Positions 1-64,000 of a stretch of DNA of 64,000 nucleotides are shown here, in pieces. A model generated the notes under the pieces. It was not told the origin of the DNA. It made no database searches and saw only the letters and a list, made by a program, of their open reading frames with translations. The stretch's first letter is position 1, and every line of letters starts with the position of its first letter. Source of the DNA: Hydrocarboniclastica marina. Lineage in GTDB: Bacteria > Pseudomonadota > Gammaproteobacteria > Pseudomonadales > Oleiphilaceae. The position numbers and the translations under genes are program-made. The stretch spans positions 3,038,692 to 3,102,691 of the forward strand of contig NZ_CP031093.1 of the NCBI RefSeq assembly GCF_004851605.1, read 5' to 3'.

Positions 1-105
1 ATCGTGAATGGCTTCTGCAAGGAAGTGTTCAAGGAGTTGCCCATGGAGTTTGCCGTGGAAGCAGGCAAGCTTCTGGAAGTCAGCCTTGAAGGCTCCGTGG
101 GCTAA
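1..105 (+). CDS. sufB: SufB, C-terminal end (partial)
   Basis: The window opens inside a reading frame whose last 34 residues run to a TAA at 103-105 and include [20 protein letters not shown]. This matches the C-terminus of SufB, the scaffold subunit of the SufBC2D Fe-S cluster assembly complex in the cytoplasm. The call rests on this short tail plus position directly before sufC and sufD, the usual operon order. The rest of the gene, and any IscR-type regulator, lies outside the window. Confidence 0.9.
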
Positions 106-162
106 ACCCCAAGGGCGATCAGAACCTGTATCAAAGATCCGTTCAGAGAGAGATTGCAACGC

Positions 163-921
163 ATGCTGAGTATCAAGAACCTCCACGCCACCGTTGACGG
201 CACCCCGATTCTCAAAGGCATCAACCTGGAGATCAAACCGGGTGAAGTCCACGCGATCATGGGTCCCAACGGCTCCGGAAAAAGCACCTTGTCCCAGGTG
301 CTGGCCGGCCATGAGGCTTTTGAAGTCACCGCCGGCCAAGTGTTGATGAATGGCGAAGATCTTCTCAGCAAGGAAATCGAAGAGCGCGCTCGCGACGGAC
401 TGTTCCTGGCTTTTCAGTATCCGGTCGAAATCCCCGGCGTCAGCAATATCCAGTTCTTGCGCACCGCGGTAAACTCGGTTCGCAAACATCGCGGTGAGCC
501 GGAGCTGGACGCTGTCGGCTTTATGAAACTCGCCAAGGAAACCGCCAAACGGGTCGACCTGGACATATCATTCCTGAAACGCGGCGTTAACGAAGGCTTC
601 TCCGGCGGCGAGAAAAAACGCAACGAAATTATGCAGATGATGCTGCTGGAACCGCGCCTGGCCATCCTTGACGAGACTGATTCGGGTCTGGACATCGACG
701 CACTGAAAACCGTTTCCGAAGGCGTCAACGCCAACCGCTCCCCAGACCGGTCCTTTCTGGTGGTGACACACTATCAGCGCTTACTGTCCTATATCATCCC
801 GGACTATGTGCACGTGCTCGCCGGCGGCCAGATCATCAAGTCCGGCGGTCGTGACCTGGCGCTTGAGCTGGAAGATAAAGGCTACGGCTGGCTCGGCATT
901 AACGAAGCGGCTGCGAGCTGA
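163..921 (+). CDS. sufC: SufC, Fe-S assembly ATPase
   Basis: ABC-type ATPase of the SufBC2D scaffold, which powers cluster assembly in the cytoplasm. The 252-residue product shows Walker A GPNGSGKST at 34-42, the ABC signature FSGGEKKRNE near residue 150 and Walker B LAILDETDSGLD near 170; the ETDSGLD form is typical of SufC rather than transporter ATPases. ATG at 163 is chosen because it follows a GAGAGAG purine stretch (145-151) and gives the family start MLSIKNLHA. An in-frame TTG nine bases upstream at 154 would add three residues and has no better ribosome site. Second gene of the suf operon. Confidence 0.96.
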   Translation: MLSIKNLHATVDGTPILKGINLEIKPGEVHAIMGPNGSGKSTLSQVLAGHEAFEVTAGQVLMNGEDLLSKEIEERARDGLFLAFQYPVEIPGVSNIQFLRTAVNSVRKHRGEPELDAVGFMKLAKETAKRVDLDISFLKRGVNEGFSGGEKKRNEIMQMMLLEPRLAILDETDSGLDIDALKTVSEGVNANRSPDRSFLVVTHYQRLLSYIIPDYVHVLAGGQIIKSGGRDLALELEDKGYGWLGINEAAAS

Positions 922-932
922 GGGAGGCGTTC

Positions 933-2234
933 ATGAAGCCAGCACCAACTCTGCCGGCGGCGTTTCTGGCCCGGAACGGCCAGCACCTGCCTGCTCCTCT
1001 GCAAGCGCTGCAGCACTCGCGCGGACAATCACTTCAAGGCATGCCGCTACCGACGCGCAAAACCGAAAACTGGAAATACTCCAGCCGCTATCTGTCTTTT
1101 GACGAGGCGCTAGCGCCGACGCTTGCCCAAAGCAAAGACAGCGACGCAGCTGTAATGACGACGCCGGTGTCGGGTTACCGCATTGTGATTCGCAACGGGC
1201 GAGTTGATCAGTCGGCTTCGGAATTTCCCGACAGCGCCGGCCTGCGCGTGACCCCGTTCAGTGAGCTGAGCAACGAGGATGCCCAGAAGCTTGCGGAAAG
1301 GCTCGATCATAGCCTCGACACTGCCACCACTCAGATGGCCCGGCTCAACACAGCCCGGCTGGAGGACGGCGTCTTTATTGCGGTGGCAAAAGATACCGAG
1401 GTCGACCGGCCCGTTTACATACAAGTTTTCACCGACACCGATTCCGGACAACAGGGTTCAGTGTACCCGCGCGTTATGGTCGAGATGGGCGCTTTCAGCA
1501 AGCTGACGCTGGTGGAACAGTATGACGCTGGTGGCGACGGCTCCTGTCTAGTCAATGCAGTGACCGAAGCCAATCTCGGCGATAGCGCCAACTTGACCTA
1601 CATCCGTCTTACGCTGGAGCCGGAAACCATCCGCCATATTGGCGCGACCGGCATTAGACTGGGCGCCAACAGCCGCTTCGAGAGTCACTGTATCGGCTTT
1701 GGCGGGGTTCTGCGCCGGCATGATCTGCAGGTCCGCTTTGAAGCGCCGGGGGCTGAGTGCTCTCTCAATGGCGTCGCGGTGACCCAGAATAGCCAGCACT
1801 ACGACAACCATACGGTGCTCGAGCATCTGGCCGGGCATTGCAACAGCGAAGAAACCTATCGCTGCATGGCGGCCGGCAAGTCCCACAATATATTCAACGG
1901 GCGCATTCACATCCACCGGGACGCCCAGAAAACCAACGCCCAGATGAGCAACAAGAACCTGTTGCTTTCCGCCGAGGCAGAGATTGATACCAAGCCCGAG
2001 CTTGAAATCTACGCGGATGACGTCAAGTGTGCCCATGGGGCCACGGTCGGCCGCCTGGATCCTGAAGCGCTATTTTACTTGCTCGCGCGGGGAATTGCCC
2101 GGGATGAGGCCCGCACACTTTTGAGCATGGGCTTTATCAACGAAATCGTGGCCAGGATACCCCTCGAAGACGTTCGCGAGCGGGTCGACCAGCGCCTTGC
2201 GGGATTCATCCAGAACAACCTTATTGAGGACTGA
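933..2234 (+). CDS. sufD: SufD, Fe-S assembly scaffold subunit
   Basis: Partner of SufB in the SufBC2D complex. The 433-residue protein shows an N-terminal segment with RKTENWKYSS and a C-terminal beta-helix region with the family stretch HGATVGRLDPEALFYL around residue 370, followed by SMGFINE, all typical of SufD. A clear GGGAGG ribosome site precedes the ATG, 11 bases after sufC ends, so sufC and sufD are co-translated or nearly so. Length is normal and no damage is seen. Confidence 0.95.
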   Translation: MKPAPTLPAAFLARNGQHLPAPLQALQHSRGQSLQGMPLPTRKTENWKYSSRYLSFDEALAPTLAQSKDSDAAVMTTPVSGYRIVIRNGRVDQSASEFPDSAGLRVTPFSELSNEDAQKLAERLDHSLDTATTQMARLNTARLEDGVFIAVAKDTEVDRPVYIQVFTDTDSGQQGSVYPRVMVEMGAFSKLTLVEQYDAGGDGSCLVNAVTEANLGDSANLTYIRLTLEPETIRHIGATGIRLGANSRFESHCIGFGGVLRRHDLQVRFEAPGAECSLNGVAVTQNSQHYDNHTVLEHLAGHCNSEETYRCMAAGKSHNIFNGRIHIHRDAQKTNAQMSNKNLLLSAEAEIDTKPELEIYADDVKCAHGATVGRLDPEALFYLLARGIARDEARTLLSMGFINEIVARIPLEDVRERVDQRLAGFIQNNLIED

Positions 2235-2240
2235 GCTACC

Positions 2241-3503
2241 ATGACTGACGCTGCCCAAGCCGCTCGAGCAACAGCGCCGGGAAGGGTCCTGGATATCGAC
2301 CGCATCCGGGCCGATTTTCCGATTCTTGCCGAGAAGATCAACGGCAAACCGCTGGTCTATCTCGACAACGCGGCGTCAGCGCAGAAACCGATTGCCGTCC
2401 TGGACGCGATGGACCACTACTACCGCACATCCCACAGCAACGTGCACCGCGGGGCCCACACCCTCGGCGATCGTGCTACAACAGCCTACGAAGGCGCGCG
2501 TGAAACCGTTCGGGCATTCATCAACGCCGGCAGCACGCGCGAAATTGTCTGGACCCGCGGCACGACCGAAGCGCTGAACATCGTGGCCAGCGGATTGGCA
2601 AAAGAGCTGAAGTCCGGCGATGAGATCCTCGTCAGCCACATGGAGCATCACGCCAATATCGTGCCCTGGCAGATGGTTTGCGAACGGACCGGCGCCAAAC
2701 TGCGGGTGATCGACGTTAACGACCGTGGCGAGCTGGATCAGGACAGTTTTGAGCAGCAGCTGAACGATCGCACCCGCGTACTGAGTGTGGCTCACGTTTC
2801 CAACGTGCTTGGCACCATCAACCCAGTGCGCGACATGATCGCCAAAGCACGGGCCCATGGTGCCATCACCGTGCTCGACGGCGCCCAGGCGGTGCCGCAC
2901 ATGAAGGTTGACGTACGGGAGCTGGACTGCGACTTCTACGCGTTTTCGTCGCATAAACTGCTGGGACCCACTGGCATTGGGGTGCTGTATGGCCGGGAAG
3001 CGGTCCTCAAGGATTTGCCGCCATATCAGGGCGGTGGCGAAATGATCGAACGGGTAACGTTCGAAAAGACAACCTGGGCTGACCTCCCCCACAAGTTTGA
3101 AGCGGGAACACCGGCGATTGCAGAAGCTGTAGGGCTCAAGGCTGCTATCGAGTACATGGAGGGCCTCGACCGAGAGCTGATCGAAGCGGCCGAGAAAGCG
3201 CTTCTCGAGCGTGCCAGAGAACTGGTACACACAGTGCCGGGCATGACCATAATGGGCACAGCAGCACACAAGGTACCGGTCTTTTCGTTCCAGATTGCCG
3301 GGCTGCATTCCAGCGATATCGGTACGTTGCTCGATCAGCAGGGCATCGCTATCCGTACCGGCAATCATTGCGCCATGCCGCTTATGGCCCGATTCGGCGA
3401 AAGTGGATCAGCCCGGGCTTCGTTTGCTTTCTACAATACCCTGGATGAAGTTGACCAGCTCTTCAGCGCCCTGGCCAAGCTCCAGCGCCTGTTTGCCGGG
3501 TGA
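2241..3503 (+). CDS. sufS: SufS, group II cysteine desulfurase
   Basis: PLP enzyme that removes sulfur from L-cysteine and hands the persulfide to SufE. The 420-residue protein has the PLP-binding lysine in SSHKLLGPTGIG (K239) and the catalytic cysteine in RTGNHCAMP (C377). MEHHANIVPW near residue 135 is also conserved in SufS/CsdA. It starts six bases after the sufD stop and continues the operon. The short loop around the catalytic cysteine and the adjacent sufE fit a SufE-dependent class II desulfurase. Confidence 0.96.
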   Translation: MTDAAQAARATAPGRVLDIDRIRADFPILAEKINGKPLVYLDNAASAQKPIAVLDAMDHYYRTSHSNVHRGAHTLGDRATTAYEGARETVRAFINAGSTREIVWTRGTTEALNIVASGLAKELKSGDEILVSHMEHHANIVPWQMVCERTGAKLRVIDVNDRGELDQDSFEQQLNDRTRVLSVAHVSNVLGTINPVRDMIAKARAHGAITVLDGAQAVPHMKVDVRELDCDFYAFSSHKLLGPTGIGVLYGREAVLKDLPPYQGGGEMIERVTFEKTTWADLPHKFEAGTPAIAEAVGLKAAIEYMEGLDRELIEAAEKALLERARELVHTVPGMTIMGTAAHKVPVFSFQIAGLHSSDIGTLLDQQGIAIRTGNHCAMPLMARFGESGSARASFAFYNTLDEVDQLFSALAKLQRLFAG

Positions 3504-3540
3504 AGAACATCCAGACTAATGCTCAACAGAGGGGTCGCAC

Positions 3541-3897
3541 ATGACTGCAGAAGCTTTCACACCGCAGCGCGGCGTAAAGATGACGCCGGAAGCGGTCGCC
3601 CACACCCAGAAACAACTGAGTAAGCGCCCAGATGCGCTTGGCATTCGCCTGGGCGTCAGAAAAAGTGGCTGTTCCGGGTTCAAATACGAAACAGACTGGG
3701 TTGATCAACCCGAAGCCGAGGACGAGATCTTCGAAATGGCCGACGGGGTTAAAGTCTTCGTCCGGCGCAAGGATCTGCCCGTGGTGAACGGGACAGAGAT
3801 CGACTACATCACGGAAGGTCTGAACTCAATGTTCTATTTCCGTAATCCTAATGCCACTGCTGAGTGCGGTTGCGGAGAAAGCTTCGCGGTTATCTGA
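3541..3897 (+). CDS. sufA: SufA/IscA-type Fe-S carrier
   Basis: A-type carrier that accepts Fe-S clusters from SufBCD and delivers them to target enzymes. The 118-residue protein has the three conserved cysteines of the family: one in SGCSGFKYE near residue 43 and two in the C-terminal ECGCGESF. GAGGGG six bases before the ATG gives a good ribosome site. It sits between sufS and sufT. IscA and ErpA share this fold, so the name sufA rests on operon context. Confidence 0.92.
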   Translation: MTAEAFTPQRGVKMTPEAVAHTQKQLSKRPDALGIRLGVRKSGCSGFKYETDWVDQPEAEDEIFEMADGVKVFVRRKDLPVVNGTEIDYITEGLNSMFYFRNPNATAECGCGESFAVI

Positions 3898-3939
3898 TCT
3901 AGCCGTGATTCCCAGATAAAGGTACAGGAACAGATTTCG

Positions 3940-4494
3940 ATGCAAGAACGGGAAGTGGTGCTCACCAAACGCGAAGTCGAAGGTCGTCTGGTGCCGTCCG
4001 GCACGGAAATCATGATCCCGTCGGACACCTTCGTGACTATCACCCAGTCCCTGGGCGGTAGTTTCACGGTAGCGGTCAACGGCAACCTCGCCCGGATAGA
4101 GGGGCACGACGCCGATGCGCTGGGCAAGCAACCCCTTCAGAGCAGCTTTGAGACGCCGGCAGACGGCTCCGTTAACGAAAACCAGGTCTGGGAAGCGCTA
4201 CGCAATTGCTACGATCCCGAAATTCCGGTCAACGTTGTCGACCTGGGACTGATCTACGAGTGTGCCATCATGCAGAAGACAGACCAGCCTGGTGACCCTG
4301 AGAACAAGGTTCACATTCTGATGACCCTGACCGCGGCCGGTTGCGGCATGGGACCGGTCATCGCTGATGACGTGAAACGCAAGGTCGAGAACGTTCCCAA
4401 TGTCGACAAGGTTGAAGTTGAGCTCACCTTTGATCCGCCCTGGAACAACGATATGCTGACTGACGAGGCAAAACTGGAATTGGGCATGCTCTGA
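3940..4494 (+). CDS. sufT: SufT, MIP18/DUF59 Fe-S assembly factor
   Basis: Putative Fe-S maturation factor of the DUF59 (MIP18) family. The 184-residue product has an N-terminal extension (about 1-75) containing PSGTEIMIPSDTFVTITQSLGGSFTV. The DUF59 domain (about 80-180) shows NCYDPEIPVNVVDLGLIYE, the cysteine in TAAGCGMGP and the closing VELTFDPPWN. The N-terminal extension and its place in a suf operon fit SufT as described in other bacteria. What it does chemically is less clear than for the other suf genes. Confidence 0.9.
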   Translation: MQEREVVLTKREVEGRLVPSGTEIMIPSDTFVTITQSLGGSFTVAVNGNLARIEGHDADALGKQPLQSSFETPADGSVNENQVWEALRNCYDPEIPVNVVDLGLIYECAIMQKTDQPGDPENKVHILMTLTAAGCGMGPVIADDVKRKVENVPNVDKVEVELTFDPPWNNDMLTDEAKLELGML

Positions 4495-4556
4495 GCCCCA
4501 CCCTGATCTGGCGCCCCTTATCGTCAATCCGTCTTCACCCGACCTGCAAGCGAGCC

Positions 4557-5006
4557 ATGACAGCCAACAACGAATTTACCAGCACCGAACTCGGCACCGA
4601 CGTGCAGCTTGACGACGTCATGGAAGCCTTTGAGGTACTCGATGACTGGGAGGACCGTTACGCCTACATTGTCGAGCTTGGCCGAAAGCTGCCGCCCTTT
4701 CCTGCCGCTGAACGGACTGAAGAGAACTTTGTGCAGGGCTGTCAGAGCCAGGTCTGGCTCACCCATTTCCGCGAGCCCGACACGGGCAAGCTGTTCTTTC
4801 TCATCGAAAGCGACGCGATTATTGTCAAGGGCCTGGCGGCGATTGTGCTGGTCGCGTTGAACGCCCGGACGCCGGACGAGGTGCTTGCGGTGGATGTGGA
4901 TGAGGTATTTAAGCGCATTGATCTTTTTCGGCATATTTCCCCGACTCGGGGGAATGGCTTGAGAAGTATGGTGGGGCGGATTCAGGGCGTTGCCGCCCAG
5001 GCTTAA
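4557..5006 (+). CDS. sufE: SufE, sulfur acceptor
   Basis: Accepts persulfide sulfur from SufS and passes it to SufB. The 149-residue protein carries the acceptor cysteine in VQGCQSQVWL (C62), and DDWEDRYAYIVELGRKLP near residue 30 is also typical of SufE. It is the last gene of the cluster, 62 bases after sufT. An imperfectly placed hairpin (5050-5069) follows the stop. CsdE is a related alternative, but the context favours SufE. Confidence 0.94.
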   Translation: MTANNEFTSTELGTDVQLDDVMEAFEVLDDWEDRYAYIVELGRKLPPFPAAERTEENFVQGCQSQVWLTHFREPDTGKLFFLIESDAIIVKGLAAIVLVALNARTPDEVLAVDVDEVFKRIDLFRHISPTRGNGLRSMVGRIQGVAAQA

Positions 5007-5049
5007 AGTCACTTTTTTGGGGCTGCTGAGCTGCTATTACGAACTTCTA

Positions 5050-5069
5050 CAGATACCCTTCCGTATCTG
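5050..5069 (+). terminator. Weak hairpin after sufE
   Basis: CAGATAC and GTATCTG pair around a six-base loop, 43 bases after the sufE stop. A pyrimidine-rich tract (CCTTTCCTTTTCT) follows after about eight bases, but there is no uninterrupted T run. It may end the suf operon, with modest confidence. Confidence 0.35.
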
Positions 5070-5106
5070 AGATGGGCCTTTCCTTTTCTAGGAAAAACAA
5101 CAGCCA

Positions 5107-5330
5107 CTGACTAAGGCTTTCGTCCATCGCCTGCGGCGCTGACCGAGTCACTTCGTTGGCAATAGCACCAAAGAAGTAACCAAGAAAGTGCCACCCCGCT
5201 GCGCTGCCCCTCGTACCGAGGGGTCCTCTGCGCTCCTCACCGCGCGAAGGCGCCCTCTAAACTCGCTGCGCTCAGACAACGAGGTCGCTTTATCTTCGCG
5301 CGGCTCCGGTGCTCGACAGCTTAGAGGGGA
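5107..5330 (-). repeat. Dispersed intergenic repeat, inverted copy
   Basis: Reverse-orientation, diverged copy of the element repeated at 5435 and 5731. Shared blocks on the minus strand include AAAGCCTTAGTCAG, the GTGACTCGGTCAGCGC block and the CTCGTTGTCTGAGCGCAGCG block, in the same order. The middle is changed, with CTCGTACCGAG in place of the usual segment. It contains no convincing gene. Confidence 0.8.
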
Positions 5331-5434
5331 TTGGGCGTTGGCTGAGGAACCGGAGAAAAGTTTAAAAATCTGGACAGATGCTTGAGCACAACTGCCAAAG
5401 CAATTTTTTCTTTACCTGTTACCTTGCACCAAGC

Positions 5435-5666
5435 TGACTCCCACTCCCTCCCCCTCTGAACTGGCGAGCATCGCAGCAGGCCGGGGATCAGCGGGCTCGT
5501 TGTCTGAGCGCAGCGAGTTTAGAGCACGCCCCCGGCCTGCGAGAAGCACAGCGAACCGCTTGCAAAGCAAGCGGCAGGAAGGGGGTGGCGTTTTCTTGGT
5601 TACTTCTTTGTCGCTACTGACAAAGAAGTGACTCGGTCAGCGCCAAAGGCGATGGACGAAAGCCTT
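5435..5666 (+). repeat. Dispersed intergenic repeat, direct copy 1
   Basis: 232-bp element that matches 5731-5962 at a constant offset of 296 bases with no indels seen and only scattered substitutions. It contains an inner dyad around CTTCTTTGTC and GACAAAGAAG (5603-5632) and ends in CAGCGCCAAAGGCGATGGACG. The short reading frames across it are products of the repeat and not supported genes. Confidence 0.88.
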
Positions 5667-5730
5667 AGTCAGTTGCAGTGGCAGTAAGTGTTGCAAACTC
5701 AGCCGCTGCCAAGCACAAAAACCCCCAACC

Positions 5731-5962
5731 TGACTTCCACTCCCTCCCCCTCTAAACTGGCGAGCATCGCAGCAGGCCGGGGATCAGTGCGCTCGTTGTC
5801 TGAGCGAAGCGAGTTTAGAGCGCACCCCCGGCCTGCGAGAAGCACAGCGAACCGCTTGCGCAGCAAGTGGCAGGAAGGGGGTAGCGTTTTCTTGGTTACT
5901 TCTTTGTCGCTACTGACAAAGAAGTGACTCGGTCAGCGCCAAAGGCGATGGACGAAAGCCTT
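5731..5962 (+). repeat. Dispersed intergenic repeat, direct copy 2
   Basis: Second direct copy of the 232-bp element, 296 bases after copy 1 and nearly identical to it. It ends about 50 bases from the aceF stop codon on the other strand. With the inverted copy it fills nearly all of the 1.0-kb gap between sufE and aceF. No transposase or flanking target duplication was seen. Confidence 0.88.
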
Positions 5963-6013
5963 TTCTTTATCTTTGGCTCTATCCCAAGCCAAGGATTGGC
6001 GCAACGAGCCCCG

Positions 6014-7708
6014 TCACATCATCAACTCCCGCATATCCTCCAGCAACCGCTTCAACAACGTCGTAAAGCGCGCCGCCTCAGCCCCATTAATAGCCCGATG
6101 ATCATAGGACAAAGACAGCGGCAACATCAGTCGGGGCACGAATCCATCTCCCTCCCATACCGGCTTCATGCTGGCCTTGGAAACCCCAAGAATCGCCACC
6201 TCAGGGCTATTAACGATCGGCGTGAACGCCGTGCCACCAATACCGCCAAGGCTGGTGATGGTAAAGCACGCGCCCTGCATCTCAGCGGGTTTAAGCTTCT
6301 TGTCCCGAGCTTTGGCCGCCAGATCCTGGGCTTCACTGGCCAACTCCCAGATGCCTTTTTTGTCGACATCCCGAATCACAGGAACCACGAGCCCGTTCGG
6401 GGTATCCACTGCGATGCCAATATGGATGTAATGCTTCTCGATGACTTCGCGCTTATCCATATCGAGCGAGACGTTGAACACCGGCTGTTCCCGCAGAGCA
6501 TAGGCACAGGCCTTGAGAATGAACGGCAGGGGCGTGATCTTGATGCCCTGTTTCTCCCCTGCGGCCTTCTGGCTCTTGCGGAACGCTTCCAGGTCGGTGA
6601 TGTCGGCGTCCTCAAACTGGGTGACGTGGGGCACGTTAAGCCAGCTACGTTGCATGCTGTCGGCGGTCAGGCTGTGCATGCGGCTCATGGCGCGGCGCTT
6701 AACTTCGCCGAACTGGCTGAAATCCGGCAGTTTCACGCCTGGGATGCCACCGCCCGTGCCCGTCGCGACGCCACCCTGGGTTTGCTTGAGCTGCTGTTTG
6801 ACGTAGCTCTGGACATCCTCTTTGAGGATGCGCTGTTTTGGGCCACTGCCTTTGACTTGCGGCAGGTTAACGCCCAGTTCGCGGGCGACTTTACGTACGG
6901 CCGGGCCGGCGTGTACGCGGGCTCCAGCAGCGGCTGTTTCCTCCGGTTCGGATGAGTCTGCTTCGGTTTCAGGTCGCGCTTTCTCATCGGCTGACTGAGT
7001 CGGCTTTTTCTTCGGAGGCTCTTCCTTACGATTTTCTGTCTCGGGTTGATCCTCATCGCCCGCGTTGCCTTCATCGCTTTCGACGCTCATCTCCAGCAAT
7101 GCATCGCCTTCGCTGACGGTGTCTTCAACCTTGACCAGCAGCTTCCCAATTTTTCCGGCAAAGGGAGAGGGCACTTCCATGCTGGCTTTATCGGATTCCA
7201 GCGTAACGAGCGGATCATCGACGGCGACCGTGTCGCCCTCTTTAACCTGAATCTCGATAATGGGCACGTCTTTCGATCCACCGATATCAGGGACCTTTAC
7301 GGTTTCCTGCTTCGACGTTTTTGCCGCCTTTTCAGGGGCCTCGGCTTTGGCTGGCTTATCTTCAGCTTCGTTTGTGCCGCGCGACTCTGACTCGGTTTCT
7401 CCAGGTTGATCCGCAACGTCACTATCGGCCGGATCCTTGCCCGAAGCATCTTCAGCAGACGATTCCTCACCCTCGGTATCGATCATGCCGACAAGGTCGC
7501 CTTCCTTGATCTTGTCGCCGACCGCCACTTTCAGCTCACGGATAGTGCCACCCATGGGCGAAGGGAGATCAACCGTTGCCTTGTCGGACTCCACCACCAG
7601 GATGGGATCTTCTGCCGCGACGGTGTCGCCGACCTGCACACTGACTTCGATCACCTCAACCTCGTCTGAACCACCGAGGTCGGGGACGCGAATTTCTTCT
7701 TTGCTCAT
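6014..7708 (-). CDS. aceF: Pyruvate dehydrogenase E2, dihydrolipoyl acetyltransferase
   Basis: E2 core of the pyruvate dehydrogenase complex; transfers the acetyl group from lipoate to CoA. The 564-residue protein has two lipoyl domains with target lysines in VVESDKATVDLP (about K43) and LESDKASMEVP (about K174), separated by an acidic, Glu/Ala/Lys-rich linker. An E3-binding domain (AVRKVARELGVNLPQVKGSG, about 270-305) and the catalytic domain, with the active-site stretch YDHRAINGAEA near 535, follow. The ATG is preceded by GGAGG and lies 19 bases after aceE. The HRxxN form instead of HRxxD is also known in Pseudomonas AceF, so it is not a defect. No lpd gene follows. Confidence 0.96.
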   Translation of the reverse strand: MSKEEIRVPDLGGSDEVEVIEVSVQVGDTVAAEDPILVVESDKATVDLPSPMGGTIRELKVAVGDKIKEGDLVGMIDTEGEESSAEDASGKDPADSDVADQPGETESESRGTNEAEDKPAKAEAPEKAAKTSKQETVKVPDIGGSKDVPIIEIQVKEGDTVAVDDPLVTLESDKASMEVPSPFAGKIGKLLVKVEDTVSEGDALLEMSVESDEGNAGDEDQPETENRKEEPPKKKPTQSADEKARPETEADSSEPEETAAAGARVHAGPAVRKVARELGVNLPQVKGSGPKQRILKEDVQSYVKQQLKQTQGGVATGTGGGIPGVKLPDFSQFGEVKRRAMSRMHSLTADSMQRSWLNVPHVTQFEDADITDLEAFRKSQKAAGEKQGIKITPLPFILKACAYALREQPVFNVSLDMDKREVIEKHYIHIGIAVDTPNGLVVPVIRDVDKKGIWELASEAQDLAAKARDKKLKPAEMQGACFTITSLGGIGGTAFTPIVNSPEVAILGVSKASMKPVWEGDGFVPRLMLPLSLSYDHRAINGAEAARFTTLLKRLLEDMRELMM

Positions 7709-7727
7709 CGCTTTTCCTCCGTGAACC

Positions 7728-10394
7728 TCAGCTTAAAAGAGGGTTGGGCTTGTTGCGATCGATACCATACTGGCGCATGGCCTCAAGTACTTTGTCGCGT
7801 TCCATCTCGCCATCTTCAGCAAGCGCCGACAGTGCGGCAACGACCACGTGGTATCGGTCGACTTCGAAGAACGAGCGTAGCTTTTCCCGGGTGTCACTGC
7901 GGCCGTAGCCGTCAGTGCCCAAGACGGCGTAGCGGGCTGGCACGAAAGCACGAATCTGATCGGCAAACAGTTTGATGTAATCCGTAGAGGCGATAACCGG
8001 TCCCTGTTTGTCCTGGAGGCATTGGGTTACGTAGGGCACACGCGGTTTGTCGTCGGGATGAAGCCGGTTCCACCGGACCACGTGTTGGCCGTCACGGGCA
8101 AGTTCATTGAAGCTTGTGGCACTCCAGATATCGCTGGATACACCAAAATCATCCTTCAGCAACTGTCCGGCGGCACGCACCTCATTAAGGATGGAACCAC
8201 AGCCCAGCAACTGAACGCGCGGACCTTTTTTCTTGCCCTTACCGCCGGCTTCGACGCTCTCGAACGGATAAAGCCCTTTGATAATGCCTTCTTCGGCACC
8301 TTCAGGCATTGCGGGATGGGCGTAGTTCTCGTTGAGCAGAGTGATGTAGTAGTAGACGTTCTCGTTGTCTTCATACATCCGCTTCATGCCGTGCTGCACA
8401 ATGACAGCCACTTCGTAGGCGTATGTCGGATCGTAGGATACGCAGTTAGGCACCGTGCCGGCGAGAATGTGGCTGTGCCCATCCTGGTGCTGCAGGCCTT
8501 CGCCGTTCAGCGTAGTACGCCCGGAAGTGCCTCCCAGCAGAAAGCCCCGCGCCTGCATGTCGCCTGCTGCCCAGCATAGGTCGCCTACGCGCTGGAAACC
8601 AAACATCGAATAGAACAGATAGAAGGGAATCAGCGGATAGTCGTTACTGCTGTAGGAGGTCGCGGCGGCCATCCAGGCGGACATTGCGCCGGCTTCGGTG
8701 ATACCTTCCTCCAGAATCTGGCCCTGCTTGTCCTCGCGGTAGTACATGATCTGGTCGCGGTCCTGTGGCGTATATTTCTGCCCTTCGGACGTGTAGATCC
8801 CCATCTGCCGGAACAGCCCTTCCATGCCGAACGTACGAGCTTCATCGGGAACGATCGGCACGACCCGCTTGCCGATGCGCTTGTCCTTGACCATGGCATT
8901 GAGCATGCGCACAAAGCCCATGGTTGTCGAGATTTCGCGGTCGCCGCTGCCATCGAGTACGGTTTTGAAGAGTTCAAGGTCCGGCGTCTGCAACGGCTGG
9001 CTGGCCTTGCGTCGCTTGGGATAGTTGCCACCGAGATCGCGCCTGCGCTTTTGCATATAGACCATTTCGGGCGAGTCGGGCGCGGGGCGGTAGTAGGGTA
9101 TTTCTTCTATCTCGTCATCTGATATCGGCACGCCGAACCGGTCGCGGAATGCTTTTACCGTGTCCATGTCCAGTTTCTTGAGCTGGTGCGCTACGTTCTG
9201 GGCCTCGCCGGCCTGCCCAAACCCATACCCCTTGATGGTATGGGCGAGAATAACCGTGGGCTGACCTTTCTGTGTCGTGGCCTGGTGATAGGCGGCATAG
9301 ACCTTGTAGGGGTCGTGCCCGCCCCGGTTCAGTCTGGCAATGTCGTCGTCGGAGAGGTCTTTGACCAGCTCCTCCATTTCGGGGTAGCGACCAAAGAAGT
9401 GCTTACGCGTGTATGCCCCGCCATTGCTCTTGTAGTTCTGCAGGTCACCATCGACGATCTCGTCCATGGCACGCTGCATCACACCTTCTTTGTCCTGCTC
9501 AAACAGCGGGTCCCACTGGCGGCCCCAGACTACTTTGAGCACGTTCCAGCCGGCGCCCCGGAAGATGCCTTCCAGCTCCTGGATAATCTTGCCGTTACCG
9601 CGAACCGGGCCGTCCAGCCGTTGCAGGTTGCAGTTGACCACGAATATCAGGTTGTCGAGTTTCTCCCGCCCGGCCAACCCGATAGCCCCCAGCGACTCAG
9701 GCTCGTCGCATTCGCCGTCCCCCAGGAAGCACCAGACTTTTCGGTCACCCATCTCGATCAGTTCCCGGCTGTCCAGGTACTTCATGACATGAGCCTGGTA
9801 TATCGCCTGGATCGGGCCGAGCCCCATGGAAACCGTCGGAAACTGCCAGTAGTCCGGCATCAGCCAGGGGTGCGGATAAGATGAAAGCCCTTCACCATCA
9901 ACTTCGGAACGGTAGTTATCCAGCTTGTCTTCGTCGAACTGGCGCTCCAGGTACGAGCGCGCGTAGATACCCGGTGCCGAGTGGCCCTGGAAGTAGACCA
10001 GGTCGCCTTCCCGCTTCTCGTCGCCGCCATGGAAGAAGTAGTTGAAACCCACATCGTAAAGCGTCGCCGCTGAGGAGAAAGACGATACGTGCCCGCCGAG
10101 ATCACCCGGCTTCTTGTTGGCTCGCAGCACCATCGCCATGGCGTTCCAGCGGATCAGGGACCTGATGCGCCGCTCCATGAAAAGGTCGCCGGGCATTCGG
10201 GCTTCGCGGGCAGCGGGTATGGTATTCCTGAAAGGTGTCGTCAGAGTAAAGGAGGTAGCCCCTCCTTCACGCGTAGCGCGTTCCGACAGCTGGCTCAAAA
10301 GGAAACGCGCCCGGTCGATACCCTCGACCTCGATCACGGACTCTAGCGCTTCGATCCACTCTCGGGTTTCGGTCGGGTCGTCATCCTTCTTCAT
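7728..10394 (-). CDS. aceE: Pyruvate dehydrogenase E1, homodimeric type
   Basis: Thiamine-diphosphate enzyme that decarboxylates pyruvate and acetylates the E2 lipoyl group. The protein (888 residues from the chosen start) has the TPP-binding GDGECDEPES stretch near 230 followed by NCNLQRLDGP, and the C-terminal transketolase-like domain with LGTDGYGRSDTR near 835. Two ATGs compete: AAGGAG touches the first (10400) but lies six bases from the second (10394), so the second is chosen. It is first in an aceE-aceF operon. A possible -35 TTGACC lies upstream without a clear -10. Confidence 0.96.
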   Translation of the reverse strand: MKKDDDPTETREWIEALESVIEVEGIDRARFLLSQLSERATREGGATSFTLTTPFRNTIPAAREARMPGDLFMERRIRSLIRWNAMAMVLRANKKPGDLGGHVSSFSSAATLYDVGFNYFFHGGDEKREGDLVYFQGHSAPGIYARSYLERQFDEDKLDNYRSEVDGEGLSSYPHPWLMPDYWQFPTVSMGLGPIQAIYQAHVMKYLDSRELIEMGDRKVWCFLGDGECDEPESLGAIGLAGREKLDNLIFVVNCNLQRLDGPVRGNGKIIQELEGIFRGAGWNVLKVVWGRQWDPLFEQDKEGVMQRAMDEIVDGDLQNYKSNGGAYTRKHFFGRYPEMEELVKDLSDDDIARLNRGGHDPYKVYAAYHQATTQKGQPTVILAHTIKGYGFGQAGEAQNVAHQLKKLDMDTVKAFRDRFGVPISDDEIEEIPYYRPAPDSPEMVYMQKRRRDLGGNYPKRRKASQPLQTPDLELFKTVLDGSGDREISTTMGFVRMLNAMVKDKRIGKRVVPIVPDEARTFGMEGLFRQMGIYTSEGQKYTPQDRDQIMYYREDKQGQILEEGITEAGAMSAWMAAATSYSSNDYPLIPFYLFYSMFGFQRVGDLCWAAGDMQARGFLLGGTSGRTTLNGEGLQHQDGHSHILAGTVPNCVSYDPTYAYEVAVIVQHGMKRMYEDNENVYYYITLLNENYAHPAMPEGAEEGIIKGLYPFESVEAGGKGKKKGPRVQLLGCGSILNEVRAAGQLLKDDFGVSSDIWSATSFNELARDGQHVVRWNRLHPDDKPRVPYVTQCLQDKQGPVIASTDYIKLFADQIRAFVPARYAVLGTDGYGRSDTREKLRSFFEVDRYHVVVAALSALAEDGEMERDKVLEAMRQYGIDRNKPNPLLS

Positions 10395-10472
10395 GGGCAT
10401 CTCCTTAGCAGAAACCGGGCAAGGTCTGGCGGCGCCAGGCGGCGTTCGCCGTTTTCCATCAGCGTATGTGGC

Positions 10473-10832
10473 TTGCCGGTCAAGGGCAAACCCCAGGCCC
10501 GAAAGTTAACACTATCTCATGTACAATTCCTGTCCCGTTTACGCGCGTGGGGTCAGCAATTGGTATTAGAGGCCGGGCCACCCAGAGCCCCTCCTGCACC
10601 CCGAGTTCGACCAAGTCCAAACCCTTCGCATGGGTATGGAGGCACTACCTTCGGGCCATATTGCTTTGTCAGCGATGTTGACGTCGGTGAACTGATGGAG
10701 CAGATGGCGCTGATGACCCGACTGGTGACCAGCGGCAAACGCCTGGCCGACTATACGAACTCAAGCCCGCCTTTGGAGAAAAGAAGTTTTTTTGAGGGTG
10801 AGTACCAGCAAATGAAGCTCGGCAATGCCTGA
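10473..10832 (+). CDS. Possible small protein of unknown function
   Basis: An open frame of 119 codons from a TTG, with the first in-frame ATG at 10695 giving only 46 residues (MEQMALMTRLVTSGKRLAD...). The ribosome site is poor (GGTGA before 10695). The argument for a real gene is that the frame ends four bases before a strong hairpin (10836-10861). The N-terminal half is proline/arginine rich and unconvincing. No family recognised. The rest of the aceE-cnoX gap holds the aceE promoter region. Confidence 0.3.
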   Translation: MPVKGKPQARKLTLSHVQFLSRLRAWGQQLVLEAGPPRAPPAPRVRPSPNPSHGYGGTTFGPYCFVSDVDVGELMEQMALMTRLVTSGKRLADYTNSSPPLEKRSFFEGEYQQMKLGNA

Positions 10833-10835
10833 AAC

Positions 10836-10861
10836 AGTAGTCCTGCTCACGCAGGACTACT
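10836..10861. terminator. Perfect 11-bp hairpin between converging units
   Basis: AGTAGTCCTGC, a TCAC loop, then GCAGGACTACT. It lies between the small plus-strand frame and the end of cnoX on the minus strand, so it can act in either direction. T runs are poor on both sides. Confidence 0.6.
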
Positions 10862-10900
10862 TCCCGCTTTTCAAACGGATCATTTCAAGCGGGGCTTCGA

Positions 10901-11761
10901 TCAGTACATCAGCGTGAACAGTTTGCGTCGATACTGGCGAACATCTGGGTCATCGTTGCCCAGCAGGTCAAAAAGTTCTACCAGCGTAGCTCGCGCCGCG
11001 CCGTCAGCGTAATTACGATCCTTGCGTAAGAGGCTCAGGATCAGCTCCATAGCCTTGGCATTCTCGCCTTTCAACACCCAGTGCAACGCCAGCTGGTAAC
11101 GCGCCTCGAAGTCTTCGGGGTCAGCCTCTATGCGGGCCTGCAGCTCTGCTACCGGCGGCAGCTGACCGGCTCGCTCGGCGAACTTGATGCGGGCCGCCAG
11201 TTGCCGGGCGTGGGCGTTGAACGTTTCTTCCTTGGGCAGACCTTCGAGGATCACCCGGGCCTCGGCTACTTCGCCCTGCTCGACTTTTATCAGGGCGATG
11301 TCAATAAGGACAGCCTTGTCTTCCGGATTCGCCTGGTTGATCTCGGTGAGCAGCGCCAGAGCCTGATCCAGTTGGCCTTCTTCCCACAGAGTTTTGGCCT
11401 GATCACGGGGACTCATAGGCGGCTTATCGATGTGGGGCTCAAGCTTCGCGCGAATTTCACTCTCGGGTATGACGCCGCTGAACTCATCCACGAGCTGGCC
11501 ATTCTTGACGATTTTGACACTGGGCAGACTGCGCACTCCGAGGTGAGCCGTCAGCTGTTGCTGTTCGTCGGCGTTAACTTTGGCCAGGCGAAATCCACCT
11601 TTGAACTCATCCGCCAGCTTCTGCAGGATTGGCATGAGCTGCTTACAGGGCGCGCACCACTCGGCCCAAACGTCCACAACTACCGGCACCTGGCTGGAGG
11701 CGTCGATGACGTCGGTCTGGAAATTCTCCAGCGTGGCGTCGAATACATAAGTCTCAGCCAT
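10901..11761 (-). CDS. cnoX: CnoX/YbbN-type thioredoxin with TPR domain
   Basis: Chaperone-redoxin that protects unfolding proteins from overoxidation and aggregation and cooperates with DnaK/GroEL in E. coli. The 286-residue protein has a thioredoxin domain (1-110) with the full active site WCAPC (C36, C39), where E. coli CnoX has lost one cysteine. TPR-like helices follow (about 115-280, with RDQAKTLWEEGQLDQALALL). The start ATG follows AGGAG. A sigma-32-like promoter lies 36-62 bases upstream. It is divergent from a lon gene, so two protein-quality genes share one intergenic region. Confidence 0.9.
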   Translation of the reverse strand: MAETYVFDATLENFQTDVIDASSQVPVVVDVWAEWCAPCKQLMPILQKLADEFKGGFRLAKVNADEQQQLTAHLGVRSLPSVKIVKNGQLVDEFSGVIPESEIRAKLEPHIDKPPMSPRDQAKTLWEEGQLDQALALLTEINQANPEDKAVLIDIALIKVEQGEVAEARVILEGLPKEETFNAHARQLAARIKFAERAGQLPPVAELQARIEADPEDFEARYQLALHWVLKGENAKAMELILSLLRKDRNYADGAARATLVELFDLLGNDDPDVRQYRRKLFTLMY

Positions 11762-11796
11762 TTTTAGCGGTCTCCTGATTCACGTTATCCTGAAAG

Positions 11797-11823
11797 GTAT
11801 GGGCATGAGGGGTCGGCTTCAAG
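11797..11823 (-). promoter_or_regulatory. Sigma-32-like promoter of cnoX
   Basis: On the minus strand CTTGAA (11818-11823), 13 bases, then GCCCATAC (11797-11804). The heat-shock consensus is CTTGAA with 13-15 bases before CCCCATnT, so the -35 is perfect and the -10 differs at two positions. The expected start is about 30 bases before the cnoX ATG. E. coli ybbN is reported as a sigma-32 gene, which fits. Confidence 0.55.
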
Positions 11824-12010
11824 CCAGGGACAGATGATTACACAAAACTGGCCTTGAAAGGGACGGGGCCGGGACTTCCGGTTGATTTAGCGAAATTCGG
11901 CTTCACATATAGGCAAAACCCAGCCTATATGGCGGAACTCCTGCCTGGGGCTGAAAGATCCGGATGCGGGATGGCAACGGGTCAAGATCACCTATCAATA
12001 CAGTGGGCCT

Positions 12011-14440
12011 ATGACAGAGCAGAACGATAATATCGAGTTTATCGGCCGCGAGGACGGCACAGTAAAAACGCCACGCGGCCTCGCTTTGCCAGACCAATCT
12101 CTTCCTAAACGGCTCTATATCCTCCCGGTCAATGGCCGGCCATTTTTCCCGGCACAGGTGCAGCCGGTCGTGGTCAACCAGAACCCCTGGGAGGAAACCC
12201 TCAATCGCGTTGCCGCCACGGATCACAGTGTTGTTGGCCTGAGCTATGTGGAACACCCACCCAAGGACAGTCATGCCGGGCCTGAGGATCTGGCGCTTCA
12301 CGGTTGTGCCGTGCGGATCCACCACGCAGCAAAGGAAAACGGCAAGATCCAGTTTATCGCCCAGGGCATACGCCGGTTTCGGGTCGTGCACTGGCTGAAG
12401 CGCACGCCCCCTTACCTTGTAGAGGTCGAGTATCCGGAGGAGCCCCGCGAGCACCAGGACGAGCAGAAGGCCTATACGCTGGCAATCATCAACTCCATCA
12501 AGGAGCTGCTGCGTGCCAACCCTCTCTACGGCGAAGAGGTCAAAAACTACCTGTCCCGTTTTGGTCCGGAAGACAGCTCGCCACTGACGGACTTCGGGGC
12601 CTCCATGACCAGCGCCAAAGGGCCGGAACTGCAGGAGATTCTCGACACCGTCCCGCTGCTCAAGCGCATGGAGAAGACGCTTCTACTGCTGCGTAAAGAG
12701 CTCGAGGTTGCCCAACTGCAGGCGCAGATCAACGAGGAAGTGAACGACAAAGTCCAGAAGCACCAGCGCGAATTCTTCCTGCGTGAGCAGCTCAAAATTA
12801 TCCAGCGCGAGCTGGGCATCGCCAAGGATGACAAGACAGCCGATGCCGACAGCTTTCGCGAGCGGATGGCGAAGCTGTCGCCGCCAGAACACGTACTGGG
12901 CAGGTTTGATGATGAGTTGCAGAAGTTATCTGTGCTCGAGCAGGGGTCGCCTGAGTATGGCGTGACCCGCAATTACCTCGACTGGCTCACCAACGTGCCC
13001 TGGGGGCAATACTCCAACGATCACCTCGACCTTAAACTGGCGCGAAAGACGCTCGACCAGGACCACGACGGTCTGGGCGATATCAAGGAGCGTATTATCG
13101 AGTTCCTCGCCGAGGGTGCCTATAAAGGCGAAATGTCCGGCTCGATCCTGCTCCTGGTCGGCCCGCCGGGTGTGGGCAAAACCTCGATTGGGCATTCAAT
13201 CGCCTCTGCCCTTGGCCGCAAATTCTACCGCTTCTCGGTCGGGGGCATGCGCGACGAGGCTGAAATCAAGGGCCACCGCCGCACTTACATTGGCGCGATG
13301 CCCGGAAAATTCGTTCAGGCGCTCAAGGATGTCCAGGTTTCAAATCCGGTCATCATGCTGGATGAAATTGACAAGATTGGCTCGTCTTACCAGGGCGACC
13401 CGGCGTCAGCTCTGCTGGAGGCGCTGGACCCGGAACAGAACAGTGAATTTCTGGATCACTACCTCGACACGCGGCTGGACCTGTCGAAGGTGCTTTTCGT
13501 CTGTACCGCGAACCAGCTCGATACCATACCCCGGCCATTGCTGGACCGTATGGACACCATCCGGCTTTCCGGTTACATCACCGACGAAAAACTGGCCATT
13601 GCCAAGCATCATCTGTTCCCGAAATTGTTGAAACGGGCCGGCCTGCGCAAGAAGCAGATGAACATCACCGATGCTGCACTCAGGCAGGTCATTGAAGGTT
13701 ACGCCCGCGAGGCAGGCGTAAGGAACCTTGAAAAAATGCTGCACAAGATTCTCCGCAAGGGCGTCGTCAAACTGCTCGAAGGCGAAGAGTCCAGCATTCG
13801 CATTGGTATAAAGGATCTGCAGGACTACCTCGGTCAGCCGTTATTCCGCCGGGATCGCGCCCTGCGCGGGATTGGTGTGGTCACCGGGCTGGCCTGGACA
13901 TCCATGGGCGGCGCCACGCTAGGCGTGGAGGCGGCGCGGATTCATAGCCAGAACCGCGGATTCAAATTGACCGGCCAGCTCGGCGATGTGATGAAGGAGT
14001 CGGCCGAGATTGCCTATAGCTATGTATCGTCCCATCTTAAGGATTTCCGTGGGGACGCAGCCTTCTTCGACAAGTCCTTCGTCCACCTCCACGTGCCCGA
14101 AGGAGCGACTCCCAAAGACGGGCCCAGCGCCGGCGTAACCATGGCCACAGCGCTGGTATCCCTGGCGCGGCGGGAAGCTCCGCATATTCCGGTCGCGATG
14201 ACGGGAGAGTTGACACTGACCGGGCAGGTTCTGCCCGTTGGCGGTATCCGCGAGAAAGTGATCGCAGCCAGGCGCCAGAAAATAGCCACATTGATTCTGC
14301 CTGAAGCCAATCGGGGCGATTTTGAGGAGTTACCGGAGTATCTCCGGGAGGGACTAACGGTGCATTTTGCCCAACATTATTCCGATGTATACCGGGCCTG
14401 CTTTGAGGATAAAGCCAAACGGCGCACGGTTGTCCATTGA
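12011..14440 (+). CDS. ATP-dependent Lon protease, AsrA-like
   Basis: Cytoplasmic AAA+ protease of 809 residues. An N-terminal substrate domain (about 25-210) and coiled coil (to about 280) precede the ATPase, with Walker A GPPGVGKT at 384-391 and Walker B VIMLDEIDKIG near 450. The protease domain has the Ser-Lys dyad S706 in PKDGPSAG and K749 in GGIREKVIAA. The N-terminal text (LYILPVNGRPFFPAQVQPVVVNQNPWEETL) resembles the second Lon of Pseudomonas (AsrA) more than the lon next to clpX; this assignment is from memory. It stands alone, diverges from cnoX, and has a weak ribosome site. Confidence 0.9.
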   Translation: MTEQNDNIEFIGREDGTVKTPRGLALPDQSLPKRLYILPVNGRPFFPAQVQPVVVNQNPWEETLNRVAATDHSVVGLSYVEHPPKDSHAGPEDLALHGCAVRIHHAAKENGKIQFIAQGIRRFRVVHWLKRTPPYLVEVEYPEEPREHQDEQKAYTLAIINSIKELLRANPLYGEEVKNYLSRFGPEDSSPLTDFGASMTSAKGPELQEILDTVPLLKRMEKTLLLLRKELEVAQLQAQINEEVNDKVQKHQREFFLREQLKIIQRELGIAKDDKTADADSFRERMAKLSPPEHVLGRFDDELQKLSVLEQGSPEYGVTRNYLDWLTNVPWGQYSNDHLDLKLARKTLDQDHDGLGDIKERIIEFLAEGAYKGEMSGSILLLVGPPGVGKTSIGHSIASALGRKFYRFSVGGMRDEAEIKGHRRTYIGAMPGKFVQALKDVQVSNPVIMLDEIDKIGSSYQGDPASALLEALDPEQNSEFLDHYLDTRLDLSKVLFVCTANQLDTIPRPLLDRMDTIRLSGYITDEKLAIAKHHLFPKLLKRAGLRKKQMNITDAALRQVIEGYAREAGVRNLEKMLHKILRKGVVKLLEGEESSIRIGIKDLQDYLGQPLFRRDRALRGIGVVTGLAWTSMGGATLGVEAARIHSQNRGFKLTGQLGDVMKESAEIAYSYVSSHLKDFRGDAAFFDKSFVHLHVPEGATPKDGPSAGVTMATALVSLARREAPHIPVAMTGELTLTGQVLPVGGIREKVIAARRQKIATLILPEANRGDFEELPEYLREGLTVHFAQHYSDVYRACFEDKAKRRTVVH

Positions 14441-14611
14441 GCAATGGTCCGCCACCGGCAGACCAGTTGAGGCGAATACGCATAATCGCGTATGGAGTCA
14501 AGCAGATGCATTTGTAAACTGGACTCATTCAAGCGCGGCAATGCCGCCGTTCTCAGCATCCATCGCTGAATGATCCGTTCTGAGATGATCCGTACCTGAG
14601 AAGAGCCCTTA

Positions 14612-14639
14612 AGGCGCCATCCGTGGCGCCTCTTTTTTT
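14612..14639 (+). terminator. Rho-independent terminator of lon
   Basis: AGGCGCCA, TCCG loop, TGGCGCCT, then seven further T residues. It sits 172 bases after the lon stop. The rest of the 14441-14787 gap holds no convincing gene. Confidence 0.85.
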
Positions 14640-14787
14640 GCCTGCCAGTTACCTTTTCTCCTGGGGCGACCGTTCACATCGGTGAACCGTAGCGCGGCTT
14701 ATCAGGTTCGATCAGCCAGCTTGGTGGCGCTATAGGCAAATAAAGCCGAGATGAGAGCCCGTGCCCGCTCGAATGCGTCGATGAACG

Positions 14788-15330
14788 TTAGGACGCTTTG
14801 AGCTTGGAAGCCGGGTCCGGTTTGCGGTCGTCCCGCTGGGTTGGGTTTTTCCACTCGTGATCCCGATTGATCGGCCCGACGTCGAGGAAGGGTGAAGCGT
14901 CAATACCTGACGCATCCATCATCTCCGCCACGCGCTGCAGCGATGAGATGATCATGTTTTGCTCCCAGGACTGCAGGTTCTGGTATTTGCGGATGAACTC
15001 TTCCTGCAGCGCCTGGGGGGCACGATCCAGGAGCGAACCGCCGGACTCGGTAAGATGGGCGTGGACCTTGCGCTTGTCCTTCTCACTGCGTACACGGTAA
15101 ACGAGCTCCCGCTGCTCCAGACGATCAAGGATGATAGTGACCGTCGCCTGGCTCAAGCTGACTTTGTCAGCGATGGTGCCGATAGTGACCTCACCCAGAT
15201 CCCTGATAGTCTGCATTATGAGAAGCTGGGGAGCCGTCAGGCCGGCCGTCTTGCTCAGACGCTTGGAGTGAAGGTCGGTCGCTCGAATAACGCGTCGGAG
15301 CGCCACCAGCACTTGCTCATAGTTGTTCAT
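14788..15330 (-). CDS. MarR-family transcriptional regulator
   Basis: DNA-binding regulator of 180 residues with the winged helix-turn-helix of the MarR family. The helix region IGTIADKVSLSQATVTIILDRL (about 50-71) is followed by the wing RVRSEKDKRKVHAHLTESG (about 79-97). The start MNNYEQVLVALRRVIRATDLHSKRLSK resembles the CosR/EctR group that controls compatible-solute genes in salt-loving bacteria, but that subgroup is a judgement from memory and no solute gene is adjacent. The C-terminal tail (about 150-180) is charged and probably disordered. A consensus-like promoter lies 72-101 bases upstream. Confidence 0.85.
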   Translation of the reverse strand: MNNYEQVLVALRRVIRATDLHSKRLSKTAGLTAPQLLIMQTIRDLGEVTIGTIADKVSLSQATVTIILDRLEQRELVYRVRSEKDKRKVHAHLTESGGSLLDRAPQALQEEFIRKYQNLQSWEQNMIISSLQRVAEMMDASGIDASPFLDVGPINRDHEWKNPTQRDDRKPDPASKLKAS

Positions 15331-15401
15331 TACCAGCGCTACTCCCGGACTACGCTTTCAAATCGGACACGCGGACGCTTTCATGGCGCCCATTGGCGTA
15401 A

Positions 15402-15431
15402 ATTATAAAAGCTGAGCTCCTTCGAGTACAA
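15402..15431 (-). promoter_or_regulatory. Sigma-70 promoter of the marR gene
   Basis: Minus strand: TTGTAC (15426-15431), 18 bases, perfect TATAAT (15402-15407). The predicted leader before the ATG at 15330 is about 65 nt. Confidence 0.6.
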
Positions 15432-15670
15432 AACATTTGGCGAGCCGGCATGATCCCCTTTGCCTGGAGTCTCCCCAACTCAGCAGCGACAGCTCCTATA
15501 GCGCATATGCACGGGTAATAGCCGCACGGCCTCTCTCTGGACAAAAGACAGGATTCCGCTCTGCCACCCGCGCTTTCTTTAGAGTTCAAAGCTCCATCAG
15601 TTCAAAAACTCAGTAGCCGCCGTGACCTTTGACGGTCGAACGCGCGTCAAGCCTGCGCCACGGGATCTGC

Positions 15671-15700
15671 TTGACATGACACTGACCCTGGTGTTTGTTA
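15671..15700 (+). promoter_or_regulatory. Candidate sigma-70 promoter of livJ
   Basis: TTGACA (15671-15676), 18 bases, TTGTTA (15695-15700). This predicts a leader of about 115 nt before the livJ start. The remaining part of the 490-base gap from 15331 holds the marR promoter and nothing else recognised. Confidence 0.5.
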
Positions 15701-15821
15701 GCTTTAAAGGCGCGCCCGGGCCCGACCTGATCTGATCTGGTCTGAATTAGCAAGCAGGAACCCGGCGTTAGCCCTGAACTATAACAAGACTCAAATTCAA
15801 CCCTCACAGGCAGGACTGAAC

Positions 15822-16937
15822 ATGAAGCTCAAATTTGGCAAGACAGCACTAGGCGCCGCTGTATCTCTCGCCCTCGCGGTCAACTCGCCAGCACTCCTTG
15901 CAGAAATCAAAATCGGTATCGCTGGCCCTCAGTCGGGCCCGGTAGCCCAGTACGGTGATATGCAATTCTCCGGGGCACGGATGGCGATCCAGCGCATTAA
16001 CGAACAGGGCGGTGTGCTCGGAGAGAAACTGGTGGCCGTAGAGGCGGATGATGCCTGCGAACCGAAACAGGCCAACGCCGTCGCAAACAAAATGGTCAAT
16101 GAGGGCGTAAAGTACGTCGTTGGTCATCTTTGCTCCAGTTCAACCCAGCCTGCCTCAGACATCTACTACGATGAAGGCATCTTGATGGTCACGCCGGCAG
16201 CCACCAGTCCGGAAATTACCGATCGTGGCTACGACAACATTTTTCGAACCATTGGCCTCGATAGTATGCAGGGCCCCGCTGCAGCCGACTTTATCGCCGA
16301 AAAAATCAAGCCCAAGCGTGTCGCTGTTATCCATGACAAGCAGCAATACGGCGAAGGCATCGCGACGACCGTTCGGGACAGGCTCAAGGAAAAAGGCGTG
16401 AATGTTGTGATGTTTGAAGGCGTCACTGCAGGTCAGAAAGACTTTTCCCCGCTGATAACCCGTATGCGTCAGGAGAACGTCGATTTCGTCTATTACGGTG
16501 GCTATCACCCGGAACTCGGCTTGATTCTCCGCCAGGCAGAATCAAGCCTGGACGCGCGCTTCATGGGCCCGGAAGGCGTCGGTAACCCGGATATCAATAC
16601 TATTGCCGGCGACGCAGCAGAAGGCCTTTACGTAACCCTCCCGCCGAGCTTCGACCAGCAGGAGGAGAACAAGGAACTCGCGAAAGCATTCAAGGACAAG
16701 AACGAAGATCCCTCCGGTCCGTTTGTGCTCACCTCTTACGCAGCAGTGCAGGTTCTCGCTGACGCGATCGAGAAAACCGGCGAGAACGACCCGATGAAAG
16801 TCGCTGAAACCATGCGGGAAATGACTTTCGACACGCCTATTGGAACTGTTGAGTTTGACGAAAAAGGCGACCTCAAGGAGTTCCAGTTCGTTGTTTACGA
16901 ATGGCACTCTGACGGCAGCAAAACACCTGTCGAGTAG
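15822..16937 (+). CDS. livJ: Branched-chain amino-acid binding protein, periplasmic
   Basis: Periplasmic substrate-binding protein of the LIV-I type ABC importer. The 371-residue precursor has a signal peptide (about 1-27, KFGKTALGAAVSLALAVNSPALLA, cleavage likely after LLA). The mature start EIKIGIAGPQSGPVAQYGDMQ and the VVGHLCSSSTQPASDIY stretch near 105 are typical of LivJ/LivK. It is first of livJ-H-M-G-F. Two strong hairpins follow it, a common arrangement that lets the binding protein be made in excess of the membrane parts. Ligand (Leu/Ile/Val or another amino acid) is not certain from sequence. Confidence 0.92.
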   Translation: MKLKFGKTALGAAVSLALAVNSPALLAEIKIGIAGPQSGPVAQYGDMQFSGARMAIQRINEQGGVLGEKLVAVEADDACEPKQANAVANKMVNEGVKYVVGHLCSSSTQPASDIYYDEGILMVTPAATSPEITDRGYDNIFRTIGLDSMQGPAAADFIAEKIKPKRVAVIHDKQQYGEGIATTVRDRLKEKGVNVVMFEGVTAGQKDFSPLITRMRQENVDFVYYGGYHPELGLILRQAESSLDARFMGPEGVGNPDINTIAGDAAEGLYVTLPPSFDQQEENKELAKAFKDKNEDPSGPFVLTSYAAVQVLADAIEKTGENDPMKVAETMREMTFDTPIGTVEFDEKGDLKEFQFVVYEWHSDGSKTPVE

Positions 16938-16964
16938 GCGATAAGCCACCTCTCCACTATACTT

Positions 16965-16997
16965 CGACACCCTGGCCCTTGATGGGCCAGGGTGTCG
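16965..16997 (+). terminator. Strong intra-operon hairpin after livJ
   Basis: CGACACCCTGGCCC, TTGAT loop, GGGCCAGGGTGTCG: a perfect 14-bp stem with no T run. It begins 28 bases after the livJ stop. More likely an mRNA 3'-end stabiliser or partial terminator than a full stop, because livH follows on the same strand. Confidence 0.7.
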
Positions 16998-17034
16998 AGG
17001 CCGTTGGCCGCTGACCTCTTCCGGAAATAATCCC

Positions 17035-17059
17035 GGGCAAGACATTTGCGGTCTTGCCC
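17035..17059 (+). terminator. Second intra-operon hairpin before livH
   Basis: GGGCAAGAC, seven-base loop, GTCTTGCCC, ending 17 bases before the livH ATG. Together with the 16965 hairpin it fills the livJ-livH gap. It may damp read-through or translation of livH. Confidence 0.6.
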
Positions 17060-17076
17060 TGTCGGAGCCCAGCCCC

Positions 17077-18003
17077 ATGCATGCAGACGTGATGTACTTC
17101 ATTCAGCAACTGCTGAACGGGCTCACGGTTGGGAGTGCCTATGCCCTGATCGCCATCGGTTATACGATGGTCTACGGCATCATTGGCATGATCAACTTCG
17201 CCCACGGTGAAATCTATATGATCGGCGCCTACGCGGCGTTGATTGTCATAACCGGCCTTACTGCGCTTGGCATTGCCGCGCTTCCGCTGATCCTGTTGAT
17301 TGCCCTCGTCTGTGCCATGTTGATTTCCAGCGCGTATGGCTGGTCCGTGGAGCGGGTTGCCTACCGGCCTCTGCGGGGCAGTCACCGCCTCATACCGCTG
17401 ATTTCGGCGATTGGCATGTCGATTTTCCTGCAGAATTACGTCCGCCTGGCTCAGGGCTCGCGCAACATTGGTGTGCCTCAGTTGTTCGAAGGGGGCTGGA
17501 GTTTCGGTGGAGCTGACACCTTCCAGGTAACGTTCTCCTATCTGCAGATGGTGATCTTCGTCCTGACCTTCCTGGCGATGCTCGCGCTCACCCTGTTCAT
17601 ATCCCGATCCCGTCTGGGCCGAGCCTGCCGCGCTGTTTCCCAAGACCTGGGCATGGCCAGCCTGCTGGGCATCGACACCAACAAGATCATCTCTGTCACT
17701 TTTGTAATCGGTGCGGCCCTGGCAGCGGTAGCCGGGCTTCTTTTGAGTATGTACTACGGCTCGATCGACCCACTGTTCGGCTTCATTGCCGGATTGAAGG
17801 CCTTCACCGCCGCGGTCCTGGGCGGCATCGGCAGCATACCCGGCGCCCTGCTCGGCGGCTTGATCCTCGGTATAGCCGAAAGTATGACGTCCGGATATCT
17901 CTCATCGGAATACAAGGATGTAGTGTCTTTCGGACTCCTGATACTGATTTTGCTGTTTCGCCCCACCGGACTACTGGGCAAACCGGAGGTTGAAAAAATC
18001 TGA
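17077..18003 (+). CDS. livH: Branched-chain amino-acid permease LivH
   Basis: Inner-membrane subunit of the LIV importer. The 308 residues form about eight hydrophobic helices. The family stretches [34 protein letters not shown] (about 10-43) and [27 protein letters not shown] (about 245-270) are clear. GGAG nine to ten bases before the ATG is the likely ribosome site. The stop overlaps the livM start by one base, so the two are translationally coupled. Confidence 0.95.
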
Positions 18004-19283
18004 TGGCCGCCAAAAACTTCAAGTACGCCCTCCTCTGTGCACTCGTCACTTTTGTGATGGCCTACCCGATCATCGGCCTGAAGCTGGTTGGCGAAGGCAC
18101 GGAGGTTATTCTGGTTAATGCTGACCCTCTGACACTCTTTCTGATCGCTAGTGCTGTTGTTCTGGTCTTCGTTTTTCAGCTGTTTCGCGAAGCGATCATG
18201 GGCGCGCTAGGCCGTCTGGCGCTTCCGACGCCAAACCTGAAGCTGCCCGAGATGTCCCAGAGCCGGCGCATCAGCCTGGAGCGGTGGGGCATCCTGGCGT
18301 TGTTTATCGTTGCGCTGGTCTGGCCTTTTCTTGTCAGTCGCGGCTCAGTGGACCTGGCGACGCTGGTCCTGATTTACGTCATGCTTGGCCTGGGGCTGAA
18401 CATTGTAGTGGGCCTCGCCGGCTTGCTGGACCTGGGTTATGTCGCGTTCTACGCAGTTGGCGCCTACAGCTACGCCCTGCTTTCAGAATATTTCGGCCTT
18501 AGTTTCTGGGCTGCTCTGCCTCTCGGGGCAGGCCTGGCCGCTCTTTTCGGGCTTTTGCTGGGCTTCCCGGTCCTGCGTTTGCGCGGCGATTATCTGGCCA
18601 TCGTGACCCTGGGTTTCGGTGAGATTATTCGTATTCTGCTAAACAACTGGACCCATATAACGGGTGGCCCAAACGGCATCGGGGGCATCCCGGACCCGAC
18701 GCTTTTCGGCATGGAATTCGGCCGCCGGGTCAAAGAGGAAGGCAACGTCTCTTTCCATGAAACCCTGGGCATAAGTTATGACGGTAGCCATCAGGTCATC
18801 TTTCTTTACCTGATAGCCGTAGTGCTCGCATTTTTCACCTGGTTTGTGATCCGCCGCCTGATCCGCATGCCCGCCGGACGGTCGTGGGAAGCGCTTCGTG
18901 AAGATGAGATTGCGTGCAGATCCCTGGGCATGAGCCGAACCGCGGTCAAGCTGTCAGCGTTTACGCTGGGCGCCTCTTTCGCCGGTTTCGCCGGCACACT
19001 GTTTGCCGCACGCCAGGGTTTCATCAATCCAGAATCCTTCACCTTCATCGAGTCCGCGATCATCCTGGCCATCGTGGTTCTCGGCGGCATGGGCTCGCAG
19101 TTGGGGGTCATTCTTGCCGCTGTCGCCGTGACGATACTGCCTGAGCTGGCCCGTGAGTTCAGCGAATACCGGATGCTCGTATTCGGTGCCGGGATGGTCC
19201 TGATGATGATCTGGCGTCCCCAGGGCCTGGTGCCCATGAGCCGGCCCTATGTCGAACTGAAGCAGGAGCAGTCCCATGCTTGA
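18003..19283 (+). CDS. livM: Branched-chain amino-acid permease LivM
   Basis: Second membrane subunit of the LIV importer, 426 residues with about ten hydrophobic segments. An N-terminal extension with two helices (to about 70) precedes the core. The core has [30 protein letters not shown] (about 130-160), the cytoplasmic contact loop [19 protein letters not shown] near 295-313, and [15 protein letters not shown] near 360. It overlaps livH by one base and livG by eight. Confidence 0.95.
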
Positions 19284-20031
19284 GGTTCGCGATCTGTGTA
19301 TGCGCTTTGGCGGCCTCCTCGCCGTGGATGGCGTATCTGTTGACGTTCACGAACGCGAAATCGTATCGATCATCGGCCCAAACGGCGCCGGTAAAACAAC
19401 CGTGTTTAACTGCATCAGCGGCTTTTACCAGCCCAGCGCCGGCACCATCAAGCTCGAAGGTCAGGCCATCGAGCGAATGCCGGATTTCAAGATTTCCCGG
19501 CTGGGGATGGTCCGAACGTTCCAGCACGTCCGCCTGTTCAACAGCATGACCGTACTGGAAAATCTGCTGGTAGCTCAGCACCGACGGGTAAACCGTAACC
19601 TGCTGTCGGGACTGTTCATGACGCCAAACTACCGGCGCCGTGAGCAGGAAGCCCAGGACCGCGCCGTTTACTGGCTCAAAAAGGTCAATCTGCTGGAGTT
19701 CGCCAACCGGGAAGCCGGGTATCTGGCATACGGTCAGCAACGACGGCTGGAAATCGCCCGCTGCATGGTCTCGCAACCTCGCCTGCTTTTGCTGGACGAG
19801 CCCGCCGCAGGCCTCAACCCCCGCGAAACCCGCGAGCTCGACAGCCTCATTGTCAGTCTTAAGGAGGACTACAACGTCTCGATTTTGCTCATCGAGCACG
19901 ACATGAGCCTGGTCATGGGTATCTCGGACCGGATCACCGTGGTCAACCAGGGCCGCCCACTCGCTACCGGCACCCCGGAAGAGATCCGCGGCAATGAGGC
20001 CGTCATCAAAGCTTATCTGGGGGAAGCATGA
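19276..20031 (+). CDS. livG: Branched-chain amino-acid ABC ATPase LivG
   Basis: Cytoplasmic ATPase of the LIV importer, 251 residues. Walker [10 protein letters not shown] lies at 35-43. The short signature [13 protein letters not shown] (about 154-166) replaces LSGGQ as usual for LivG, and Walker [14 protein letters not shown] is near 175-187. [24 protein letters not shown] near the C-terminus is diagnostic. It overlaps livM by eight bases and livF by four. Confidence 0.95.
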
Positions 20032-20735
20032 GTCTGCTCAAGCTGAAAGACGTACACACCCACTACGGTAAGATTGAAGCACTGCATGGGGTTTCGCTCG
20101 AGATAGAGGAAGGCGAAATTGTTTCGTTGATTGGCGCCAACGGCGCCGGCAAGACCACCCTGTTGATGACGATCTGCGGAAACCCGAGAGCGAGCTCTGG
20201 CGCAGTGCTCTATCAGGGCAGGGATATCACCAACGAAAATACCGCCGACATCATGCGGCAGGACATTGCCATTGTTCCCGAAGGACGCAGGATTTTCCCT
20301 GGTCTGACGGTAGAAGAAAACCTCCATATGGGCGGTTTTTTTCGCAGTCGCGAAGAGATAGCGGAAACCCTCGAACACGTCTTTGAGCTTTTCCCACGCC
20401 TGCGCGAACGCTACAACCAGCGCGCCGGAACCATGTCAGGGGGCGAGCAGCAAATGCTCGCGATCGGGCGCGCACTCATGAGCCGTCCGCGAATGCTCTT
20501 TCTGGATGAGCCTTCGCTTGGGCTCGCGCCAATAATCATCAGCCAGATTTTTGAAATCATTGCGAAGCTGCGCAGTGAGGGCATCACCATTTTCCTGATC
20601 GAACAGAACGCCAACCAGGCCCTTAAACTCGCTGATAGGGGTTATGTCATCGAGAATGGCCGGATCGTCCTGCATGACACGGGCTCGAACCTGCTTTCCA
20701 ACGAGGACGTTCGTAAGGCGTACCTTGGGTCCTGA
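20028..20735 (+). CDS. livF: Branched-chain amino-acid ABC ATPase LivF
   Basis: Second ATPase of the LIV importer, 235 residues. Walker A GANGAGKTT at about 37-45, signature MSGGEQQMLAIGRALM near 135-150 and Walker B MLFLDEPSLGLAP near 155-167. The ATGA overlap with livG indicates coupling, and GGGGGAAGC before the start gives a strong ribosome site. Last gene of the liv operon. Confidence 0.95.
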   Translation: MSLLKLKDVHTHYGKIEALHGVSLEIEEGEIVSLIGANGAGKTTLLMTICGNPRASSGAVLYQGRDITNENTADIMRQDIAIVPEGRRIFPGLTVEENLHMGGFFRSREEIAETLEHVFELFPRLRERYNQRAGTMSGGEQQMLAIGRALMSRPRMLFLDEPSLGLAPIIISQIFEIIAKLRSEGITIFLIEQNANQALKLADRGYVIENGRIVLHDTGSNLLSNEDVRKAYLGS

Positions 20736-20885
20736 GGCGATTTCCCGCTGCTCAGGTAGATGCTTACCATAAGCTTTCGTAAAGGTAATTAACTCCTTTA
20801 TACTTCGGTCAAGGCGGAGGCGGGAGTTTACGCATAGTTGTCCTCGGTCTTATCTGAGCCACTACGAATCTAAAAGGAGTTACCC

Positions 20886-21353
20886 ATGAAAAAAATCATC
20901 GCGGGTGCCGTAATCATGACCGCCTCCACGTTCGCCTTTGCCCAGCAGGGCCCGGGTTGTGGCGTCGGTGCCATGATCTGGAAGGGACAGTCAGGACCGG
21001 CCCCACACATTCTGGCCGCCACCACCAACGGAACCTTTGGTAATCAGACTTTCGGCATGACCACCGGTACGCTCGGCTGTGATACCAGTGAGACAATTCA
21101 GTCCATGGCCATGTACCTCGACAGCAACATCGACAAAGTGGCCCGGGACATTTCCCGCGGTGAAGGCGAAAATCTCACCACGCTGGCCGTGCTGATGGGC
21201 ATCGAAGCAAAAGACCGGGAACACTTCAATGCGAAGCTGAAGAACAACTTCGCGGCGCTCTTCCCAAGTGCTGACACGACTGCTGACCAACTGGCTTACG
21301 GCATCGTTGAGCTGCTTGAGCAGGATCCAACCCTCAGCCATTACGTTGGCTAA
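20886..21353 (+). CDS. DUF3015 secreted protein
   Basis: Small exported protein of 155 residues with a signal peptide (MKKIIAGAVIMTASTFAFAQQ, about 1-19). The mature part has GCGVGAMIWKGQSG, two cysteines (GPGCGVG and TLGCDTS) and the NGTFGNQTFGMTTGTLGC pattern of DUF3015. Function is unknown. AAAAGGAG seven bases before the ATG is a strong ribosome site. It is followed by a DUF4105 gene, a pairing I associate with other gammaproteobacteria. A TTATAC-like -10 lies upstream (about 20797). Confidence 0.85.
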   Translation: MKKIIAGAVIMTASTFAFAQQGPGCGVGAMIWKGQSGPAPHILAATTNGTFGNQTFGMTTGTLGCDTSETIQSMAMYLDSNIDKVARDISRGEGENLTTLAVLMGIEAKDREHFNAKLKNNFAALFPSADTTADQLAYGIVELLEQDPTLSHYVG

Positions 21354-21380
21354 GTACATCAATAGAATGCAGTAAAAGGA

Positions 21381-21404
21381 GCGCGCCGATTTTTTACGGC
21401 GCGC
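21381..21404 (+). terminator. GC hairpin between DUF3015 and DUF4105 genes
   Basis: GCGCGCCG and CGGCGCGC pair around an ATTTTTTA loop, followed by CTCTCTCTT. A partial terminator or a stabiliser of the short upstream message. Confidence 0.5.
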
Positions 21405-21439
21405 CTCTCTCTTCTGCTTCCTGCCGCTCGGGATGACTC

Positions 21440-23317
21440 ATGCTGCACCGCCTGTTGCCGTGTCTTTTTTTCGGCTGCCTGATTGCAGCACCAGCATTGG
21501 CAAATTCAGTAGATCAACTCATCAGCCAGGCACGGGTTCAGCAGCTCGCTCATTCGCCAGCATGGCTGGCCCTGGGGCATTATCAGCGCCAAACCCTGGG
21601 CAGTCTTGAGAGTCAGGCGGACGACCCGGGCTTTTTCCTTAGCGACGAGGGCAGACATAACCCTGCAGCGGAACTCGAGGCCAGCATCAGGGCAATGCTC
21701 GAGCCCGGCGGAGGCAATCGCCACGCACGGTGCCGCTTTCCCGCGCGCTACCGGTGGCTAAGGGATCAGCTAGCGCTGCCTGAACAAGCCGTGAGCTGCC
21801 CCGACTACGAGAACTGGATCGACCAGCTGAACACCGAAACGGTCACTCTGGTTTTTGCGGCCTCGTACCTCAATAGTCCTTCGTCCATGTTCGGACACAC
21901 CTTTATCCGACTTGACCCGTCTCAGACCGGGGATGAAACCGATCTGTTACTGGCCAGCACTATTTCCTATGCTGCTGATGCCAGTGCCCATGAAAGCGAG
22001 ATCATGTTTGCCTATCGCGGCATTTTCGGCGGCTACCCTGGCATTACAGCTATTCGCCCCTACTACGAGATGGTCAAACTCTATTCGGATGTTGAGAACC
22101 GCGACCTTTGGGAATACGAACTCAACCTGTCACCGCAGGAAACACGGCAGCTGCTCGCCCATACCTGGGAATTACGCGCGACGCGCTTCGACTACTATTT
22201 CCTGGATGAAAATTGTGCGTACCGTCTTCTGGCCCTCATAGATGTTGCCCGGCCCGGCACAAACCTTCTGAGCAATGTGACGACGCATGCCATTCCCTCC
22301 GATACCGTCCGCTGGGTACTCCAGCATGATCTGGTAGCCAGGATTCACTACCGGCCTTCGGCAGCAACTGTCGTCAAGGCACAGCTGGGCCAGTTGAACG
22401 AATCGCAGCGAGACACCGCTGTCGAGCTTTCCAGAGGCACCCTCAAGCCGGCCGACGTTGCCACAAAAGATTTCGAGCCTGTTGAGCAAGCACAGGTGCT
22501 CGATGCTGCCTACGACTACGTCCGCTATCTGGCCCTGGAACAGAACTGGCCCAGAGACAAGGCAGCGCCCCTTTCCTACGGCCTGCTAGCGGCCCGCAGT
22601 CTTATCGATCAGCCCGGCACCCTGACAGGCCCGGCCCGGCCCGAAACGCGAGACGACCAGGGCCACGATACCTTTCGCACAACATTTCGCGTGGGCAGAG
22701 ACGGCCCGCGAGACTATCTCGAGCTTGCGCTCCGCCCCGCCTACCACGGTTTGCTCGACCCTCCGGCAGGGTATCGAGATGGCGCCCAGTTACAGTTTTT
22801 GCGGCTGGATACGCGCTTCTATACGGAGCAGCAGGAGTGGCAGCTGGAACGGCTGGTTGCGGTGGAGATCCGCTCGCTGGCAACCATTGATCGGTTCTTC
22901 ACGCCGCTATCGTGGCAGGTAGGAACTGGCGCGCGCCGGACATACACCCATCGTGGGCATCGGGTACTCACGCCTTACCTCGAAGGCGGTGCCGGGTATC
23001 TGGCCGGCCTCGGAAGCTGGCAAGCCGGTGCGATCGCGACAGCCGATCTTGAGATCGACGGAGACCTGCAAAAAGGTTGGGACATCGCGCCGGGCGCCGA
23101 CGTGCTCGCCTTACGGCAGGGACGACTCGTAAGTTTCATGACCGGATTTGGGCAAAAATGGTGGCTGCTGGGCGCGAAAACACGCGAAGCCAAACTGTAC
23201 GGTGAAGCGAGGCTCCACCTTGGCAAGCGTCACTCGGTCGCCGCATCGGCAGAGCGCTCGAAACTGGACAATGCTTATACAACCCAGTGGGCTTTGGGAT
23301 GGCATACCTACTTCTAG
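21440..23317 (+). CDS. DUF4105 (Lnb N-terminal-like) periplasmic protein
   Basis: Exported protein of 625 residues with a signal peptide (about 1-22, FFGCLIAAPALA). The middle holds the DUF4105 domain, now grouped with the N-terminal periplasmic domain of the lipoprotein N-acyltransferase Lnb. SSMFGHTFIRLD (about 147-158) and YFLDENCAYRLLALID (about 253-268) supply the His and Cys of an NlpC/P60-like active site. The C-terminal third (about 400-625) is rich in alternating residues and ends in WALGWHTYF, as expected for an outer-membrane beta-barrel. The reaction is not known. It overlaps the next gene. Confidence 0.8.
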   Translation: MLHRLLPCLFFGCLIAAPALANSVDQLISQARVQQLAHSPAWLALGHYQRQTLGSLESQADDPGFFLSDEGRHNPAAELEASIRAMLEPGGGNRHARCRFPARYRWLRDQLALPEQAVSCPDYENWIDQLNTETVTLVFAASYLNSPSSMFGHTFIRLDPSQTGDETDLLLASTISYAADASAHESEIMFAYRGIFGGYPGITAIRPYYEMVKLYSDVENRDLWEYELNLSPQETRQLLAHTWELRATRFDYYFLDENCAYRLLALIDVARPGTNLLSNVTTHAIPSDTVRWVLQHDLVARIHYRPSAATVVKAQLGQLNESQRDTAVELSRGTLKPADVATKDFEPVEQAQVLDAAYDYVRYLALEQNWPRDKAAPLSYGLLAARSLIDQPGTLTGPARPETRDDQGHDTFRTTFRVGRDGPRDYLELALRPAYHGLLDPPAGYRDGAQLQFLRLDTRFYTEQQEWQLERLVAVEIRSLATIDRFFTPLSWQVGTGARRTYTHRGHRVLTPYLEGGAGYLAGLGSWQAGAIATADLEIDGDLQKGWDIAPGADVLALRQGRLVSFMTGFGQKWWLLGAKTREAKLYGEARLHLGKRHSVAASAERSKLDNAYTTQWALGWHTYF

Positions 23318-24225
23318 ATCGCGGTCGACGCCGCCTCGTCGGGGCTATGGCTGGCGTGATGTTGGTCATCCTGAGCGGCTGCACGTCGTTATTTTTCTAT
23401 CCGGATAACCGGCAGTACGTGACTCCAGATCAACTGCGCCTGGCATTCGAGGAAGTACAGCTATCGACTTCTGACGACGAGCAGCTCTACGGCTGGTGGC
23501 TTCCGGCCGAAGGCCAGCCCCAGGGGACCGTTTACTTTCTGCACGGCAACGCCCAGAACATCAGCGCCCACTTTCTGAACGTCAGCTGGCTGCCAGGTGC
23601 GGGCTATAACGTGTTCATAATCGATTACCGGGGCTTTGGCATGTCGACCGGCAGCCCGGATCTTGAAGGCGTGCTGATAGACAGTATGGCCGGGCTGGAC
23701 TGGGCCCTTGACCGCAGCGACCCACTGCCGGTATTCGTGCTCGGGCAAAGCCTCGGCGGGGCCATGGCACTGCTGGCCAGCCATGAAGCCAACCGTAAAC
23801 CAGAGGGCTTGATAATCGACGGGGCGTTCGCGGGCTTCAGGCGAATCGCTCAAGAAAAACTGAATCAGTCCTGGATCACCTGGGCCTTACAGGTCCCTCT
23901 GTCCTGGTTGATACCCGCGAACCGGGAGCCATTGTCGATTGTCGGCAAGCTTGATCTGCCGCTGTTGTTCATCCACAGCAACGTCGACAACGTCGTACCC
24001 GCCCATCATGGTCGCCTGCTCTATGCGGCGGCAAGCCCGCCGAAACAGTTCTTGGCCACAGAAACGCCACATGCTGCGACCTTTGCCGTAGATGAGTATC
24101 GTCAGACCGTGCTGGATTTTTTGTTGCAGCACCGAAACTCTGCAGCGGATCGACAAATAGCACACAGTCAGTCTGCGGCAGAAAGCGGAGTCAGTGATGA
24201 GAAGAGTGAAAGGCATGCCAGATGA
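23299..24225 (+). CDS. Lipoprotein alpha/beta hydrolase
   Basis: Predicted membrane-anchored serine hydrolase of 308 residues. A basic n-region (DRGRRR), hydrophobic stretch and lipobox LSGC give a lipoprotein signal with the lipidated cysteine near residue 28. The alpha/beta hydrolase core has the oxyanion HGNAQN, nucleophile GQSLGG (about 155-160), acid in HSNVDNVVP and histidine in TPHAATF. ATG 23299 is preferred; GTG 23287 or ATG 23347 are possible. It overlaps the DUF4105 gene by 19 bases, so the two are probably co-translated and may act on the same envelope substrate. Substrate unknown. Confidence 0.82.
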   Translation: MAYLLLDRGRRRLVGAMAGVMLVILSGCTSLFFYPDNRQYVTPDQLRLAFEEVQLSTSDDEQLYGWWLPAEGQPQGTVYFLHGNAQNISAHFLNVSWLPGAGYNVFIIDYRGFGMSTGSPDLEGVLIDSMAGLDWALDRSDPLPVFVLGQSLGGAMALLASHEANRKPEGLIIDGAFAGFRRIAQEKLNQSWITWALQVPLSWLIPANREPLSIVGKLDLPLLFIHSNVDNVVPAHHGRLLYAAASPPKQFLATETPHAATFAVDEYRQTVLDFLLQHRNSAADRQIAHSQSAAESGVSDEKSERHAR

Positions 24226-24240
24226 CATGCCCTGCTTCAA

Positions 24241-24717
24241 CTAGATGTGTTCGACCAGGTCTATCTCATACTCAACAGTACCAGACGGGATCGTGACCTG
24301 AACCACGTCGCCCTCTTCCTTGCCCACCAGGGCACGGGCGATGGGTGAGGAGATGGACAATTTGCCGGCCTTGATGTCGGCTTCGTCCTCGCCGACGATC
24401 TGGTATCGCACGGTTTCTTCGGTATCGGTATTGATGAGGGTCAGCGTCGTGCCGAAGAGGACCTTCCCGGACTTCTCGATCTTGGTGATATCGATCACCT
24501 GCGAGCCGGAGAGTTTGCTCTCGATTTCCTGAATACGCCCCTCGATGAAACTCTGCTGCTCACGGGCGGCGTGGTATTCAGCGTTTTCTTTCAAGTCGCC
24601 GTGTTCACGTGCATCAGCAATCGCGGCGATGACTCTCGGCCGATCGTCGCTTTTCAGGCGCTTTAGCTCATCCCGAAGGCTCTGCTCGCCCTTTACGGTC
24701 ATGGGTACTCGATTCAT
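24241..24717 (-). CDS. greA: Transcription elongation factor GreA
   Basis: Rescues backtracked RNA polymerase by stimulating transcript cleavage. The 158-residue protein has the N-terminal coiled coil with the tip acidic pair region [22 protein letters not shown] (about 35-56) and the C-terminal FKBP-like domain ([23 protein letters not shown]). AGGAAAG gives the ribosome site. It overlaps the end of carB by four bases (ATGA), the same linkage known in Pseudomonas. Confidence 0.96.
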
Positions 24718-27700
24718 GATGTTGTCTTTCCTGCATGTAAGTCCTGGAGCCGACGAACGGTCCTTTCCGGTCCGAAACGGATTGCCCGGCAGTATGCCTC
24801 GCCGCCGGCCAGGGTGGTCGCGTATGTGACCTTACCCTGGAGCGCGGACTGACGAATCTGCGATGAATCGGCAATCGCCTTTCGACCCTCGGTTGTATTG
24901 ATAATCAGCGCAATCTGATTGTTTTTTATGGCATCGACGATATGGGGACGCCCTTCGCGCACCTTGTTGATAGGCTCGACCTTGATCCCTTCGGCGCGCA
25001 GCACCTCTGCCGTACCCTCGGTGGCGACAATACTGAAGCCTTCGGCGATCAGATCGCGCGCCAGTTGCACAGCTGCAGGTTTATCCGCATCCCGCACACT
25101 CAGGAACGCTTTCCCACCCTTGGGCAGGCGCGTCCCTGAAGCCAGGGCCGCTTTGGCAAACGCCTCGTCAAAGCTGTCACCTATGCCCATCACTTCGCCC
25201 GTTGATTTCATTTCAGGGCCCAGAATGGGGTCAACGCTCGGGAACTTGTTAAAGGGGAACACCGATTCCTTGACGCTATAGTATGACGGGATCACCTCGG
25301 CGGTGAAGCCCTGATCTGCCAGGGATCGACCCGCCATGCAGCGCGCCGCAACCTTTGCCAGAGACACACCGATCGCTTTCGACACAAACGGAACCGTACG
25401 CGACGCCCGAGGGTTGACCTCGATGACATAGACTTCACCGTCCTGGTACGCGAGCTGGACGTTCATCAGCCCCACGACGCCCAGTTCCAGCGCCATGCGC
25501 TTAACACTTTCACGCATCTCGTCCTGAATTTCAGCCGATAACGTATAAGGCGGTAGCGAACAGGCCGAGTCGCCGGAGTGCACCCCGGCCTGTTCGATGT
25601 GCTGCATGATCCCGCCGATGACGACCTGCTCGCCGTCGCAGATGGCATCGATATCCACTTCTATGGCCGCGTTGAGGAAGTGGTCGAGCAATACCGGACT
25701 GTCATTGGAGACCAGCACCGCACTGCGCATGTAATTGACCAGTTCGCTCTCTTCGTAGACGATTTCCATGGCTCGCCCGCCCAGAACGTAAGAAGGCCGG
25801 ACGACCAGTGGATAGCCAATTTCCCGCGCGGCAACAATGCCTTCTTCGTGGCTGCGCACGGTAGTGTTGGCGGGCTGCTTCAGCCCCAGTCGGTTGATCA
25901 TCTGCTGGAAGCGCTCGCGGTCTTCAGCGCGGTCGATCGCCTCCGGACTCGTGCCGATGATAGGCACACCCGCGGCTTCAAGGCCGCGGGCCAGTTTGAG
26001 CGGTGTCTGGCCGCCGTACTGGACGATGACGCCTTTGGGCTTCTCCTTTTCAACGATTTCCAGCACGTCTTCCAGCGTGATCGGCTCGAAGTAGAGTCGG
26101 TCAGACGTGTCGTAGTCAGTCGAAACGGTCTCTGGATTGCAGTTGATCATGATGGTTTCATAGCCGTCCTCGCGCATGGCGAGCGCAGCATGCACGCAGC
26201 AATAATCGAACTCGATACCCTGGCCTATGCGGTTGGGGCCACCACCGATGACAACGATCTTTTCGCGGTCAGTCGGCTGCGATTCGCATTCTTCCTCGTA
26301 GGTCGAATACATGTACGCGGTGGCGGATGCGAACTCGGCCGCGCAGCTATCTACGCGCTTATAGACCGGGCGCACGCCCAGGTCATGGCGCAGTTTGCGG
26401 AAACTCTCTTCGGAAAGTCCCAGCAGTGCGGCCAGACGCGTGTCCGAAAAGCCCTTGCGCTTGAGCCCAAAGAGCCGGTCGTAGTCGAGCTCTGACGTTC
26501 CCACCGAAGCCAACGCCTTCTCTTCGGCGATGAGATCCTGAATCTGTACCAGATACCAGCGGTCGACATGGGTGTGACGGAAGACTTCATCCAGGCTCAT
26601 GCCCAGGCGAAAGGCGTCGCCGATGTACCAGATGCGGTTGGCGCCGGGCACACGCAGCTCACGCAGAATCTCATCGCGAGCGTCGGAGCTGGCGAGATCA
26701 ACCTGGGGCTCGAAGCCGGCAGAACCCACTTCAAGTCCACGCAGGGCCTTCTGTAGCGATTCCTGGAATGTCCGCCCCATGGCCATAACTTCGCCGACCG
26801 ACTTCATCTGGGTTGTCAGACGGGCATCAGCCTGGGGGAACTTCTCGAAAGTGAAGCGCGGAATCTTCGTTACAACGTAATCAATGGACGGCTCAAACGA
26901 AGCCGGTGTAACCCCGCCGGTAATCTCGTTGCGCAGCTCGTCCAGGGTGTATCCCACCGCCAGCTTGGCCGCAACCTTGGCGATAGGAAAGCCGGTGGCC
27001 TTCGATGCCAGGGCCGAGGAGCGCGACACACGGGGGTTCATCTCGATCACAACCATACGGCCTTTGTCAGGGTGGATACCGAACTGGACGTTGGAGCCGC
27101 CGGTTTCGACACCGATCTCGCGCAGCACCGCCAGAGAGGCGTTGCGCATGATCTGGTATTCCTTATCGGTCAGTGTTTGCGCCGGCGCTACGGTGATCGA
27201 ATCACCGGTATGGACACCCATGGCGTCGAAGTTTTCAATGGCGCAGACGATGATGCAGTTGTCGTTCCTGTCGCGGACAACCTCCATCTCGTACTCTTTC
27301 CAGCCGATCAATGACTCGTCGATCAGCAGCTCTTTGGTCGGGGAGAGATCCAGCCCCCGCTCGCAGATTTCCTGGAACTCTTCCCGGTTGTAGGCGATGC
27401 CGCCGCCGGAGCCACCCATAGTGAACGACGGGCGGATAATGTTGGGGAAACCAATGTCATCCAGAACCTCAAACGCTTCCTCCATGCTGTGGGCGATGGC
27501 AGAGCGCGGGCACTCAAGCCCGATCGCTTTCATGGCCTTGTCGAAGCGTTCCCGGTCTTCGGCTTTGTCGATGGTGTCGGCATTGGCACCGATCATCTCT
27601 ACCCCGAACCGCTCCAGGACACCGTGGCGCTCCAGGTCGAGCGCGCAGTTGAGAGCCGTCTGGCCACCCATGGTCGGCAGCAACGCTTCCGGGCGCTCCT

Positions 27701-27938
27701 TCTCGATGATCTTCTCGACCGTCTGCCAGGTGATGGGCTCGATATAGGTGGCGTCTGCCATGACCGGATCGGTCATGATGGTCGCGGGGTTGGAGTTTAC
27801 CAGGATGACCCGGTAGCCCTCTTCGCGCAGTGCCTTGCAGGCCTGAGCGCCAGAGTAGTCGAACTCGCAGGCCTGACCGATAACAATAGGGCCGGCACCC
27901 AGAATCAGGATGCTCTTGATGTCAGTACGCTTGGGCAT
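24714..27938 (-). CDS. carB: Carbamoyl phosphate synthase, large subunit
   Basis: Makes carbamoyl phosphate from bicarbonate, ATP and ammonia supplied by CarA, for arginine and pyrimidine synthesis. At 1074 residues it is full length. Two homologous halves begin with [22 protein letters not shown] (about 13-34) and [20 protein letters not shown] (about 560-580), each followed by ATP-grasp stretches. The C-terminal 140 residues ([23 protein letters not shown]) form the MGS-like allosteric domain. carA lies 96 bases upstream. Confidence 0.97.
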
Positions 27939-28034
27939 AGTTCACTTTAACCTGTTCTATCACTGTGCTTTCGCTGTAATCGGGCCCGACCTGTGGCGGC
28001 CGGTGCCCATCGGGGCAACCTGGAGACGCTTTGA

Positions 28035-29168
28035 TCAGCTCGGTGCGCGGTACTCATCCATCATGGCAATGAACTGGTCGAACAGCGGCGCTACATCGTG
28101 CGGGCCGGGACTCGCCTCCGGGTGGCCCTGGAAGCTGAAAGCGGGCACATCCGTGCGGCGGATACCCTGCAACGTTCCGTCGAACAGTGACTTATGGGTC
28201 GCTTTGACGTTGTCGGGCAAACTTTCCTCAAGAACAGCGAATCCGTGGTTCTGACTGGTGATCATGACGGTTCCGGTCTCCATGGTCAGAACCGGATGGT
28301 TGGCCCCGTGGTGGCCCAACATCATCTTGCTGGTGCGGGCACCGCTGGCCAGCGCCAGTAATTGATGGCCCAGGCAGATGCCAAAGGTGGGGATTTTCTT
28401 TTCAAGGACAGACGTGATCGCTGAAAGCGCGTAATCGCAGGGTTCGGGGTCGCCTGGACCGTTCGCCAAAAAGACGCCGTCCGGCTCCATCGCCAGCACT
28501 TCAGCCACCGGCGTCTGCGCAGGCACAATGGTGACATTGCAGCCCCGGTCGGCCAGCATCCGTAAAATGTTCGATTTGACGCCATAATCAAACGCGACCA
28601 CATGATACTTGCCAGGCTGCGCTGTTCCATAGCCCGAATCCAGATGCCAGGTCGCCTGGGACCACTTTTCGCTTTTTGCCCGACTGACGGTTTTGGCCAG
28701 ATCAGCACCTTTGAGTCCGGGGAATGCCCCGGCGTAGGCAAGTGCTTCTGCCTCGCTGACGTCTCCGGTTACGATGGCACCAGATTGCGCGCCTTTCTCC
28801 CGCAGAATACGTGTCAGCCGACGGGTATCAATGCCGGCAATCGCAACGATACCGTTGTCCCGAAGATACGCATCCAGCGGCTGGGTTGAGCGCCAGTTAC
28901 TTGCCATAAGCGGCAGATCGCGAATGACAAGCCCCGCGGCCTGGATGCGGTCTGATTCGACATCTTCCGGGTTCACGCCGGTATTGCCGATGTGGGGATA
29001 GGTCAGGGTGACAATCTGCTGGGAGTACGAAGGATCGGTCAGTATTTCCTGATACCCGGTCATGGAGGTATTAAAGACCACCTCGCCATGGGTTTTACCT
29101 TCGGCACCAATGGAGTAGCCCTTGAAAAGGCTGCCGTCTGCTAGCGCTAGTATTGCTGGGTGTTTCAA
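28035..29168 (-). CDS. carA: Carbamoyl phosphate synthase, small (glutaminase) subunit
   Basis: Glutamine amidotransferase subunit that feeds ammonia to CarB. The 377-residue protein has an N-terminal domain ([19 protein letters not shown]) and a class I glutaminase domain with the nucleophile cysteine in [11 protein letters not shown] (about 268) and the His in [10 protein letters not shown] (about 350-359). No suitable in-frame ATG exists at the family start: the codon is TTG (29168), seven bases after a GAGGA ribosome site. Order dapB-carA-carB-greA follows Pseudomonas. Confidence 0.95.
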
Positions 29169-29550
29169 TGCCAGGTCCTCGTCATACCGTCAGTGGGCTG
29201 GAGCAGTAAGGGAACCTCCGGGTGCTCCGACCGCCTGACGTTGACCCACTATCGAGGTCAAATCAGGATCAAGCACAGCCTGGGCCGGGCACAAACAGGT
29301 TGGAGGTTCCTTGTCGGACTGTGGCAAATTCAGGTCGCAAAAAAGCGAGAGGGAGCCAGTGCAGGCCAGTAGTTTCCAGCCTCCAGGTTAACTCCGTCCC
29401 GCCCTTTGTCATTCGAATCGCCGGATGTCGGTATTGCAGTCAAACTGCCGTATTGTAAAAAATCAGGCGCGCCCTGTCCATGAGTTACTGCCCTTGCGAA
29501 TGGGCCGGCTTGAAGACACTACACCAGCCCAAAGCCTCTCGGTACCAGGC
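29169..29550 (-). promoter_or_regulatory. carA upstream region
   Basis: 382 bases without a supported gene between dapB and carA on the minus strand. A -10-like TACAAT lies at 29452-29457 (minus strand) with a poor TGGACA 15 bases before it. I see no clear attenuator or ArgR box pair by eye. The length of the leader leaves room for arginine or pyrimidine control, but that is inference. Confidence 0.3.
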
Positions 29551-30405
<855 letters not shown>

Positions 30406-30467
30406 TCAGGAGCCCTTGCACTGCGGCTTTTACTGCCTTCTCTGCCAGTGCAGGAGCCCAGCGCAAA

Positions 30468-31604
30468 TCAGAACTTCATGTCTTCAAAGAAGCTTTTCAC
30501 GCCTTCAAACCAGGAGGTCTTCTTTGGCGCGTGCTGGTGACCGCCGTTTTCTTCGTCCAGGGTTTCCTGGAACGACCGAAGCAGATCTTTCTGATGCTTG
30601 GTGAGATTGACCGGCGTCTCCACCATGACCCGGCAAAGCAGATCCCCTGGGCCACCACCACGTACCGGAGATACCCCTTTGCCGCGCATACGGAAAAGCT
30701 TACCAGTCTGGGTTTCGGGCGGGATCTTGAGCTTCACCCGACCGTCAAGCGTCGGCACTTCCAGTTCACCGCCGAGCGCTGCATCAACAATCGTTATGGG
30801 TACTTCGCAATAGATGTTGCGTCCGTCGCGAGTAAAGATCGCGTGCTCCTTGACCGCGATCTGCACGTAAAGATCGCCTGCCGGACCACCTTGCATGCCA
30901 GGTTCACCTTCGCCGGCGAGCCGGATGCGATCTCCCGTATCGACACCGGGCGGAACCTTGACCGAAAGCGTCTTGGGTTCTTCGACCTGACCGGCGCCGT
31001 GACATGACTTACATGGGTTCTTGATGACCTTGCCCGTGCCACGGCAGCTTGGACACGCCTGCTGAACCGAGAAAAACCCCTGTTGCATGCGAACCTGGCC
31101 GATACCCCGGCAGGTGCCACAGGTCTCAGGCTGAGAGCCCTTCTCTGCGCCGCTGCCTTCGCAGCTCTTGCAGGGCACGTGGCTGGGAATGCGGATCTTG
31201 ACGGTGGTGCCGTGCACGGCGTCTTCCAGATCCAACTCAAGGGTGTAGCGCAGGTCCGCACCCCGGTTTGAACGGGCGCCACCAGGGCCGCCACCACCAA
31301 ATATATCGCCAAACACGTCGCCGAAGATGTCGGCGAAGCTCGAACCTCCGCCGCCGAAGCCGCCAGCGCCCGCCTGACCGTCTACGCCGGCATGACCGAA
31401 CTGATCGTATGCTGCCCGCTTCTGACTGTCCGCCAGAATCTCGTAGGCTTCACTGGCTTCCTTGAATTTATCAACGGCGGCTTTGTCATCCGGATTGCGG
31501 TCCGGGTGATACTTCATTGCCAGCTTGCGGTAGGCGCGCTTGATCTCCTTCTCGTCCGCTGAACGTTCGACGCCGAGTATCTCGTAAAAATCGCGCTTGG
31601 CCAT
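30468..31604 (-). CDS. dnaJ: Chaperone DnaJ
   Basis: Hsp40 co-chaperone that delivers clients to DnaK and stimulates its ATPase. The 378-residue protein has the J domain with HPD at about 33-35, a Gly/Phe-rich linker ([31 protein letters not shown], about 75-105) and four CxxCxGxG zinc repeats (about 145-210). The C-terminal substrate domains follow. It is separated from dnaK by 146 bases containing a stem-loop, an arrangement often used to lower DnaJ relative to DnaK. Confidence 0.97.
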
Positions 31605-31710
31605 AATATCCCGTGAATTATCAATCTTCAGTTATACGACAGTTATACGACGAAAAACGCGAAGGGCTTCTCCGCGTCTCTCGTTCACACTTCATCTATG
31701 GCCCGGTTGT

Positions 31711-31733
31711 CGGTGCGAGATACGCTCGCACCG
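31711..31733 (-). promoter_or_regulatory. Stem-loop between dnaK and dnaJ
   Basis: CGGTGCGAG, ATACG loop, CTCGCACCG: nine perfect base pairs, 18 bases after the dnaK stop. No T run follows on the minus strand, so it is more likely an mRNA processing or stability element than a full terminator. A tandem AGTTATACGAC pair (31630-31651) also lies in this gap. Confidence 0.5.
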
Positions 31734-31750
31734 AAGGGCTGGGCTACAGC

Positions 31751-33661
31751 TTAGCGCTTGTCGTCTTCTTTAACCTCTTCGAACTCAGCGTCGACCGCGG
31801 CATCTTCGTTGCCACCGGCCTGTTGCTGGGGCTCTTCGGCGCCCTGCTCGGCATACATCTTCTGCGCAAGGTTAGAAGAGGCTTCGGTCAGCTTCTGGGT
31901 CTTGGCTTCGATGTCAGCCTTGTCGTCGCCCTTGAGCGCTTCTTCCAGTTCGCTGATGGCTTCCTCGATCTGCTGCTTCTCAGCCGGATCAGCCTTATCG
32001 CCGACTTCTTCCAGAGTCTTGCGCACAGCGTGTACCATGCCGTCGCCCTGGTTGCGAGCCTGAATCAGCTCTTCGAAGCGGCGATCCTCTTCGGCGTTAG
32101 CCTCAGCGTCGCGCACCATTTTTTCAATTTCGTCATCGTTCAGACCGGAAGAGGCCTTGATGACGATGGACTGCTCTTTGCCTGTAGCCTTGTCTTTCGC
32201 CGAGACGTGCAGAATACCGTTCGCATCAATATCGAAGGTTACCTCGATTTGCGGAACGCCGCGTTGTGCCGGCGGAATGTCCGCCAGGTCAAAACGGCCC
32301 AGTGATTTGTTCTGACTGGCCTGCTTGCGCTCACCCTGCACCACATGGATGGTTACCGCGGTCTGGTTGTCATCAGCCGTAGAGAACGTCTGCGATTTCT
32401 TGGTCGGGATCGTGGTGTTCTTGTCGATCAGCGGCGTGGCGACACCCCCCATGGTTTCGATACCCAGGGTCAGCGGCGTCACGTCGAGCAGCAGAACGTC
32501 TTTCACGTCGCCAGAGAGAACCGCAGCCTGAATCGCCGCACCCATCGCAACCGCTTCATCCGGGTTGACGTCCTTGCGCGGCTCTTTGTTGAAGAAGTTT
32601 TTGACCTTCTCCTGAACCATGGGCATACGTGTCTGGCCACCGACCAGGATGACCTCATCCACTTCACCGGACTTGATACCGGAATCCTTCAGCGCCATGC
32701 GGCAAGGCTCAAGGCTGCGTTCAACCAGATCCTCAACCAGTGACTCAAGCTTGGAACGGGTGACCTTCACGTTCATGTGCTTGGGGCCGGTTTGGTCGGC
32801 CGTGATATAAGGCAGGTTGACGTCGGTCTGCTGGCTGGAAGACAGCTCGATCTTGGCTTTCTCGGCAGCTTCTTTCAGGCGCTGCATGGCCAGGGAGTCG
32901 CCTTTCAGGTCAATACCGGAATCTTTCTTGAACTGGTCAGCCAGGTAATGGATCAGTTTGGAGTCGAAGTCTTCACCACCGAGGAAGGTGTCACCGTTGG
33001 TCGCCAGCACTTCAAACTGCTTCTCGCCATCGACATCAGCGATTTCAATGATAGAGATATCGAAGGTGCCGCCACCCAGGTCGTAAACCGCGATGGTACG
33101 GTCCGCACCCTTGCGATCCATGCCATAGGCCAGTGCCGCGGCGGTCGGCTCGTTAATAATGCGCTTGACCTCAAGCCCGGCAATCTTGCCAGCGTCCTTG
33201 GTAGCCTGACGCTGGCTGTCGTTGAAATATGCCGGCACGGTGATAACCGCTTCGGTGACCGTTTCGCCAAGGTAGTCCTCGGCGGTCTTCTTCATCTTCT
33301 TCAGGATTTCCGCAGAGATCTGCGGGGGCGCCATCTTTTTGCCTTTAACAGATACCCAGGCGTCACCGTTGTCGGCCTTGGCGATTTCGTAAGGCACCAT
33401 CTTGATGTCTTTCTGTACGACGTCGTCTTCAAAACGGCGGCCGATGAGGCGCTTGATCGCGTAGAGGGTGTTGCTGGGATTGGTAACCGCCTGGCGCTTG
33501 GCGCTCTGGCCTACCAGAATTTCATTGTCATCGGTGTAGGCGACAATGGACGGCGTGGTGCGATCACCCTCAGCGTTTTCGATAACCTTGACCTTGTCCC
33601 CATCCATGATGGCAACACAGGAGTTGGTGGTCCCCAAGTCAATACCAATAATTTTACTCAT
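31751..33661 (-). CDS. dnaK: Chaperone DnaK (Hsp70)
   Basis: ATP-dependent Hsp70 chaperone. The protein of 636 residues has the ATPase domain (phosphate loop [18 protein letters not shown] at 4-21; ERDL-equivalent [13 protein letters not shown] near 195), the linker [14 protein letters not shown] near 390 and a substrate domain. The lid ends in an acidic tail ([10 protein letters not shown]). An in-frame TTG directly precedes the ATG; ATG 33661 is chosen because GGAGCA lies six bases before it. Middle gene of grpE-dnaK-dnaJ. Confidence 0.97.
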
Positions 33662-33804
33662 CAATGTGCTCCAGTACTAAATTCAGTTGTTACTTATGCA
33701 ATCTGCTTCAAACGGCCGGCAAGTCTTGTGACCCGTTGCAGGCTGACGGAGAACGCTCGTCAGTTGAGCCATTACCGCCCTATATTGGCCTGCTTTGGGA
33801 CTTT

Positions 33805-34398
33805 TCAAGCCTTCTCATCAACGATGGGTACGTCGCCCGGACGGGATATCATCACCATGGCGGGCCGCACCAGACGATCATTCAGGGTATAACCTTTCTG
33901 CATTACGCCCACGACCGTGTTCGGCTCGACGTCCGGAGATGGCACCATGGACATCGCTTCGTGCTGCTGGGGATCAAAGGGCTCACCCATAGGGCTGAGT
34001 TGCTTGACGTTGAATTTACCCAGGCTGCTCAACATCATGTTGAGGGTCATTTCGACGCCTTCCCGCAGCCGCACCAGCAGTTCTGAATCGCCGGTGGCGT
34101 TCTCGACCGACTTTTCCAGGCTATCCACGACCGGCAGCAGCTCCCGAACAAACTTTTCCAGAGCGAACTTGTGGGCTTTTTCGATGTCGATTTCCGCCCG
34201 GCGTCGGACGTTCTGCATTTCAGCCTGCGCTCGAAGAGCCTGTTCGCGATACTCGTTGAGTTCCTCCTCAAGTGCCGCAACGGCTGACTCGGGCCCCGAC
34301 GCCTCAGAGGCTACCTCGTCCACCGCGTCTTCATAGTTTTTCCCATGCTGCTCTTCTGCATCAGCCGGCTTGGCCTTCGACGTCTCGTCTGCGCTCAT
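33805..34398 (-). CDS. grpE: Nucleotide exchange factor GrpE
   Basis: Exchanges ADP for ATP on DnaK. From the chosen start it is 197 residues: an acidic disordered N-terminus, a long helix (LEEELNEYREQALRAQAEMQNVRRRAEIDIEKAHKFA) and the C-terminal beta domain with QKGYTLNDRLVRPAMVMIS. ATG 34398 follows AGGAG by nine bases and is preferred over an in-frame TTG ten codons upstream (34428). A consensus heat-shock promoter lies about 115-140 bases upstream and probably drives grpE-dnaK-dnaJ. Confidence 0.95.
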   Translation of the reverse strand: MSADETSKAKPADAEEQHGKNYEDAVDEVASEASGPESAVAALEEELNEYREQALRAQAEMQNVRRRAEIDIEKAHKFALEKFVRELLPVVDSLEKSVENATGDSELLVRLREGVEMTLNMMLSSLGKFNVKQLSPMGEPFDPQQHEAMSMVPSPDVEPNTVVGVMQKGYTLNDRLVRPAMVMISRPGDVPIVDEKA

Positions 34399-34512
34399 GC
34401 TTGTCGTCTCCTGACTGAACTTGCTCAATTCATATTCCCGGCACGGGTTTGTGCTCTCACGTACCGCCTCAACTAACGGCCAGGTTCACGGCCGACAAAG
34501 TGCTGTCCAGCG

Positions 34513-34540
34513 ATATGGGGCCCTTGCATCCGCCTTTCAA
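34513..34540 (-). promoter_or_regulatory. Sigma-32 heat-shock promoter of grpE-dnaK-dnaJ
   Basis: Minus strand: TTGAAA (34535-34540), 14 bases, CCCCATAT (34513-34520). This matches the RpoH consensus (CTTGAAA, CCCCATnT) at all but the first base of the -35. The predicted transcript start is near 34505, giving a leader of about 107 nt before the grpE ATG. Confidence 0.85.
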
Positions 34541-34596
34541 CCGTAAACCATAAATTGATGCGCGAACCATCTTGATACTGTATGAATAACCATATA

Positions 34597-34612
34597 CTGT
34601 ACATGCGAACAG
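34597..34612 (+). promoter_or_regulatory. LexA (SOS) box of recN
   Basis: CTGTACATGCGAACAG fits CTGT-N8-ACAG exactly. It overlaps a TATACT -10-like element (34593-34598) with TTGATA (34572-34577) upstream. The box lies 90 bases before the recN ATG, the expected place for SOS control of recN. Confidence 0.75.
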
Positions 34613-34701
34613 CCCGCTCGCCCCAGCAGACGCTGCACGGTACCCGCGGGTAGCTGAGCATGCCGGCCACCGATGCTGCGTAAACAAGGGAGACTATCGT
34701 T

Positions 34702-36381
34702 ATGCTGACCCACCTGACCGTGTCCAACTACGCCATCGCAGAACATGTGGAGCTACCATTCGACCGGGGCATGACCGCGCTCACCGGCGAGACCGGCGCG
34801 GGCAAATCCATCGCCCTCGATGCGCTGTCGCTAACGCTGGGTGGCCGTGCAGATGCTGCGCTGGTGCGCGAAGGCAGCGACAAGGCTGACATCACCGCCG
34901 TGTTTGACGTTCGCTCGATCGGCGCAGCCAACCAGTGGCTTGCAGCTCACGACCTTGACACGGATGGCGAGTGCATCCTGAGAAGGGTCATCCGCAAGGA
35001 CGGGCGCTCCCGGGCCTACATCAACGGCCAGCCCTGCCCGCTTCAGGACATCAAGCAGCTGGGCGGCCTGCTGATGGACATTCACAGCCAGCATCAACAC
35101 CAGTCTCTGTTGCGCAAGGAAACCCACAGCCAACTACTCGACGAGTTTACAGGCGCGGCAGAGCAGGCCCATGACGTCAGGGAGGTCTACCGGCACTGGC
35201 AGCAGGCCAACAAGCGACTGCTGGCGTTACAGGACAACCAGCAATCACGGGACGCCCGCGTTGAACTGCTGCGCTACCAGGTCGATGAGATGGACCGCCT
35301 CGCGCTGGGTGAGGATGAGTTGAAAGCACTGGAACAGGAGCAGCAGAGCCTCGCCAACGCCGAAAGCATTCTCCATCACAGCCATCAGGCCGCCCTCCTT
35401 ACGGCTGAAGGCGAACCCAGCGCGGTTGAAATGGTGCAGCAGGCCGTTCAGCAACTGGAGAAGCTGCCTAGCCTGGCGCCGGCTCTGGACGAAACCCTGC
35501 AGATGCTCCAGGAGGCACAGATCCAGCTGCAGGAAGCAGGCAGTAATCTGCGCCACTTTATTGATGACTACGAACTCGACCCTCAACGCCTGGCAGAGGT
35601 GGAAGAACGCCTTAGCGCAATTTACCAACTGGCCCGCAAGCACCGGGTCCAGCCTGAAGATGTGCCGGCGCTTCATTTGCGCCTGAAATCAGAATTAGTG
35701 GAACTCGACAGTGGCGAACAGAGCGTGGGCCACCTCAGCGCCGAAGTGAACCGGCTGCGGGATGAGTACGAGAAGCAGGCCCGGAACCTGAGCGAAATTC
35801 GCCGTGAAGCCGCAACCCGGCTCGACGCGAAGATCGGCGAAGAGCTGACTCAGCTGGGCATGGCAGGCACCCGATTTGTGACTCAGCTGACGACAAATAC
35901 ACAAGGCCAGCCTGCGGCCCACGGCAATGAAGAAGTGGAGTTTCTGATTAGCACAAACGCAGGGCAACCCGCGCGAAGTCTGTCCCGTGTTGCTTCCGGC
36001 GGCGAACTGTCCCGTATCAGCCTGGCAGTGCAGGTCGTACTGGCGCAGACCTCAACCATTCCGACATTGGTCTTCGACGAAGTGGACGTGGGCATCGGCG
36101 GGGCGGTTGCAGAAGTGGTTGGCAAGCTACTGCGCAGGCTTGGCAATAATGGCCAGGTGCTTTGTGTCACGCACCTGCCCCAGGTGGCCGCGCAAGCGCA
36201 TCAGCACCTTTTCGTCAGCAAATTTAGCGAAAAGAACGCCACCTTCTCCCGAGTAGAAAAACTGGAAAACAGCCAGCGAGTATCAGAAGTCGCGAGAATG
36301 CTAGGCGGGGTCGACCTGACGGACCAGACCCTCGCTCATGCCCGGGAGATGTTCGATCGTGGGCAAGCTATAACGCACTGA
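34702..36381 (+). CDS. recN: DNA repair protein RecN
   Basis: SMC-like ATPase that acts on double-strand breaks. The 559-residue protein has Walker A GETGAGKS (about 29-36) at the N-terminus, a long coiled-coil middle (about 155-370) and a C-terminal half with SGGELSRISLAVQVVLAQ and Walker B TLVFDEVDVGIGG (about 455-467). GGGAGA precedes the ATG. A LexA box upstream supports SOS induction. It is divergent from grpE. Confidence 0.96.
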   Translation: MLTHLTVSNYAIAEHVELPFDRGMTALTGETGAGKSIALDALSLTLGGRADAALVREGSDKADITAVFDVRSIGAANQWLAAHDLDTDGECILRRVIRKDGRSRAYINGQPCPLQDIKQLGGLLMDIHSQHQHQSLLRKETHSQLLDEFTGAAEQAHDVREVYRHWQQANKRLLALQDNQQSRDARVELLRYQVDEMDRLALGEDELKALEQEQQSLANAESILHHSHQAALLTAEGEPSAVEMVQQAVQQLEKLPSLAPALDETLQMLQEAQIQLQEAGSNLRHFIDDYELDPQRLAEVEERLSAIYQLARKHRVQPEDVPALHLRLKSELVELDSGEQSVGHLSAEVNRLRDEYEKQARNLSEIRREAATRLDAKIGEELTQLGMAGTRFVTQLTTNTQGQPAAHGNEEVEFLISTNAGQPARSLSRVASGGELSRISLAVQVVLAQTSTIPTLVFDEVDVGIGGAVAEVVGKLLRRLGNNGQVLCVTHLPQVAAQAHQHLFVSKFSEKNATFSRVEKLENSQRVSEVARMLGGVDLTDQTLAHAREMFDRGQAITH

Positions 36382-36495
36382 CCAGCATGCCTGCTAAGTG
36401 CTTGCGAAGTGCTTGTTTACGAGCTGCCACAAGCGGGGTGGGAGCAGCGCCCGTCGGAAGCGGCATACCGTGCTTCTGATGGGCGCCTGCTATTT

Positions 36496-36906
36496 TCAGG
36501 ATTTTTTCGGTTTCACATACAGGGTCAGACTGTGATCGACGATGTCGTAACCATAGTCTGCGGCGATTTTCTTTTGCCTCTCCTCGATCACTTCGTCGAA
36601 GAATTCGATCACTTCGCCGCTCTGAGTACACACCATGTGGTCATGGTGCTCGTCCCCAGCCATTTCAAAAACGGCGTGCCCGCCTTCAAAATTATGCCGC
36701 AGCACCAACCCTGCGGCCTCAAACTGAGTCAGGACCCGGTAAACGGTCGCCAGGCCTACGTCGTCCCCGGCGTCCAGTAGTTTCTTGTACACATCTTCTG
36801 CGCTCAGGTGATGCGAGTCCGAGCTTTCCAGTATATTCAGGATTTTGACTCGCGGCAGGGTCACTTTCAGACCCGCTTTTCGAAGTTCGCTATTTTCAGC
36901 TGACAT
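36496..36906 (-). CDS. fur: Ferric uptake regulator Fur
   Basis: Iron-responsive repressor, 136 residues: winged helix (AEDVYKKLLDAGDDVGLATVYRVLTQFEAAGLV, about 36-68), metal-site region FEGGHAVFEMAGDEHHDHMVC (about 73-93) and a C-terminal dimer domain. Only one cysteine is present, so the second CxxC zinc motif of E. coli Fur is missing; P. aeruginosa Fur is similar. It is divergent from bamE, as in pseudomonads. Confidence 0.95.
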   Translation of the reverse strand: MSAENSELRKAGLKVTLPRVKILNILESSDSHHLSAEDVYKKLLDAGDDVGLATVYRVLTQFEAAGLVLRHNFEGGHAVFEMAGDEHHDHMVCTQSGEVIEFFDEVIEERQKKIAADYGYDIVDHSLTLYVKPKKS

Positions 36907-37214
36907 GCGACTTAATCACCCTTTGGTGTCTTTCTCAGGTTCCGTTATGATGAGCCCGGTCATGGGAAACAGGCTGGAAACAAACTACCATTGTCATCCC
37001 GGCCGGCCCAACGCTTGTCTTAAAGGTTCGGCATAAACTGGTTAATGCAGAGAATTATTCCGGCCGCCAAGCGCCTCAGGTCCAGTCCAGGAGCGGCCCC
37101 GGCAACGGAGCCGGCCCGCAGAGCAAAACTATTCCTGGCGAGCTGTTCCGCTTCACCCAGAAGCCGAACGATGCCGTATCACAGGTAAATTACGATAGAG
37201 GAATTCCCCCACTG
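36907..37214. other. Intergenic region between fur and bamE
   Basis: 308 bases between divergent starts. No supported gene. No convincing Fur box (GATAATGATAATCATTATC-like) or strong promoter was found by eye. Confidence 0.4.
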
Positions 37215-37553
37215 ATGCAAAAGCTGGCCCCCCTAGTCCTGACTCTTTTTCTGGCAGCTATTCTCGGTGGCTGCGCCTTCCCTGGCGTGTACAAGATCGA
37301 TATCCAGCAGGGCAATATCGTCAAGCAGGAGGACCTGGACAAACTCAGTTCGGGCATGACTCGTGATGACGTCCACCAGACACTCGGCACGCCCATGACC
37401 CAGAACACGTTCCGCGACGACAGGGATTACTACCTGTATACCTTTCAGGACTCAGGCGGCCAGATTCTAAAACAGCGCGTCACGGTCTTCTATAATGGCG
37501 ATCAGTATGCGCGTCACACCGCCAGACTTCTGGACGAAACGCCGGCCTACTGA
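37215..37553 (+). CDS. bamE: Outer-membrane assembly lipoprotein BamE
   Basis: Small subunit of the BAM complex that inserts outer-membrane beta-barrels. The 112-residue precursor has a lipoprotein signal with lipobox ILGGC (C20). The BamE domain follows: FPGVYKIDIQQGNIV, then LSSGMTRDDVHQTLGTPM (about 45-62), then DYYLYTF. Position opposite fur agrees with OmlA/SmpA of Pseudomonas. Confidence 0.95.
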   Translation: MQKLAPLVLTLFLAAILGGCAFPGVYKIDIQQGNIVKQEDLDKLSSGMTRDDVHQTLGTPMTQNTFRDDRDYYLYTFQDSGGQILKQRVTVFYNGDQYARHTARLLDETPAY

Positions 37554-37597
37554 TGGTCACCCGCACTTCACCGGCAAGCACCTCTGAAACTCAGCGG

Positions 37598-37876
37598 TCA
37601 TCTTTTTCTCGCCCGATTCAGCCGAGCCTGCTTCGGGTCGATGGTGAGAGGCCGGTAGATTTCTATCCGCTGTCCGTCCTGGACCACATGTTCTCCGGGG
37701 TTTTTAACTACTCGACCGAAAATCCCCATAGCATCCGATTGCAGGTCGATCTCCGGAAACCGTTCGTGAATGCCAGACGCCTGCGCCGCCTGCAATAGAG
37801 TGGTTCCCTGGGCCACATCGAGGCTGAGGATCTCCTGGCGACCGGGCGTGGCGTAGGCGACCTCCACCCTGATCAT
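37598..37876 (-). CDS. rnfH: RnfH-family ubiquitin-like protein
   Basis: Small cytoplasmic protein of the RnfH/UPF0125 family, 92 residues from the chosen start. MIRVEVAYATPGRQEILSLDV opens the beta-grasp fold and VVKNPGEHVVQDGQRIEIYRPLTIDPKQARLNRARK is the diagnostic C-terminus. ATG 37876 gives the family start. An in-frame TTG at 37909 overlaps the ratA stop but lies only one base from its AGGA. ratA-rnfH is the toxin-antitoxin-like pair first described in E. coli; toxicity is disputed. Confidence 0.9.
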   Translation of the reverse strand: MIRVEVAYATPGRQEILSLDVAQGTTLLQAAQASGIHERFPEIDLQSDAMGIFGRVVKNPGEHVVQDGQRIEIYRPLTIDPKQARLNRARKR

Positions 37877-37905
37877 CTGCCCTTCCGTACCACCTTCGTT
37901 CCCGC

Positions 37906-38352
37906 TCAAGTCCTGTTTTTCCCATAGACTCGATCAGCCTGGGTACAAAATGCATCCACGACAGCGTTGGCTGCCTGACTGAATACCCCGCCTAAAGCCA
38001 TTCGTGCAAACCTGCCGCTAAACTCAAAATCGAGCTCTAGCACGACTTTTGACGCGTTGACATCGAGCGGTTCGAAGCGCCATCGCCCGTGAAGTGCCTT
38101 GAATGGTCCATCGACCAGCTCGATCCCGATCGAGCGTGGCTCTTCAATCAGATTCCGGGTCGTGAACCGGTGCCTGACGCCGCCCTTCGCCACTTCTATG
38201 GAAGCCAGTATTTCGCCGTGCGACGAGTCATGGACTTCAGCAGCGCTACACCAGGGTACAAAGCCCGGATACCCCGAAATGTCATTCACCAACGCAAACA
38301 TACGCTCAGCGGAATGCCAAACGAGGGCACTGCGGTCGATCCTGTAAGTCAT
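37906..38352 (-). CDS. ratA: RatA, START-like coenzyme Q-binding protein
   Basis: 148-residue protein of the polyketide cyclase/START family related to mitochondrial Coq10. The text MFALVNDISGYPGFVPWCSAAEV (about 18-40) and the closing FCTQADRVYG are typical. In E. coli RatA was reported to block 70S ribosome association; a ubiquinone-linked role is the family alternative. It directly precedes rnfH and is opposite bamE. Confidence 0.92.
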   Translation of the reverse strand: MTYRIDRSALVWHSAERMFALVNDISGYPGFVPWCSAAEVHDSSHGEILASIEVAKGGVRHRFTTRNLIEEPRSIGIELVDGPFKALHGRWRFEPLDVNASKVVLELDFEFSGRFARMALGGVFSQAANAVVDAFCTQADRVYGKNRT

Positions 38353-38371
38353 AAAAGGCTACCCGACCGGC

Positions 38372-39760
38372 CTAATCGAAGGGGTTTTGCAGAGCCGAAA
38401 CGAATCCCCAGGCGGATATCGCCAGTATCGCCACAACTGCCACCGGCACAAGATACTTGAGCAGCCACTGCCACGAGGAGAACGCCCAGGCCCAGCGCAT
38501 GGCCAACTCCTCCCGACGAGATGCAACATCCAGTTTCCAGCCTGCGAACACCGCAACCAGCAGCCCTACTATCGGCAGCATCAGGCTGGAACTGACGAAG
38601 TCGATCCAGCCGAAGAAATTCGCCCCGAGCAAGGTGGCATCAGCCCAGATATTAAACGAAAACACAGTGCCAAGCCCCAGCAACCAGGCGGCACAGCCAA
38701 CCACAACCACAGCCGATGTGCGACTGCACCGCCAGCGTTGTTGTGACCACGCCACCGCGGGCTCCAGAATGGAAATGGCTGAACTCCAGGCCGCCAGGGC
38801 GATCAGAACAAAAAACAGGGTGCCAACAAAATGACCAAAGGGCAGATTCCCCAGAGCAAGAGGCAAGGCGTTGAACATCAGCCCGAAACCGGCCGTCGGG
38901 TCCAGTCCATTGGCAAAGACAATCGGAAATATAATCAAGCCTGCGCTTAAAGCCACAACTGTGTCCAGCAACGCGATAGCAACCACAGCACCGCCGATCG
39001 AAGCAGACTTCGGCATGTAGGCTCCATACGCCATCATTACCCCCATACCCAGGCTCAGGCTGAAAAAGGCATGCCCCAGCGCATCCAGAGAGGCCTGCCA
39101 GGTGATCTTCTGGGCCGAGAAGTCGAACAGGAAAGCCAGTCCCTGGTCAAAATCGCCATGTTCCCAGGCGTACCAGAGCAGCACAGCCAGGAGAATGAAC
39201 AGCATCGGCATGATGATGCGCAGGGATTTTTCCAGTCCCTGGTTGATGCCCCGCAGTGAAACGATCATCACGAGCACCAGGAAAAGTGTATGCCAGCCGG
39301 TCAACTCGACCGCACTCGACTGCACGGCGCTAAAAACCGCCGCGACATCTTCAGGTCCGGCTCCGACAAAGTCGCCGAATGCCGAGTTGAACACATAGGC
39401 GAGGGAGAACCCGCCGACGACCGAATAGAACGACAGGATTATGAAGCCCGCGAGAGCCCCAAGCCGTCCAGTCCAGATCCAGGCTCGGCTGGTCCCGGCC
39501 GCTGCTGTAAGTTTCGCCATTGAGCCGACCGGGTTCTGTCCACCGCGGCGCCCAAGCAGCACTTCGGCCATAAGCAGCGGCACACCTACCAGAAAGAGAC
39601 AGAGTAAGTAGATTGCTACAAATGCGGCGCCACCGTTTTCGCCGGCCATGTAGGGGAATTTCCAGATGTTCCCCAGGCCAACCGCTGAACCAGTTGCAGC
39701 AAGTATGAACGTCCAGCGACTGCCCCATGAGCCCAGGCCGGACTCGTACCGTTCGCTCAT
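38372..39760 (-). CDS. Sodium-dependent transporter, SNF family
   Basis: Inner-membrane Na+-coupled symporter of 462 residues with about eleven helices. The signature WGSRWTFILAATGSAVGLGNIWKFPYMAGENGGAAFV (about 11-47) contains the Na+/substrate site of LeuT-type NSS carriers. Substrate (amino acid or amine) cannot be named. GGAG six bases before the ATG. It lies 19 bases before ratA on the same strand. Confidence 0.92.
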   Translation of the reverse strand: MSERYESGLGSWGSRWTFILAATGSAVGLGNIWKFPYMAGENGGAAFVAIYLLCLFLVGVPLLMAEVLLGRRGGQNPVGSMAKLTAAAGTSRAWIWTGRLGALAGFIILSFYSVVGGFSLAYVFNSAFGDFVGAGPEDVAAVFSAVQSSAVELTGWHTLFLVLVMIVSLRGINQGLEKSLRIIMPMLFILLAVLLWYAWEHGDFDQGLAFLFDFSAQKITWQASLDALGHAFFSLSLGMGVMMAYGAYMPKSASIGGAVVAIALLDTVVALSAGLIIFPIVFANGLDPTAGFGLMFNALPLALGNLPFGHFVGTLFFVLIALAAWSSAISILEPAVAWSQQRWRCSRTSAVVVVGCAAWLLGLGTVFSFNIWADATLLGANFFGWIDFVSSSLMLPIVGLLVAVFAGWKLDVASRREELAMRWAWAFSSWQWLLKYLVPVAVVAILAISAWGFVSALQNPFD

Positions 39761-40083
39761 AAAAATCTCCGGGCAAAGAAAGCCGGCAATTGTAGCGGAA
39801 AGCCAAGTCGAGATTAAGGAACGCGCGCGATTACTTCCCGCATCGCCCTGCCGGCGTGCGGCACCCCATGAAGCTTTGCCCCCGGCGCATGCCTTTGCGT
39901 TACAATGCTCGCATTCTGGTCAGGCCGCGCCGCATGTCCGAGTGAGCCAAGGTTAGTGGCAGCCCTGCCTGAGTATGCGGCTGGCAGCACTGAGGCTCCG
40001 CATCGCACAGCCGGTGGCACGTCCAATAGCGACTCGTTCAAACCCCACATTTTCGAAAGCCAAAAGGGCCAATCGAGACTTTT
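39761..40083. promoter_or_regulatory. Intergenic region before smpB
   Basis: 323 bases between the SNF transporter start and smpB. A TACAAT -10-like hexamer occurs at 39901-39906 reading toward smpB, with a weak TTGCCC 19 bases upstream. No gene supported. Confidence 0.35.
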
Positions 40084-40572
40084 ATGAGCAAGAAAAAGCC
40101 GACTCCAGGCTCGAGTACCATCGCGCGCAACAAAAAAGCGCGCCACGAGTATCATATTGAGCAGACCTTCGAAGCCGGTATGGCATTGACCGGCTGGGAA
40201 GTAAAAGCCATGCGCGCCGGCAAGTGCCAGCTCACCGACGCCTATGTACTGCTCAAGGACGGTGAGGCCTGGTTGCTTGGGGCTCATGTACAGCCACTTA
40301 ACACAGCTTCCACCCATGTTGTGGCGGACCCGGACCGCACCCGTAAGTTGCTCCTTCACAAGAAGGAAATAGCACGTCTCATCGGCGCCGTCGGCCAGAC
40401 TGGTCATACCTGCGTGCCACTGGCCATCTACTGGAAAGGAAACAAGGTCAAGTGTGAGATTGCGCTGGTGAAAGGTAAAAAGCTCTTCGATAAGCGTGCC
40501 ACCGAAAAAGAGCGCGACTGGAATCGGCAAAAGCAGCGATTGATGCGCCAACCGCAAAATCTGTCATCCTGA
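40084..40572 (+). CDS. smpB: SsrA-binding protein SmpB
   Basis: Binds tmRNA and places it in stalled ribosomes for trans-translation. The 162-residue protein has [34 protein letters not shown] (about 14-47) and the basic tail [12 protein letters not shown] that enters the decoding site. The ssrA gene lies 2 kb downstream, with only the WS/DGAT gene between. Confidence 0.97.
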
Positions 40573-40994
40573 AAAAGCTCTGCCGACCGACCTTTCGATC
40601 GTCGGCGGGGCCCCCTTCCGGGCGGCCCTGTCGGTGCACAAACTCTTCCCGTCCAGCGCTTCTATCGCTAAAAAAGATATACCAAACATTGATCTAGGCG
40701 CATATAATTCAGTCACTAGCTTGAACCCCTGGCGCAGCACCTCTCCTACCCGGCATACATAAAATTAACCCAGGCATTACTTTAAGTTAGTATATCTATA
40801 TTGTAGTATTTCTACCTATTGCCCGCCGTGGATCTGGCGCAGCAGTATCGGTCACGAACACTTCGACAGTCAGGCATATTCTCACTCGGAGAGGATGCAG
40901 AGCAGCTCGTGGCGAAACCATCCAGACTCAGGTTGGCTTCTGTTGATAACCCGAGTTTCGAACAGCGGATATCCCGGTACGGATAGGAGGGATT
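40573..40994. other. AT-rich intergenic region before the wax ester synthase gene
   Basis: 422 bases. The first 60 hold an imperfect GC-rich hairpin after smpB (around 40578-40610). A notably AT-rich stretch (about 40665-40820) includes TATAAT at 40703-40708 with no good -35. Likely the promoter region of the downstream gene. No gene supported. Confidence 0.4.
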
Positions 40995-42485
40995 ATGGTT
41001 TCTGGGAGCAGCCTCAAAGGCACGCCCATGGCGGCCGTGGACAAGTCCTGGCTACGCATGGAGTCGGCGTCCAACTGTATGATGATAGGCGTCGTTCTTA
41101 TTTTTGATCGCCCGATTGGCATACCTGCGCTTCGACAACTGCTTGAAGAGCGCTTTCTGAAGTTCCAGCGTTTCCGTCAGATCATTCAGCGCAAGGGTGA
41201 ACGCTGCCACTGGGTCGACGATCCGAACTTTGATCTGGACAACCATCTTCACTCCATCGCCCTGCCCGCCCCCGCCAGCAAAAAAGAGCTACAAACTGTG
41301 TTTGGCGATCTCAACAGCAGCCACCTCGACCCCAACAGACCGCTCTGGCAGATCCATCATGTCGACAATTATGGTGAAGGCAGCGCCCTGCTGATTCGGA
41401 TCCATCACTGTATCGCCGACGGCATTTCACTGGTGCGCGTGCTGCTGTCACTTACTGACGACAATGCCGACGCGAAAGTAACCAAAATGCCCGGCAACAG
41501 CATTGCCCCTAAAATGCCGCCCGCGCCCGGATGGCAGAAACGCATCAATGGCTTCATGCAGAGCCTCAGCCAGACCCGACAGCAGGTTACCGCAGTGGCC
41601 GACAAGTCCTGGCGAAAAGTCAGGCATGATCCGACCTATTTGCTGCATCTCGGCCACGAAGCCTGGCGCGTAGCCAACGAGTGCATCAGCCTGGGCCTGC
41701 GCCCTTTCGACCCGCCTACCCGCCTCAAGGGCAGTCTAAGCGGCCGAAAGCAAGTGGCCTGGGCGGAGCCGCTAGACCTTGCCGAGGTCAAGCAAGTAGC
41801 CAAGGCGTTGAAGGGCACGGTTAATGACGTCTTGCTGACAGCCGCTACGGGCGCCCTGCACGAGTTTCTCAAGGAAAGCGGCGCTCCGATTCCCCCTCAG
41901 GGCATTCACGTCGCAGTGCCATTCAATCTTCGCCCGCCGCAGGAGCCGGTAAACAAACTGGGCAATCAGTTTGGACTCGTACTTGTACCTCTCCCTGTCG
42001 GTACGGCCTGTCCGCTCGAGCAATTCAGCAAGGTCCAGCAGGATATGAACCAACTGAAGAATTCCTATCAGGCCCAGGTGTCTTATAGCCTGCTGAACGT
42101 TTTCGGCCGAGGGCCGGATATTCTTGAGAAAATGGCCCTTGAAGTGCTCAGTCGCAAGGCCTCTGCAGTAATGACCAATGTCCCGGGCCCCCGTAACCCG
42201 GTTTACCTGTGCGGCGCGCGTCTTACGCAGCCCATGTTCTGGGTCCCGCAGACCGGGGACATCGGTGTCGGCCTGAGCATCTTCAGCTACGAGGATCAGG
42301 TGCAGTTCGGGCTGGTGAGCGACAAGCGTCTGATAGGCGATCCCGACGCTGTTGTCGCTCAGTTTGTGCAATCCTTTAATGCACTGAAGCGTCTGGCGGC
42401 AACAATAGCGGCGCCGGAGGACCAGAAGGACGAGGTAGTCGTGGACGCGGCCAAAGCATTTTCCAGACAATCGTCAGTCAAGTAA
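40995..42485 (+). CDS. Wax ester synthase/diacylglycerol acyltransferase (WS/DGAT)
   Basis: Bifunctional acyltransferase that joins acyl-CoA to fatty alcohols or diacylglycerol, making storage wax esters or triacylglycerol at the membrane. The 496-residue protein has the catalytic HHxxxDG motif as HHCIADG (137-143), the second conserved block PFNLRPPQEPVNKLGNQFGLVLVPLP (about 303-328) and the C-terminal TNVPGPRNPVYLCGARL (about 395-411). AGGAGG four bases before the ATG is a strong ribosome site. Its start, MAAVDKSWLRMESASNCMMIG, differs from the two well-studied Marinobacter enzymes as I recall them, so it may be a third paralogue. Confidence 0.92.
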   Translation: MVSGSSLKGTPMAAVDKSWLRMESASNCMMIGVVLIFDRPIGIPALRQLLEERFLKFQRFRQIIQRKGERCHWVDDPNFDLDNHLHSIALPAPASKKELQTVFGDLNSSHLDPNRPLWQIHHVDNYGEGSALLIRIHHCIADGISLVRVLLSLTDDNADAKVTKMPGNSIAPKMPPAPGWQKRINGFMQSLSQTRQQVTAVADKSWRKVRHDPTYLLHLGHEAWRVANECISLGLRPFDPPTRLKGSLSGRKQVAWAEPLDLAEVKQVAKALKGTVNDVLLTAATGALHEFLKESGAPIPPQGIHVAVPFNLRPPQEPVNKLGNQFGLVLVPLPVGTACPLEQFSKVQQDMNQLKNSYQAQVSYSLLNVFGRGPDILEKMALEVLSRKASAVMTNVPGPRNPVYLCGARLTQPMFWVPQTGDIGVGLSIFSYEDQVQFGLVSDKRLIGDPDAVVAQFVQSFNALKRLAATIAAPEDQKDEVVVDAAKAFSRQSSVK

Positions 42486-42540
42486 TCAACCAATAACCGG
42501 CTCCACAGCAGACGATACGGAAAACGTTATACCGTTAGCA

Positions 42541-42570
42541 CTTGAAGACATCAGGGCTTGCCCCCATACT
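42541..42570 (+). promoter_or_regulatory. ssrA promoter, possibly dual sigma-70/sigma-32
   Basis: TTGAAG (42542-42547), 17 bases, CATACT (42565-42570) fits sigma-70, with a start ten bases later at the mature tmRNA 5' end. The same bases read as CTTGAA (42541-42546), 15 bases, CCCCATAC (42562-42569), matching the heat-shock consensus with the same spacing as the grpE promoter. Confidence 0.6.
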
Positions 42571-42580
42571 ACTTGATACA

Positions 42581-42943
42581 GGGGACGACATGGCTTCGAC
42601 GCCGGTAGTGAACCCTGCGGTGCATGCCGAGATGGCAGCTAATCTCGTAAATAAAAGCTGCAACGTTATAGTCGCAAACGACGATAACTACGCACTGGCA
42701 GCGTAAGCTGCCGGTTGTCCTGACTCGGATGCTTGTAACCGAGAAGTAACACCTCAGGACATCATAGCTAACAAGCTCGCCTCCGCTCATCGTTCCATGA
42801 ATCGGAGGTTAAAACCCAGGAACTCGCTTCAGGCACCCTGGCCTTCGGGTCGCCTGAAGTTAAAACAATAGAAGGACACTAAGCATGTAGAGCCAAAGGC
42901 AGAACACTGGCGGACGCGGGTTCAATTCCCGCCGTCTCCACCA
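42581..42943 (+). ncRNA. ssrA: Transfer-messenger RNA (tmRNA)
   Basis: Rescues ribosomes stalled on broken messages. GGGGACGACATGGCTTCGACG at the 5' end pairs with CGTCTCC at the 3' end to form the tRNA-like acceptor stem. The T arm GGGTTCAATTCCCGCC and an encoded CCA (42941-42943) complete the alanine-tRNA-like part. The total of 363 nt is normal for one-piece tmRNA. SmpB is encoded 2 kb upstream. A terminator follows. Confidence 0.97.
42674..42706 (+). other. tmRNA tag reading frame
   Basis: GCA resume codon to TAA, encoding ANDDNYALAA, the proteolysis tag added to stalled proteins. The LAA end is recognised by ClpXP-type proteases. This tag form is shared with Pseudomonas. Confidence 0.95.
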
Positions 42944-42990
42944 AACAAGCGTTTCGGTAAGCTGAGTACCGCTTCAAGAACCGCACAACC

Positions 42991-43012
42991 AAGGGCCTTC
43001 GGGCCCTTTTTT
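42991..43012 (+). terminator. ssrA terminator
   Basis: AAGGGCC, TTCG tetraloop, GGCCCTT, then TTTT. It lies 48 bases after the mature 3' end. Confidence 0.9.
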
Positions 43013-43197
43013 CGTTTCGGGGCGTCTTAAAAGAAACCATAGATAGAAGCCTGGTTGCAGGGGGCATTTATGGGGCACAACCCAGGCTCGTTAACCGCAC
43101 CCCCCAGTTGAGCCAGTCTTCACTTAGACTTATAGCCCCGGGCCGAGCCCGTGCTCGACGCTTTCCCTGCACTCCTGTCAATTTATGCCTTAGGGCT

Positions 43198-44622
43198 TCA
43201 CCGAAACCCAGCCGGGAGTATATCGGACCAGGGCTGCGCTGCCTCGAACGCCGCGGCTGCGCGGAATAAGGTTGGTTCATCGTGGTCACGAGCGACAAGC
43301 TGAAGCCCCACGGGCAATCCTTCGCCGGTGAACCCGCAAGGAATGGAGGCGGCTGGCTGGCCGGTCAGGTTGAAAGGGTAGGTATAACTGACCCAGGCCA
43401 TGGGGTTCGTATTGGCCCAACCCGGAGGCTGATCCTGCCCTACCTCGAAGGCGGCCACGGGAAGCGTCGGCGTCAGAAGCAGATCAAAATCGCGAAAGAA
43501 TGATCGCATTCTCTCGCGTAGATGTTTCCGTCTTCCCAGCGATCTCTGATAGTCGGCGGCACTGCGGCTAACGGCCCATTCGAGCATCGGCAACAAACTC
43601 GGGTCGAGCATCTCGGGCATTTCACGCAAGGGTTTACGCAGAGCTTTCGCAAGCGCTCCGTAGAACTCTAGCGCCCAGATATCCACAGGGTCAGCCATAA
43701 CCTTGCGCACAGTGGTGGCTTTTACTCCCAGCGCCCCGAAAGAAGCAATTGCACGCTCGCATAACGCCAGCACTTCCGGGTCGGGTCGGGCGTACCCCAG
43801 GGTCGGGCTCCAGGCAACACGCATGCCTTTGAGTGGCTGGTCGCAAGCAGAGACCAATGCGGGAACAGGCTGACGCAAGCTGTTCGGGTCATGGCGATCG
43901 AAACCGGCCAGATTTTCCAGGATGAAAGCCGCGTCTCTAACAGTTCGGGAAATGATACCGGGATGCACCAGGTTGTCAGCTGCAGCGAGGGGGTAGAAAG
44001 GAATCCGGCCGAACTGAGGCTTGATTCCAAAAAGGCTGTTGAGTGCCGCGGGGATGCGCACCGATCCGGCGCCATCGGTGCCTATGGCCACGGCCGTTAC
44101 TCCCGCAGCAACGCTGGCCCCAGCCCCAGCGCTCGATCCGCCCGGCGTTCGCTCAAGATTCCAGGGATTGCGGGTAATACCCGTCAAAGGGCAGTCACCC
44201 ACGGCTTTTGCACCGTACTCGCTGGTTGTAGTCTTGCCGACAATACACGCTCCAGCGCCACGTAGGCGTTGCACCAATACGGCATCCTCATGCATTCGCT
44301 CGTCTGCAGTAGTACGGGAGCCAAACCGAAGAGGCAATCCCGCGACCGGCAGCACATCCTTGACCGATACCGGCAGCCCGGCAAGCGGCCCCGAAGGACC
44401 GTCTGACGCAAGCTGCCGCTCTACCGACCTGGCCTGATCCATCGCCAAGTCCGGGTCCATGGCACTGAAAGCGTTAAGCCGAGGCTCGGTCACAGCCAAC
44501 CGTGCGAGAGTCTGCTTCATAGCGGTAACCGGAGAAAGCTCCCCCTTGGCAATGGATCGGCACAGGGTTCGTGCTTCGCAGGCCAAACCGGCCTCCGTTT
44601 CGCCTCCATGTCCACTGCCCAT
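43198..44622 (-). CDS. Amidase-signature hydrolase
   Basis: Ser-cisSer-Lys amidase of 474 residues. The catalytic lysine sits in PVSVKDVLP (about 88), the cis-serine in TPGGSSAGAGASVAAG (about 162-177) and the nucleophile serine in GTDGAGSVRIPA (about 184-195). The family includes GatA, aliphatic and aryl amidases; no gatB or gatC is near, so it is a free amidase. Its ATG overlaps the permease stop by one base, tying it to the transporter and suggesting it hydrolyses an imported amide. ATG 44622 is preferred to the adjacent TTG. Confidence 0.88.
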   Translation of the reverse strand: MGSGHGGETEAGLACEARTLCRSIAKGELSPVTAMKQTLARLAVTEPRLNAFSAMDPDLAMDQARSVERQLASDGPSGPLAGLPVSVKDVLPVAGLPLRFGSRTTADERMHEDAVLVQRLRGAGACIVGKTTTSEYGAKAVGDCPLTGITRNPWNLERTPGGSSAGAGASVAAGVTAVAIGTDGAGSVRIPAALNSLFGIKPQFGRIPFYPLAAADNLVHPGIISRTVRDAAFILENLAGFDRHDPNSLRQPVPALVSACDQPLKGMRVAWSPTLGYARPDPEVLALCERAIASFGALGVKATTVRKVMADPVDIWALEFYGALAKALRKPLREMPEMLDPSLLPMLEWAVSRSAADYQRSLGRRKHLRERMRSFFRDFDLLLTPTLPVAAFEVGQDQPPGWANTNPMAWVSYTYPFNLTGQPAASIPCGFTGEGLPVGLQLVARDHDEPTLFRAAAAFEAAQPWSDILPAGFR

Positions 44623-45479
44623 CAATCCGCCCAGTTGTAACGTTTGGTGATCGCGTTGAACGTCCGGTCAGCTATGAGCGAAAGAGCTCCCAACACGAGC
44701 AAACCGGCCATTGCATGGCCCACTTGCAGGTTTTGCTGGGAGATATCGATGCGGTAGAAGATTCCAGAGAATGTCCCTGCGATCTCCGCCGCGACCAGGG
44801 CATAAAAGGCGATGCTCACCGCGGTGCGCAGCCCTACGAGGATATAGGGCAGAGAGCCAGGCAGGTATATCTGGGTAAGCATTTTGTGCTCCGGCGTGCC
44901 GAGGCACTGGGCCGCGCGTATGTAAAGCGGGTTAACCTTCTGCACGCCAAGATGGGCCGCCATCCAGACCGTGAAAAATACGCCCCAGAACACCAGAAAA
45001 TATTTACCCCACTCGGACAGCCCAAACCAGAGAATAACAAGCGGTACAAAGGCAATCGGCGGTATGGGCCGAAGGAGGCTGAACACTGGCGTGAGCAGAC
45101 CTTCAATTAGCCGGAAGCGTCCCGTGATGATTCCGACCGTTGCGCCAACCACAGCTCCGCTGGCAAACCCCACCGCGATACGCGACAGACTCATGCCGAG
45201 ATCACTCCAAAGCAGGCCGCTACCCATCCAGTCCAGAAAGGATGTCACAACAACAGTCGGCGGTGGAAATAGCATGGCGTTGACAAAACCGGCACTTGAA
45301 ACCCACTGCCAGAGGCCCAGGAAAAGTGGCAGCGAGACAATTCGCGCCAGACGCTCCCATGTCATAATTTCGCGCAGCGGCCGTCTTCGGGCCGGCATTA
45401 GCGGAATCTGAGCCTGAGATTGCTGCGGCGTTGAGCTACGCGCTAATTCGACAGCGCTCTTAGCGGCTGGCTGTGCCAT
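44622..45479 (-). CDS. ABC transporter permease, SsuC/TauC type
   Basis: Inner-membrane permease of 285 residues with about six helices. The EAA-loop equivalent IRAAQCLGTPEHKMLTQIYLPGSLPYILVGLR (about 186-217) contacts the missing ATPase. The family carries nitrate, sulfonates, taurine or pyrimidine precursors. A Ser/Gln/Ala-rich N-terminal tail (1-30) precedes the first helix. Gene order is binding protein, permease, amidase; no ATPase gene is seen nearby. Confidence 0.9.
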   Translation of the reverse strand: MAQPAAKSAVELARSSTPQQSQAQIPLMPARRRPLREIMTWERLARIVSLPLFLGLWQWVSSAGFVNAMLFPPPTVVVTSFLDWMGSGLLWSDLGMSLSRIAVGFASGAVVGATVGIITGRFRLIEGLLTPVFSLLRPIPPIAFVPLVILWFGLSEWGKYFLVFWGVFFTVWMAAHLGVQKVNPLYIRAAQCLGTPEHKMLTQIYLPGSLPYILVGLRTAVSIAFYALVAAEIAGTFSGIFYRIDISQQNLQVGHAMAGLLVLGALSLIADRTFNAITKRYNWAD

Positions 45480-45482
45480 TGC

Positions 45483-46478
45483 TCACAGACCTTCCGCAGT
45501 AACACGCGCCGGCGCAATTTCCTGCAGAACACCGGGATAAACGACCTTGCTGAAGTCAGGCATGGTTGCGCCGGACGGATGGTTACCAGACTCAAGACGC
45601 CATTGAGCGTGGGTGTTCAGGATATCCATTGTTCGGTCGTCGATGACAACCTCGTAGATATAATCGTCGAAGATTGCGGCCAGATCCTCCTCTGGCATCC
45701 CCGCAGCTTCCGCAATGACCGAGATGGCTTGCTCCCGGTTATCCTTTATCCATTGCTCGGCCTCTATCAGCGCCCGCATGAAGTTGAGGACCGTCTCCCG
45801 GTTGCTTTCGAGGTAGTCCTGCATGAGTACAATGTTGAACGTCTCGGCGTAGATGCCTGAAGTGTTCAGCAGTCTCGCATCGTCGCCCATGACCCGACGG
45901 GCGTTGGCGACATGGGGCTCGAAGATGTTAAAGGCATCAATGCTGCCCGACGCCAGGGCAGCAGCCATGTCCTGCGGGCGCAAGTTTATCAGTTGCACGT
46001 CGCTCTTGGTCAGACCGGCTTTTTCCAGCAATTTCATTGTGTAGACTTCAGCCCCAGTGCCCGCAGTGAAAGCGATCCGCTTACCGCGCAGGTCCGCCAG
46101 AGTATCGATACCGGCATCTGCTGACGTTAACGTTTTGAGGTCCGAATACTGGGTCCGTGCCAGGAAGGCGATAGGCTGGTTAGCCATGGCCGCCGCCGTC
46201 GTTGGGGCCTCCGCCGTCGTCGCAATATCTGCGCCGCCTCCAATCACCGTTTCCAGGCATTGCCTGCCGGTCGTAAAACTGCGCACCTCCAGGTCAATGC
46301 CATGATCCTTCATGAAGCCTTGCTGATTCGCCACCATCGTTATGCCGGAAATAGGTGAAGCATTCTGGGCCAGGCGCACCTTCTCAAGGGCCCCCGCGGT
46401 CGCAGAAAATAATAGGCCGGAGGCCATCATCGCCATCAGGCCGACGCAAGAGAGGGTCGATCGGAAATGGGTACTCAT
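45483..46478 (-). CDS. NMT1/SsuA-type substrate-binding protein
   Basis: Periplasmic binding protein of 331 residues with a signal peptide (about 1-31, GLMAMMASGLLFSATAGA). The mature part starts LEKVRLAQNASPISGITMVANQQGFMKDHGIDLEV and contains ADIATTAEAPTTAAAMANQ and DLRGKRIAFTAGTGAEVYTMKLLEKAGL, typical of the aliphatic sulfonate/nitrate/NMT1 group. ATG 46478 follows GGAGA by seven bases; an in-frame GTG at 46508 would lengthen the signal. It is first in a three-gene operon with a permease and an amidase. Ligand unknown, possibly an amide. Confidence 0.88.
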   Translation of the reverse strand: MSTHFRSTLSCVGLMAMMASGLLFSATAGALEKVRLAQNASPISGITMVANQQGFMKDHGIDLEVRSFTTGRQCLETVIGGGADIATTAEAPTTAAAMANQPIAFLARTQYSDLKTLTSADAGIDTLADLRGKRIAFTAGTGAEVYTMKLLEKAGLTKSDVQLINLRPQDMAAALASGSIDAFNIFEPHVANARRVMGDDARLLNTSGIYAETFNIVLMQDYLESNRETVLNFMRALIEAEQWIKDNREQAISVIAEAAGMPEEDLAAIFDDYIYEVVIDDRTMDILNTHAQWRLESGNHPSGATMPDFSKVVYPGVLQEIAPARVTAEGL

Positions 46479-47288
46479 AAGGGCTTCTCCACAGTGTTTC
46501 TGTGCCACGGCGCGTGGCCTGGATGAGAAAGGGAGCGCCTGTACTTGTACTCTTAAGCGCTACCACTTGAGGATAGGTAGTGCACCATCTGTGCCAGCAG
46601 TGGCCTGCGGACTAATGCCCTGTCACGCCGAGGGAAAAACGCTGCAGGGGAAGAATCTCTGATAATCGGGACGGGGCCTCTAACGCACTGCAAAGGCGCA
46701 GCCATGCGCCCGACTGGGACGCTTCTGCCACCAGCGGCTGAGCAATACAATACAAGTAGTACAGGCCAGGAGCGTCGGGGAAGGGCTTGACGCCATGATG
46801 CACGGACCGTTCGAAATATCAGACGAGCCAGGTTTTGCAGTCTTTCACGGGGACGTAGTTACTTTCCGGTATTTGCTCCATTATGATTCGGTCGCCAGAT
46901 TACTTTTTTTCGAGCACTGATATTTTTCGAGCCCTGACTCACGCTAGACTCGAATCAGTCATACGCTCCATCTCGACTGGTCTCACCACAAAAACAACTC
47001 TTCGGTTACCTTTCTGAACACCTGCGCCCACGAACTCCGCCGCGTCGCGCGCTGATTCGGAACCAGGTGCTAAAATAAGTAGAATCCAGCCAGCCATTAC
47101 CTTGACCGCCCTGAGCTCAAAGCTAGCCTTCAGTGTTCCTTAATGAACCAGGCTATTAAGGGTAACCATCAGCATCAGGCTGAACGGATCCAGTTGTCGC
47201 ACACGTTTATGACTGACAAAACTTCGTACGGACGATGAACAAAGTTGTGCAGAGATTTCGACTTCAACCTGAATAATTGAGCAAACCT
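46479..47288. other. Long intergenic region, no supported gene
   Basis: 810 bases between the binding-protein start and the diguanylate cyclase start. Short minus-strand frames at 46612-46803 (MHHGVKPFPDAPGLYYLY...) and 46553-46750 look as though a frameshift might join them, but I recognise no family. A direct pair TTTTTCGAGCACTGA / TTTTTCGAGCCCTGA lies at about 46906-46937. Confidence 0.35.
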
Positions 47289-48878
47289 ATGTCCAAGGCG
47301 GTCCTCGGAAACCAGAGCGACAAAGCGGCCCAAACCATCAGCGGTCTGCTTGAGGGTGTTGCTGCACTTCTGCTGGCGATCAAGAAAAGTGACCCGGAGC
47401 TGGACGCGACGGTTACCAAGTCCAGCCAATACTGCCGCAATGCACTCACCCAACGTGACTACGCCAATGCCGGCAATGAGCTTAAATACCTGGCTCAGAC
47501 TCTCTATCAGCATTGGTCGGCCAATATCCGCGATAGCCGCGAGCAGTACAGCCTACTCGCCAATGCTCTCTCATCGCTGGACAAAGACCACTACACCGTT
47601 GCGCAGCGCCACAATTTCGATGTGCTGGTAGAGCGACTGAACGCAGAGCACGTACAACCGGCCGGACTATCGAGGGCATTAGCAAAAGCCTATACCGACA
47701 TGCTTGAAACGCTGGCGGCGTACAGGCAGAGAAACCACGGCGAGCAGCCCGTGGAAGCCGGCAGTTACCGCGAGGGTATAGTGGACGTGCGGCAGGCCGA
47801 TCTGGCTGCTGTGACTGTGCGTATCAACAAAGACCTTAACAGCCTGACCCAGCGCCTCGCTGAACTACACCCCGATAACGACCATGTTCGCCATCTGAAA
47901 GAATCCGCAGAAAAAGCAGCGAAGGAAGGCATCCATTTTTTCCAGGGGATTAATAACCTGTCTGATGCAGCATGGCTGCTGTTTAAACTGAGCGACGGCA
48001 GCATAGCCCGGGAACGGGAATACCTTTCAGGTCTTACCCAGCAACTAACTTCGCTCTCTGAAAACTACGCCGGCACGCAAACGCTGGCTGATCGTTCATC
48101 CGAGGGCCTGAATGAGTTCCAGGACACGGTCGCCCAGGAGCTGAGACAGCTTTCGGAGGCTGGCAACAACAGCCAGACGCTCGAAGGGCTGCGCAGCGTG
48201 CTCGGCAAGAGCATTTCTTCGCTGACTGACAACATCACCAGGCACGTGGACAGGCAGGACCGGATCATCCAGCAGCAGAAAGCAGCCGCCGCCACCCAGG
48301 ATTCGACGATAAAGGCGCTGTCCGAAGAAGTCGAAAGCATCAAGGCGAAATACGACAAGGTGAATGCCGATAGCCATATCGACCACCTTACACTGACTGG
48401 CAATCGCAGATTCTTCGACCAACAGGCCCAGCTCATGCATGACCGCTGGAAGGCCGGCAATATCGAGCACCTTGCGATCGTGTTACTGGATATCGACCAC
48501 TTCAAAGTCGTCAACGACACCTATGGCCATGTTGTCGGTGACTATGTGTTACGCCACATATCTCAAGTGCTCCAGACTGAGGCAGGCAAGGGAATAAACA
48601 TCGCGCGTTATGGCGGCGAAGAATTCGCCATTGTCGCCGAGGCTCCTTCGGAGCGAACCATACTGGCCCTCGCAAAAAGGCTTAATGAAGCAGTCGTTGA
48701 GCGCCCCTATATCCAGGCATCGGGCGAAGCGATTAACCTGTCGATATCCGTTGGGGTTTGTTTCTTTACACCCAAACAAGACTCTATCGCCGCCGTACTG
48801 GAGGCCGCAGACCGGGCCCTTTACCGGGCGAAAAGCGCGGGCCGGAACAATGTCTGGGTTGCCGGAATATCGAACTAG
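47289..48878 (+). CDS. Diguanylate cyclase with helical N-terminal domain
   Basis: Predicted to make cyclic di-GMP. The 529-residue protein (from ATG 47289) has a long helical N-terminal part (about 1-340, no transmembrane segment), a coiled coil (QQQKAAAATQDSTIKALSEEVESIKAKYDKV) and a GGDEF domain with active-site GGEEF at 442-446 and the metal/substrate pocket DIDHFKVVNDTYGHVVGD. No RxxD inhibitory site is seen five residues before GGEEF (GKGINIARY there). The input signal is unknown. A TTG at 47277 is an alternative start; neither has a good ribosome site. Confidence 0.88.
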   Translation: MSKAVLGNQSDKAAQTISGLLEGVAALLLAIKKSDPELDATVTKSSQYCRNALTQRDYANAGNELKYLAQTLYQHWSANIRDSREQYSLLANALSSLDKDHYTVAQRHNFDVLVERLNAEHVQPAGLSRALAKAYTDMLETLAAYRQRNHGEQPVEAGSYREGIVDVRQADLAAVTVRINKDLNSLTQRLAELHPDNDHVRHLKESAEKAAKEGIHFFQGINNLSDAAWLLFKLSDGSIAREREYLSGLTQQLTSLSENYAGTQTLADRSSEGLNEFQDTVAQELRQLSEAGNNSQTLEGLRSVLGKSISSLTDNITRHVDRQDRIIQQQKAAAATQDSTIKALSEEVESIKAKYDKVNADSHIDHLTLTGNRRFFDQQAQLMHDRWKAGNIEHLAIVLLDIDHFKVVNDTYGHVVGDYVLRHISQVLQTEAGKGINIARYGGEEFAIVAEAPSERTILALAKRLNEAVVERPYIQASGEAINLSISVGVCFFTPKQDSIAAVLEAADRALYRAKSAGRNNVWVAGISN

Positions 48879-49388
48879 AGCGCCTGCTATTGGTTGGCGC
48901 TTGAGGCTGAGTAGCTCTAGCTGATGTTACGCGAGCCTGTCGCCCTTGTGCGTGCGAACGCTACAGGCATTCTCTCCACCCCGATAATTGTATGCTCTAG
49001 GGGGTGGCAAGGCGACGCCGATAAGATTTTCACATAGCCCAAGCTGGAACAGCCTTCGGAAGCCGCTGTGTTTCATCCCCATCTTTTCTTTTCTTCACTT
49101 AACGGGTTGGTCTCTTCATTTAACCGACGTCGCCCTGCAGTCGTCTCTCGTATTACCCGTGCTCATCAATCATCAGGTCTTCTTTGGCGGTCATGACACG
49201 CTCAAACCCTACTATCCGGCTCAAGGACCGATAATCTGTATTCTCCTGTTTTTTTTGATTCTTTACTGGGCAAAAAGTGAAGGACATCAAGTGTTACCGC
49301 CACTTAAGACACGTTGACCATGGGGTACAGGGAACGTAGCGTTTGTATCGCAAGACGTTAAAAGAAACAGGAAAATGGAGGATCCAGT
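48879..49388. other. Intergenic region before the PRC-barrel gene
   Basis: 510 bases. A 109-codon frame (48988-49317) is open but has low-complexity hydrophobic content and no ribosome site, so it is not called. GGAGG at 49376-49380 is the ribosome site of the next gene. No other signal recognised. Confidence 0.4.
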
Positions 49389-50129
49389 ATGACTTTTAGA
49401 CCTTGCGTAACAGCCCTTGCCCTGGCGATAGCAGCCACCTCAGCGGGCGTTCAGGCCAAAGAGAAAAACGACGACATCATAAAGATCAGCGAATGGAACT
49501 ATGAAGCGCTTTATGACAAAGGCGGCATCCAGGCCGATGAGCTTATGGACACTGAAGTATTCGGTTCCGATGGCGAAGAAATCGGCAGCGTCGAGAATGT
49601 GATTATTGGCAATGACAACAAGATTGTTGCCATTATCGCCCAGGTTGGAGGCGTCTGGGACATCGGTGATACCCACGTTGCCGTGCCCTGGAAAGAGGTC
49701 AAGATGACCAATGACGGCGTCAGGATTCCGGTCACCGAGGACAATGCCGACGACTATGGCATTTTTAAAAATGAGTACGTGACCAAGAATCTGGACCAGA
49801 CAACCAAGGTCGAAGATGATGCCGACACGGGCTACCGTTCTTGGAAGCTGACCAACCTTCTGGATGATTATGCGACACTGACCGGCGGCACCGGCTACGG
49901 CTATGTCGACAATGTTATCTTCTCGAAGGACGGTAAGATCGAAGCAGTAGTAGTCGAATCTGCCAGCACTTACGGTGCGGGGACCTACGCTTATCCCTTC
50001 TACGGCTACGACTACGGCTGGAATCCGGGCTACGACGCTTACGAACTTCCCTATGAAGAAAATGAAGTCGCGGACCTGGATATATTTGACTACAACGAAT
50101 TCGATGATACGTGGGATTGGGATTCGTAA
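49389..50129 (+). CDS. Secreted PRC-barrel domain protein
   Basis: Exported acidic protein of 246 residues. The signal peptide ends near residue 23 (LAIAATSAGVQA). Two PRC-barrel-like units follow: GIQADELMDTEVFGSDGEEIGSVENVIIGNDNKIVAIIAQVGG (about 39-81) and a more diverged WKLTNLLDDYATLTGGTGYGYVDNVIFSKDGKIEAVVVES (about 145-184). The C-terminus is rich in Tyr/Asp/Glu and ends DDTWDWDS. PRC barrels bind protein or RNA partners; an exported version suggests a stress or envelope role, but the function is unknown. Confidence 0.82.
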   Translation: MTFRPCVTALALAIAATSAGVQAKEKNDDIIKISEWNYEALYDKGGIQADELMDTEVFGSDGEEIGSVENVIIGNDNKIVAIIAQVGGVWDIGDTHVAVPWKEVKMTNDGVRIPVTEDNADDYGIFKNEYVTKNLDQTTKVEDDADTGYRSWKLTNLLDDYATLTGGTGYGYVDNVIFSKDGKIEAVVVESASTYGAGTYAYPFYGYDYGWNPGYDAYELPYEENEVADLDIFDYNEFDDTWDWDS

Positions 50130-50151
50130 AACGCTTGCCGCAATTGGCGTT

Positions 50152-50185
50152 AAAACGGCAGCCTGACCGGGCTGCCGTTTTTTTG
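50152..50185 (+). terminator. Terminator of the PRC-barrel gene
   Basis: AAAACGGCAGCC and GGCTGCCGTTTT pair around a six-base loop and are followed by further T residues. A-rich on one side and T-rich on the other, so it can also serve the converging gene at 50189. Confidence 0.88.
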
Positions 50186-50188
50186 GTC

Positions 50189-51247
50189 TTAACGGCTTGC
50201 CGCTGCAATCACCTCTTTTGCTTTTCTGATCAGTTCTTCATCAGCTTGAGGTACCGACTCATCCTCACCCATGGCGGTTCTACAGAACTTTCCAAGGAAG
50301 GGGTAATGGTCAGACCCAAACGAGGGCAGACGCTCGAGGGAAACGGTGGCGAACCCAGGCTCATGAAAGATCTGGTCTAAAGGCCACGACATCCACCAGG
50401 ACTGGGCACTAAAGGTCGGCACGAAGCCATAGCTGCGGCGTGGGTCCTGAAGGTTACCGAGTTGGCGCATTCTTTCGACCGCGGTTTCCCAAGGTGTGGC
50501 GTTGAAATCACCCGCAACAATGGCCGTACCCGCCCGCTCGCGTGCCAGTAAACCCGCTTTATAAAGCACCGCGTCCCGCGCCAGGGTCGTATCTGGCCGG
50601 GAAGGAACCGGCGGGCGCGGATGTACCCCCAGAAAATCAACAGCTTCACCGTTTCCGAGCGTTATCCCGGACACGACCTGTGGAATCTCCTGCCCGGCTA
50701 AAAACCTTATCTGCGGGTCGACCAGTGGAAGTCGGGAAAACAGATGGATGCCATAGTACGACCCGGAGATATGCGAAACCGTGTGGGGCATGGTTTTCGT
50801 CAATGGCGCCAGGGCTTCATTCCATTTCGCGTTTGTTTCCATCGCGAGCAGGACGTCCGGCTGGACGTCCTGCACCATGTCCAGAAGCTTACCATCGGGA
50901 TCGTTGTGCATTTTTACATTCGCGACCATGACAGTTATGGCATTGCCAGCCGGACAATCAGCTACGGGAAAGTCCGAACCCGTCGGCAAATAGGGGAACA
51001 GCACATAAGCGTGGTAACTCAGGGCGCTTGCGATAAGTATCAGGCATAGGCCTGCCATTCTGCGGAAGTAACGGAAGTAGAACAGGACGGGCAGCGCAAG
51101 GACCACGAGTGCTACGGACGCTTGAAGACGCGGAAAATCCAACAGACGGATCCACCAGCGGTCTGTGTTGATCATCGGCATGAAACTCAGCGCAGCCAAA
51201 GCCACGACCATCACCAGGACTACGCCAAAACCCATTTTCCGTTTCAT
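50189..51247 (-). CDS. Membrane protein with endonuclease/exonuclease/phosphatase domain
   Basis: Protein of 352 residues with three N-terminal membrane helices (about 5-95, ending FPYLPTG) and a periplasmic EEP-fold domain. The catalytic stretches are VMVANVKMHNDP (about 105-116), DVLLAMETNAKW, the central AGDFNATPWE (about 238-247) and the C-terminal GSDHYPFLG. Substrate may be nucleic acid, phospholipid or inositol phosphate; the EEP fold does not decide. ATG 51247 follows AGGGGGC; a GTG at 51268 is in frame. Confidence 0.85.
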   Translation of the reverse strand: MKRKMGFGVVLVMVVALAALSFMPMINTDRWWIRLLDFPRLQASVALVVLALPVLFYFRYFRRMAGLCLILIASALSYHAYVLFPYLPTGSDFPVADCPAGNAITVMVANVKMHNDPDGKLLDMVQDVQPDVLLAMETNAKWNEALAPLTKTMPHTVSHISGSYYGIHLFSRLPLVDPQIRFLAGQEIPQVVSGITLGNGEAVDFLGVHPRPPVPSRPDTTLARDAVLYKAGLLARERAGTAIVAGDFNATPWETAVERMRQLGNLQDPRRSYGFVPTFSAQSWWMSWPLDQIFHEPGFATVSLERLPSFGSDHYPFLGKFCRTAMGEDESVPQADEELIRKAKEVIAAASR

Positions 51248-51693
51248 CCTGCCCCCTGTTCGCTTCACCGTAGGTTCTGCAATTCATGCGACACGCGTAT
51301 AAATGCTGTTCACGACGGAACGATACTTTCGCCAACAGCGCGTCCTTACACATTGGCCGACCATCCTCGCAGAGTCTCCCTGCCAGTTACAGAACCGGAA
51401 CATGAAGAAAAACTTGCGACGGCACAAACGGCCCCTACTAAAGTAAGCACAGACGCTGCCCGGAAATTGCACACCGGCCGTTACGTCATTTTCAAACTTT
51501 GCCATACGCTGCCTCATTCGACGGGAATAGCAGGCGGGAGGCTGAAACTCGCCCCGCACAGGTGCAGGCACGGTGTCGGGCTAAAATCTGCGGATTCTGC
51601 TCCGCGCTCTGCCCAACGGCAGCCCGCAGTTTCCGCCGCCGGAAAGTTAGCTAAAACAACGTCCGAACATTGCTGGATGTCAATCCGATCGTT

Positions 51694-51723
51694 TTGACAG
51701 AAAAAGCCTCGAGATGATGTTAT
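51694..51723 (+). promoter_or_regulatory. Promoter of the EF-hand gene
   Basis: Perfect TTGACA (51694-51699), 18 bases, TGTTAT (51718-51723). This gives a leader of about 57 nt. The rest of the 538-base gap between the divergent genes (51248-51786) holds no supported gene. Confidence 0.6.
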
Positions 51724-51786
51724 CGAACCGTGCCGCCGACACGCGGCATGTTGAAACACACGTCCTCAGAAACTAAGGAGAGTATT

Positions 51787-52116
51787 ATGAAACGTGATTG
51801 GCTAAAGCTTATCGGTGGTGTAGCACTTGCAGCGACCATGGCTGGCGGTTCAGTGGCATACGCCGATGACACCGACTTTACGGATTGGGACAATAACTCA
51901 TCCGATGGCATCGAGTTCACCGAATGGGACAACAACTACGGCGATGAAGGTCTCTACTCAGACTGGGATGCTGACGGCGATGGCGCTCTGACCGAAGACG
52001 AATACGGCGAAGGCGTTTTTGGCCTGTATGATGAGAACGACGACGGCATCTGGGACGAAGACGAATACAACAACTGGAACGATGACGCTGGAGATGAAGG
52101 CGTCTGGGACGTTTAA
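51787..52116 (+). CDS. Small secreted EF-hand protein with DWDN repeats
   Basis: Exported, very acidic protein of 109 residues. The signal peptide (MKRDWLKLIGGVALAATMAGGSVAYA) ends near 26. Three repeats (FTDWDNN, FTEWDNN, YSDWDAD) lead into two calcium-binding loops, DADGDGALTEDE and DENDDGIWDEDE (about 60-95), each with 12-residue EF-hand spacing. It ends GDEGVWDV. A predicted periplasmic or surface calcium binder; function unknown. AAGGAG seven bases before the ATG fixes the start. Confidence 0.85.
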   Translation: MKRDWLKLIGGVALAATMAGGSVAYADDTDFTDWDNNSSDGIEFTEWDNNYGDEGLYSDWDADGDGALTEDEYGEGVFGLYDENDDGIWDEDEYNNWNDDAGDEGVWDV

Positions 52117-52133
52117 AAACTGAGCGTCACGCG

Positions 52134-52163
52134 ATTCCTCCAGGCTCCTCTGCCTGGAGGAAT
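52134..52163. terminator. Perfect 12-bp hairpin after the EF-hand gene
   Basis: ATTCCTCCAGGC, TCCTCT loop, GCCTGGAGGAAT, 17 bases after the stop. No T run. Probably ends the EF-hand message, possibly in both directions, since the next gene converges on it. Confidence 0.65.
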
Positions 52164-52276
52164 TCGACCCAAAACCCGCGTGGAACACTCCTTACTTTAG
52201 CGTTACCGCTAGCTTCCAAGTGCGACCCGTAAAGTCCTTCCATGCCCACCCCACATAGTCGAAACAGCGCCTAACA

Positions 52277-54217
52277 TCAGCCCTTGGGCTTCCGGAACCG
52301 CGTTCCCCCAGTTCTTGAGTTCAGCTGTTGGATATTCACGGGCACCCCATCTCCATCCAGCTCCACCATACCAATCCCCGCGTTATTCCAGAGTCGTTCG
52401 CCTGCTTCACGACCTTCCGGTTCGCGCGGCGTTATACGCATACGGCGGCGCTTGGTGAACCAGTTCAGCGGAGACCAGGGCGCATAGAGCCAGCGGTTGA
52501 TGCGGTCCAGCCACTCCATGAGCGAATGGGGGAATTCGTTCTTTATACCGCTGCTGGTGATTTGCCAGATGCGGGGACGGTCCGGTTTACGGCGGAAGCG
52601 CACATCGTAGACAAACGAGTAGTGAACATCACCCGAGAGAACGACAAACGTTTCAGGGGTACGTGAATGACTGAAGATGTTGAGCAGCACATTCGCTGCG
52701 CCGCGATGGGCCATCCAGTTTTCGGCATCGACGACCAGCGGCTTGCCAAAGAAGGTGAACAACCTCTGTATTGTCTCGATCAGCTTGACCCCGAACATGG
52801 GCGCAGGAGAAACCACGATCACGGCCTTCTCCCCGATAATCTCCTGCTGAAACTCGGTCAGCGCCTCCCAGTCAAGCAGGCCCGAGGGCCTGGCGCGGTT
52901 CACTTCGCTGCGCCAGCGACGGGTGCGGGTATCCAGCACCACGATCCGCGGCGACGTCTGCAGGGTATAGTGCCAGTGCTGAAAGTTCAGCAGAGTGTCG
53001 ATCAGCTTATCTTGCCGGGCCGGGTCAAGTACGCCATCCTGCTCTGCCGATGAGGTCAAATCCAGCGCCGCCGCCACGACCTCGTCAAACACATCGGGGT
53101 TGTTGCCCCAGCCCTGGCAGAGCATGTAAGCCATCAGTGCGTTACCGATGATACGCCGGGAAAACGGGTGCTCGTAGATTGTCGCCTCCCACAATGCCGA
53201 CAGATTCCAGTCGTCCGTGACGTCATGGTCGTCAAAAATCATGTAGGTGGGCAGGTGCGCCAGTGCCCGTGCCGCACGCGGCAAATCCGCCACGAACCCA
53301 TCAATGGCTATCTGCTGCTCCCGATAGACGGTCGCTTCCTCTGGCCCCAGTGCCGGCTGCTCCGGAGAGACCAGTTCCCAGCACACGGGTGACCAGACCA
53401 GCAGATACATGGCCATGATTTCGTTGAGGGCGATGAGATGGTTATGGGCACTGGCTGTGGTGAAAACGGGCTTCCGAACGCCACCGAAAAAGCGCTCCAA
53501 CAGTGCCTCGTTGCTGCTCACATCGGGCAGCAGTTTTTCCCGGTGAAAGTAGGTGTCCGGGTTTTGCCGCAACGACCGGCTGTCGTCAACACAGCCACCG
53601 GGAATCGATTCCTCGTACAGGCCCAGCCGCTCGATAAGACTGTGAATCGCACGGAGCATGGGTCCGGCGACATCATCGGCATAGATCTGATCGCCGGTCA
53701 GCATCAGCATCGCCGGGCGTTTGTCGGCTTCCGCTCCTGCCTCAAGCAGCAACTGGTCCACTCTCGCCAACCCGTCGGGCGCCGGAGAATGGGGCCGGCG
53801 ACAGGAGCCGTGAACCAGGCGGTCCACCCGCGGCCGCAAGACAAAATCAGGCCGGCAGGATCCCGGCATGCACAGATGCGGCGCCCAGTCCGCCACCCAG
53901 GTTTCCCCGTCGGCATTTTGTGCTGCAGACCCGGCGCCTGATACGCCCAGATCGTAACCGATGCGAGTGTCAGCCGGCAGTGGAGCCTCTAGTTCAACGT
54001 CGATCAAATGCAGGCAGGCGAATGTCCCGAACCTTAGTCGCGTGACCTCTTGCTCGGTCAGCGTACGCTCACACCAGGGCTCGTCTGAACTGCCCAGGAA
54101 AAGACGCAGCCGCAGAACCAGCGAACAGGAGCCCATCAGCCAGAGAGTGATTCTGCGATTTGTCACATGTCTGAGAATCGGCCCCGCCAACATCGGCGAC
54201 AACGTTTGCAACCTCAT
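52277..54217 (-). CDS. PhoD-like metallophosphoesterase
   Basis: Large phosphoesterase of 646 residues (from ATG 54217). Metal-binding stretches: MLTGDQIYADDVAGP (about 195-209), IFDDHDVTDDWN (about 334-345) and VLSGDVHYSFVYD near 528. An N-terminal ~150-residue beta-rich domain (with FACLHLIDVELEAPLPADTRIGYDLG) precedes the catalytic part. No signal peptide is clear from this start. GGAG seven bases before the ATG supports it over upstream in-frame starts reaching 54352. Divergent from the apyrase gene; a shared role in nucleotide or phosphate use is inference. Confidence 0.85.
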   Translation of the reverse strand: MRLQTLSPMLAGPILRHVTNRRITLWLMGSCSLVLRLRLFLGSSDEPWCERTLTEQEVTRLRFGTFACLHLIDVELEAPLPADTRIGYDLGVSGAGSAAQNADGETWVADWAPHLCMPGSCRPDFVLRPRVDRLVHGSCRRPHSPAPDGLARVDQLLLEAGAEADKRPAMLMLTGDQIYADDVAGPMLRAIHSLIERLGLYEESIPGGCVDDSRSLRQNPDTYFHREKLLPDVSSNEALLERFFGGVRKPVFTTASAHNHLIALNEIMAMYLLVWSPVCWELVSPEQPALGPEEATVYREQQIAIDGFVADLPRAARALAHLPTYMIFDDHDVTDDWNLSALWEATIYEHPFSRRIIGNALMAYMLCQGWGNNPDVFDEVVAAALDLTSSAEQDGVLDPARQDKLIDTLLNFQHWHYTLQTSPRIVVLDTRTRRWRSEVNRARPSGLLDWEALTEFQQEIIGEKAVIVVSPAPMFGVKLIETIQRLFTFFGKPLVVDAENWMAHRGAANVLLNIFSHSRTPETFVVLSGDVHYSFVYDVRFRRKPDRPRIWQITSSGIKNEFPHSLMEWLDRINRWLYAPWSPLNWFTKRRRMRITPREPEGREAGERLWNNAGIGMVELDGDGVPVNIQQLNSRTGGTRFRKPKG

Positions 54218-54429
54218 TCCATTTCTCCGCCTTGAATCTGATCCTGTCGTTGTCTGCTGCCCGAACAGACGACGCCGGCTGCGAAGAGAGTGGCCCATAG
54301 AACCTCCGCTGACAATCATTCTGTTCGGCCCGTTACTTGTCCGGGCTGACAAACTGACAGGGCTGGAAAAAACGAAGGCGGTCCTTCAAGGTACGAAGAG
54401 AATCAATACCCAGCCGGGAGGCGATTACC

Positions 54430-55392
54430 ATGAGCCAGACACATGCGGATATGGCCCGCCACGAACGACACGGGCCAGGCACCAGCGAATACACGCTCGC
54501 CATCATTACCGACGAAGATCACGCCTCCCAGGTGGAGCTGGAAGACGGCCAGACGGCGTGGCAATCGACCCTCCGTTACGACAAACTCTACCGCGAGACT
54601 GATCCCGCCACCGGGCGCATCAGCTACCGCCTGGAAGAAATACCGGCTGACCAGGGCGGTGAACACCAGCTCATCAGCCTGATTGCTGAGGGCGGACGTG
54701 GGGCTGAGTTTTCTGAACTGGTCCAGTTCGGCCAGCGGCTTGTGACCTTCGACGACCGTACGGGGCTGGTTTGCGAAATCCGCCACGAGAACCAGCTTGT
54801 GCCTCGCCACATCCTGATGACAGGCAGCGGCGATGAGAAGTTCAAAGGCTTCAAAAGCGAATGGGCAACCATAAAGGACGATCACCTGATTGTCGGCAGC
54901 CACGGTAAAAGGCCCGAGGAAGAGTGGATCAAGATACTCGACCGGGACTACGGCCTGCGCAGCATCGACTGGCGGGAGAATTACCAGCGCATGCGCGACG
55001 CGCTGGGCGTGGGTCCGGACGGCTATGTTATCCATGAGGCTGCGGAGTGGCATCCCTACCGCCGGGAATGGCTTTTCTTCCCGCGCAAGATCTCAACGGA
55101 ACCTTTCGACGAGCCTGTGGATGAGCGCGAACGTGGCGCCAACACACTGATCATTGCCAGTGAAGACTTCAGCAACATACGCACCCTTAAGGTTGGCGAA
55201 CGCATCCCGGAACGGGGCATCTCCTCGTTCAAGATCATTCCCGGTTATCCTAATGAATGCGTCGGCCTTAAAAGTGTAGAAATCGGCGACCGCACCGAGG
55301 CCTGGCTGTTTTGTTTCAACCTCGACGGCGAGGTGCTGCAGGAGGACACCCTGATTGGCCGGTACAAATGCGAGGGTGTGGAGATTCTCTGA
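54430..55392 (+). CDS. Calcium-dependent apyrase, CANT1/SCAN-1 family
   Basis: Predicted Ca2+-dependent nucleoside di/triphosphatase of 320 residues. It follows the animal CANT1/bedbug salivary apyrase family block by block: GRGAEFSELVQFGQRLVTFDDRTGLV (89-114), DEKFKGFKSEWATIKDDHLIVGSHGK (135-160), ENYQRMRDALGVGPDGYVIHEAAEW (183-207), PRKISTEPF...DERERGAN (218-238), ISSFKIIPG (264-272) and IGRYKCEGVEI at the end. Five-bladed propeller expected. No signal peptide, unlike the secreted animal forms, so it is probably cytoplasmic. GGGAGG eight bases before the ATG. Confidence 0.9.
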   Translation: MSQTHADMARHERHGPGTSEYTLAIITDEDHASQVELEDGQTAWQSTLRYDKLYRETDPATGRISYRLEEIPADQGGEHQLISLIAEGGRGAEFSELVQFGQRLVTFDDRTGLVCEIRHENQLVPRHILMTGSGDEKFKGFKSEWATIKDDHLIVGSHGKRPEEEWIKILDRDYGLRSIDWRENYQRMRDALGVGPDGYVIHEAAEWHPYRREWLFFPRKISTEPFDEPVDERERGANTLIIASEDFSNIRTLKVGERIPERGISSFKIIPGYPNECVGLKSVEIGDRTEAWLFCFNLDGEVLQEDTLIGRYKCEGVEIL

Positions 55393-55452
55393 CAACTCAG
55401 AAGTATCCGAGGTTGAACGGCCGATGCACCCAGCGCTATTGCAGGCGACGGA

Positions 55453-56049
55453 CTAGTCCCCAGGCGTTACGTGTGCCAATACTTCTGGATTCTCAGAGAG
55501 CGGTAACGCCAGAATCAGCCCTTCGTTCGACGACGGAAACACATCCGTCAGCGCGGTGATATTGACCTGATGGGACACCAGAATCACCGGCAGGCCCTGC
55601 TCCAGTTCATTCACCAGAGCAATAAGTGCGCGCTTCTGGGCCGCGCCATCGCCCCGATTGCTGAAGAACGAGTTTAGAGAGGGCCACGCCTTAACGTCCC
55701 CGATGTCCATGGCCGTCGCAGTTTCCATACTGCGACACCACTGGCTGCTAAATACCCGCGCCTCGCTGATACCCCGGATGTTCAGAAGCGGTTGCCAGGC
55801 TCGCGCCTGTGCTCTGCCCTCCTCGCTCAGGTTTCGCTGGGTATTGCAGTCATCGAGATCGAAGTTATCCGGATCGCCGGTCCCCGGCGCGAGAGCATGG
55901 CGCATCATGAGCACGGCCTGGCCATCGCGCAGGGCATCCCAGGCCTCGGCATTCTCCTCCGCCTGAGCGCCTAACGCCGGGAGCGTCGTTACTGCCCAGA
56001 TCAGGAAATGCGGGAGAATGAGGTTGCGTGACAGTTGCTGTGTGCGCAT
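55453..56049 (-). CDS. Exported histidine phosphatase family protein
   Basis: Phosphoglycerate mutase-like phosphatase of 198 residues with a signal peptide (about 1-30, WAVTTLPALGAQA). The phosphohistidine motif is MMRHALAPGTGDP (His about 51; RHA instead of the usual RHG), with arginine in SSQWCRSMETA and second histidine in LVSHQVNI. RNLSEEGRAQARAW is also typical. Likely periplasmic. Substrate unknown; the nearby phosphatase genes suggest organophosphate use. Confidence 0.85.
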   Translation of the reverse strand: MRTQQLSRNLILPHFLIWAVTTLPALGAQAEENAEAWDALRDGQAVLMMRHALAPGTGDPDNFDLDDCNTQRNLSEEGRAQARAWQPLLNIRGISEARVFSSQWCRSMETATAMDIGDVKAWPSLNSFFSNRGDGAAQKRALIALVNELEQGLPVILVSHQVNITALTDVFPSSNEGLILALPLSENPEVLAHVTPGD

Positions 56050-56079
56050 AAGCTTCCGTGCCTTGGTACAGAGAACCAG

Positions 56080-56529
56080 TTACGCCTTCAGCACATACCG
56101 CAGAATCTCTACCACCTGGGCAGTCGTACTGGCCCGTGCCTTGGCGCCGGCATTCACCTCCTTCAGGGGGTGAATGATGTTGTCATCGTGGAGGGTGATA
56201 TAGGGCTTGTCCAAAGCCGCACAATAGCCCGCGTCAAAGGCCGCGTTCCACTGCTTATACTCCTGTCCGAACCTTACCACCACCAGATCCGCCTGCTCGA
56301 TCAAAGTCTGCGTACGGATCGCGTTCACCTTGGCTGACTGATGGTCGCGCCAGAATGGCGATTCGCTGCTGACATCGGCGCTTAGCATATCGCCCGCTGC
56401 ATCGCTGGCGGCGTGGTCGGTGATCGGGCTGGTGAAGATAATATCAAGCTGGTGCTCCTGAGCACCCCCGATGATTTCATCGCGCCAGGAGGTATGGATC
56501 TCACCGGATAGGTAGACGTAGAAAGACAA
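56080..56529 (-). CDS. YtoQ-family protein
   Basis: 149-residue cytoplasmic protein. The start FYVYLSGEIHTSWRDEI, the middle FTSPITDHAASDAAGD and SPFWRDHQSAKVNAIRTQTLIEQADLVVVRFGQEYKQWNAAFDAGYCAALDKPYI match the YtoQ family. This shares the fold of nucleoside 2-deoxyribosyltransferases, though its activity is unproven. The start codon is TTG (56529), eight bases after GAGG; no ATG fits the family start. Confidence 0.82.
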   Translation of the reverse strand: MSFYVYLSGEIHTSWRDEIIGGAQEHQLDIIFTSPITDHAASDAAGDMLSADVSSESPFWRDHQSAKVNAIRTQTLIEQADLVVVRFGQEYKQWNAAFDAGYCAALDKPYITLHDDNIIHPLKEVNAGAKARASTTAQVVEILRYVLKA

Positions 56530-56951
56530 TGGGACAACCTCGTCTGATCTCGAAAACGCAGTGCATCAATGTTGCTCTGCATGGAATTCGTTGATTCTCC
56601 CAGAGATTCAGAACAAGAGCCACTGGTTGGATGGGGCACTGTGTAAAGACAGGAGGCCACCCGGACTGGGCGCGCTTTCCGTTTCAGGCGCGGTCCGCGG
56701 TCGCCAAAGCACCGCATCAGCAGGATGCTGAGAGATAGGCATGCTGAGCATCAAGGCCCCTAAAAAAATACTCAGCCTGAAAACCCGTCCCGAAGAAATA
56801 ATCCAGCCATTCGAGTTACTGCCCTCACTGGTGATCGGCACTGTCGGAATGCTAGAGCAGGTCCTGGCTGTCCGGACGGGTGCAGACTTCACCCCGGGAA
56901 TATTGGGAGCAGTTTGCGAAACGGAGCGGCGCTCGACTCAGAGGTAGGGAA
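56530..56951. other. Intergenic region flanking the helicase-nuclease gene
   Basis: 422 bases between YtoQ and the end of the DUF2075 gene. Short frames exist on both strands but none has a ribosome site or recognisable product. No attachment-site repeat was seen. Confidence 0.35.
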
Positions 56952-59144
56952 TTATTTATCGATTACGCAAACAAATTGCCCCACCACTCTGTAACGTAGG
57001 GCTTCATCTTCCGTCAGCTCAAGGGGGAGAAAGCTGTCATCGTAGGAATTGGGCTTAAGCTGAATGCGCGTGTGGTGCCATCCAGATTCGTTTTCCGTTT
57101 TGAAGCTCTCGTAGACTTTGACTGTGTATCGGGAGCCCGAATCAGAGTCGACCTTATCGACGCATTCGACAAGCACAGTCTTGCCGTTTCGGCTACCGCC
57201 GCCATCTTGGCGAAACAGACATAGGGCGCCATTGGGTATAACGCGGTTCATGGATTCACCGATTACGTGACAGGCAAACATTCCTTCCCGCAACCTTACA
57301 CTATCAGGTACCGCGACCCATTTGCTGTGTTCGGCCATCTGTACGTCGCTGAAATTGCCCGCAGCTACCTTGAGGTCGAAAACGGGGACCGCGTTGACAT
57401 AGGGTTCGAGTTCCACAACCTTCGCTTCCTCAGTCTCTGCCCCGTCAGGGAGATGAACAGGAATGTGCTGCTTGAGATATTCGCGCAACGCATCATCGCA
57501 GGCATAGACAAAGGTTCCGCGAATACCTCGCAGCATGATCGTCCTGTAGATGTTGATTATGTACTGCTTCAGTTCCGCCGGGTCCTTGATGCCTTGCCCG
57601 CCGGTGCGGTCGTAATAGCTGCCCTTGTCTATCACAACAGCCCGACTATTCGGGTCGTATCGTATCTCTCTGCCGAATATGATACCGGCATAATTGAGGT
57701 CATAACCCTGAGTGGTATGGATACAACCGACTTCCCTATGCGAGCCCTCCTTGTTGATCCAGTCTGTGCTGGTACTGTTCCAGCGGAGCTGAACGTCACC
57801 GATAACAATGTCATAGGCATCATCATCTTTCTTGGACGCCCATGGCCAGGAATACCCCGCAATAAGGCGGGACAGTCCGACCTGTCGTTCCTTCTCATTG
57901 ATGGTGTTGACCATATCACTGAGTGATTCGAACACCTCAAACTCATAGTTCCTAGCGGTAAAGACGGTATCACCGTCAACGCGGCAATTGAGCAGGTTAT
58001 CCACAAACTCCACGTAAGGCTGTCCTGCTTTGACGCGGAACTGAGACAGAAGCTGGTGGGTTACCGAGGTTTCGGCAGACTTGAGGTAACGAAAAACCTC
58101 ATTATCCGCGTCAGAAGGCTTGATGGATTGGCCCTGGTCATAAAAGAAGATGGCTTTATCGGCCTGGTGGCGCACCCAATCCACTTCACTGCAGGTGTGT
58201 TTGTCCATGCCCAGCGCGGTACAGGTCTTGTCAAAGGCACCAAAGTAGGCGCCCAGGTTCTTTCGCTTGCGTAACCGATGGGACTCATCCACCAGCACGA
58301 TATCGTAGGGCTCGCGCGCGAGCTCAGACGGGCTGATAACCATGTCCGGACTAAGACCCGAGACGTGTCTGAAGGCTTTCTTCAGGGTCGTCCGGAACGA
58401 TGTCATAGGTACGACCAGCGCCATTTTGGGTTTCGGCATCGCTTGCCTGAGCCTCGTCAGTAGCGACTGAATCTCGGCCTCTTCTTCCGAGAACTCTCGC
58501 AGATCAATTTGGTGATCTTCCGAATTGAGCAACTTGAACAAAAAGATCGCCAAAACCGACTTGCCTGTTCCGGCGCCTCCCTCTATGACAATGTTTTTTA
58601 CACCCGGGTTCAGTAGCTCATGCATGACGGTGAGCAGCCCCTGGCGCTGATCGAAGGACAGGGATTTATAAGGGGAATACTTGAAAACATCTGAGTTATC
58701 GAGGTGGTCTAGGGTGCGTAAGGCAACACCGTGGGCGATCAACCGGTTCCATACCTCTCGGAACACCTCATCGTATAGAACGTCCCGTTGGTAATAGTTG
58801 TGATCCGTCAGACCCAGATTACCGTTCAGCAGGGTATATTTGCCATCGGCGGCCATATACTTGATCAGCATCGATTCAACATCCAGCGTGGCGGACTTGT
58901 TGAAATACTCACTGGTGATCAAGTGCACGGCGGTGAGCAGTTGCTTCTCATCGTGCTTCAGGTGTGTGCTCATGCGAGCAAGGGTGGCCGTGGTTTCACC
59001 AATGTATGCGCGCAGCTGTTTTTCGTCACTCAGCACGTATACTAAAGGCCAGTTGCCAACGGCGTATGCGTTGTCGCGTATACCTTCCAGGGCTTTCTGG
59101 CTGAACGGGTAGCTATGCACCTCTACCATTGCCGAATAGCTCAT
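56952..59144 (-). CDS. GIY-YIG nuclease, Schlafen-type helicase, S24 peptidase fusion
   Basis: One 730-residue protein with three domains. Residues ~30-100: GIY-YIG nuclease (LVYVL 34-38, YIGE 47-50, R57, catalytic E90 in DVES). Residues ~160-560: SF1-type DUF2075 (Schlafen group 3) helicase with Walker A GGAGTGKS (189-196), Walker B DIVLVDESH (281-289), the GCIHTTQGYDLNYAG motif (473-487) and IYRTIMLRGIRGT (532-544). Residues ~610-730: LexA/S24-like peptidase with Ser in HVIGESMNRVIPNG (S631) and Lys in YTVKVYES (K676). All catalytic residues are present. It overlaps the MazG-like gene by four bases (ATGA). Likely anti-phage or DNA-damage responsive; that role is inference. Confidence 0.85.
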   Translation of the reverse strand: MSYSAMVEVHSYPFSQKALEGIRDNAYAVGNWPLVYVLSDEKQLRAYIGETTATLARMSTHLKHDEKQLLTAVHLITSEYFNKSATLDVESMLIKYMAADGKYTLLNGNLGLTDHNYYQRDVLYDEVFREVWNRLIAHGVALRTLDHLDNSDVFKYSPYKSLSFDQRQGLLTVMHELLNPGVKNIVIEGGAGTGKSVLAIFLFKLLNSEDHQIDLREFSEEEAEIQSLLTRLRQAMPKPKMALVVPMTSFRTTLKKAFRHVSGLSPDMVISPSELAREPYDIVLVDESHRLRKRKNLGAYFGAFDKTCTALGMDKHTCSEVDWVRHQADKAIFFYDQGQSIKPSDADNEVFRYLKSAETSVTHQLLSQFRVKAGQPYVEFVDNLLNCRVDGDTVFTARNYEFEVFESLSDMVNTINEKERQVGLSRLIAGYSWPWASKKDDDAYDIVIGDVQLRWNSTSTDWINKEGSHREVGCIHTTQGYDLNYAGIIFGREIRYDPNSRAVVIDKGSYYDRTGGQGIKDPAELKQYIINIYRTIMLRGIRGTFVYACDDALREYLKQHIPVHLPDGAETEEAKVVELEPYVNAVPVFDLKVAAGNFSDVQMAEHSKWVAVPDSVRLREGMFACHVIGESMNRVIPNGALCLFRQDGGGSRNGKTVLVECVDKVDSDSGSRYTVKVYESFKTENESGWHHTRIQLKPNSYDDSFLPLELTEDEALRYRVVGQFVCVIDK

Positions 59145-59461
59145 AGTTCGGTGTACTTCTTCGCCGTGCCCTTGGCCTTGCTGACGGGATACCTCTGTTC
59201 GTTTAACTCGATCTTGTCGAGAACAATCTTTTCAACATCTAGATCGTAGCTGTCTGCCAGCAGCAGCGCGTAGGCAATAACGTCTGCCAGCTCCTCCTTT
59301 ACCTTGTCCACATCCGCTTGTTCTGGTGACTTCCAGAGGAATAGTTCCAGCAATTCCGCAGCTTCAATACTGAGGGCCAGCGAAAGGTCCTTTGGATTAT
59401 GGAACTGTTTCCATTCCCTGTCGTCCCGGAACTGACGCAGTCGGGCAATAGCCTTATTCAT
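59141..59461 (-). CDS. MazG-like nucleotide pyrophosphohydrolase
   Basis: All-alpha NTP pyrophosphatase of 106 residues, like RS21-C6/DCTPP1. WKQFHNPKDLSLALSIEAAELLELFLWK (about 17-44) and KVKEELADVIAYALLLAD (about 53-70) supply the acidic EExxE and ExxD metal site, followed by the family end YPVSKAKGTAKKYTEL. Related enzymes clear (d)NTPs such as dCTP analogues. GAGAGG seven bases before the ATG. Its stop overlaps the start of the GIY-YIG/helicase/S24 gene, so the two are made together. Confidence 0.92.
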   Translation of the reverse strand: MNKAIARLRQFRDDREWKQFHNPKDLSLALSIEAAELLELFLWKSPEQADVDKVKEELADVIAYALLLADSYDLDVEKIVLDKIELNEQRYPVSKAKGTAKKYTEL

Positions 59462-59708
59462 TTGAATACCTCTCGCTTTGGCATATTAACGTGCTCGCTT
59501 CGCTCATAGAACTGGCCCGTATGACTAGCCCTCGACAGCCTCATGCCAGAACATTAACAGACTCATCAAGGCCGCATGAGACCACTTCCCCCCGGTTTGA
59601 TCGCAAGATAAATCTGGCGCTTTCGCATTGTCGCGCAGAGCACTGTAGAGACCCTGGCGTTTTGGGCAAACTCAGCATTGGTACCGCCTATTTCAATTCT
59701 TGCTGATT

Positions 59709-60815
59709 TCAGCGGTAGGGTTGGAGCTCGTTGCTGTCGCTGGTCATCAGGCGCAGCAGCCGCGGATTGAGGAAGAGCTTTTCATTGCCTGCCGTTTTCT
59801 CCTGCAATACGCCAATCTCGACCAATTGTTTCAAGTAGTTGGAAGCTGTCTGCCGTTTGGCGATGTCTTTTTCTACCAAGTTACTGATGCGGCAATAGGG
59901 CTGCTCAAAAATGGTCTGGACCAATTCGTGGCTGTACATCTTGGGCAGCTCATTCCTGACATAGTCTTCTGTTTGGGTAATCAGCTTTCGCATAGCGGTG
60001 ATTTTCGCGCAGGTCCAGGACGATACCTGTTCCACACCATTGAGCATAAAGATAATCCACTCCTCCCACTCTCCGGTGCGGGTGACCTGAGTCAGCAATC
60101 GATAGTAATCATTTTTGTGCTGAACAATGTAACGGCTCAGGTAAAGAATGGGCAGCGTCACTAGCCGTTGCTCGATCAGGTACAGCACGTTGACTATGCG
60201 ACCGGTGCGGCCATTACCGTCGTGGAACGGATGAATGGCTTCGAACTGGTAATGGCTGATGGCCATTTTGATTAACGGATCTGTGTCATCGTCTGAATGC
60301 AGATAGTTTTCCCAGTTTGTGAGCAGGTTTCGAATCACCTCTTCGCCGCTAGGCGGGGTATAAATGGTCTCACCAGATGCTTGATTGCCGATGATGGTGC
60401 CGGGTACTTTCCGGACGTCCATCTCTACGCCTTTTAGAGTGCCGCATATCTCCACCGCAGCACTGGTGCAAAGTGGCTTTCTCTGCAGCTGCAGGGAGCC
60501 CTCGTACAGTGCGGTACGGTACCGCAGCGCTTCTTTGGTTGCGGGATCGGCTCCTTGATCTTCCTGTGAGTACCGGAAGAGCTTGTCAGTAGTGGTAACG
60601 ATATTTTCGATCTCAGAACTGTCCTTGGCTTCCAGCAGTGGTAGCAGATTAATGAGAAGAGACTGGTTGGGGATCAGTTCTCCAGCCTGTTTCAGTTCAG
60701 CGAGAGCGGCACGGGCTGGTATGCAGGCTTTGAGAATGTTCAGAGTTTCCGTCAACTCTTTAGCAGGCGGAAGCGGTGGTAACTGGTTATAGGGCTGATC
60801 CGATCGCCAGGCCAT
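59709..60815 (-). CDS. Fic-family AMPylase, class II (SoFic-like)
   Basis: Fic enzyme of 368 residues that transfers AMP (or another group) to protein hydroxyls. Catalytic motif HPFHDGNGRTGR at 195-206 (H195). The inhibitory motif SSEIEN at 66-71 (E70) lies N-terminal, which makes it class II, self-inhibited. A C-terminal winged helix (about 300-365, with IFEQPYCRISNLVEKDIAKRQTASNYLKQL) follows. Whole-length text, e.g. ILKACIPARAALAELKQAGEL, resembles Shewanella SoFic closely. The ribosome site is weak (AAAGGA). A 14-bp palindrome lies 21 bases upstream and may be an operator. Confidence 0.93.
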   Translation of the reverse strand: MAWRSDQPYNQLPPLPPAKELTETLNILKACIPARAALAELKQAGELIPNQSLLINLLPLLEAKDSSEIENIVTTTDKLFRYSQEDQGADPATKEALRYRTALYEGSLQLQRKPLCTSAAVEICGTLKGVEMDVRKVPGTIIGNQASGETIYTPPSGEEVIRNLLTNWENYLHSDDDTDPLIKMAISHYQFEAIHPFHDGNGRTGRIVNVLYLIEQRLVTLPILYLSRYIVQHKNDYYRLLTQVTRTGEWEEWIIFMLNGVEQVSSWTCAKITAMRKLITQTEDYVRNELPKMYSHELVQTIFEQPYCRISNLVEKDIAKRQTASNYLKQLVEIGVLQEKTAGNEKLFLNPRLLRLMTSDSNELQPYR

Positions 60816-60835
60816 GTTTAAATTCCTTTAAAATT

Positions 60836-60849
60836 TCGACATATGTCGA
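60836..60849. promoter_or_regulatory. Palindrome upstream of fic, candidate operator
   Basis: TCGACATATGTCGA, a perfect 14-bp palindrome, 21 bases before the fic ATG. Half sites TATGTCGA recur at 60894-60901 and 60934-60941. The winged helix at the Fic C-terminus could bind here; this is inference. Confidence 0.45.
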
Positions 60850-61346
60850 CGCTTCACGCAGTCTATGTTTATGCGGTAAACATCGCAACGACCTATGTCG
60901 AAAAAACTGGAAAAAATCGACAGAGGCTAAAACTATGTCGATACAGTAAACAGCGTCCTTACGCACCGCGATGCGGCCACATTGCCTCATCCAAGCTCAT
61001 CCAGCACCGTACGCAGCTGTTTCCCCAGAGCCTGTCCATCTGTTCTGCGCCGTCTTCAGCGTTGCCGGACATCCTCATCCCTGCCTCCAGCGGATACAAC
61101 GCTGATAAATCAACGCGACCGATGACTCAACCATAGCGCTAGTCATCCCAGCCTCTGGAGAAAGCATTGAGACGTCGGCCTTGGTGGAGCCGGCAGGCCT
61201 GCGGTGGCTGGAGCTCCGCCCAGCCTCTTCAACAGACAAACTGCGATCCCCGTCTCGATATAAAAACACCCCCCATGGGAGACTCAACACAACTGTCCTC
61301 AAGCGGCAGTGCGAACAAAAACAATAATCTGCAACGAGGCTAACCC
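60850..61346. other. Intergenic region between fic and the esterase gene
   Basis: About 500 bases between divergent genes. Two imperfect direct repeats of ~23 bp (CTATGTTTATGCGGTAAACATCG at 60863 and CTATGTCGATACAGTAAACAGCG at 60933) lie on the fic side. GAGG at 61335-61338 is the ribosome site of the next gene. No gene supported. Confidence 0.4.
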
Positions 61347-62744
61347 GTGAAACTCAGTTCACTCAACCGACTGTTTTATCTATCCCTATTACTAGCGCTG
61401 CCCGTGATGGCCCAGGCGGAGATCGGCGATTACGGCACTTTCAAAACCCTGCGCAATCTTATCTCTCCGCCTTCTGCTGACCACCCTGTTACACCGGCTG
61501 ACCGCCAGGGCGACTACCCTCTGATCTCCAACCCCGATGGGTTCGAAGACGGTTTCAAGCCGGGTAAATATCGTGCGTGGCAGACGGTGCAACTGGCGCC
61601 GGAGACCGGCGCGGTGTGCGGTAACGGTTCCGAGTACAAGTTCTTCGTCAACCGGGTGCCGAATACCACGAACACGATGGTTTACTTCCAGGGTGGCGGT
61701 GCGTGCTGGGATTACCCCAGCTGTACGGGCCAAACGGGCATTCGCGGAGCCGCGAATCCTAATGGCATTCCTGACGACTACATGACCCTGGCAAATCCCA
61801 GTTCGACTTTGATGAGCCCGTTTATCGTGCGCCTGCATCCCTGGAGCCGGGTCAAGACCCAGAACTGGAACATGGTGTTCGTGCCCTACTGTACCGGCGA
61901 TATATTCTCGGGCGACAAGGTCGCGGTTTATGAGGATGAGACCGGGGAGAATGAGCCGCTGGTCTGGCACCACAACGGTATTCGCAATACACGGGCCGTC
62001 GTCGCCTGGCTGAGAGACAACATGCCCCAGCCGGGCCAGATGCTGTCCACCGGGTGCAGTGCCGGCGGTGTTGGCAGTTTCACCAACTACTACCCGCTAC
62101 GGAACGATCTGGCGCCTAAGCGCGGCTACCTGATCAATGACTCTGGCCCCATCTTTGACGCGCCTCGCGACGGTGATGCCTCGGAGTATCCATCTGCGCC
62201 GCTGCACACCAAAATACACGATGCCTGGGGACTGGATGGCGCCAACGGGCCGCTGGAATATCTGGATGAGCATGTGCCCGGGGTGGAACTGGATAACCTG
62301 GGCAGCCTGTATGCCGCACTGGCAACCCATTTCCCTGGGGACCGGATGGGACACACGCACTTCTGGAAAGACCTGAACTACTCGGCCTATTCCTACGAGC
62401 GTTTCCACGAAGACACGGCCAATGCACCGGATCAGGAAACCCTGGAAGCGCAGCTTCACCAGCGCTGGGAGAAAGATACCACTCGATTGACGCAGACGCT
62501 TTCAGGTCTGGATAACTTCGGCTATTACCTGCCGCAGTTCCGCGACATCAACGAGAGCCACTGCACCAGCATTATCGAGTTCGCCAATGCGGACATTCAG
62601 GAGCAGGGGCTGGACCTGGAAGACTTCATCAATAACGTCCTGAACGGCTCGGGCTCGGTGATGCAGGCTTCGGAGTCGAGCCCCGAGGCCGACTACAACA
62701 AGCCGTTTAATCCGCTGTACTGGGCATTGGGTGGAGTTCTCTAG
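61347..62744 (+). CDS. Secreted pectinacetylesterase-like hydrolase
   Basis: Exported serine hydrolase of 465 residues. Signal peptide about 1-24 (FYLSLLLALPVMAQA). YFQGGGACWDYPSCTGQTG (about 113-131) gives the oxyanion region, and STGCSAGGVGSFTNYYPLR (about 234-252) the nucleophile serine. HCTSIIEFA (about 398) supplies the likely histidine. This is the pattern of the pectinacetylesterase/Notum group; bacterial members are often annotated vtpJ-therm. Starts with GTG seven bases after GAGG. The next gene on the other strand resembles a lipase foldase, which could fold this enzyme or another. Substrate unknown. Confidence 0.82.
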   Translation: MKLSSLNRLFYLSLLLALPVMAQAEIGDYGTFKTLRNLISPPSADHPVTPADRQGDYPLISNPDGFEDGFKPGKYRAWQTVQLAPETGAVCGNGSEYKFFVNRVPNTTNTMVYFQGGGACWDYPSCTGQTGIRGAANPNGIPDDYMTLANPSSTLMSPFIVRLHPWSRVKTQNWNMVFVPYCTGDIFSGDKVAVYEDETGENEPLVWHHNGIRNTRAVVAWLRDNMPQPGQMLSTGCSAGGVGSFTNYYPLRNDLAPKRGYLINDSGPIFDAPRDGDASEYPSAPLHTKIHDAWGLDGANGPLEYLDEHVPGVELDNLGSLYAALATHFPGDRMGHTHFWKDLNYSAYSYERFHEDTANAPDQETLEAQLHQRWEKDTTRLTQTLSGLDNFGYYLPQFRDINESHCTSIIEFANADIQEQGLDLEDFINNVLNGSGSVMQASESSPEADYNKPFNPLYWALGGVL

Positions 62745-62779
62745 AGCCCTCTTCACTCTCTAAGCTCTACAATGGGGTC

Positions 62780-62815
62780 GCGCCCTCGACATGGCTAACG
62801 CTATGGCGAGGGCGC
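62780..62815. terminator. Long hairpin between converging genes
   Basis: GCGCCCTCG and CGAGGGCGC pair across an 18-base loop. It overlaps the last codons of the minus-strand gene. May terminate the esterase message. Confidence 0.4.
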
Positions 62816-63463
62816 AGTGCCCGCCTTGCGGGCCTCGATCCGTGCTTCCAGCAGGCGCTCACGCAAGTATTCGCTCTGCGTCTGTCCCCCCGGTATTTCA
62901 TCCATCGCCATGACCTCATCAACAATGTCAGCTTCGCGCTGCTTGTAGTGCTCAAACACGGGGTTCGGCCTGTTCTGCCACTCATCCATTCCCCGCTCGG
63001 CTCTCTCCTTATAATCGGCAAGCAGCTCGCTCGTTGCCTTCTCGGCCGCCACCGCATCCGGCTCCCCGATCCGCACCAGCGCCAGTCGCAAAGTGAGCGC
63101 CTCCGCTGCGCTGACCTTGCCCACTTCCTCGTACTGGACCACTTCGTCGGCTAGCGCTTTGGCCTGTTCCTGCCGCTCTGATTCGGTCAGTTCGCTCGCC
63201 CCATCAAAGAAAGACCTCACCCGGTGCTGAAAGTCCAGTTCCCGCTCAAAAGCAGCGAACTCGGGCGACTCCAGCATGGCTATCTGGTCGGGTGTCACGG
63301 GCGCTGTATCTTCCGGAGTCGCGGTTGGTGATAAGTTCGGCTGAGCCGGCGAGGTATGGGTCACAGAGGTTTTATCCGGACTCGGCTCAGACGGCAACAG
63401 CGCGAAGAAAACCCCACCAGCAAGCGCCGCTCCAGCTAATAGCCACCGATATGTTTTAACCAT
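62801..63463 (-). CDS. Lipase-chaperone-like membrane-anchored protein
   Basis: 220 residues: an N-terminal membrane anchor (WLLAGAALAGGVFFALLP, about 6-23), a Pro/Thr/Ser-rich spacer (about 25-58) and a helical, charged domain. LDFQHRVRSFFDGASELTESERQEQ (about 76-100) recalls the RxxFDY(F/C)LSA motif of lipase foldases (LifO). The domain is shorter than the usual ~280-residue foldase, and the DY step is FDG here, so the family call is tentative. It converges on the secreted esterase gene. Confidence 0.6.
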   Translation of the reverse strand: MVKTYRWLLAGAALAGGVFFALLPSEPSPDKTSVTHTSPAQPNLSPTATPEDTAPVTPDQIAMLESPEFAAFERELDFQHRVRSFFDGASELTESERQEQAKALADEVVQYEEVGKVSAAEALTLRLALVRIGEPDAVAAEKATSELLADYKERAERGMDEWQNRPNPVFEHYKQREADIVDEVMAMDEIPGGQTQSEYLRERLLEARIEARKAGTAPSP

Positions 63464-63752
63464 GTATCGTTACCGCTCTTTTGACTGTGTCCCATCATAC
63501 GCCGGACAGCCATCAGCTTCGTGAACAGGACCCCAGACGAGGTGCAATGACTTCACATCGCTTTCCTATCTATGGGATAGAATAGCTAGGACCCGGCAAT
63601 CCTCAGAACATTCTCTATATGCAGTTTTTCGCCGATACAGTCATGCACAAAATCATGTACTAAAACTCTTACAGGAATTCGATGATTGAGGTAATGGCCG
63701 GAAAACAGACACCGTTTGCCCTTTCCGCGCTCATGCCTCAATACACATACTC

Positions 63753-64000
63753 ATGAAAATAACCAGAAAGCACCTCGACGACGCTGCGGAAAAGCAGATC
63801 ATCACCGCCGGGCAAGCCGAGGCGCTGCATGCCTATCTCGCAGCTCTGCCAACTACCGGCCCGACCTTCAACTTCACGAACCTGCTCTACTATCTCGGCG
63901 GCCTGATTGCGATTGGCGCTATGACGCTCTTTATGACGCTGGGGTGGGAGTCCTTCGGGGGCTGGGGGATATTCTTTATTGCGCTGGCCTATGCAGGTGT
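63753..64000 (+). CDS. DUF2157 membrane protein (partial, start only)
   Basis: First 82 codons of a gene that runs out of the window. MKITRKHLDDAAEKQIITAGQAEALHAYL is followed by a hydrophobic segment YYLGGLIAIGAMTLFMTLGW and another, WGIFFIALAYAG. This order (helical cytoplasmic start, then many helices) fits DUF2157 membrane proteins of unknown function. The ATG at 63753 lacks a strong ribosome site. Confidence 0.7.
   Translation, partial: MKITRKHLDDAAEKQIITAGQAEALHAYLAALPTTGPTFNFTNLLYYLGGLIAIGAMTLFMTLGWESFGGWGIFFIALAYAG

What the first reader, a model, noticed from the sequence alone, without database searches (positions are those of the whole stretch)
56952..59461. Three-domain GIY-YIG / Schlafen-type helicase / LexA-like peptidase coupled to a nucleotide pyrophosphohydrolase
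The 730-residue protein unites a nuclease, an SF1-type DUF2075 helicase and an S24 autopeptidase, each with its catalytic residues in place (E90; GGAGTGKS 189-196 and DESH; S631 and K676). It shares a four-base ATGA overlap with a MazG/DCTPP1-like enzyme that could drain nucleotides. DUF2075 is the same helicase family found in Schlafen group 3 immune proteins. The combination suggests a defence switch: damage or phage DNA is sensed by the helicase, S24 self-cleavage (as in LexA with RecA) releases the nuclease, and nucleotide depletion limits replication. The domain reading is from sequence; the mechanism is inference.
Basis: partly seen in the sequence, partly recalled or inferred. Interest (0 to 1): 0.82.

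Follow-up and report, generated by a model that had tools for sequence, protein, structure and literature searches.

The report
Self-cleaving Schlafen nuclease-helicase with nucleotide hydrolase
A marine bacterium carries a two-gene, probably anti-phage unit whose DNA-cutting helicase ends in a self-cleaving switch like that of the DNA-damage repressor LexA, and the same kind of switch turns up on several unrelated restriction-type enzymes, which suggests a general way to tie bacterial immunity to DNA damage.

Summary
In detail: a 106-aa MazG/dCTP-pyrophosphatase-like gene overlaps by ATGA a 730-aa protein with GIY-YIG, Schlafen-group-3 helicase and S24 (LexA-like) parts, catalytic residues in place. 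The pair is real: in 29 of 29 GIY-type rows (27 distinct places; Gammaproteobacteria, Bacteroidota, others) a MazG gene lies upstream, its frame broken in one. A sister group has a PD-(D/E)XK nuclease instead; MazG stays in 13 of 15, in four with reversed order, so MazG belongs to the helicase, not the peptidase. The S24 part is the more interesting half. It models on RecA-bound CI and LexA; its Ala-Gly bond, Ser and Lys are kept in 47 of 47 rows of its clade. That clade also sits on two kinds of Type I HsdR, a DruE-like helicase and an HNH nuclease, and by profile on a PLD-helicase-DUF3427 protein. Cleavage, trigger, direction and phage defence are inferred, not shown.

The parts
56952..59144 (-). 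730-aa nuclease-helicase-S24 protein
   Evidence: relatives; model
58815..59144 (-). GIY-YIG nuclease domain, about residues 1-110 (Y36, Y47, G49, R57, H61, E90, N107)
   Evidence: invariant residues 23 of 23; model alone pLDDT 86.9; 2lwf and UvrC GIY-YIG domains among the Foldseek rows, weak E-values
57447..58667 (-). SF1 Schlafen-group-3 helicase, about residues 160-566 (P-loop 189-196, DESH 286-289)
   Evidence: PF09848 211.7 bits; UvrD Z 18.4, SLFN11 Z 15.6
56955..57392 (-). S24 / LexA-type domain, residues 585-730
57357..57362 (-). predicted scissile bond Ala595-Gly596
   Evidence: Ala-Gly in 47 of 47 rows of the clade; own LexA has the same VAA-G
57252..57254 (-). catalytic Ser631 codon
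   Evidence: Ser in 59 of 59 rows
57117..57119 (-). catalytic Lys676 codon
   Evidence: Lys in 47 of 47 rows of the clade; Arg in 10 of 10 of the beta subfamily
59141..59461 (-). 106-aa MazG-like nucleotide pyrophosphohydrolase, ExxE...ExxD (E33, E36, E57, D60)
   Evidence: the four residues in 47 of 47 aligned ORFs
59141..59144 (-). four-base ATGA overlap of the two genes
   Evidence: junction; same overlap in 23 of 29 GIY-type rows
59709..60815 (-). SoFic adenylyltransferase gene upstream; shares the low GC of the pair (0.518; six other nearby genes 0.571-0.603), possibly acquired together
   Evidence: families; GC

Best explanation
A candidate anti-phage / anti-mobile-element unit. The 730-aa protein is a nuclease (GIY-YIG) on an SF1 helicase of the Schlafen-group-3 type, which would move on single strands and attack replicating or unprotected foreign DNA; the co-translated MazG-like enzyme hydrolyses a (deoxy)nucleotide, probably dCTP-like, and so starves replication at the same time. 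The C-terminal S24 domain is a LexA/CI-type autopeptidase: when RecA filaments form on ssDNA it cuts between Ala595 and Gly596 and separates nuclease-helicase from S24. I think an off-switch is the likeliest direction: a built-in restriction alleviation that protects the host when its own chromosome is broken. The released 1-595 fragment would end in -VAA, like the LexA fragment that ClpX recognises. Shown: gene pair, domains, conserved active sites, the S24 clade's presence on other DNA-cutting enzymes. Inferred: self-cleavage, RecA as trigger, off direction, degron, the MazG substrate, defence.
For: S24: structure matches to residues 585-730 are led by lambda CI bound to RecA (8gmu Z 15.7, rmsd 2.0, 121 residues), a LexA L89P/Q92W/E152A/K156A mutant (1jhe 15.3) and RecA-bound LexA (8gms 15.2, 8s7g 15.0, 8trg 14.7). 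In 47 of 47 clade rows the Ala-Gly bond, Ser and Lys are kept, Ser-Lys spacing 45. The clade (95/91 support) holds both Schlafen types, HsdR with S24 at the C-end (L120, L121) or N-end (L071, with hsdM and hsdS beside it), a DruE-like helicase (L070) and an HNH_4 protein (L119). In one search, 25 of 25 hits over 150 bits (390 genomes) are on such proteins. P2-P1 is Ala-Ala in 46 of 47; the exception (Ser-Ala) is L071, where the cut-off N-fragment is not the nuclease. LexA cleavage reveals ClpX signals (PMC10584840, passage); HsdR is removed by ClpXP in restriction alleviation (PMC4231737, abstract). Exact LexA box upstream of the operon: 0 of 51 loci, so control would be post-translational. 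MazG pairing. Accessory spread: any match in 31 of 390 genomes of the order, own included; at one site the pair is in 2 of 16 genomes of one genus; low GC.
Against: No experiment. The lean to RecA-bound forms is slight: rows under 1 Z apart are ties, DNA-bound LexA 3jso has 14.2, and the hyper-cleavable CI fragments 2hnf and 2ho0 only 12.8. Conserved Ala-Ala may simply be peptidase preference: own LexA also has VAA-G. In L071 the S24 is N-terminal, and in L024 (S24 of another lineage) the bond is Pro-Cys-Gly, so an -AA degron on the nuclease cannot apply in either. The beta subfamily has Arg at the Lys column in 10 of 10 and may not cleave. For EcoKI itself, a section heading of PMC11109961 says restriction alleviation 'is not a SOS response function' and its abstract reports a RecA-independent route. 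Neighbours of the pair are often ordinary genes; defence-like ones are scattered. Viral-contig scan empty, with only two short patterns. GIY-YIG fold rows have E 0.15 and higher.
Confidence: 0.45

Rival explanations
1. On-switch: S24 holds the nuclease-helicase inactive; RecA filaments raised by phage replication or damage trigger cleavage, which frees the nuclease, and MazG drains nucleotides, giving growth arrest or death of the infected cell.
For: UmuD is a precedent where S24 cleavage activates (recalled). S24 is C-terminal in the GIY-type proteins (28 of 29 rows by the A2 profile; L024 by Pfam), so cutting leaves nuclease and helicase whole. Nucleotide depletion fits an abortive outcome.
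Against: HsdR subunits carrying the same clade should need no activation, as specificity lies in HsdS (recalled; HsdS near L071 and L121). Cleavage leaves a LexA-like -AA end. Any host DNA damage would then set off self-killing.
Confidence: 0.28
2. Structural rather than regulatory: S24 serves as an oligomerisation or RecA/ssDNA-docking module that recruits the nuclease-helicase to RecA-coated phage DNA, cleavage being secondary.
For: LexA and CI C-domains bind RecA filaments (PDB titles). The beta subfamily keeps the S24 match but has Arg for Lys in 10 of 10 rows.
Against: The Ala-Gly bond and the Ser-Lys pair are kept in 47 of 47 rows of the window's own clade, which a pure docking role does not need.
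Confidence: 0.12
3. A host DNA-repair or damage-tolerance enzyme rather than defence: a UvrD-like helicase with a GIY-YIG nuclease that processes stalled forks, tuned by RecA, with MazG cleaning the nucleotide pool.
For: Helicase part is closest to UvrD (Z 18.4); GIY-YIG domains of UvrC are among the structure rows; MazG-type enzymes are house-cleaning enzymes elsewhere (recalled).
Against: Patchy presence (any match in 5 of 58 relatives, own included and one of them only an S24 piece; 31 of 390), exact LexA box in 0 of 51 loci, swap of the nuclease domain, S24 clade shared with restriction-type enzymes, low GC.
Confidence: 0.12

Closest known systems
GIY-YIG fused to DUF2075 / SLFN-g3 helicase (COG3410-type, name recalled; PADLOC candidates PDC-S14 and PDC-S41)
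   Same: Helicase PF09848. Plasmid proteins of Paenibacillus and Limosilactobacillus match residues 15-563 and 9-562 of the window protein (GIY-YIG not tested there), one beside type III-A CRISPR genes. PDC-S14 matches residues 34-110 (29 bits); a Schlafen helicase behind the L022 pair matches PDC-S41 over its whole length.
   Different: Those plasmid proteins end before the S24 part, and no MazG neighbour is annotated in the stretches seen (the plasmid gene tables are incomplete).
LexA / lambda CI / UmuD autopeptidases (S24)
   Same: Fold; Ala-Gly bond and Ser-Lys pair.
   Different: Fused to a nuclease-helicase instead of a DNA-binding repressor part; its own clade, Ser-Lys spacing 45 against 37 in own LexA.
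Restriction alleviation of Type I enzymes (ClpXP on HsdR)
   Same: A proteolytic brake on a nuclease-helicase (PMC4231737 and PMC11109961, abstracts and outlines).
   Different: No self-cleaving domain is mentioned in the parts seen; here the brake would be built into the enzyme. Term searches for S24, self-cleav and autoproteoly in two restriction reviews had no hit (PMC3874165, PMC12707154).
DCTPP1 / MazG nucleotide pyrophosphohydrolases
   Same: The 106-aa protein matches RS21-C6/dCTP pyrophosphatase 1 (E 2e-19); metal residues in 47 of 47 ORFs.
   Different: Overlaps a nuclease-helicase gene; substrate unknown.
Human Schlafen group 3 (SLFN11, SLFN14)
   Same: Helicase domain (Z 15.6 and 15.4).
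   Different: No Schlafen AlbA-type RNase match; a DNA nuclease domain at the N-end instead.

Membership tests
SLFN-g3 helicase (PF09848) | profile match over cut-off | tested here: met
   211.7 bits against 24
SLFN-g3 helicase (PF09848) | Walker A and DE-box | tested here: met
   G189, G190, G192-K195, D286, E287, H289 invariant 23 of 23
GIY-YIG nuclease | catalytic Tyr, Tyr-x-Gly, Arg, Glu and Asn | tested here: met
   Y36, Y47, G49, R57, E90, N107 invariant 23 of 23; which residues are catalytic is recalled
GIY-YIG nuclease | profile match over curated cut-off | tested here: inconclusive
   15.6 against 22.6 for this protein, 25.4 for relative L024
GIY-YIG nuclease | fold | tested here: inconclusive
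   domain model pLDDT 86.9; 2lwf (recalled to be GIY-YIG) is first and UvrC GIY-YIG rows follow from rank 10, TMt 0.51-0.62, E 0.15-1.4, among unrelated rows
S24 / LexA autopeptidase | LexA C-domain fold | tested here: met
   Z 12.4 to 15.7 to CI and LexA chains over 117-125 residues
S24 / LexA autopeptidase | Ser-Lys pair and Ala/Cys-Gly bond | tested here: met
   47 of 47 clade rows, window included
S24 / LexA autopeptidase | RecA-stimulated self-cleavage | not testable with these tools
   needs protein chemistry
MazG-like / DCTPP pyrophosphohydrolase | profile match and ExxE...ExxD | tested here: met
   65.1 bits against 27; residues in 47 of 47 ORFs
MazG-like / DCTPP pyrophosphohydrolase | nucleotide pyrophosphohydrolysis | not testable with these tools
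   needs enzyme assays
known anti-phage system (PADLOC) | full-length match to a defence model | tested here: not met
   only partial matches: AbiO and Nhi to the helicase, PDC-S14 to the N-end
known anti-phage system (PADLOC) | protection against phage | not testable with these tools
   needs phage challenge

The most novel reading that the evidence does not exclude
Bacteria use one mobile LexA-type, RecA-gated self-cleaving module as a common regulator of DNA-cutting immunity: it has been fused to Schlafen nuclease-helicases of two nuclease types, two kinds of Type I HsdR, a DruE-like helicase, an HNH nuclease and a PLD-helicase-DUF3427 enzyme, so that host DNA damage directly switches restriction off by cleavage and ClpXP turnover. 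Two unrelated nucleotide hydrolases are paired with such enzymes: MazG with the Schlafen type, NUDIX beside 2 of 12 PLD-helicase proteins.
Probability: 0.33. Interest if true: 0.88.

Novelty: new variant of a known kind. Interest (0 to 1): 0.72.

Why it matters
How restriction enzymes are kept from destroying a damaged host chromosome is an old question. A 1984 title calls damage-inducible restriction alleviation in E. [quoted passage not shown] Enzymes with a LexA-type self-cleaving domain built in would give a direct RecA-to-nuclease route in other bacteria, and this can be tested with standard protein chemistry. For the Schlafen field it adds a bacterial form in which a DNA nuclease, a group-3 helicase, a nucleotide hydrolase and a likely damage sensor are joined.

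Tried and rejected
SOS transcription of the operon: exact CTGT-N8-ACAG (consensus recalled) within about 330 bp upstream of the first gene in 0 of 51 loci; one mismatch in 3 (L061, L080, L085); one more locus (L056) had too little upstream sequence. A first version (47 loci) measured 4 loci inside the gene instead of upstream and is replaced.

MazG tied to S24: rejected. MazG lies beside Schlafen helicases without S24 in 5 of 9 rows and was not found in 2 of 15 with S24 (L076, L077, near-copies). L164 (MazG 609 bases downstream) is left out because its gene is broken; L060 is held with only 1.5 kb flanks.

Carriage on phages and plasmids: no relative in viral contigs (two short patterns, a weak test); 4 phage records with partial matches, 3 of them faecal 'Bacteriophage sp.' contigs; 39 plasmid records with partial matches, none over 80% of the query.

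Empty site of the window's own locus: not found; YtoQ matched in 18 of 38 genomes (own included); I fetched 7 of these places, and none has the window's other flank genes beside it apart from one distant 33% match in L194. No flanking repeats that mark an element end. Promoter and terminator signals not above shuffles.

PDB sequence search with the N-terminal profile: best is I-TevI (intron-associated endonuclease 1) at E 0.073, not significant.

Rows left out of the counts: duplicates L068, L069; the two L072 pieces; L122 and L164 (broken); L159 and L161 not entered. Seven near-copies were dropped before the tree.
Full report
WHAT IS THERE. Two minus-strand genes, 59141-59461 (106 aa) and 56952-59144 (730 aa), overlap by ATGA. 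The 106-aa product is MazG-like (65.1 bits); its best PDB matches are RS21-C6/dCTP pyrophosphatase 1 (E 2e-19). The 730-aa product has a Schlafen-group-3 helicase (211.7 bits) and two parts that score under Pfam's cut-offs in this one protein, GIY-YIG (15.6) and S24 (20.7). Relative L024 passes both cut-offs, and the key residues of all three domains are invariant in 23 of 23 aligned relatives. The pair and the SoFic gene upstream have 0.505-0.523 GC against 0.571-0.603 for six other genes nearby; 4 of 123 windows of 2.5 kb are as low as the pair.

STRUCTURE. A 23-sequence AlphaFold2 model (pLDDT 78.6) puts residues 160-566 on UvrD (Z 18.4) and human SLFN11 (15.6), and 585-730 on lambda CI in complex with RecA (15.7, rmsd 2.0 over 121 residues), a LexA mutant (1jhe, 15.3; hyper-cleavable by recall) and RecA-bound LexA (15.2). 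Other S24 rows are lower: DNA-bound LexA 14.2 and 12.4, LexA S119A 14.0 and 12.7, nanobody-bound LexA 12.6, and also the hyper-cleavable CI fragments 2hnf and 2ho0 at 12.8. Since rows under 1 apart are ties and the last two go the other way, a preference for cleavage-ready forms is not established. The N-terminal part alone (pLDDT 86.9) finds 2lwf first (a plant glutaredoxin N-domain that I recall to be GIY-YIG) and UvrC GIY-YIG domains from rank 10, among unrelated rows and at E 0.15-1.4. The invariant residues carry that assignment.

THE PAIR ACROSS GENOMES. One search found 18 loci: Marinobacter, Saccharospirillum, Vreelandella, Halomonas, Nitrincola, Alcanivorax, Bacteroidota and one unclassified bacterium; a MazG match lies next to the helicase in 18 of 18. 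With the genome searches I classified 54 rows. GIY type: 29 rows (27 distinct places; L068 and L069 repeat L018 and L017), all with a MazG match upstream on the same strand, 23 of 29 with the 4-base overlap; in L067 the MazG frame is broken. PD-(D/E)XK type with S24: 15 rows, MazG in 13 (9 upstream, 4 downstream). PD-(D/E)XK type without S24: 9 rows, MazG in 5; one further row (L164) is broken by a frameshift. The N-end of the last two groups has no nuclease match in Pfam in the eight scanned, but E69, D80, E98-x-K100 and Q131 are invariant in 15 of 15, a PD-(D/E)XK pattern (motif recalled, fold not tested). So the nuclease is exchanged, gene order is reversed in four, and MazG mostly stays: it is a partner of the helicase. 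The sample leans to S24-bearing forms, because the query carries S24, and it holds near-copies.

THE S24 MODULE. A profile of the C-terminal part (A2) was searched in 390 genomes of the order and 369 of the class; at most 9-10 candidates per genome were scored. In one search, 25 hits exceed 150 bits and 25 of 25 are on nuclease-helicase proteins: 11 GIY-type, 12 PD-(D/E)XK-type, one DruE-like (L070) and one HsdR (L071); the other 9 hits are under 35 bits, six in frames over 780 aa (five of them read as the beta form below, one, in G261, not confirmed) and three in frames of 253-313 aa that I did not examine. In one search nine hits exceed 135 bits: two GIY-type, two PD-(D/E)XK-type, one HNH_4 protein (L119), two HsdR with S24 at the C-end (L120, L121) and two fragments; of the 15 weaker ones four are beta forms and eleven are short frames (under 300 aa) that I did not examine. 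In 78 genomes of a third class there were 2 hits, one of each Schlafen type. Partners were named with Pfam and PADLOC. L071 lies among hsdM and hsdS; L121 has an hsdS two genes away. L120 overlaps by 4 bases a Schlafen AlbA_2-HATPase-Fic_C gene. A PLD-ResIII-DUF3427 protein carries the same module by profile score, split by an IS66-like insertion (name by recall) and so not in the tree, with a NUDIX gene in front (L072). A second, distant S24 form (beta) lies between helicase and DUF3427 in PLD-helicase proteins; one of these, L160, has a NUDIX gene in front. NUDIX was found at 2 of the 12 PLD-type loci scanned. In L079 and L082 such a protein lies next to a MazG-Schlafen pair.

ACTIVE SITES. 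One search aligned 59 S24 domains: 47 of the window's clade (window included), 10 beta, L024, and the genome's own LexA (the only other S24 found in this genome). In the 47: P1 Ala, P1' Gly, Ser and Lys 47 of 47; P2 Ala 46 of 47; Ser-Lys spacing 45 in all. Beta: Cys-Gly, and Arg in place of Lys in 10 of 10, so its cleavage is doubtful. L024: Pro-Cys-Gly. In the tree (52 rows) the clade is one side of a branch at 95/91; HsdR, DruE and one fragment group together (100/98); the HNH protein falls among GIY-type rows (98/79); L024 groups with LexA on long branches, which suggests a separate S24 acquisition, its place being unsure. I infer that the module has moved between enzymes.

HOW IT PROBABLY WORKS. 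Shown: the pair, the domains, conserved active sites, module sharing. Inferred: the helicase tracks ssDNA-containing foreign or replicating DNA and the GIY-YIG domain cuts; MazG removes a nucleotide; RecA filaments trigger the cut at 595/596. Direction is open. For off: HsdR, whose specificity lies in HsdS (recalled), carries the same module and would gain little from an on-switch; HsdR of EcoKI is braked by ClpXP (PMC4231737 and PMC11109961, abstracts); LexA cleavage exposes ClpX signals (PMC10584840, passage); the new end here is -AA in 46 of 47, and the ssrA tag of this genome ends ALAA. The one deviating P2 is in L071, where the N-fragment is not the nuclease; that is one case and proves nothing, and L024 does not fit a degron at all. 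Against the parallel, PMC11109961 reports that EcoKI alleviation is not an SOS function and can run without RecA (abstract and section heading). For on: UmuD as precedent (recalled), and starvation by MazG.

DEFENCE OR REPAIR. Presence is patchy: any match, own genome and S24-only matches included, in 5 of 58 relatives, 31 of 390 of the order, 11 of 398 of the phylum. At one chromosomal site in a sister genus the pair is present in 2 of 16 genomes and the contents differ in the rest; those two were known carriers. Exact LexA box: 0 of 51 loci. Neighbours are mixed: HNH nucleases (L017, L065), an RmrA-like M78 protein (L012), a PDC-S41 Schlafen helicase (L022), and relatives of the window's SoFic in 5 of the 53 loci grouped (window, L024, L064, L072, L083), but also RNase R, transporters, SpoT, chemoreceptor and FAD enzymes. 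PADLOC has no full-length model for the window protein. Defence is therefore likely but unproven.

LITERATURE (held open-access library only). No paper for DUF2075 with GIY-YIG and MazG, DUF2075 with nucleotide pyrophosphohydrolase, four of anti-phage/LexA-like/peptidase S24/helicase/Schlafen, or restriction alleviation with S24 and LexA. Schlafen/GIY-YIG/defence, two of three, gave 154 papers, 20 seen as a listing; two were searched for terms: PMC12839542 has no GIY-YIG, MazG, S24 or LexA, PMC9519451 no DUF2075, S24 or MazG. S24 peptidase/antiphage/restriction/autoproteolysis, three of four, gave six, of which PMC13192584 (Druantia III) was searched: the terms S24 and peptidase do not occur. 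DUF3427 with helicase and defense gave two, both without S24 or LexA. Names of this helicase family gave six, seen as a listing. Two restriction reviews have no S24, self-cleav or autoproteoly, and LexA only in one reference title. The library is partial and bioRxiv is not held as such, so this is not proof of novelty.

Noticed in passing
window 59709-60815 (-): SoFic adenylyltransferase (635.9 bits) directly upstream of the pair, same strand and same low GC; relatives of it by blastp cluster lie near the module in L024, L064, L072 and L083.
   Followed up: partly
L120:4265-5932: Schlafen AlbA_2 - HATPase_c_4 - Fic-like_C gene overlapping by 4 bases an HsdR that ends in the S24 module: a second Schlafen-S24 connection.
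   Followed up: no
L072:7995-14318: PLD-ResIII-DUF3427-S24 gene interrupted by an IS66-like insertion inside the S24 part, with a NUDIX gene in front; L160 has a NUDIX gene in front of a beta-type relative.
   Followed up: partly
L079:9740-13588, L082:4006-7854: 1282-aa protein (L079: methyltransferase-PLD-helicase-S24 beta-DUF3427) next to a PD-(D/E)XK Schlafen-S24 and MazG pair; beta S24 has Arg at the catalytic Lys column in 10 of 10 rows.
   Followed up: partly
L024:8004-10016: GIY-YIG-Schlafen helicase with a LexA-like S24 of a different lineage (71.6 bits, Cys-Gly bond), perhaps a separate acquisition at the same place in the chain.
   Followed up: partly
L022:4113-6074: Second Schlafen helicase right behind the GIY-YIG/MazG pair, a full-length match to PADLOC candidate PDC-S41 (910 bits).
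   Followed up: no
L067:3600-3945: MazG gene of the pair is in two frames (a frameshift or a sequencing error in a draft genome) while the helicase gene is whole.
   Followed up: partly
L164:7173-9643: Halomonas PA16-9 relative split into two frames (686 and 159 aa), a broken copy.
   Followed up: no
window 42581-42943 (+): tmRNA with tag ANDDNYALAA, about 14 kb from the pair.
   Followed up: no
window 56080-56529 (-): YtoQ-family nucleoside 2-deoxyribosyltransferase-like gene just downstream of the pair, another nucleotide enzyme, but with normal GC.
   Followed up: partly
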